Source: a virus
DNA: 20,120 nucleotides
Virus record (IMG/VR): IMGVR_UViG_3300034198_007049
Coordinates: 1 to 20,120 of that record
Direction: 5' to 3' (one strand)
In this document: one piece after another, positions 1 through 20,120 of the stretch
How the letters are laid out: every line of letters begins with the position of its first letter
Numbering within the stretch: position 1 is the stretch's first letter
Notes under the pieces: generated by a model
The model's input: the letters and a program-made list of their open reading frames with translations, nothing else
Told to the model about the DNA's origin: nothing
The model's database searches: none
Made by a program: the position numbers and the translations under genes

Positions 1-243
1 ATGACTGACACACCACTAACTGATGCTCACGTTCGCCAATTGGCAGACGGGCTGAAGCACCCACATTGGGTGGCATTCGCTCGCGGTTTGGAACGGGAGA
101 ACGCTGACCTGCGGGCCAAGTTGGCTCGCCTAGATGGCCTTACCAACTGGGTCTGCTCCTGCGGTGGCACCGACTGCAAGGGGCAGGAGGAGAACGCCGC
201 GCTGCGGGCCGCCCTCGACGCCGCACGAAAGGAGCAGCCGTGA
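1..243 (+). CDS. small coiled-coil protein with CxCGG motif, function unknown
   Basis: An 80-residue protein that I do not recognise. Residues about 30-45 (ERENADLRAKLARLDGL) and 62-77 (QEENAALRAALDAARKE) are charged leucine/alanine helices typical of short coiled coils. Between them, near residues 52-59, lies a small cysteine cluster (CSCGGTDC) that could hold a metal. The reading frame is open to the first base of the window and the ATG is exactly at base 1, so an earlier start outside the window cannot be excluded. Its TGA stop overlaps the GTG of the next gene (GTGA), which supports real, coupled translation. Small phage proteins of this LEAENAAL type are usually annotated only as hypothetical. 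Confidence 0.6.
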   Translation: MTDTPLTDAHVRQLADGLKHPHWVAFARGLERENADLRAKLARLDGLTNWVCSCGGTDCKGQEENAALRAALDAARKEQP

Positions 244-596
244 GCGAACTAGCCCTAGCCGCCCTGTTCCAAGCCATCGTGCAGATTGAGAGTGGCGGCA
301 ACCTCAAGGCTCGCAACGGGGACGCCTACGGGCCTGCCCAGATCAAGCCTGTCGTGGTGGAGGACCTGAAGCGTGTTGGCTACGATGTCTCCCTGCGTGA
401 GCGGGGCACGATGGATGGCTCCTTTCGCCTGTTCAAGCTGTACACCCAGCATTGGATACAGCGGCGCAAGCTGAAGGACTCCGCTAGGACCCGGGCGAAC
501 ATCTGGCGCTACGGCCCGTTCAACGCCAAGACCACGCACAACGACGCCACCTACTATTCCAAGCAGGCGGAATTTTTGATGAGCAGGAAAAAATAG
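240..596 (+). CDS. lytic transglycosylase / lysozyme-like muralytic protein (possible endolysin)
   Basis: A 118-residue protein with the signature of the SLT/lysozyme-fold superfamily. IVQIESGGN (residues 13-21) supplies a candidate catalytic Glu17, followed by AYGPAQIKP (29-37), which matches the G-x-x-G-P/x-x-Q-I signature. A late WRYGPFN segment (about 88-94) resembles the RI-NGGPNG region of small phage lysozyme/transglycosylase proteins. The expected role is cleavage of peptidoglycan glycan strands. There is no signal peptide or wall-binding domain, so export would need a holin or delivery in the virion. It starts at GTG inside the preceding stop codon. Placing it in the plus-strand operon, away from the lysis-like genes near 18000, is unusual. 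It could be the endolysin or a virion-associated enzyme; family assignment is fairly firm, biological role is inferred. Confidence 0.78.
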   Translation: MSELALAALFQAIVQIESGGNLKARNGDAYGPAQIKPVVVEDLKRVGYDVSLRERGTMDGSFRLFKLYTQHWIQRRKLKDSARTRANIWRYGPFNAKTTHNDATYYSKQAEFLMSRKK

Positions 597-605
597 TCTT
601 TACTT

Positions 606-624
606 CTGACGCTTCCGGCGTCAG
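606..624 (+). other. perfect 7-bp hairpin between genes
   Basis: CTGACGC (606-612) and GCGTCAG (618-624) form a perfect 7-bp stem around a TTCCG loop in the 52-bp gap between the transglycosylase-like gene and the nuclease gene. No T run follows on the plus strand, so it does not look like a standard intrinsic terminator. It could be an mRNA-stability or processing element. The next start (ATG 649) has no recognisable Shine-Dalgarno sequence. Confidence 0.5.
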
Positions 625-648
625 CAACGACACGAACACATAACACAT

Positions 649-1422
649 ATGAGCGAACATTGGTACACACGCGACGGTAAGAGCAGCCACACGCGGCTTA
701 CGAAGAAGGGCACCGAAAGGGCCACTACCCTACGTGACGCACGGGTCGAGGGCTTGCTGCCCTCGGTCTCCTCCATCCTCAACGAGGCGCACAGCCCTGA
801 GCTGGAACGCTACAAGCAATCGCGTCTGCTGGACGCCTGCCTGAAGTATGCGCCAGACGCATTCTCTACCACCGAGGAGTGGAAGAAGGCCATCCGCGAG
901 GAGGCTGACCGCGAGATGGTGGAGGCCCAGCAATTCGGCACCGCCTTCCACAAGGCGATGGAGACGGGCGAGCAGATTGACGGGATGGATGTCTTGGTCG
1001 CCTCCACCAAGGGCGCTATGGACAAGCTGGCCCTCGATGGGCTGGAGATTATTGAGCAGGAAGTGGTGCTTGTCAGCAAGGAGATGGGCTACGCTGGCAC
1101 CACGGATGTCCGTTACATCCGCAACGCCCGCAACGGCATCCTCGACTTCAAGACCACGAAGACCACGGCGGGTGAGCCCGTGCTGCTGAAGATGTCGCAC
1201 AAGGCCCAGATTGCGGCTTACCACCACGCCGCCTTCCCGTGGCTCAACCCGTGGGAGCGCGAGGGCATCAACGTCTACGTCAGCAAGACCGAGCCCGGTC
1301 GCGTCGATGTCGTCAAGTACACGGAGGAGGAGCTGGAGATTGCGTGGCAATGGTTCGACGCCTGTGCCCGCTTGTGGCGCATCCGTCGTGGCTACGACCC
1401 GCGCAAGGAGGTGGTGTCTTGA
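649..1422 (+). CDS. PD-(D/E)XK nuclease, RecB/Cas4-like exonuclease
   Basis: A 257-residue protein with the ordered motifs of RecB-family nucleases: GTAFHKAME with His101, an acidic residue Asp153 in YAGTTDVRY, the core LDFKTTK with Asp166-x-Lys168, and QIAAY with Gln187 and Tyr191. These correspond to the H, D, D/E-x-K and Q-xxx-Y metal-binding and catalytic positions. Phage members act as exonucleases in recombination, replication or host DNA breakdown; here the DnaB-like helicase follows immediately, so a role in phage DNA replication or recombination is the likeliest inference. The ATG at 649 is preceded by an A/C-rich leader without a Shine-Dalgarno sequence. The C-terminus overlaps the helicase start by 4 nt (TTGA). 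Nuclease superfamily is confident, exact substrate is not. Confidence 0.88.
   Translation: MSEHWYTRDGKSSHTRLTKKGTERATTLRDARVEGLLPSVSSILNEAHSPELERYKQSRLLDACLKYAPDAFSTTEEWKKAIREEADREMVEAQQFGTAFHKAMETGEQIDGMDVLVASTKGAMDKLALDGLEIIEQEVVLVSKEMGYAGTTDVRYIRNARNGILDFKTTKTTAGEPVLLKMSHKAQIAAYHHAAFPWLNPWEREGINVYVSKTEPGRVDVVKYTEEELEIAWQWFDACARLWRIRRGYDPRKEVVS
1405..1413 (+). promoter_or_regulatory. strong ribosome binding site fixing the helicase start
   Basis: AAGGAGGTG lies inside the end of the nuclease gene, 5 nt before TTG 1419. It fixes that TTG as the helicase start rather than any upstream in-frame codon of the longer open frame that begins at 1239 inside the nuclease gene. Confidence 0.8.
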
Positions 1423-2753
1423 GCGCCGACCTTCCGCATTCCGAGGAGGGTGAGCGCATCATCCTCTCCTGCATCCTGCTCGATGGCCCGCCTTCCTTGG
1501 CCAAGGCCATTGATGGGCGCATCGACGAGGGCTGCTTCTATCTGCCCCAGCACCGCAAGCTGTGGCGTGCCATCCAATGGCAGCATAAGAACAACCATCC
1601 GCTTGAGCTTCACGCCTTGGCTGAAGAGCTGAAGAAGATGGGCAAGCTAGACGAGGTGGGCGGCATCCCCGGCTTGGTGGAGATGACGCAGCTTGTCTGC
1701 ACCACGGCCCAGCTCAGCCATTGGATTGATGTCGTGCGCCAGCACTACGTGATGCGTGAGCTTCACTCCACCTGCACTCGGATGGCCGAGAAGACGCTGG
1801 CCCACAGCGGAGGGGTGGAGCCCTTTGTGCTGGAGGTGAACAACCTCCTGACGAAGCATCACGCTGGCACCAAGCAAGTGACGCTGGCCGACGCCTCGGA
1901 CGAGGCCATTGCCCTCATCGGGCGCATTCAGGATGGCACGTACACGGACAAGGACACGGGCATCGACTTCCCGTGGCCCGAGTGGAACCGGCGCTTCGGC
2001 CTAGCCAAGCCCGGTGAGCTCATCATCCTGTCCGCCCGCCCGGGTATGGGCAAGAGTAGCTGCTGCCGCCAGATTGCCCAGCATTGGTGCAAGCAGGGCA
2101 AGGTGCTGCTGTTCAGCCGCGAGATGCCTGTCAAGCAGATGGCCCCGCTGTTCGCCCAAACTACCACGGGCATCAGCTTCCGCGACATCCTCGCTGGTCG
2201 CTCGACGATGGACGACATCGAAACCTTCAAGCGTGAGCTTGGCAAGGTGAAGGCGTTGCCCATCGAAATCTACGATCAGGACCGGACGCTCAGCCACATC
2301 GTCACCCGGGCCAAGGCCTTCGCTCAGGTGAGCAAGCCCAAGGCCATCTGCGTGGACTACCTACAGCGGTATGACGCCCAGCAGGAGCGCGGGGAAACCC
2401 GTGATATGGCCCTTGGTCGCTTCACAATGGCGATGAAGGACCTAGCCATCGAGCTACAGGTGCCTGTGGTTCTGCTGGCCCAGCTAGGCCGCAGCGTGGA
2501 ACGCGAGAACCGTGAGCCCCGTATGTCTGACCTCCGCGAGAGTGGTAATCTGGAACAGGACGCCGACCGCATCATCTTCCTGAACGCGCCGGACCACCGG
2601 CCTGACGGGGTAATGCAGCAGCTCACGGATAATGACTTGCGTTTCATCTACGTGGACGCCATCCAAGCCAAGGGTCGCAGCGACGGCACGGGCCGTTGCG
2701 GAATGATGTTCGACCGTCCCATCACCAAGCTAATGTCCCACCAGCCCGCCTGA
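1419..2753 (+). CDS. dnaB: replicative DNA helicase, DnaB family
   Basis: A 444-residue hexameric-helicase homologue. The N-terminal region has the DnaB-N pattern: EEGERIILSCILLD near the start, then a helical segment through EELKKMGKLDEVGGIPGL. The RecA-like core carries Walker A at residues 207-214 (RPGMGKSS), Walker B ending at Asp313 (KAICVDYLQ), and a downstream LAQLGRSVE...DLRESGNLEQDAD segment, the conserved DnaB motif with the arginine-rich region. It should unwind the phage replication fork in an ATP-dependent way and interact with a primase. No primase domain is fused, and its length is close to bacterial DnaB. The TTG start is favoured by the strong Shine-Dalgarno and by overlap with the nuclease stop. 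Its TGA shares one base with the next ATG. Confidence 0.94.
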   Translation: MSADLPHSEEGERIILSCILLDGPPSLAKAIDGRIDEGCFYLPQHRKLWRAIQWQHKNNHPLELHALAEELKKMGKLDEVGGIPGLVEMTQLVCTTAQLSHWIDVVRQHYVMRELHSTCTRMAEKTLAHSGGVEPFVLEVNNLLTKHHAGTKQVTLADASDEAIALIGRIQDGTYTDKDTGIDFPWPEWNRRFGLAKPGELIILSARPGMGKSSCCRQIAQHWCKQGKVLLFSREMPVKQMAPLFAQTTTGISFRDILAGRSTMDDIETFKRELGKVKALPIEIYDQDRTLSHIVTRAKAFAQVSKPKAICVDYLQRYDAQQERGETRDMALGRFTMAMKDLAIELQVPVVLLAQLGRSVERENREPRMSDLRESGNLEQDADRIIFLNAPDHRPDGVMQQLTDNDLRFIYVDAIQAKGRSDGTGRCGMMFDRPITKLMSHQPA

Positions 2754-3052
2754 TGAACTCTGAAAACCTTTCCGAAAAGTCCCTTGAACTCATCCTCGGG
2801 GACCGCAACAACTCCTACGGCACGCCCGCCGACGACTTCAACGGCATTGCCCTCATCTGGAGTGGCATCCTCAACCAGAAGCTCAAGGACGAGATTACTG
2901 GAGAGGATGTCGCCCTGATGATGGTAGGCCTCAAGCTGCGCCGCGAGGCCTACAGGGCCAAGGAAGACAACATCGTGGACGCCCACGGCTACCTTCATTG
3001 CCTGCAATGGCTACGCACCGGGCTGCGTCCGGCGCGGGGGTACGAGCAATGA
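2753..3052 (+). CDS. DUF6378-like small phage protein
   Basis: A 99-residue protein. The layout LILGDRNNSYGTPADDF, then IALIWSGIL, ITGEDVALMMVGLKLRREA and DNIVDAHGYLHCL, matches what I remember of the DUF6378 family, small phage proteins with a G-D-R-x-x-x-Y-G motif, a helical middle and a D-x-x-G-Y end. The fold recalls all-alpha nucleotide pyrophosphohydrolase-like proteins, but no biochemical role is established and I infer none. The start ATG overlaps the last base of the helicase stop, so an upstream in-frame ATG at 2696 inside the helicase gene is less likely. The stop overlaps the next start (ATGA). Confidence 0.72.
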   Translation: MNSENLSEKSLELILGDRNNSYGTPADDFNGIALIWSGILNQKLKDEITGEDVALMMVGLKLRREAYRAKEDNIVDAHGYLHCLQWLRTGLRPARGYEQ

Positions 3053-3396
3053 GCTTCGGATTCGACGTATCCGAGACGATGCGGTCCATCCGCACCATCT
3101 TGGAGAAGCACACCAAGAATATGGACTGGAACGAGGCGCTGCCCGACGAGAAGCAGAAGGACCGCACCTTCCGGCGCATCACCGATCCTGAGATCATCAT
3201 CGCCATCGACAAGGCTATCAAGGAGCCCGGTGCCCAGAACCAGCTTGTGGCCGAGAAGTATGGCGTCAGCCGCACCACGGTGTCCAACGTCCGCAGGCGA
3301 GGGGCCCAGTATAAGGGGATGCCTGAGACCGAGGCTGGCATTCGCAACTGGCTTAAGGCCAAGGACAAGAAATACCGTGAGAGGAGCAAAGTCTGA
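3049..3396 (+). CDS. helix-turn-helix DNA-binding protein
   Basis: A 115-residue, very basic protein. Residues about 63-84 (QNQLVAEKYGVSRTTVSNVR) form a clear helix-turn-helix of the resolvase/transposase or sigma-region type: A-E-K-Y-G-V-S in the turn and a recognition helix R-T-T-V-S-N-V-R. The N-terminal half is helical and charged, and the tail is lysine/arginine rich (KAKDKKYRERSK). There is no catalytic domain, so it is probably a transcription regulator or a DNA-binding accessory factor. It starts at ATG 3049, overlapping the preceding stop. The exact target or family is unknown. Confidence 0.75.
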   Translation: MSFGFDVSETMRSIRTILEKHTKNMDWNEALPDEKQKDRTFRRITDPEIIIAIDKAIKEPGAQNQLVAEKYGVSRTTVSNVRRRGAQYKGMPETEAGIRNWLKAKDKKYRERSKV

Positions 3397-3895
3397 ACTA
3401 ACGAGGGCTGGAGGCAAATGGACAGAGGCACGCTATTGGTCGTTCTTGCGAAGCGCCTTGCGGCGTGCCTTTGTTCGCTGGCCCGTAAACTACGACGCTC
3501 GAAACGGCTCCCGCAGGCCATACGTGGGCCCGTCCAAGCAACAGAAGTGGGAGTACGAGTGTTCGATATGCAAAGGCTGGTTTCCAATGAAGGCGACACA
3601 GTTGGACCACGTAAACCCGTGTGGGCGCTTGACAAGTCTCTCCGACCTCCCGGGTTTTGTGGAGAGGCTTTTCTGCGAAAGAGAGGGGCTCAGGGTGCTA
3701 TGCAAGCCGTGCCACCAAGAGGTGACCAATGCAGCTAGACATCTTCGGACAGAAGGAGGAGGCGCCCAAGCCATCCCCGAAGGAAATCCCGAAGCTTCCC
3801 CCGAAGCTCCACCACCTAAGCGCCCTGCAAAGCGCAGAAGAGTGGATGTTCCAAAAAACCCGCCCTTACGCGGTAAGGAAGCTCGGACCGAATAA
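3377..3895 (+). CDS. HNH endonuclease with proline-rich basic tail
   Basis: About 172 residues from a GTG at 3377; no ATG is available in this frame near the domain. The segment KWTEARYWSFLRSALRRAF, then KWEYECSICKGWF, TQLDHVNPCG, GFVERLFCEREGLRVLCKPCHQEVT is the known phage HNH family: two CxxC zinc knuckles (CSIC and CKPC), the D-H of the beta hairpin and a terminal His. Such enzymes nick or cut DNA and occur both as homing-type nucleases and as packaging helpers. The domain ends near 3730, after which the frame continues as a proline- and lysine-rich tail (PPPKRPAKRRR). That tail lies entirely over another open frame (3729-3917), so part of it may be a by-product of overlap. The start codon is uncertain. 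Confidence 0.82.
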   Translation: MRGAKSELTRAGGKWTEARYWSFLRSALRRAFVRWPVNYDARNGSRRPYVGPSKQQKWEYECSICKGWFPMKATQLDHVNPCGRLTSLSDLPGFVERLFCEREGLRVLCKPCHQEVTNAARHLRTEGGGAQAIPEGNPEASPEAPPPKRPAKRRRVDVPKNPPLRGKEARTE

Positions 3896-3917
3896 GACGT
3901 TCATCGAGAATCTATGA
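3729..3917 (+). CDS. 62-residue protein overlapping the HNH gene out of frame
   Basis: A 62-residue unknown protein whose ATG lies inside the HNH gene in a different frame. Evidence that it is real: an AAGAGGTGA Shine-Dalgarno (3717-3725) just before the ATG, G/C-ending codons more consistent with neighbouring genes than those of the HNH tail over the same bases, and an ATGA overlap with the next gene. The N-terminus QLDIFGQKEE is followed by a proline/lysine linker (PKPSPKEIPKLPPK) and a compact C-terminal part. I see no known domain. It could be a partner or inhibitor of the nuclease, but that is only a guess from position. Confidence 0.65.
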   Translation: MQLDIFGQKEEAPKPSPKEIPKLPPKLHHLSALQSAEEWMFQKTRPYAVRKLGPNKTFIENL

Positions 3918-4780
3918 AGACCACCGGCCTATTCACCACGCACAAAGTAGCCATCAGGCAAGCCTCCGACAGGCCGATAAAGATCATCCCCTTTGGGGAT
4001 GTCCACCGTGATAGTGATATGCATTGCGGTACGAAGTGGCGGGAGTTTCTGGCCTACGCCAAGAGCCAGAGGGACGCCTACTTCATCGGGATGGGGGACT
4101 ACTTCGATGGTATGTCTACCTCGGAGCGGGAAGGGCTGAGCCGCAGCAGCCTGCACAACACCACGATCAAGAACATCGAGAAGCTCTACAGCGAGTGGAT
4201 TGATCGGATGAGCAAGGAGCTGGCCTTTATGAAGGGGCGCATCATTGGGATGCTGGGCGGCAACCACTTCTTCGCCTTCAACAGCGGGATGAGCAGCGAC
4301 ACCATTCTCTGCCAGAACTTGGACGCCCGCTTCCTAGGCGTCTGCTCCTTCATCCGCCTGAGCATCCAAACGCAGACCAAGAGTAGGGGCAGGTCTGCCT
4401 GCTTCGACATCTTTGCCCATCACGGGGCAGGGGGAGGGAGTACTCCGGGCGCTACGTTTAACACCATCGAGAAGATGCAGCAAACTGCGGATGCCGACCT
4501 CTATTTGATGGGCCACGACCACAAGAAGGGGTGCATTCCTTCATTTCCTAGGCTTCGTTTGGCCGAGGGGAAGGGGAGCCTCACCATACGGGAAAGAACC
4601 CCTTGGCTGGGGCGCACGGGCAGTTTCCTGAAGGCCTACGAGGACGGCACGGTGAGCTACAACGTGGACGCCGCCCGCTCAGCCTGTGCCCTTGGCTGGA
4701 TTGAGTTCGACGTTGCCGTCAAGCGGATATCTGGAGGCGGCAATGACCATCTGGAGGTGTACGTCCGTGGGACCTGCTGA
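3914..4780 (+). CDS. calcineurin-like metallophosphoesterase
   Basis: A 288-residue protein with all five metallophosphoesterase signatures: GDVH (Asp29, His31), GDYFD (Asp62, Asp65), GGNH (Asn117, His118), a lone histidine site in FAHHG (His169/170) and GHDH (His201, His203). These bind two metal ions for hydrolysis of phosphomono- or diesters. Candidate substrates include DNA or nucleotides (Mre11/SbcD-like or cyclic-nucleotide phosphodiesterase-like); there is no capping domain that would decide. Residues 85-105 form an amphipathic helix. It overlaps the previous stop by ATGA, and the following gene begins inside its 3' end. Family is firm, substrate unknown. Confidence 0.9.
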   Translation: MKTTGLFTTHKVAIRQASDRPIKIIPFGDVHRDSDMHCGTKWREFLAYAKSQRDAYFIGMGDYFDGMSTSEREGLSRSSLHNTTIKNIEKLYSEWIDRMSKELAFMKGRIIGMLGGNHFFAFNSGMSSDTILCQNLDARFLGVCSFIRLSIQTQTKSRGRSACFDIFAHHGAGGGSTPGATFNTIEKMQQTADADLYLMGHDHKKGCIPSFPRLRLAEGKGSLTIRERTPWLGRTGSFLKAYEDGTVSYNVDAARSACALGWIEFDVAVKRISGGGNDHLEVYVRGTC

Positions 4781-5036
4781 GGACAAGGGCAGCCCCCTGT
4801 TCCGCCTTACAGGGGTGATGGAGACGGTCCTTACTACGGACGGCAACGGTGGCTACGCCAAGTGGTATCCCGGAAAGAACTGCTTCGTGGTCACCAGCCA
4901 AGCCCCGCGCACGGACGGCGGGTACTACCTGCGCTGTGAAGTGGTGGGAGGGCCTGAATGTGGCAGGCCCTTCCTCATCGACTGCGAATGGGACTGTCCC
5001 GAGGAATGGGACAAGATGTGCGAGTGGGTCGGTTAG
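4743..5036 (+). CDS. small cysteine-containing hypothetical protein
   Basis: A 97-residue unrecognised protein from ATG 4743, which has GGAGG 5 nt upstream. A second good start, GTG 4767 with GGAGGTG upstream (4753-4759), would give 89 residues; both begin inside the metallophosphoesterase gene. The sequence looks like a small beta-rich domain (FRLTGVMETVL, NGGYAKWYPGKNCFVVTS, GGYYLRCEVVGG) with several cysteines and tryptophans and an acidic end (CEWDCPEEWDKMCEW). It is the last plus-strand gene; its TAG stop overlaps the stop of the convergent late operon. Confidence 0.68.
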   Translation: MTIWRCTSVGPAEDKGSPLFRLTGVMETVLTTDGNGGYAKWYPGKNCFVVTSQAPRTDGGYYLRCEVVGGPECGRPFLIDCEWDCPEEWDKMCEWVG

Positions 5037-8000
5037 AAGCGGTCGGCCCGATCCCTGATCTGGCGCTGCACCTGCGGGGTGATGACGCCAGCCCTGCGGA
5101 GTGACCGATTGAGGGCGTCCGCCACCTCGGGGCTGCCGTTACGGATGAAGGTGGACATCGAACGGGCAATGGCATCAGCCCGCTCGCCATCTCCCACCGT
5201 GAGCCCGCCAAAGAGCTTGGCGATGCCCGTGAGGCCACGGCGCTCGTTCTGCACGTAGTCCCCGTAGCTCTCCATCAGGCTGCCCAGCATAATCCGATCA
5301 GGCCCAGCGATGTTCCGAAGCTCCTGACGGGCATTGGCCCTGCGCTTTGGGTCGCTCATAACGGCCTCCACAATCTCCCCGTGGCTCTGGTGGATGCCTC
5401 GGGGCATAGGCACCGTATGGCCCATCGCTGCGGCAATGATGAGGCGATTGGGGACGCCAGCCGCACGGAAGGCGTCGATGATCTTGTCGTCGGTGATGGC
5501 CTTGCTGCCCTCGGCCTGCCGCTTCAGGGCTCGGTAGATGTCGCCAAGCTGCTCCTGTCCGGCCTCGTAACGACGATTGCGCTCTTCGTAGATGGCCGCC
5601 TCGTTGATGCCAGCAAGCGACTCGTCGCCCTTGCTGTAGGCGCCCTTGAGGATGCGCTTGTAGCCCGTAAGCTCCTGCCCGAGGGGCTGGGCAACGTCAC
5701 GGATGCGTACTGATGCCGACCCGAGTACGTCCACCGTCTGGGCGCGTACACCAAGAAAGCGCATCGCCTGATCGCTCAGGTTGTACTTGGTGCCCAGCTT
5801 GTTGGTTTCACCCATAATGCCCTTCTCCACACGGGTGAGGGTGCCGACGATGAACTGGGGGAGGAAGGCGCGGGTGACCAGACGCTCAAAGAGCTTCACG
5901 TTATCCCGGGGCTCCGTGATGGCCACTTGCGTGTCGTAGAAGGTGTTGGTCACCATCTCCGTGGCGCTGGTGAGCAGGGGGCCAATGTCGTCGCCAAAGA
6001 ACGTGCTCTTGAGGTTGGGCAGGGGGTCGCCTCCGGTGAAAGCCTCCGTGAGCGCACCCATCATATTGGCGTGCGGCATCAGGTAGTTGAGCGGCACGTA
6101 GGTGTAGGTGCCGTCATCGTTCTTCTTTATCGACACCGCACGATTGCGGTCCCAAGGCGGCAGGGTCTTCTTCAGGTCCTTCTCGTCCTGCTCGCTGGTG
6201 CCAAGTAGGCGGCTACCGTAAGTGGCTATGGCAGCGGTGGCCGCAGCCACACCGCCCAAGGCCATCGCCCGCTCGGCAAACTGCTTGGCTGCTTCCTCTC
6301 GGGTGCTCTGGCTCTTGGCCTTGAGCGAAAGCTCTAGCAGGCGCTTGGTGTGGACGATGTTGTTCTTCGTGTTCCGCAGCACCTCAAACTCAAAGGAGCC
6401 GAAGGCGTTGGCCGCACCAATGGCAGAGGCCTGCCTCAGCCTGCGCTTGATGAAGTCGTAGGTGGGGAAGGTGTCGTTGGTGAGGCGAGCAGCCACCTTG
6501 TCGATCTCCGTCTTGGAGTAGCCGTCTCCACCAAAGAAGGCAACGCCCTCGGGCCCAAGGGCCTCCATCTTCTTGGCGTTGTGCTTCCACAGCGAAAACC
6601 TGACAGCCGTGTCAGGAAAGCCGTAGACATCGGAGGCCCTGCCGTAGAACTTCTTCCAACTGTCGCTGGTCAGGGCAGAGTCCATCAGCGTCTTGATCTC
6701 CTGCGAGTCAGCCCCGCCACGGAGCACGCCAAGGGAGCGAGCGTACTTGAGCTCCTGAAGCCTATCCAGCCGCTGCTTGGCCGTGAGTTCGCCACCCCGC
6801 CAGCCCATATCGTAGGCAGCCTCGCGGAAGCCTCTCCAGATGTTCACCGGGTTCACCGAGCCGCTGGAAGCAGCCAAGGCAATGCTGCCAAAGGCCTGCG
6901 GGGCCATCGCCTCGGGGATGTTGCCCACCGTCTTCATCGCCTTGGAGAAGCCAGAGAAGGCGAGGAACTTCTTCACCATTCCGTTGTCCCCGAAAAGATT
7001 GGGGTCATTGACGGTGGCATAGGCGTCTGCCCAAGTCTTGGGCACCTTGATGTCAGCTAGGTCTGCGTGGATTGTGGGATTCTCCTGTCCGAAGAGGAGA
7101 ACGTGCTGCTCATCAAGGCCTTGGGTGTTGCCCCTCTTGCCTACTCCACTTGTAATGAGGAAGTCGGCCAAATCCCGGTCGTACTTGGCCCGCAGGATGA
7201 GCCGATCCTGAGCCTGAAGGGTGATGCCAGCAGCCGTGCCCGGGTCGTCCACCATCCCAAGCCACTCACGGGCAGCAGGGGACAGGTCCTTCTTCTTCTT
7301 GAGCGGGGAGGAAAGCCCGCCAATGAGCGTCTTGTCGATGTCGCCACCAGAAGCCAGCAGGCCAACATCGCCCACCATCCGCTTCATATAGTTGTCCGCG
7401 TAGGCCTCAGCCTGATCCCGCGTGATGGGGCTCTTCTTCTTGGCCGCCTCCTTCTCAAACCCGTCAGCCAGCTCGCTCAAGAACTTGTCCCGGGCAGCGG
7501 GCGTATCCCAGTCCACCCCGCGCTTGGCATTGCCGTCAAAGGCCCGATAGGCGAAGCGACGATAGGTGTCCTTGTTGCTCAGGAACACATCCTTCATCTT
7601 CGGGTAGGCAGCAATCAACAGCGGCAGGTTGTCCTCACGCTGCTTCTGAAAACGAAGGGCATACTCCTTGAGGTCACCCGGCAAAACAGAAGGGGAGGCG
7701 ACGCCATCCAGCACAGACAGCCAATCTGCCGAGGTTTGGGCTGGATCTGGCGCGGTCCTTACCAGCTTGTTGATGTCGTTGGCCAGCTCGGTGGAGTATT
7801 GCTGGCTAGCCCTGAAGCCGTTCTTCAGGCCAGCGCTGCCCCTCACAACATCATCACCGACCACAAACTCGGGCCCAAGAGCGTTCACCGCACCACGGGC
7901 TGCGGCCTCCTTGTTGCGAGCAATCAGGGAAGGGATGTGAGTACCACCATATGTGAGCAGGCCGTACATCACAGCCGTGCCAAGAGCGTTCTCGTTGCCC

Positions 8001-8722
8001 TTCTCCCGCTCCTCATTGTACACGTACAGGCCTACCCCGGCGCCAGTACCAGCCTGAGCGGCCTGAGCCGCTACAGGATTGCTGATAAGGTTGCCGTTCA
8101 CCTTGTAGCGGCGCTCCACGGCCCCCAGCGTACCGCCTAGGACGGCGCCAGCAGCGGCAGGCAGGGCCACCTCTTCCCAAGTGGGGAGGCGGTTCTCGTC
8201 AATCGCCACCTCCACGGCCTTGGCGCCTGCCCCCGTGGCTACACCTTGCCCTGCCCGGATGAGAATGGGCTTGAGGTAGCCAGAGGCCCCTTGGATGGCC
8301 TTTGCGCCCAAGGAGGCAGGGAGGGCGGACACGGCAGCGCTGGCCACCACTTGGCCCGTGCTTACGTCCTTGCGGGCGCCCTCGCCCACCTCCATAAGCT
8401 GCCGAATGTAGTTGGCTGCACCGCCCATCAGGGCAGCGCCACCCATAGCCCCAGCCGCCGTACCCGCGCCCGGGGCAAGCACCGTTCCCACCGCAGCGCC
8501 AGCAAGCCCGCCCACGATGGGCAGACCCACTTCCAAGGCCGTACCAATGGCCGTGGTGCTGATAGACGGCTGGGCCTTGTTTACGACCTCCGTATTGGTC
8601 TCCCGAGCTACCTGCTTGGCCTGATTGTTCCCGATCCAGCTCTCCACCTCAGCCGTCGAAGGCTGGGTGTCGGCCTCAACCTCCATCAAACCATACTTGG
8701 TGCTTACCGTGAACTTGGGCAT
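5033..8722 (-). CDS. large internal virion / DNA-ejection protein (T7 gp16-like by size and position)
   Basis: A 1229-residue protein, last gene of the late operon. The first 30 residues (KFTVSTKYGLMEVEADTQPS) resemble the short beta domain at the start of many phage internal virion proteins. Residues about 55-110 and 165-200 are glycine/alanine-rich hydrophobic stretches (GGLAGAAVGTVLAPGAG) that could enter a membrane. The middle and C-terminal parts are long alpha-helical, and a segment near 855-895 (PPWDRNRAVSIKK, YVPLNYLMPHANMMG) recalls large polyvalent phage proteins of the LPD38 type; that link is tentative. In T7, gp16 (about 1318 residues) crosses the cell envelope to deliver DNA. 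Unlike T7 gp16, I see no transglycosylase motif. A TATGAT hexamer lies 6 nt before the ATG, with no clear Shine-Dalgarno sequence. Confidence 0.82.
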   Translation of the reverse strand: MPKFTVSTKYGLMEVEADTQPSTAEVESWIGNNQAKQVARETNTEVVNKAQPSISTTAIGTALEVGLPIVGGLAGAAVGTVLAPGAGTAAGAMGGAALMGGAANYIRQLMEVGEGARKDVSTGQVVASAAVSALPASLGAKAIQGASGYLKPILIRAGQGVATGAGAKAVEVAIDENRLPTWEEVALPAAAGAVLGGTLGAVERRYKVNGNLISNPVAAQAAQAGTGAGVGLYVYNEEREKGNENALGTAVMYGLLTYGGTHIPSLIARNKEAAARGAVNALGPEFVVGDDVVRGSAGLKNGFRASQQYSTELANDINKLVRTAPDPAQTSADWLSVLDGVASPSVLPGDLKEYALRFQKQREDNLPLLIAAYPKMKDVFLSNKDTYRRFAYRAFDGNAKRGVDWDTPAARDKFLSELADGFEKEAAKKKSPITRDQAEAYADNYMKRMVGDVGLLASGGDIDKTLIGGLSSPLKKKKDLSPAAREWLGMVDDPGTAAGITLQAQDRLILRAKYDRDLADFLITSGVGKRGNTQGLDEQHVLLFGQENPTIHADLADIKVPKTWADAYATVNDPNLFGDNGMVKKFLAFSGFSKAMKTVGNIPEAMAPQAFGSIALAASSGSVNPVNIWRGFREAAYDMGWRGGELTAKQRLDRLQELKYARSLGVLRGGADSQEIKTLMDSALTSDSWKKFYGRASDVYGFPDTAVRFSLWKHNAKKMEALGPEGVAFFGGDGYSKTEIDKVAARLTNDTFPTYDFIKRRLRQASAIGAANAFGSFEFEVLRNTKNNIVHTKRLLELSLKAKSQSTREEAAKQFAERAMALGGVAAATAAIATYGSRLLGTSEQDEKDLKKTLPPWDRNRAVSIKKNDDGTYTYVPLNYLMPHANMMGALTEAFTGGDPLPNLKSTFFGDDIGPLLTSATEMVTNTFYDTQVAITEPRDNVKLFERLVTRAFLPQFIVGTLTRVEKGIMGETNKLGTKYNLSDQAMRFLGVRAQTVDVLGSASVRIRDVAQPLGQELTGYKRILKGAYSKGDESLAGINEAAIYEERNRRYEAGQEQLGDIYRALKRQAEGSKAITDDKIIDAFRAAGVPNRLIIAAAMGHTVPMPRGIHQSHGEIVEAVMSDPKRRANARQELRNIAGPDRIMLGSLMESYGDYVQNERRGLTGIAKLFGGLTVGDGERADAIARSMSTFIRNGSPEVADALNRSLRRAGVITPQVQRQIRDRADRF

Positions 8723-8728
8723 AGCTCT

Positions 8729-8734
8729 ATCATA
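8729..8734 (-). promoter_or_regulatory. possible -10 hexamer TATGAT 6 nt before the gp16-like start
   Basis: Reading the minus strand, TATGAT is followed by 6 nt and then ATG 8722. No AGGAGG-like sequence is present. If it is a real -10 element, transcription would start at about the ATG, giving a leaderless mRNA. No good -35 box was found, so confidence is low. Confidence 0.3.
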
Positions 8735-8758
8735 GCCTATCGCCCAAGAGGAAAGCCA

Positions 8759-10993
8759 TCAACGGCGGCTGCGGCGGGAACGCATCATCTGCTCAAGCTG
8801 GCGAAGCTGTTCCTGATCCCGCATCATCTTGTCCGTGAGGGACCGGCTCTCCTTGCGGCTCTTCTCAAGCTCGGCCTTGGAGTACTGCGGGCGCCACGCT
8901 ATGGGCCGTTCCGATACCTGATTGATGGCATCGCCACGACGCAACTTGGGCATCCCGTACAGGCCGTCCTCGTTACCTACCTTGGCATTGCTCGGGCGCA
9001 GGGACGAGACGGGCGCACGACCCTGACTGGGTGCGTTGTTGCGCTCATACTCCTCCAGCAGCTCGTTTGCGATGCGCTTGGCCTTGGGGTCAAGCTGCAT
9101 CGTGGTTAGGGCCGTAGCAGCAACGGCTGGGCCAAATCCAGCCGCCTCGGGGTCGGCCAAGATTTGAGTGATGGACATCACCTTTCCGCTGGGCAGGCGG
9201 CTGATGCTTTCCTTGCTGGGGGTGTAGTCGTCGATCCCAGCAAGTGCCTTGACCAAACGGATGCCGTCGCGCCCCACTTGCTCCAGCCCAGGCACCACCA
9301 TCTTTTCAAAGTTCTCAGCAGGAATGCTCACCATCTGCTTGGCTGCCCGCAGGGTGACTTCGGCGCCCTTCTTGAGCTCAGGAACAACCTGATTGACGAA
9401 GTTGCGCGACACCTTCTTTGCGCTTTCGCCAACGACCTTTGCACCAACCTCAAAGGCCCGATCGATCTCCTGCCCAACGTCTCCGACTGGACGGAAGCTG
9501 GGTTCGGTGCGCTCCATCCCAAAGGGAATGGCGGAAGGCTCAGGGCGGGGCCGGGGAGGAATGGCCAGCAGTCGGGCCGAATCAGGGCCCATAAAGCCAG
9601 TCGTAGCGCCCGCCATCGCTAGATCAGCGCCACGAGAGGGAAGGACAACATTGGGCGCAGGAGGCGGAACGGGCGTTCCAATGCTGGCGTCCTGAGCCGA
9701 GGTCTGAGTGGAAGCTAGAGTGGAGGTCTGAGTCGGGGCAGCAAACGGCTGCGAGCCGCCCATAAAGCCCGTAGAAGAGGCCGCTAGGCCCAGATTGGCG
9801 AACGGAGAAGCAGGAGTGGTGGCTGCGGCATTGCCGGGAGCAGCGGCAGCCGTAGGCTTGGCTCCAGCCGGGGCATTGGACACGTTCTTGATGTTGCTCC
9901 CCTTGCCCGTAGGGACAGGCTCATTAACCTCAACCACAGAAGGGCTGACGTTCCACAGGTTGTCCAAATACTGGCGATCAAAGCCCGTCCCAGCCGGGTC
10001 CTTGTTGTAGATGTTGTACTCCTCAGCCAACTCATTGCGCTGCTTGATCGCTTCCGGGGTGCCCCTAATGCTGGGGTCGAGCAGGGGCAGATACTTGCCC
10101 ATAATCTCCCGAGTCTTGGAGAAGCGAGCCTCCATCGTCTTGACCGAAGCAGGGGCTTCCTTGGCCTGCACCACATCCGTCTTTACGGAGCCAGAGACGG
10201 GATCGAAGAACTGATAGATGGTCGAGCCGTCCTCAGCCTTCTGAGAGGCATAGCCCTTTTCGCCAAATCGGTCAGCCGTTGCCTTGTAGGCCTCAACGCG
10301 GCGCTTGGCCTCTGCCGCTTGCTGCTTAACCAGAGCAACCCGCGCAGCAGACTCCTGAACGTCCTGACTGAACTTCTCCTGATCCGCAGCCAGCCCGTAC
10401 ATACTGCGAAGGGTCTCGACCGGAAGCCCATTGGAGATGCCAAGCGTGAGCATATCCTTGGCGGTCGGGGCGCGGCCAAGGGCTCCGACCTCGGTGAAGA
10501 AATTGGCGGTCTTTTCGCGCTCAGCCTTGAGGCGATTGGCCTCTTCCAACTGGAGCCTTGCCTGCTGGGCAGCGGCATCAGAATAAATCTTCTTCTGAGC
10601 CAAGTCCTGCCTTTCCTTGGCCAAATCGTAGGCCGTGCTCAGCTCCGCGAACAGCTTGGTGTTGTTCGTGAGGTCGAGCCCACCCTTCTGGTCGCGCTGG
10701 GCGATGAGCTTCTGGATCGTCGGGCTGCGATTGATGACGCCATTGGTGGCCGGATCGCTGGCTATGGCGTTGAATAGCTGGGCATTCTTGCCCTCCAGAA
10801 CAGCGTTCTTCTGCTTGGTGTCAGCATAGGTCTCAATGCCCTTTGCTATGGTGGACCCAAGCTGCGAGTACATCTGACCCTGAATCTCCCCAGCCCGTGC
10901 AATGCCCTGTGCGCGGGCCTGTCCACCCTGAAGGATGGCTGAAAAGTCCTGCCGCCCCAAGGCGGGGTTGATCTGGGAGCCGAAGGTGAACAT
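8759..10993 (-). CDS. internal virion protein (T7 gp15-like by size and position), coiled coil
   Basis: A 744-residue protein between the PAPS-reductase-like gene and the largest internal protein. The N-terminal third is helical and charged, with coiled-coil segments around residues 130-165 (AAAQQARLQLEEANRLKAER) and 215-240. Residues about 375-500 form a low-complexity Ala/Pro/Thr/Ser linker that contains a twice-repeated GFMG motif (STGFMGGS, TTGFMGPD). The C-terminus is an arginine-rich tail (QLEQMMRSRRSRR), suited to DNA binding inside the capsid. Length almost equals T7 gp15 (747 residues), and the order matches the T7 gp14-gp15-gp16 block, but I see no sequence proof of homology. The upstream sequence contains TAGAAT 6 nt before the ATG and no ribosome binding site. 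Confidence 0.78.
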   Translation of the reverse strand: MFTFGSQINPALGRQDFSAILQGGQARAQGIARAGEIQGQMYSQLGSTIAKGIETYADTKQKNAVLEGKNAQLFNAIASDPATNGVINRSPTIQKLIAQRDQKGGLDLTNNTKLFAELSTAYDLAKERQDLAQKKIYSDAAAQQARLQLEEANRLKAEREKTANFFTEVGALGRAPTAKDMLTLGISNGLPVETLRSMYGLAADQEKFSQDVQESAARVALVKQQAAEAKRRVEAYKATADRFGEKGYASQKAEDGSTIYQFFDPVSGSVKTDVVQAKEAPASVKTMEARFSKTREIMGKYLPLLDPSIRGTPEAIKQRNELAEEYNIYNKDPAGTGFDRQYLDNLWNVSPSVVEVNEPVPTGKGSNIKNVSNAPAGAKPTAAAAPGNAAATTPASPFANLGLAASSTGFMGGSQPFAAPTQTSTLASTQTSAQDASIGTPVPPPAPNVVLPSRGADLAMAGATTGFMGPDSARLLAIPPRPRPEPSAIPFGMERTEPSFRPVGDVGQEIDRAFEVGAKVVGESAKKVSRNFVNQVVPELKKGAEVTLRAAKQMVSIPAENFEKMVVPGLEQVGRDGIRLVKALAGIDDYTPSKESISRLPSGKVMSITQILADPEAAGFGPAVAATALTTMQLDPKAKRIANELLEEYERNNAPSQGRAPVSSLRPSNAKVGNEDGLYGMPKLRRGDAINQVSERPIAWRPQYSKAELEKSRKESRSLTDKMMRDQEQLRQLEQMMRSRRSRR

Positions 10994-10999
10994 AGGGGT

Positions 11000-11005
11000 A
11001 TTCTA
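11000..11005 (-). promoter_or_regulatory. possible -10 hexamer TAGAAT 6 nt before the gp15-like start
   Basis: Minus-strand TAGAAT, then ACCCCT, then ATG 10993. The first three bases are also the stop codon of the PAPS-reductase-like gene, so the match may be partly forced by that stop. There is no Shine-Dalgarno sequence in the 8-bp gap. Confidence 0.28.
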
Positions 11006-11800
11006 CCGCTTCAAATAGCTGTTATTCGGAGGCTGAGCCCAAATCAGCCTATCGGACAAATTTGACACCGTGGCCCCAAACTTTGGGCAATAGACGTTGT
11101 TGCCGGTCTTTTTGGACATACAGGCATAGCAGCACGAGATGTAGTCTGGGTTATGCGTCTTGTCCTCACGCTCGCGCCATTTGCCATCTACCTTCTCATA
11201 CCGCTCTTGGTGAATTGGGAGGCCATTCTCCTCAATGTATCTCCACACATCCTCATCCGTGAAGTGACGGATGGGAAATGCTGCCGATGGAGCCCCTACG
11301 TTAGTCGCTATGTCTGAATAAAGCCTTACCTCCCCTAGAATCGGATCGCAGTCGGAGCTCTTGTGTCCGTGAAAAACTAGGTCAAATGGGTAGTTGATGC
11401 TTCCGGTTGGCTTCAGGTAGATGTCGGACAAGGCGCAAACCAAGTCTTTGCCGCTGGTGTCTTGGCGCAACCCCGTTGGGAGGTATGTGGTGGATGTGCC
11501 AGTCTGGTAATAGTTTACCACCTCCAGCTCTGAGTCTCCCTCTGCTAATGCCGTAGCCGAAGGCGGGTAGTCTATGATGTGTAGCCCCCAATCTCGCATA
11601 ACGCGATTGGCATAGTCGTACTTGTGGTGCTGGAACGGCTCTCGGTGAAACACCACCTTGAGCTTACGAATCGACATCACCAAATGAAGAACAACGATGC
11701 TGTCCTTCCCGAATGAGCACATAATCGCAGGATTACGTGCATTGGCTAGGCTGGAATGGATCAGCTTTCTGGCCCAGTCCACCTTTTGTTCATAGGTCAC
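11003..11800 (-). CDS. PAPS reductase family PP-loop ATPase
   Basis: A 265-residue protein with the PP-loop signature SFGKDS at residues 29-34, followed by IVVLHLV and a typical Rossmann-like alternation. This is the adenosine-phosphosulfate / phosphoadenosine-phosphosulfate (PAPS) reductase and sulfotransferase-related superfamily, which binds ATP or PAPS. The C-terminal part has a cysteine cluster (Cys223, Cys224, Cys227, Cys238 in ISCCYACM...VYCPK) instead of the usual ECGIH tail of cysH reductases, so it may bind zinc or an iron-sulfur centre and act in a different sulfur or nucleotide reaction. It starts at GTG 11800, just after the 587-residue protein's stop. Sampled lines have lower GC (about 52%) than neighbouring virion genes. 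That, plus its place among ejection-protein genes, suggests an acquired accessory gene. Superfamily is confident; the reaction is unknown. Confidence 0.88.
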   Translation of the reverse strand: MTYEQKVDWARKLIHSSLANARNPAIMCSFGKDSIVVLHLVMSIRKLKVVFHREPFQHHKYDYANRVMRDWGLHIIDYPPSATALAEGDSELEVVNYYQTGTSTTYLPTGLRQDTSGKDLVCALSDIYLKPTGSINYPFDLVFHGHKSSDCDPILGEVRLYSDIATNVGAPSAAFPIRHFTDEDVWRYIEENGLPIHQERYEKVDGKWREREDKTHNPDYISCCYACMSKKTGNNVYCPKFGATVSNLSDRLIWAQPPNNSYLKR

Positions 11801-11802
11801 AG

Positions 11803-13566
11803 TTAGAGAGACATAAGCGCATAAGCGCCAATTCCGGCTCCAACAACGCTGCCAGCAGCACTCATAGCACCCGCACTTTTGGCAGCCTTAGCCTGAGTCT
11901 CAGCTCCAGCCCGAGCCTGATCAGCCCCATAGATGCTGGAGTAGTAGTTGCTCAAGTTGGAGGCGTTGGTCATAGCCATATTGACGCCAGCATTCGGGTC
12001 AAACCGATTCGCACTCGGAACATTGCCACCAGTCGTGAAGTAGTTGAGGCCAGTATTAACACCCGGAGGCGGCTGGTTCCAGTTCACCGAATTGAGCGCG
12101 GCGTTCGTGACCCCGCCATAAGCGCCCACCTGATTGAGGTTGTACGCACGATCAGCCTCACGGGTGGCGGCAGTCGTATTGCCAAGCAGGCCGAGATTGC
12201 GGAGGTAGTCCTGATTGGCCGCGTAGTTGAACGCCCGGTTGGACTCCATCGCCCGATTGGCCGCATCCGCGTTGTACGTGCTCGTCTGCAAGCCCGTGCC
12301 AATATTGAACCGGCCAACATCCTGAAGGTTGGTGATGTTGAAGCGACCTGCTTCCATACCAGCCTGCTGATTAGCCAGACCAGCCCGCAGAAACGCCTCT
12401 TGATTGGCTTGATTCGCAGTAAGGTTGGTCTGCTGATTAGCCAAGTCCGCCCGCAGAGCAGACTCGACGTTGAACTGACCTGCCTGAAGTTGGTTACCAA
12501 CATTGGCCTGCTGGCGTTGGATGTCGGTCCGCAGAACGTCCGTAGCCAACGCCTGACCCTGCTGGGATGCCCCTAGAAGCTGCTGATTGATCTGCTGGGC
12601 GGCAGCGATGTCCTGCATCGACCGTTCACGCGCAGCCCCCGCACGGGCAAGAGCCTCACCCGTAATGGCCGCATTGTCCATCAAGCGACCGGAACCAGCA
12701 TAGCCCTCGCGAGCGCCCTGAGTAGCCGCTCGGATTTCCTCGGGACTGAGCTGACCCGGCGTCGTCGCCATCGACAGTCCGCGAGCCTGCAAAGCCTGTG
12801 AAAGCGGGCTCTGCTGCTGGGCGTTGAGGGCCTGCTGATACAGGGACTGACCCAAGTCACCCTGACCAACCTGACCAGCCTGCACCTGCCCAGAAGCCAC
12901 ACGCTCCGCAGCAATGCGTTCAGCTTGAACTCGCTCAGGAGTGAGAGTGCCTCCAACTTGAAGTTGCCCAGCAGAAATAGTCTGAGGGGTGAGGTTCTGA
13001 GGAGTCGGGGCCCCGCCTAAAAGATTCTTAGAAAGGGCATCGTAGGCCGCGTTCGTAGACACCCCTCCTAGGGCGTCCGAACGATCCATAGCCGACTTTA
13101 GATAGGGATTCGCCTTGAGATAGGCATCTAGCGTCGGGTAACCAAGCTGGTTAAGCTGGTCGATGTTGAAATTCCGCTCTAGATTGGTCTCTCCGCGAGA
13201 AATACGACCAGCCTCGGTGGTCGTATCCCCGATCAGGGGCATCGTACCAGTCAGACGCTGTTTAAGAGCATCTAGGTCAAGCTGGGTAAACTTGGGGCCA
13301 TACCCCTGTTCCAGCTTGAAAATCTGATCCATCAGCTCTGGCGTAAAGCTAGAGAAGTAGGAACTCATCGCCGCACCCGGATCAACGGTGTACGGACCCG
13401 GAGCCCCGCCCTGCCCCGGAAGCTGAACTACGCCGCCACCACCACCTTGCGAGCGCAGGCCCGCACCGACCGGGAGGCCAAGCTTGTCTTGTTCAGCAAG
13501 CGCACGATCAAACCGCTCGGCGCCCATAAAGTTGCGAACGATGTCGTCGTAATTTGGGGTAGCCAT
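11803..13566 (-). CDS. internal virion / ejection protein rich in Ala-Asn-Gln repeats
   Basis: A 587-residue protein. Residues about 30-60 are glycine-rich and flexible. From about residue 270 to 480 it is an alanine/glutamine/asparagine-rich alpha-helical region with imperfect repeats (RTDIQRQQAN, RADLANQQTN, RAGLANQQAG) spaced 22-26 residues apart, compatible with a hendecad-type coiled coil. The last 26 residues (AGAMSAAGSVVGAGIGAYAL) are a glycine-zipper-like hydrophobic segment that could insert in a membrane. This design is common in podovirus internal or DNA-ejection proteins. By position, ahead of the gp15- and gp16-sized proteins, it may fill the role of T7 gp14, but it is three times longer. 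A tape-measure protein is a less likely alternative because the neighbourhood has a nozzle-like protein and no long-tail genes. Confidence 0.72.
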   Translation of the reverse strand: MATPNYDDIVRNFMGAERFDRALAEQDKLGLPVGAGLRSQGGGGGVVQLPGQGGAPGPYTVDPGAAMSSYFSSFTPELMDQIFKLEQGYGPKFTQLDLDALKQRLTGTMPLIGDTTTEAGRISRGETNLERNFNIDQLNQLGYPTLDAYLKANPYLKSAMDRSDALGGVSTNAAYDALSKNLLGGAPTPQNLTPQTISAGQLQVGGTLTPERVQAERIAAERVASGQVQAGQVGQGDLGQSLYQQALNAQQQSPLSQALQARGLSMATTPGQLSPEEIRAATQGAREGYAGSGRLMDNAAITGEALARAGAARERSMQDIAAAQQINQQLLGASQQGQALATDVLRTDIQRQQANVGNQLQAGQFNVESALRADLANQQTNLTANQANQEAFLRAGLANQQAGMEAGRFNITNLQDVGRFNIGTGLQTSTYNADAANRAMESNRAFNYAANQDYLRNLGLLGNTTAATREADRAYNLNQVGAYGGVTNAALNSVNWNQPPPGVNTGLNYFTTGGNVPSANRFDPNAGVNMAMTNASNLSNYYSSIYGADQARAGAETQAKAAKSAGAMSAAGSVVGAGIGAYALMSL

Positions 13567-13568
13567 AA

Positions 13569-14264
13569 TTAAGCGAATTTAGTCTGGCTGGCGAAGACGG
13601 TGAAGGTAGCCGAGCCCGTCTTGAAGATGGTGAGGGTGTAGGCATCAACGCTGTTGGCGTTGCCAGCGGTAGGAGCGGTGCCGCCCGCCCACTTGGGCGT
13701 CACGCTGGACCCGTCAATCTGGAAGCCGGACTGGTAATAGGCCGTGGAGCCCTGAGTGACCAACACAGCCAAGCTGAAGCTGTCTCCTGTCGCCATCACG
13801 CTGTTCAGGGTATTTCCGCTATTACCTCGGACGTTCAGGGTCCAGTTCCCAGATGCATTTGAGGTGCAATAAAGCACCGCCCCATCCAGAGCATTGAAGT
13901 TAACGGTCCCCGTAAGCGAAGTAGCCGCAATAGAAGCCTTTTCCAGCACTTCGTAGATGGAGGTAGTGCCAGACGCCGAAAGGGTCGTAAAAGCCCCGGA
14001 AGAGGCCGTAGAAGAGCCAATAGGGCTGTTCTGGATGGAAGTGGCCGTCAGAGCCCCGCCCGAAGTCCAAGAAGGGCCACCCGTGGACAGCTTGGCTGGG
14101 GTGATTCCCCCATCCTTCACAATGACTGCACCAGAGGAAAGCTGGGTGGTGGCGTCATCCACGGCTCCAGAAGCAAAGGTGGCATTGTCCACCAGATTGT
14201 TGAGCGTGGTAGCCGTGGGGGCATCTCCCGTGGCGAACGTAGTGCCTTTGGACAGGACGGGCAT
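13569..14264 (-). CDS. tail fibre / decoration-like structural protein
   Basis: A 231-residue Ser/Thr/Ala/Gly-rich protein. The opening MPVLSKGTTFATGDAPTATT with LNNLVDNATF is typical of phage tail-fibre-like proteins that begin with a short virion-attachment region. The middle (SSGAVIVKDGGITPAKLSTG, SIQNSPIGSSTASSGAFTTL) is shaft-like. The C-terminal 120 residues are beta-strand rich (TGTVNFNALDGAVLYCTSN, GNWTLNVRG, AYTLTIFKTGSATFTVF) and could form a jelly-roll receptor-binding head. Start and the upstream stop are one base apart (TAATATG). Its first five residues MPVLS are shared with the glycine-rich protein at 16443-17165. Receptor binding is inferred, not shown. Confidence 0.7.
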   Translation of the reverse strand: MPVLSKGTTFATGDAPTATTLNNLVDNATFASGAVDDATTQLSSGAVIVKDGGITPAKLSTGGPSWTSGGALTATSIQNSPIGSSTASSGAFTTLSASGTTSIYEVLEKASIAATSLTGTVNFNALDGAVLYCTSNASGNWTLNVRGNSGNTLNSVMATGDSFSLAVLVTQGSTAYYQSGFQIDGSSVTPKWAGGTAPTAGNANSVDAYTLTIFKTGSATFTVFASQTKFA

Positions 14265-14265
14265 A

Positions 14266-16443
14266 TTAGGAAGCTTGAGAGATGGTTGGGTCGGTGATCA
14301 TCGCCTGCACCTTTACGGCCCTCAGCTTGGGTCGCCCATTGGTAGGGGCCACCGTCATCTGGATGCCATAGCCGCGCTTGTTGCCAATTCTACCACGCAC
14401 GGAGGCGTCTTCGCCTACCGCCAGATTGGAGCCAAGGATAGAGGACAAGAACCCCAGAAAAGTGCTGCTATCCGGATTTTCCACTTCCGAATAAATTGTA
14501 GCATTCGACGATTCCGACGACGACGACTCAATGTGTAGTTCATACGAATTGAACTTCTTTCGGTCCATCGTTCCATAGGAGTATTGGCGAGTGGTAACAC
14601 CGCTTCCGATTTTGTAGATGGCGGCAGGCACACCGGCAAAGAGGGACAGACGATCATTGCCGTCCTCCCGCCCGTCCACCTTGTGAATAGAACCGCTGGG
14701 GCTGATGGTGTAGAGCGAGGCAAACCCGCTGTTTTCCGCAACCACGAAATTGCTGATGCTCCAGCCCGTCTGGCCGGTCATATCCAGCGACTCCCAGCCT
14801 CCGTTCAGGAAGTTGTAGATGAGGATGGCGTTGTTCACCGTGGACGCATCCAGCGGCACCGCAAGGTAGTAGCGGTTGTCGAAGTAGGCAGCTACGGCCT
14901 TGTTGGCGTAGTCCTTGTTGATACGTTGGATGGTGGCCGCAATAGGCTCCGACAACGGTACGCCAGCACCTCTGAGATTGTAGAGGTCGCCAAACGCGGC
15001 TGCGTAAACTCCGTTGTCGGAGAGGAATAGCACCTGATTCCCAATCTGGAGGATGGACCGGCGGGCCACGCACCCCACCTCAGATGTCACCATCTGCACG
15101 GAGGTGTCTGCCACCGACCCGCTGATTCCCCTCACAAGATGGATGGAATTGCGGTTGAAGACCAGAAGGTTGTCCTCAGCAAAGGCCTGAAGCCCAACTA
15201 CATAGTCGGCCACGCCAGCCGTAATACGATACTGGTTCTGGATGCGGTCGTAGGTGTCGCTATCCAGAATGTCGGAGGCGATGATTTCGTCCCTGACATT
15301 CCTGTCGGTGTAAGACCCTGCACCCGGCTCGTACCAGTATGGCACCCACAGACGGCGTTGATGGTAGTAGCCCCATCCCGGCGCGGGCATATGGATGAAG
15401 CCCTTCCCAGAACTGATCTTCTTAGAGACCACGATCCGATCCGAGGCAATGTCCGGAACCTGACCAAGGAACTTGAAGCTGTTGGCCGTGGGCACATCGC
15501 TCACCGTGTACGGGAAGTCGCCCTCCTGAAGCTCGGAGGATGCGCGGTCGATGACGTAAACCGTATTTCCAACAGACAGCCCGTGCGAATTGGCCGTGAT
15601 AGTGACTATGCCGTCCGTGATGGAGGCATTCCCGGCTGCGTCGAAGTAGACGGGTTGAGTGTACACGCCGCTATCCACAGCCGTAAAGGCAGGGCTGCCC
15701 GTCAGGCTTCCGTTCCATTCCAGCGCCGCTTGTCCCTCGCGGAACATAATCACCTTGTCGAAGCATTGCAGAAGCTCGACATCCGCCGAGATGGATACGC
15801 CAGCAGGGTAGGAAATGGTCGTGGACGACCCTCCGCTCGCCGGAGTGGCAATGGCGTTCTGGTTGGTGGCGCGGATGATGTAGTTGGCGTTCTGGCTGGC
15901 CGGGTCGGAGAACAGGCAGGAGCCGTATACGCCAGTCGTTTGCGTAGCCGTCAGTTTGGCCGGGCCAGCCACCCCAGAACTCACCGTGTACGTCTCGCTG
16001 CCGGTGGCCCCGGGGATGGTGAAGGTGAACTGGGTGGTGCTTACCACCGTAATCACCCGGTTACCCGTGGGGTCTATCGTGCCGCTCACCCCGGCAATGT
16101 TCACCAGCGTGTTGGTCACGAAGGCATTCGTAGCCGTATTGACCGTTACGGTGGTGCCGGACCGGCTAGCCGAGGAGATGCTAGCCGTGGCGTACAAATA
16201 CCACACCGGAGGGCTAACCAGCCGGATAGACTCCGTGTTTGCCGTCAGGGTAGGACCAAAGGTTTCCAGCCCCTTGCGGGTCTGCCAAGCCCCTTCGATG
16301 TCCATCCGCCCATTGTAGCTCTCTGCCACCTCGCCAGCCTTGAGCTGGTCAGGGCGCAGGCGGTTGTTCACCTTCGTGAAGCCTACGTCGCCATCGTCAA
16401 CAATGGCCGAGTCGAGAGCGCCGAATCTGGAATAGCGTGCCAT
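14266..16443 (-). CDS. tail nozzle / tubular protein, T7 gp12- or P22 gp10-like beta-propeller
   Basis: A 725-residue beta-rich protein. The start (FTKVNNRLRPDQLKAGEVAESYNGRMDIEG, then WQTRKGLETFG) is the familiar opening of podovirus tail tubular or DNA-stabilisation proteins, where each virion carries six copies closing the tail channel. Residues about 80-155 look like an Ig-like beta sandwich (SSASRSGTTVTVNTATNAFV, FTFTIPGATGSETYTVSSG). The centre holds repeated propeller-blade-like strands, with conserved-looking pieces FNRNSIHLVRGI, GNQVLFLSDNGVYAA and NRYYLAVPLD...ILIYNFLNGGWESLDM. The gene is followed by a fibre-like gene and internal virion proteins, as expected for a short-tailed phage. 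The ATG overlaps the upstream stop (TAATG). Confidence 0.8.
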   Translation of the reverse strand: MARYSRFGALDSAIVDDGDVGFTKVNNRLRPDQLKAGEVAESYNGRMDIEGAWQTRKGLETFGPTLTANTESIRLVSPPVWYLYATASISSASRSGTTVTVNTATNAFVTNTLVNIAGVSGTIDPTGNRVITVVSTTQFTFTIPGATGSETYTVSSGVAGPAKLTATQTTGVYGSCLFSDPASQNANYIIRATNQNAIATPASGGSSTTISYPAGVSISADVELLQCFDKVIMFREGQAALEWNGSLTGSPAFTAVDSGVYTQPVYFDAAGNASITDGIVTITANSHGLSVGNTVYVIDRASSELQEGDFPYTVSDVPTANSFKFLGQVPDIASDRIVVSKKISSGKGFIHMPAPGWGYYHQRRLWVPYWYEPGAGSYTDRNVRDEIIASDILDSDTYDRIQNQYRITAGVADYVVGLQAFAEDNLLVFNRNSIHLVRGISGSVADTSVQMVTSEVGCVARRSILQIGNQVLFLSDNGVYAAAFGDLYNLRGAGVPLSEPIAATIQRINKDYANKAVAAYFDNRYYLAVPLDASTVNNAILIYNFLNGGWESLDMTGQTGWSISNFVVAENSGFASLYTISPSGSIHKVDGREDGNDRLSLFAGVPAAIYKIGSGVTTRQYSYGTMDRKKFNSYELHIESSSSESSNATIYSEVENPDSSTFLGFLSSILGSNLAVGEDASVRGRIGNKRGYGIQMTVAPTNGRPKLRAVKVQAMITDPTISQAS

Positions 16444-17165
16444 TATTGATAGAGGTAACGAACAACCACAACACCCGCAGCACCCGCGTAGTTTTGGCCG
16501 GTATCGGTGTTGCAGGAGCCGCCAGCACCATTGCTGCCTACGCCAGACGAAATCTCGTCGACATCGCCGCCGCCACCATAGCTGGCGTTGAAGATCGTGC
16601 TGGCATACGCCGCTCCGCCAACCATCCCGCTAGCAGCTCCCCCTGCACCGCCACCGCCTTGAACGCCACCAGCATTGCCGTAGCCGCCAGAAGAAGACGT
16701 AGGCTGAAGAGCGGAGCCGCCAGCGGTCAAACCGCCGCCACCGCAACCGCCGGAATACCCAACTCCAGACTCATTGCCGCGCCCACCGCCAATGGCAGTA
16801 CGGCCATTGAACACGCTGTCCCCGCCATTAGTGCTCACGGCCCCTCCTGCACCAATAGTGACGGCATAAGAACCCGCAGCAATGGTATCGCCGCTGCGCT
16901 CTACAACACCACCGCCACCGCCAGCAGATGGGCTGGCAGACGGTCCCGGTCCGCCACCGCCACCCACCACAATGTAGTCAATCGTCCTACCCGAAGGCAC
17001 CGAGGCTACCGAAAACGTCCCCGAAGACGTAAATGTGTGGTATTTGTAATTCCCACTAGTGGTGATCGTCCCGCCCGTGGCTGAGATGAACCCAGCCGCC
17101 GTCCCCCGACGGAAGGCCCCAAACGCCCGCAAAGAGGCAGCACCAACTGTGGACAGGACAGGCAT
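16443..17165 (-). CDS. glycine-rich tail protein / adhesin
   Basis: A 240-residue protein with a glycine-rich domain. GNYKYHTFTSSGTFSV, then IDYIVVGGGGGPG, is the standard entry to the phage Gly-rich domain (strand, T-F-x-x-S-G-T-F, V-V-G-G-G-G). A long poly-glycine region follows (GGGGGVVERSG, IGAGGAVSTNGGDS, GGCGGGGLTAGG, GGVQGGGGAGGAASG), and the protein closes with GAAGVVVVRYLY. Such domains can pack as polyglycine-II bundles, as in the gp38 adhesins of T-even-like phages, so receptor recognition is a reasonable inference. It begins with MPVLS like the fibre-like protein. It is the first gene of the tail cluster. A TAGGAT hexamer lies 6 nt before the ATG. Confidence 0.75.
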   Translation of the reverse strand: MPVLSTVGAASLRAFGAFRRGTAAGFISATGGTITTSGNYKYHTFTSSGTFSVASVPSGRTIDYIVVGGGGGPGPSASPSAGGGGGVVERSGDTIAAGSYAVTIGAGGAVSTNGGDSVFNGRTAIGGGRGNESGVGYSGGCGGGGLTAGGSALQPTSSSGGYGNAGGVQGGGGAGGAASGMVGGAAYASTIFNASYGGGGDVDEISSGVGSNGAGGSCNTDTGQNYAGAAGVVVVRYLYQ

Positions 17166-17168
17166 ACA

Positions 17169-17181
17169 CCTATCCTACCAC
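17169..17181 (-). repeat. 13-nt direct repeat, copy 1 (GTGGTAGGATAGG)
   Basis: The minus strand reads GTGGTAGGATAGG, ending 3 nt before ATG 17165. An identical 13-mer lies at 17921-17933 just before ATG 17916. It contains TAGGAT (17172-17177), a -10-like hexamer 6 nt before the start, and AGGA, a weak ribosome binding site, so either a promoter or a translation signal is possible. Confidence 0.5.
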
Positions 17182-17322
17182 TTACCGCCGCTTCCGCTTG
17201 AAATCCGTACCCTTAATCGTGCCCTTATTGGCCGCAGCGTAGAACACCCGCTGGCCTTTCTCCTTGCCGTACTCGGCCTCCATCGAGGCCTTTATCTTCT
17301 TTCCCTTCTTGGTGAGGGGCAT
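17182..17322 (-). CDS. 46-residue lysine-rich phage microprotein (LTKKGKK...RVFYAAANKGTI type)
   Basis: ATG 17322 to TAA 17182-17184 gives 46 residues. It begins PLTKKGKKIKASMEAEYG and continues KEKGQRVFYAAANKGTIKG before a basic KRKRR end. I recognise this pattern (P-L-T-K-K-G-K-K-I, then E-Y-G, then R-V-F-Y-A, then N-K-G-T-I-x-G) as a small protein found in many environmental phages, always without known function. It is very basic, so nucleic-acid binding in the virion or as a small regulator is possible. It starts one base after the stop of another 46-residue gene, so the two are probably translated together. Confidence 0.75.
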   Translation of the reverse strand: MPLTKKGKKIKASMEAEYGKEKGQRVFYAAANKGTIKGTDFKRKRR

Positions 17323-17323
17323 C

Positions 17324-17464
17324 TTAGGAGCACTTCTTACGGGAGGTCCCGTGGTTACGCATCTTCATAGAGCCGTATTCCATCATACGCTCCTTCTTGC
17401 CCTCTCCCTTCTCGTGCATCATCTTGTCCTTCTTGGTCTTGTAACGCTCGCCTGATTTGCTCAT
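17324..17464 (-). CDS. 46-residue Lys/Met-rich microprotein
   Basis: ATG 17464 to TAA 17324-17326 gives 46 residues: SKSGERYKTKKDKMMHEKGE, then KKERMMEYGSMKMRNHGTSR and KKCS. Nearly a third of the residues are Lys or Arg and seven are Met. The YGSMKMRNHG segment looks conserved-type, and similar basic mini-proteins occur near tail genes in marine podoviruses as far as I recall. No catalytic motif is visible. No Shine-Dalgarno sequence precedes the ATG. The stop and the next ATG are separated by a single G (TAAGATG), implying coupled translation. Confidence 0.6.
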   Translation of the reverse strand: MSKSGERYKTKKDKMMHEKGEGKKERMMEYGSMKMRNHGTSRKKCS

Positions 17465-17500
17465 AGGAATTAGTTTGACTGAAATTGAGTTTCCCCTCCA

Positions 17501-17518
17501 CCTCCCCGCTAGGGGAGG
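17501..17518 (-). other. strong 7-bp GC-rich hairpin in an intergenic gap
   Basis: CCTCCCC (17501-17507) pairs perfectly with GGGGAGG (17512-17518) around a GCTA loop. It sits just after the stop of the 83-residue gene and before the Lys/Met-rich microprotein. No T run follows on either strand, so it is probably not an intrinsic terminator; mRNA protection or processing is possible. Confidence 0.5.
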
Positions 17519-17521
17519 AAG

Positions 17522-17773
17522 CTAGCAGGACCACAGCACCTTGCGGGCCCAGTAGTTGGCAGAGAGCTTCCCGTCCCCGCCCTTGATGCCACCAGACCTA
17601 GCGCAATAGGACTTCCTGCGCTCCTTGGAACGATGCTGGGTGTAGTCCTTCATCGAACTGTCACCGAAATGGACGATCCTCTCCTGTCCATTCGCACAGG
17701 CCTTCACCACCTTCTTCTTCCCCGCCCTCCAGCTCTTCATCGGCTGGTTGCAGGGCATATCTGCCTTCTTCAC
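17522..17773 (-). CDS. conserved small basic phage protein, function unknown
   Basis: An 83-residue protein from GTG 17773. That start overlaps the upstream stop (GTGA) and has GGAGG a few bases before it, better than the in-frame GTG at 17791. The layout GKKKVVKACANGQERIVHFG, SMKDYTQH, ERRKSYCARSGGI and SANYWARKVLW matches a widespread family of small phage proteins of unknown function (V-x-F-G-D, D-Y-T, R-R-K-S-Y, A-N-Y-W-x-x-K-x-L-W). Four cysteines (in MPCNQP, KACANG, SYCARS and the C-terminal WSC) are spaced too irregularly for a clear zinc finger. It lies between the holin-like gene and the microproteins. I make no functional claim. Confidence 0.78.
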   Translation of the reverse strand: MKKADMPCNQPMKSWRAGKKKVVKACANGQERIVHFGDSSMKDYTQHRSKERRKSYCARSGGIKGGDGKLSANYWARKVLWSC

Positions 17774-17916
17774 TTGGCCTCCCTCCGCCACTTCCAGAGT
17801 AGGTATGCAATTCCAAGAAGGGTAGCCACCAAGCCAGCAATCTGGTTTATCTGACCTAGGGTGATTGACGCCACAACAGGGGTCCCGGCAACGATGTAGT
17901 CCTTGGCTTGGAGCAT
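17770..17916 (-). CDS. 48-residue membrane protein, possible holin
   Basis: ATG 17916 gives 48 residues. A longer in-frame start at 17991 would add a charged segment inside the lipoprotein gene and is less likely. The sequence has a moderately hydrophobic first stretch (YIVAGTPVVASITLGQI) and a strong transmembrane segment (INQIAGLVATLLGIAYLLW), ending in a cationic KWRREAK. Size, one or two membrane spans and a basic C-terminus fit a small class II/III-like holin or pinholin. Its place directly after the spanin-like pair supports a lysis role. No experimental family motif is available for holins, so this is an inference. A -10-like TAGGAT lies 7 nt before the ATG. Confidence 0.62.
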   Translation of the reverse strand: MLQAKDYIVAGTPVVASITLGQINQIAGLVATLLGIAYLLWKWRREAK

Positions 17917-17920
17917 CTGG

Positions 17921-17933
17921 CCTATCCTACCAC
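17921..17933 (-). repeat. 13-nt direct repeat, copy 2 (GTGGTAGGATAGG)
   Basis: Identical to 17169-17181, ending 4 nt before ATG 17916. Here the TAG at 17927-17929 is also the stop codon of the lipoprotein gene. TAGGAT covers 17924-17929. Confidence 0.5.
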
Positions 17934-18130
17934 GACTTTTTCTCCGCTTCTGCCAAAGCGTGAAGGACTTCGGAGGTGAAGTTGGGGGCAAACTGAGCCG
18001 CCGCCTTAAACTCGGGGTGCTTCAGGAACCTGTCCACCTGCCCCGTCGTGTAGCACCCGGAGAGGGCAAGAAGGGCTAGGGCACACAGAAGGCCCTTTGC
18101 GGGCCTCTGTAATGGCTTTATCGATGGCAT
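17927..18130 (-). CDS. lipoprotein, probable o-spanin (Rz1-like)
   Basis: A 67-residue protein with a bacterial lipoprotein signal: basic start (MPSIKPLQRPAKG), hydrophobic core (LLCALALLA) and lipobox LSGC with the lipidated Cys at residue 26. The mature part is only 42 residues and mostly helical (VDRFLKHPEFKAAAQF, SEVLHALAEAEKK). The gene starts inside the preceding gene in another frame (125-nt overlap), the architecture characteristic of Rz/Rz1, in which an outer-membrane lipoprotein joins an inner-membrane coiled-coil protein to fuse the membranes at lysis. Unlike lambda Rz1 it is not proline-rich. No good ribosome binding site is seen before ATG 18130. Confidence 0.7.
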   Translation of the reverse strand: MPSIKPLQRPAKGLLCALALLALSGCYTTGQVDRFLKHPEFKAAAQFAPNFTSEVLHALAEAEKKSW

Positions 18131-18233
18131 TGTGGGTTTGGGCTACCCTGATACGCTCCACCTCGGAAAGTAGCCTAGAAACGAAAGGAATGGCCTTTCC
18201 TAGGGCTACGATGAGGGAGGCTAGCTCAATCAC
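18006..18233 (-). CDS. possible i-spanin (Rz-like), overlapping the lipoprotein gene
   Basis: A 75-residue protein from GTG 18233, which overlaps the stop of the upstream gene (GTGA). Residues 2-22 (IELASLIVALGKAIPFVSRLL) form a hydrophobic or amphipathic helix that could anchor in the inner membrane, followed by a charged helix (SEVERIRVAQTHNAIDKAITEAR). The last 30 residues (PSVCPSPSCPLRVLHDG...) look like the shadow of the lipoprotein frame. It is shorter than typical Rz proteins and the membrane segment is weak, so the i-spanin call rests mainly on the nested arrangement. It could instead be a small unrelated coupling peptide. Confidence 0.5.
   Translation of the reverse strand: MIELASLIVALGKAIPFVSRLLSEVERIRVAQTHNAIDKAITEARKGPSVCPSPSCPLRVLHDGAGGQVPEAPRV
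18085..18110 (-). other. long stem-loop inside the overlapping lysis-like genes
   Basis: ACAGAAGGCCC (18085-18095) pairs with GGGCCTCTGT (18101-18110) around a TTTGC loop, giving a 10-bp stem with one bulged base. It lies at codons 7-15 of the lipoprotein gene, within the overlapping frame. There is no T run, so a terminator is unlikely; it could tune translation of the lipoprotein. Confidence 0.45.
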
Positions 18234-18448
18234 GTAAGATAGGGGTCGGGAGCGAGGATCACGGCAGGGTCGAGGCCAAGCTGCTGGCAAATAGCGATGG
18301 CCGTGGGATTGTTATTCCAGAACCAAGCGTAGTTGGTCCAGAGGAATTGCTGCTCGGGGGGAAGCCCAGCAATCACGGTCATCAGGTCAGCCACCTTCCC
18401 AGCGTCATTTACGCGACTGACAATCGTGTCCTTGCTAACGCGATAGGG
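18230..18448 (-). repeat. duplicated 219-bp coding segment, copy 2
   Basis: Encodes the shared C-terminal 72 residues plus stop. The other copy is 19630-19848. The two are the same length with no indels, and DNA similarity is obvious by eye, for example TTCCAGAACCA around the FWN codons. Confidence 0.75.
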
Positions 18449-18586
18449 GGCGATGTATTCGGTCGGAGACCAGCCGGACGCGGACAAGCTGTTCCATTCC
18501 TCGTTTGAGATCGCCTCCCATCCAGCTAAATCAACTGGATCAACGGCGAACGTGTACTGATTGGTGCTGCGATTGATCTGTGGCAT
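18230..18586 (-). CDS. small tail-associated protein, copy 2 of duplicated domain
   Basis: A 118-residue protein. Residues 47-118 are a paralogue of residues 61-132 of the protein at 19630-20028: 52 of 72 positions are identical by my count and there are no gaps. Shared blocks are PYRVSKDTIVSRV, LPxxxxxLWxNxAWFWNxNP and LGLDPAVILAPDPYL. The N-terminal 46 residues are unrelated and may give each copy its own partner. The domain is probably all-helical, and its layout recalls small helper proteins encoded beside phage tail-fibre genes. It follows directly after the poly-glycine adhesin gene. Function as a fibre or adhesin assembly helper is an inference. Confidence 0.72.
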   Translation of the reverse strand: MPQINRSTNQYTFAVDPVDLAGWEAISNEEWNSLSASGWSPTEYIAPYRVSKDTIVSRVNDAGKVADLMTVIAGLPPEQQFLWTNYAWFWNNNPTAIAICQQLGLDPAVILAPDPYLT

Positions 18587-18589
18587 AGC

Positions 18590-19633
18590 TTAGAAGTAGG
18601 TGATGATTTGAACGATGCCGTTGCCGCCTGCGCCGCCGTCGCCTCCCTTGTTTGTTCCGCCACCGCCTCCGCCGCCACCACCGCCGCCAAGGCCACCAGC
18701 GCCACCAGCGCCACCAGTTCCGCCCGTTCCAGCGCCACCACCACCGCCACCGCCACCGGAGCGCCCGGTGACAAGGTAGCTATCGCCAGCGGTTCCGGCA
18801 GAACCCGTGGTGCCATTTGCACCAGCGGCTGCGCCAGAGCCAGAAGCTCGAAAACGCCCAGAAGGACCACCGTTTCCGCCGCCCGTCTGAGCAGTATTGC
18901 CGCTAGTAACGCCTCGTCCCGGACCACCGCCACCACCGCCGTGACGAGACCCGCCGCCTTCAAACGGTGTTCCAGTATTGCCAGACACGCTACCTGCGCC
19001 ACCGCCACCGCCCCATTCCGCCTGCGCTCCATTGGTCGCAGAGTCTCCATTTCCACCCATTCCACCTACAGCGGTAATTCCGCTGCCTTGGTTTGGGAGG
19101 CCTCCCGTAACGCTTCCGCCGCCAGAGTTTGCAACTCGGGACGCGCCTGCGCCAGCCGTTCCGCCACCAGCACCGCCAGCGTTTGCATTTGAAACGCGCC
19201 CATTGCTTCCAGCGCCGCCGCCGCCTGCAAGTGCAACAATTCCGGTTGTTGGCGGGTTGGTGTTGTTGTCCGCAACCGTACTGTTGCCACCTCCGCTTCC
19301 AATCCAGCCATTGTCGTTGGTTTGACCTAAGCCCCCGCTACCACCGGCTCCCACGACGCAATAGAGCGAGGCAGGAAGCGCATCAGCAGCGCAAAGCTGC
19401 TCTACGCGAGCGCCACCACCACCACCCCCTCCGGGATTGCGCTCCGAGCCAGCAGCGCCACCAGCAGCACCACCACCACCACCGCCACCACCCATTGCAA
19501 TGATGAGTACGGCTTTGGCCCCAGAAGGCTTGCTCCACGTATGCACCGTGCCAGTAGTCGTGTAGGTGTCCACCTGAGCGTTGCTGCCTGCTGGACCAAC
19601 TAAGCCAGCGGGGACGATTGAGGATAAGTTCAT
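18590..19633 (-). CDS. poly-glycine adhesin-like tail protein
   Basis: A 347-residue protein. After a short head (MNLSSIVPAGLVGPAGSNAQ) comes the Gly-rich-domain entry TYTTTGTVHTWSKPSGAKAV and VLIIAMGG, then about 270 residues dominated by glycine runs broken by Ala, Ser, Asn and Thr, ending GGAGGNGIVQIITYF. This matches the phage Gly-rich domain seen in tail tips and gp38-type adhesins, which can fold as stacked polyglycine-II helices and present variable loops to host receptors. The DNA is highly repetitive (GCC/ACC-rich). The ATG overlaps the stop of the upstream paralogue, and the downstream paralogue follows 3 bases after its stop, so the three genes look like one cassette. Receptor binding is inferred from family. 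Confidence 0.78.
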   Translation of the reverse strand: MNLSSIVPAGLVGPAGSNAQVDTYTTTGTVHTWSKPSGAKAVLIIAMGGGGGGGGAAGGAAGSERNPGGGGGGGARVEQLCAADALPASLYCVVGAGGSGGLGQTNDNGWIGSGGGNSTVADNNTNPPTTGIVALAGGGGAGSNGRVSNANAGGAGGGTAGAGASRVANSGGGSVTGGLPNQGSGITAVGGMGGNGDSATNGAQAEWGGGGGAGSVSGNTGTPFEGGGSRHGGGGGGPGRGVTSGNTAQTGGGNGGPSGRFRASGSGAAAGANGTTGSAGTAGDSYLVTGRSGGGGGGGGAGTGGTGGAGGAGGLGGGGGGGGGGGTNKGGDGGAGGNGIVQIITYF

Positions 19634-19848
19634 TGCAGGTAAGGATCAGGAGCCAGAATAACCGCAGGGTCTAGACCGAGATGCTGGCACATCGCGATGA
19701 TCGTGGGGTTGGTGTTCCAGAACCACGCGAAGTTGTTCCAGAGATAAGCCTCATCCTCTGGCAGGCCGTTGGTCAGGGTGATGAGGTCGTTCAGCTTCCC
19801 AGCAGCGAGCACTCGGCTCACAATGGTGTCTTTAGACACGCGGTAGGG
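19630..19848 (-). repeat. duplicated 219-bp coding segment, copy 1
   Basis: Partner of 18230-18448; encodes the C-terminal 72 residues plus stop of the 132-residue protein. Confidence 0.75.
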
Positions 19849-20028
19849 TTGCGGGGGCGGAATGGGCTTCACCACCCACGCGCAGTTCTCCCAGACCGGC
19901 GCTTGCTCGGTGGCGGGGTCGTAGGACGGCGGCGGCGTCTCCACCCACCCCTTGCGCTTTAGGTTGGCAATGACCTGTGGGTCGGTCTCCGTGCGAAGCT
20001 GGCAGTCGAGAGTTAGGTAAGTGGGCAT
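19630..20028 (-). CDS. small tail-associated protein, copy 1 of duplicated domain
   Basis: A 132-residue protein, the first late gene in the window. The N-terminal 60 residues (TYLTLDCQLRTETDPQVI, NLKRKGW, a proline-rich stretch ending WVVKPIPPPQ) differ from the paralogue at 18230-18586, whereas residues 61-132 are 72% identical to it. An N-terminus of the type x-L-x-x-K-G-W followed by proline spacers is often seen in small proteins encoded beside tail fibres. It overlaps the adhesin start (ATGA). A chaperone or connector role for the glycine-rich protein is plausible but unproved. No Shine-Dalgarno sequence lies before its ATG. Confidence 0.72.
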   Translation of the reverse strand: MPTYLTLDCQLRTETDPQVIANLKRKGWVETPPPSYDPATEQAPVWENCAWVVKPIPPPQPYRVSKDTIVSRVLAAGKLNDLITLTNGLPEDEAYLWNNFAWFWNTNPTIIAMCQHLGLDPAVILAPDPYLQ

Positions 20029-20046
20029 AGGTCAGGAGCAGGCGAT

Positions 20047-20076
20047 TTTATACGAGAACCCGGCAGCGTGCGTCAC
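20047..20076 (-). promoter_or_regulatory. candidate sigma70-type late promoter
   Basis: Minus-strand GTGACG (20071-20076; 4 of 6 matches to TTGACA), an 18-bp spacer, then TATAAA (20047-20052; 5 of 6 matches to TATAAT), followed by AT. The start point would lie about 10-15 nt before ATG 20028. It is the best promoter-like sequence in the window and sits in the only noncoding stretch (20029-20120) upstream of the late operon. Confidence 0.5.
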
Positions 20077-20120
20077 TCGTTTCCGCAACGGATCACTCAA
20101 TGGAGCTTGATTAAAAACAG

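Follow-up and report, generated by a model that had tools for sequence, protein, structure and literature searches.

Why would a phage place two small genes, alike in the C-terminal part of their products and unrelated in the N-terminal part, on either side of a glycine-rich adhesin gene? This arrangement lies on the minus strand of the window (the whole stretch of DNA analysed, a 20,120-bp virus record), which carries both small genes, here called partners A and B, and the glycine-rich reading frame. A first-pass annotation described it as helper–adhesin–helper, the outcome either of tandem duplication of a helper or of a module swap between homologous flanks. Its claim of a shared 72-residue C-terminal domain and unrelated N-termini is confirmed, and so are the gene positions: as a single comparison, BLASTP aligns residues 47–117 of partner A with 61–131 of partner B at 52 of 71 identities, 0 gaps and E=6e-38 (52 of 72 when the final T/Q column is counted), and produces no alignment of the N-termini. 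The three-gene layout gives way to a different one, because the window extends 92 bp past partner B, into the coding end of a further adhesin-like gene (...LRKRVTHAAGFSYKIACS*), making two adhesin–partner cassettes. The features are as follows.

20032..20120, minus strand: C-terminal tail of adhesin 1, 28 residues readable to the stop (translation VFNQAPLSDPLRKRVTHAAGFSYKIACS*), the remainder lying beyond the window end
19630..20028, minus strand: partner B, 132 aa, with N-domain type B (residues 1–60) and C-domain subtype I (residues 61–132)
19633..19848, minus strand: C-domain of partner B, 72 residues, from the protein alignment
18590..19633, minus strand: Gly-rich adhesin 2, 347 aa, 37% Gly, C-terminal IVQIITYF
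18230..18586, minus strand: partner A, 118 aa, with N-domain type A (residues 1–46) and C-domain subtype II (residues 47–118)
18233..18448, minus strand: C-domain of partner A, 72 residues, from the protein alignment
18230..18281, minus strand: putative cassette joint, the last ~52 nt of partner A, placed by 94% identity to the L096 partner 3′ end and by continuous downstream genes
18006..18233, minus strand: 75-aa gene with a GTG start, kept as neighbour in single-cassette relatives (L096 and L002 alignments)

The gene order is adhesin 1–partner B, then Gly-rich adhesin 2–partner A, then the 75-aa gene with lipoprotein-like and holin-like genes. At one end of the Gly-rich cassette the ATG of adhesin 2 overlaps the partner B stop codon (ATGA), and at the other the GTG of the 75-aa gene overlaps that of partner A (GTGA). 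The gene for a 67-aa protein with a lipobox-like LSGC (17927–18130, minus strand) overlaps, in a different reading frame, the end of the 75-aa gene; its product is spanin-like by position, with a weak match to phrog_456 (E=0.026). Elsewhere the window encodes a head-closure/tail-tubular-like protein of 725 aa and a DnaB-like helicase and carries small genes of a lysis-like kind, a gene content suggesting a tailed, podophage-like virus. Among named phages, the closest match found for the 725-aa protein was Phage C75C1 (37% identity). Amid the structural gene block, a gene at 11003–11800 (minus strand) matches phage phosphoadenosine phosphosulfate reductases (E about 1e-9) and is possibly an auxiliary metabolic gene.

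Gly-rich adhesin 2 matches phrog_863 (E=1.6e-5) and, below the curated cut-off of 24.3 bits, PF21722 Gly_rich_2 (E=1.7e-4, 22.1 bits), a cut-off that its homologue in L031 exceeds at 25.7 bits. A second Gly-rich protein of the window (16443–17165, minus strand; 240 aa; PF21722 E=1.8e-10; C-terminal VVVRYLYQ) is encoded at a conserved place ahead of the gene for the 725-aa head-closure-like protein with no partner domain adjoining; Gly-rich proteins here are therefore not always accompanied by a partner. The readable tail of adhesin 1 is the conserved tail SLRKR.E...YSFKIACS found 5′ of type-B partners in relatives, in most of which a protein of this family (~240 aa) is encoded directly upstream of the type-B partner. 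The family is hypervariable, with a mean pairwise identity of 31% as against 81% for its partner, and its N- and C-terminal tails are conserved; position, hypervariability and conserved ends are the reasons for calling it adhesin-like. As a LamG lectin it is unproven: Laminin_G_3 reaches only E=0.3, in 2 of 14 members, and comparison of the adhesin-1 profile with a true LamG family profile gives a probability of 5%.

Searches with each protein and with a C-domain profile found the domain encoded in about 50 independent viral contigs. Prokaryote genomes yielded one match, L096, a short contig assigned to an Oxalobacteraceae MAG, which hints only weakly at a host from that family; named phages yielded a single weak one (E=0.3). 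Rescanning with a more diverse profile added only one contig (L147), and the set is therefore near saturation at this sensitivity. The expectation that the domain sits beside Gly-rich or fibre genes was borne out wherever relatives are readable, an adhesin or fibre gene lying directly 5′ of it, except in one lineage, the near-identical L004 and L006. There the adhesin-1 gene has been reduced to about its last seven codons, which remain 5′ of an intact type-B partner (L004 4467–4514 and the same region of L006); read from these remnants, the exception reflects deletion of the adhesin rather than another pairing. The 72-residue domain can serve as a genomic marker for a receptor-binding gene directly upstream in phages that are uncultured and for the most part unannotated.

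The N-terminal sequences of the partners fall into types A, B and C, with a fourth in one further locus, and the type follows the gene upstream. Counting distinct proteins whose upstream gene is readable, type A comes after a Gly-rich protein or Gly-rich C-terminus in 9 of 9 cases, type B after the adhesin-1 family in 27 of 28 (L004/L006 being the sole exception) and type C after a LamG lectin (Laminin_G_3, PF13385, E=1.8e-22) in 4 of 4. The Gly-rich proteins that precede type A end in a short strand rich in I/V/T with an aromatic F (such as IIITHF, IFITYF, QIITYF), and the fourth type, in L147, follows a 569-aa fibre with yet another C-terminus. Nature has thereby set up an experiment: one conserved domain is joined to four or more N-domains, of which the main three each go with an adhesin class of their own. 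This makes it testable whether a small N-domain alone sets which adhesin a fibre chaperone serves.

The two C-domain subtypes, in turn, combine with all three main N-types (I/II: type B, 13/17; type A, 1/8; type C, 2/2). Between genes with different N-types and the same C subtype, the C-domain DNA is 82–87% identical and the preceding 100 nt are 27–33% identical. Because the N-type follows the adhesin and identity jumps at the N/C boundary, adhesin and N-domain move as a block while the C-domain recombines separately; such swappable front halves show how phages exchange receptor-binding parts.

We consider it likely that the locus holds two tandem receptor-binding cassettes, in each of which the partner is a two-domain tail-fibre assembly protein for the adhesin that precedes it. 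By analogy with the systems discussed below, the partner is probably a folding chaperone. First, its interchangeable N-domain would recognise the C-terminal end of the cognate adhesin. Second, the conserved helical C-domain would carry out a task common to all partners, most likely oligomerisation (trimerisation), and the oligomer could register the adhesin chains during folding. Finally, cassettes could be joined, gained or lost at the 3′ end of the C-domain by homologous recombination, this end being the proposed joining site because it belongs to the conserved domain, whereas N-domain and adhesin differ between cassettes.

Single-cassette relatives bear on the last of these steps. Four of them (L096, L002, L010 and L004) carry one type-B partner and then the DNA that in the window follows partner A, with the next 60 nt past the partner 95–98% identical to the window and the 1.4 kb between the window repeats absent. 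Within the L096 C-domain, the first 167 nt are 88% identical to window partner B and 63% to A, and the last 52 nt are 94% identical to A and 69% to B. Window partner B has an unusual 3′ end, for which reason other subtype-I genes are also nearer to A than to B there; this partly confounds the joint, and the breakpoint test is also significant in controls with unrelated downstream DNA (L007, L023 and L025). The breakpoint test alone is therefore not our basis for the joint; we rely on identity at the 3′ end and downstream, taken together with the lack of the intervening segment, and infer that the joint lies within the final ~50 bp of the partner gene. The simplest account of these alignments would have the inserted segment run from inside the 3′ end of partner B to inside that of partner A. 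Such an insertion is consistent with crossovers in the conserved gene end, and the reverse event, a loss, is just as possible. The module-swap idea accordingly stands in modified form: the exchanged block is adhesin plus N-domain, and the comparisons support a role for the C-domain as homologous 3′ flank of an exchangeable cassette; two helpers flanking one adhesin are not part of it.

How often do such cassettes occur in pairs? Among 49 linked records searched whole, 46 have one intact C-domain copy and G022 carries two; the copy in G027 is frameshifted, and in G028 no copy reaches the threshold. These counts are minima, as records may be incomplete, and 12 of the single-copy records exceed 35 kb. 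Each of the two copies in G022 comes after its own fibre and adhesin genes. Pairs are thus confined to the window and G022 among about 50 contigs, and L004/L006 lost an adhesin while keeping its partner, as would be expected if the two-copy layout were a transient by-product of phage mosaicism whose second cassette has no function. We regard this as possible, if unlikely: both window partners and the Gly-rich reading frame are intact, as is what can be seen of adhesin 1, and 4-nt start/stop overlaps are found at both ends of the Gly-rich cassette. On another reading, the C-domain might be a universal adaptor into which any adhesin plugs through a recognition domain of ~45–60 residues fused upstream, and its 3′ end might be preserved as a site for recombination; phages of this group would then collect and lose whole cassettes and could show two receptor-binding proteins simultaneously. 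We offer this last, more sweeping generalisation as a speculation that is rather unlikely to hold in full.

Proteins of known or proposed function in the same genomic slot offer the closest guide to what the partners do. In Pam3, the Tfa-type chaperone gp25 is encoded directly 3′ of the Gly-rich fibre gp24 (PMC9608196, PDB 7YPX); a linker joins its two domains, a non-conserved N-terminal β domain that binds the fibre end and a conserved helical C-terminal domain that trimerises (PMC9608196). The position of the partner genes 3′ of a Gly-rich gene and their two-domain layout resemble gp24–gp25: AF2 models of partner A (mean pLDDT 92) and partner B (mean pLDDT 83) both predict a small β/α N-domain, a linker and a helical C-domain. 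Unlike gp25, however, the partners show no detectable sequence similarity to this system, with hhalign giving a probability of about 1% against gp25 for either profile and direct comparison with gp24 giving no match. Moreover, Pam3 is a myocyanophage with one pair, whereas the present family serves adhesins with four or more unrelated ends, and two of its cassettes stand in tandem.

Tfa of Mu (PDB 5YVQ), lambda Tfa and T4 gp38 likewise come after the fibre gene, are modular in their N- and C-terminal parts and pair with a cognate fibre (PMC9608196). The partners share with them their size range, their place directly 3′ of a fibre or adhesin gene (apart from L004/L006, where the adhesin is deleted) and their modular build, a variable fibre-specific N-domain followed by a conserved helical C-domain. 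They differ in that partners of the window and its relatives match no Tfa family at E≤1 in Pfam or PHROG profiles and in that their N-domains are much smaller than that of TfaMu; their function is proposed by analogy. Alteromonas phage V22 gp27 and A5 gp9 offer a further parallel, as intermolecular chaperones encoded directly downstream of the receptor-binding fibre in a fibre–chaperone module passed horizontally among phages (PMC7289586, PMC10579305). When found, V22 gp27 had no similarity to known chaperones, and homologues of these two proteins have a C-terminal DUF4376 (PMC7289586), which was not found in the partners. By sequence, then, the partners do not belong to the Tfa or Pam3 gp25 families; they probably work like them.

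These comparisons also bear on whether the partners could instead be structural connectors, kept in the virion, that tie a separate adhesin to the shaft with the C-domain docked to the latter. A conserved C-domain with an adhesin-specific N-domain would suit such a docking adaptor, the adhesin of type-B loci is a separate polypeptide encoded after the shaft gene, and TfaMu stays in virions (PMC9608196). In L023, L029 and L095, however, the Gly-rich region is the C-terminal part of a shaft protein of 707–1901 aa and thus already covalently attached, leaving a connector unneeded, and a type-A partner still lies directly 3′. We therefore judge the connector improbable and favour assembly proteins.

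The other origin first suggested, in which a single helper gene was simply duplicated in tandem to either side of an adhesin, is very improbable. Two homologous copies do lie ~1.4 kb apart on one strand, but they differ in C-domain subtype, N-domain and paired adhesin, each being tied to its own upstream gene, and the two 219-nt C-domain segments are 69% identical in DNA, with a longest common run of 11 nt, so the duplication is not a recent one. Each copy has nearer relatives in other phages than its counterpart in the window, and the two are old paralogues or were acquired independently.

Neither single proteins nor family profiles found an annotated homologue by sequence in Pfam, PHROGs or PDB, and 22 plus 8 family members searched against PHROGs gave a best E of 0.058, to a family of unknown function. 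Matches to PDB 4v3r and 4v3q (YIII_M..AII) at 1e-4 to 1e-6 were rejected: they cover only ~30 residues, with no stretch passing alone, and disappear with a full-length profile. The partners thus appear, from their sequences, to form a new family undescribed in the libraries searched, one that is now linked to receptor-binding modules.

Fold comparisons point to the same genomic slot in other phages. Foldseek searches of viral models returned mostly uncharacterised small phage proteins (TM 0.4–0.5 for phage-protein matches); partner B matched Caulobacter phage Percy gene 46 (E 6e-4) and Rhizobium phage P106B gene 39 (E 5e-3), genes equated with the Foldseek matches by organism, name and length. 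Percy gene 46 lies directly 3′ of the tail fibre and P106B gene 39, annotated 'tail fiber assembly-like', directly 3′ of a tail-collar protein, both on the lysis side, and the N-terminus of the latter matches Tfa PHROGs (E 6e-12) while its C-terminus matches other families of unknown function. The window partners share with these phrog_6034-related genes the slot between a fibre or collar gene and lysis-side genes; unlike them in sequence, they show no significant similarity to either. The structures of TfaMu and Pam3 gp25 were not among the Foldseek/VIA matches, comparisons that barely covered the N-domain, which is modelled as small β strands and a helix. The best PDB fold matches of the C-domain are weak XRE/Cro-like ones (VIA Z up to 4.9 over 59–73 residues), which would speak for helix-turn-helix regulators of alternative adhesin expression. 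That reading is hardly credible: Z values below 5 are common background, Pfam gives no helix-turn-helix match, both proteins are acidic (pI 4.1 and 4.6; C-domains 4.5–4.6), and the N-domain tracks adhesin class, for which a regulator has no need.

Several relatives carry further features around the partner gene. One 47.6-kb contig holds two fibre–adhesin–partner cassettes (L022 5267–6393 and L046 1119–2245) in which the adhesin-1 starts and ends are almost identical and the downstream genes differ. In L027 and L094, a frameshift breaks the partner gene, and the adhesin upstream also looks degraded. A 128-aa Ig-like family (I-set, Hoc-like) is encoded directly 3′ of the partner in L009 (6401–6787) and also in L001, L015, L034 and L042. 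Finally, L088 (1824–6860) has three consecutive genes with Gly-rich C-termini (LITFF, IVTYF and IFITYF) and a single partner, after the last, so that one partner may serve several adhesins.
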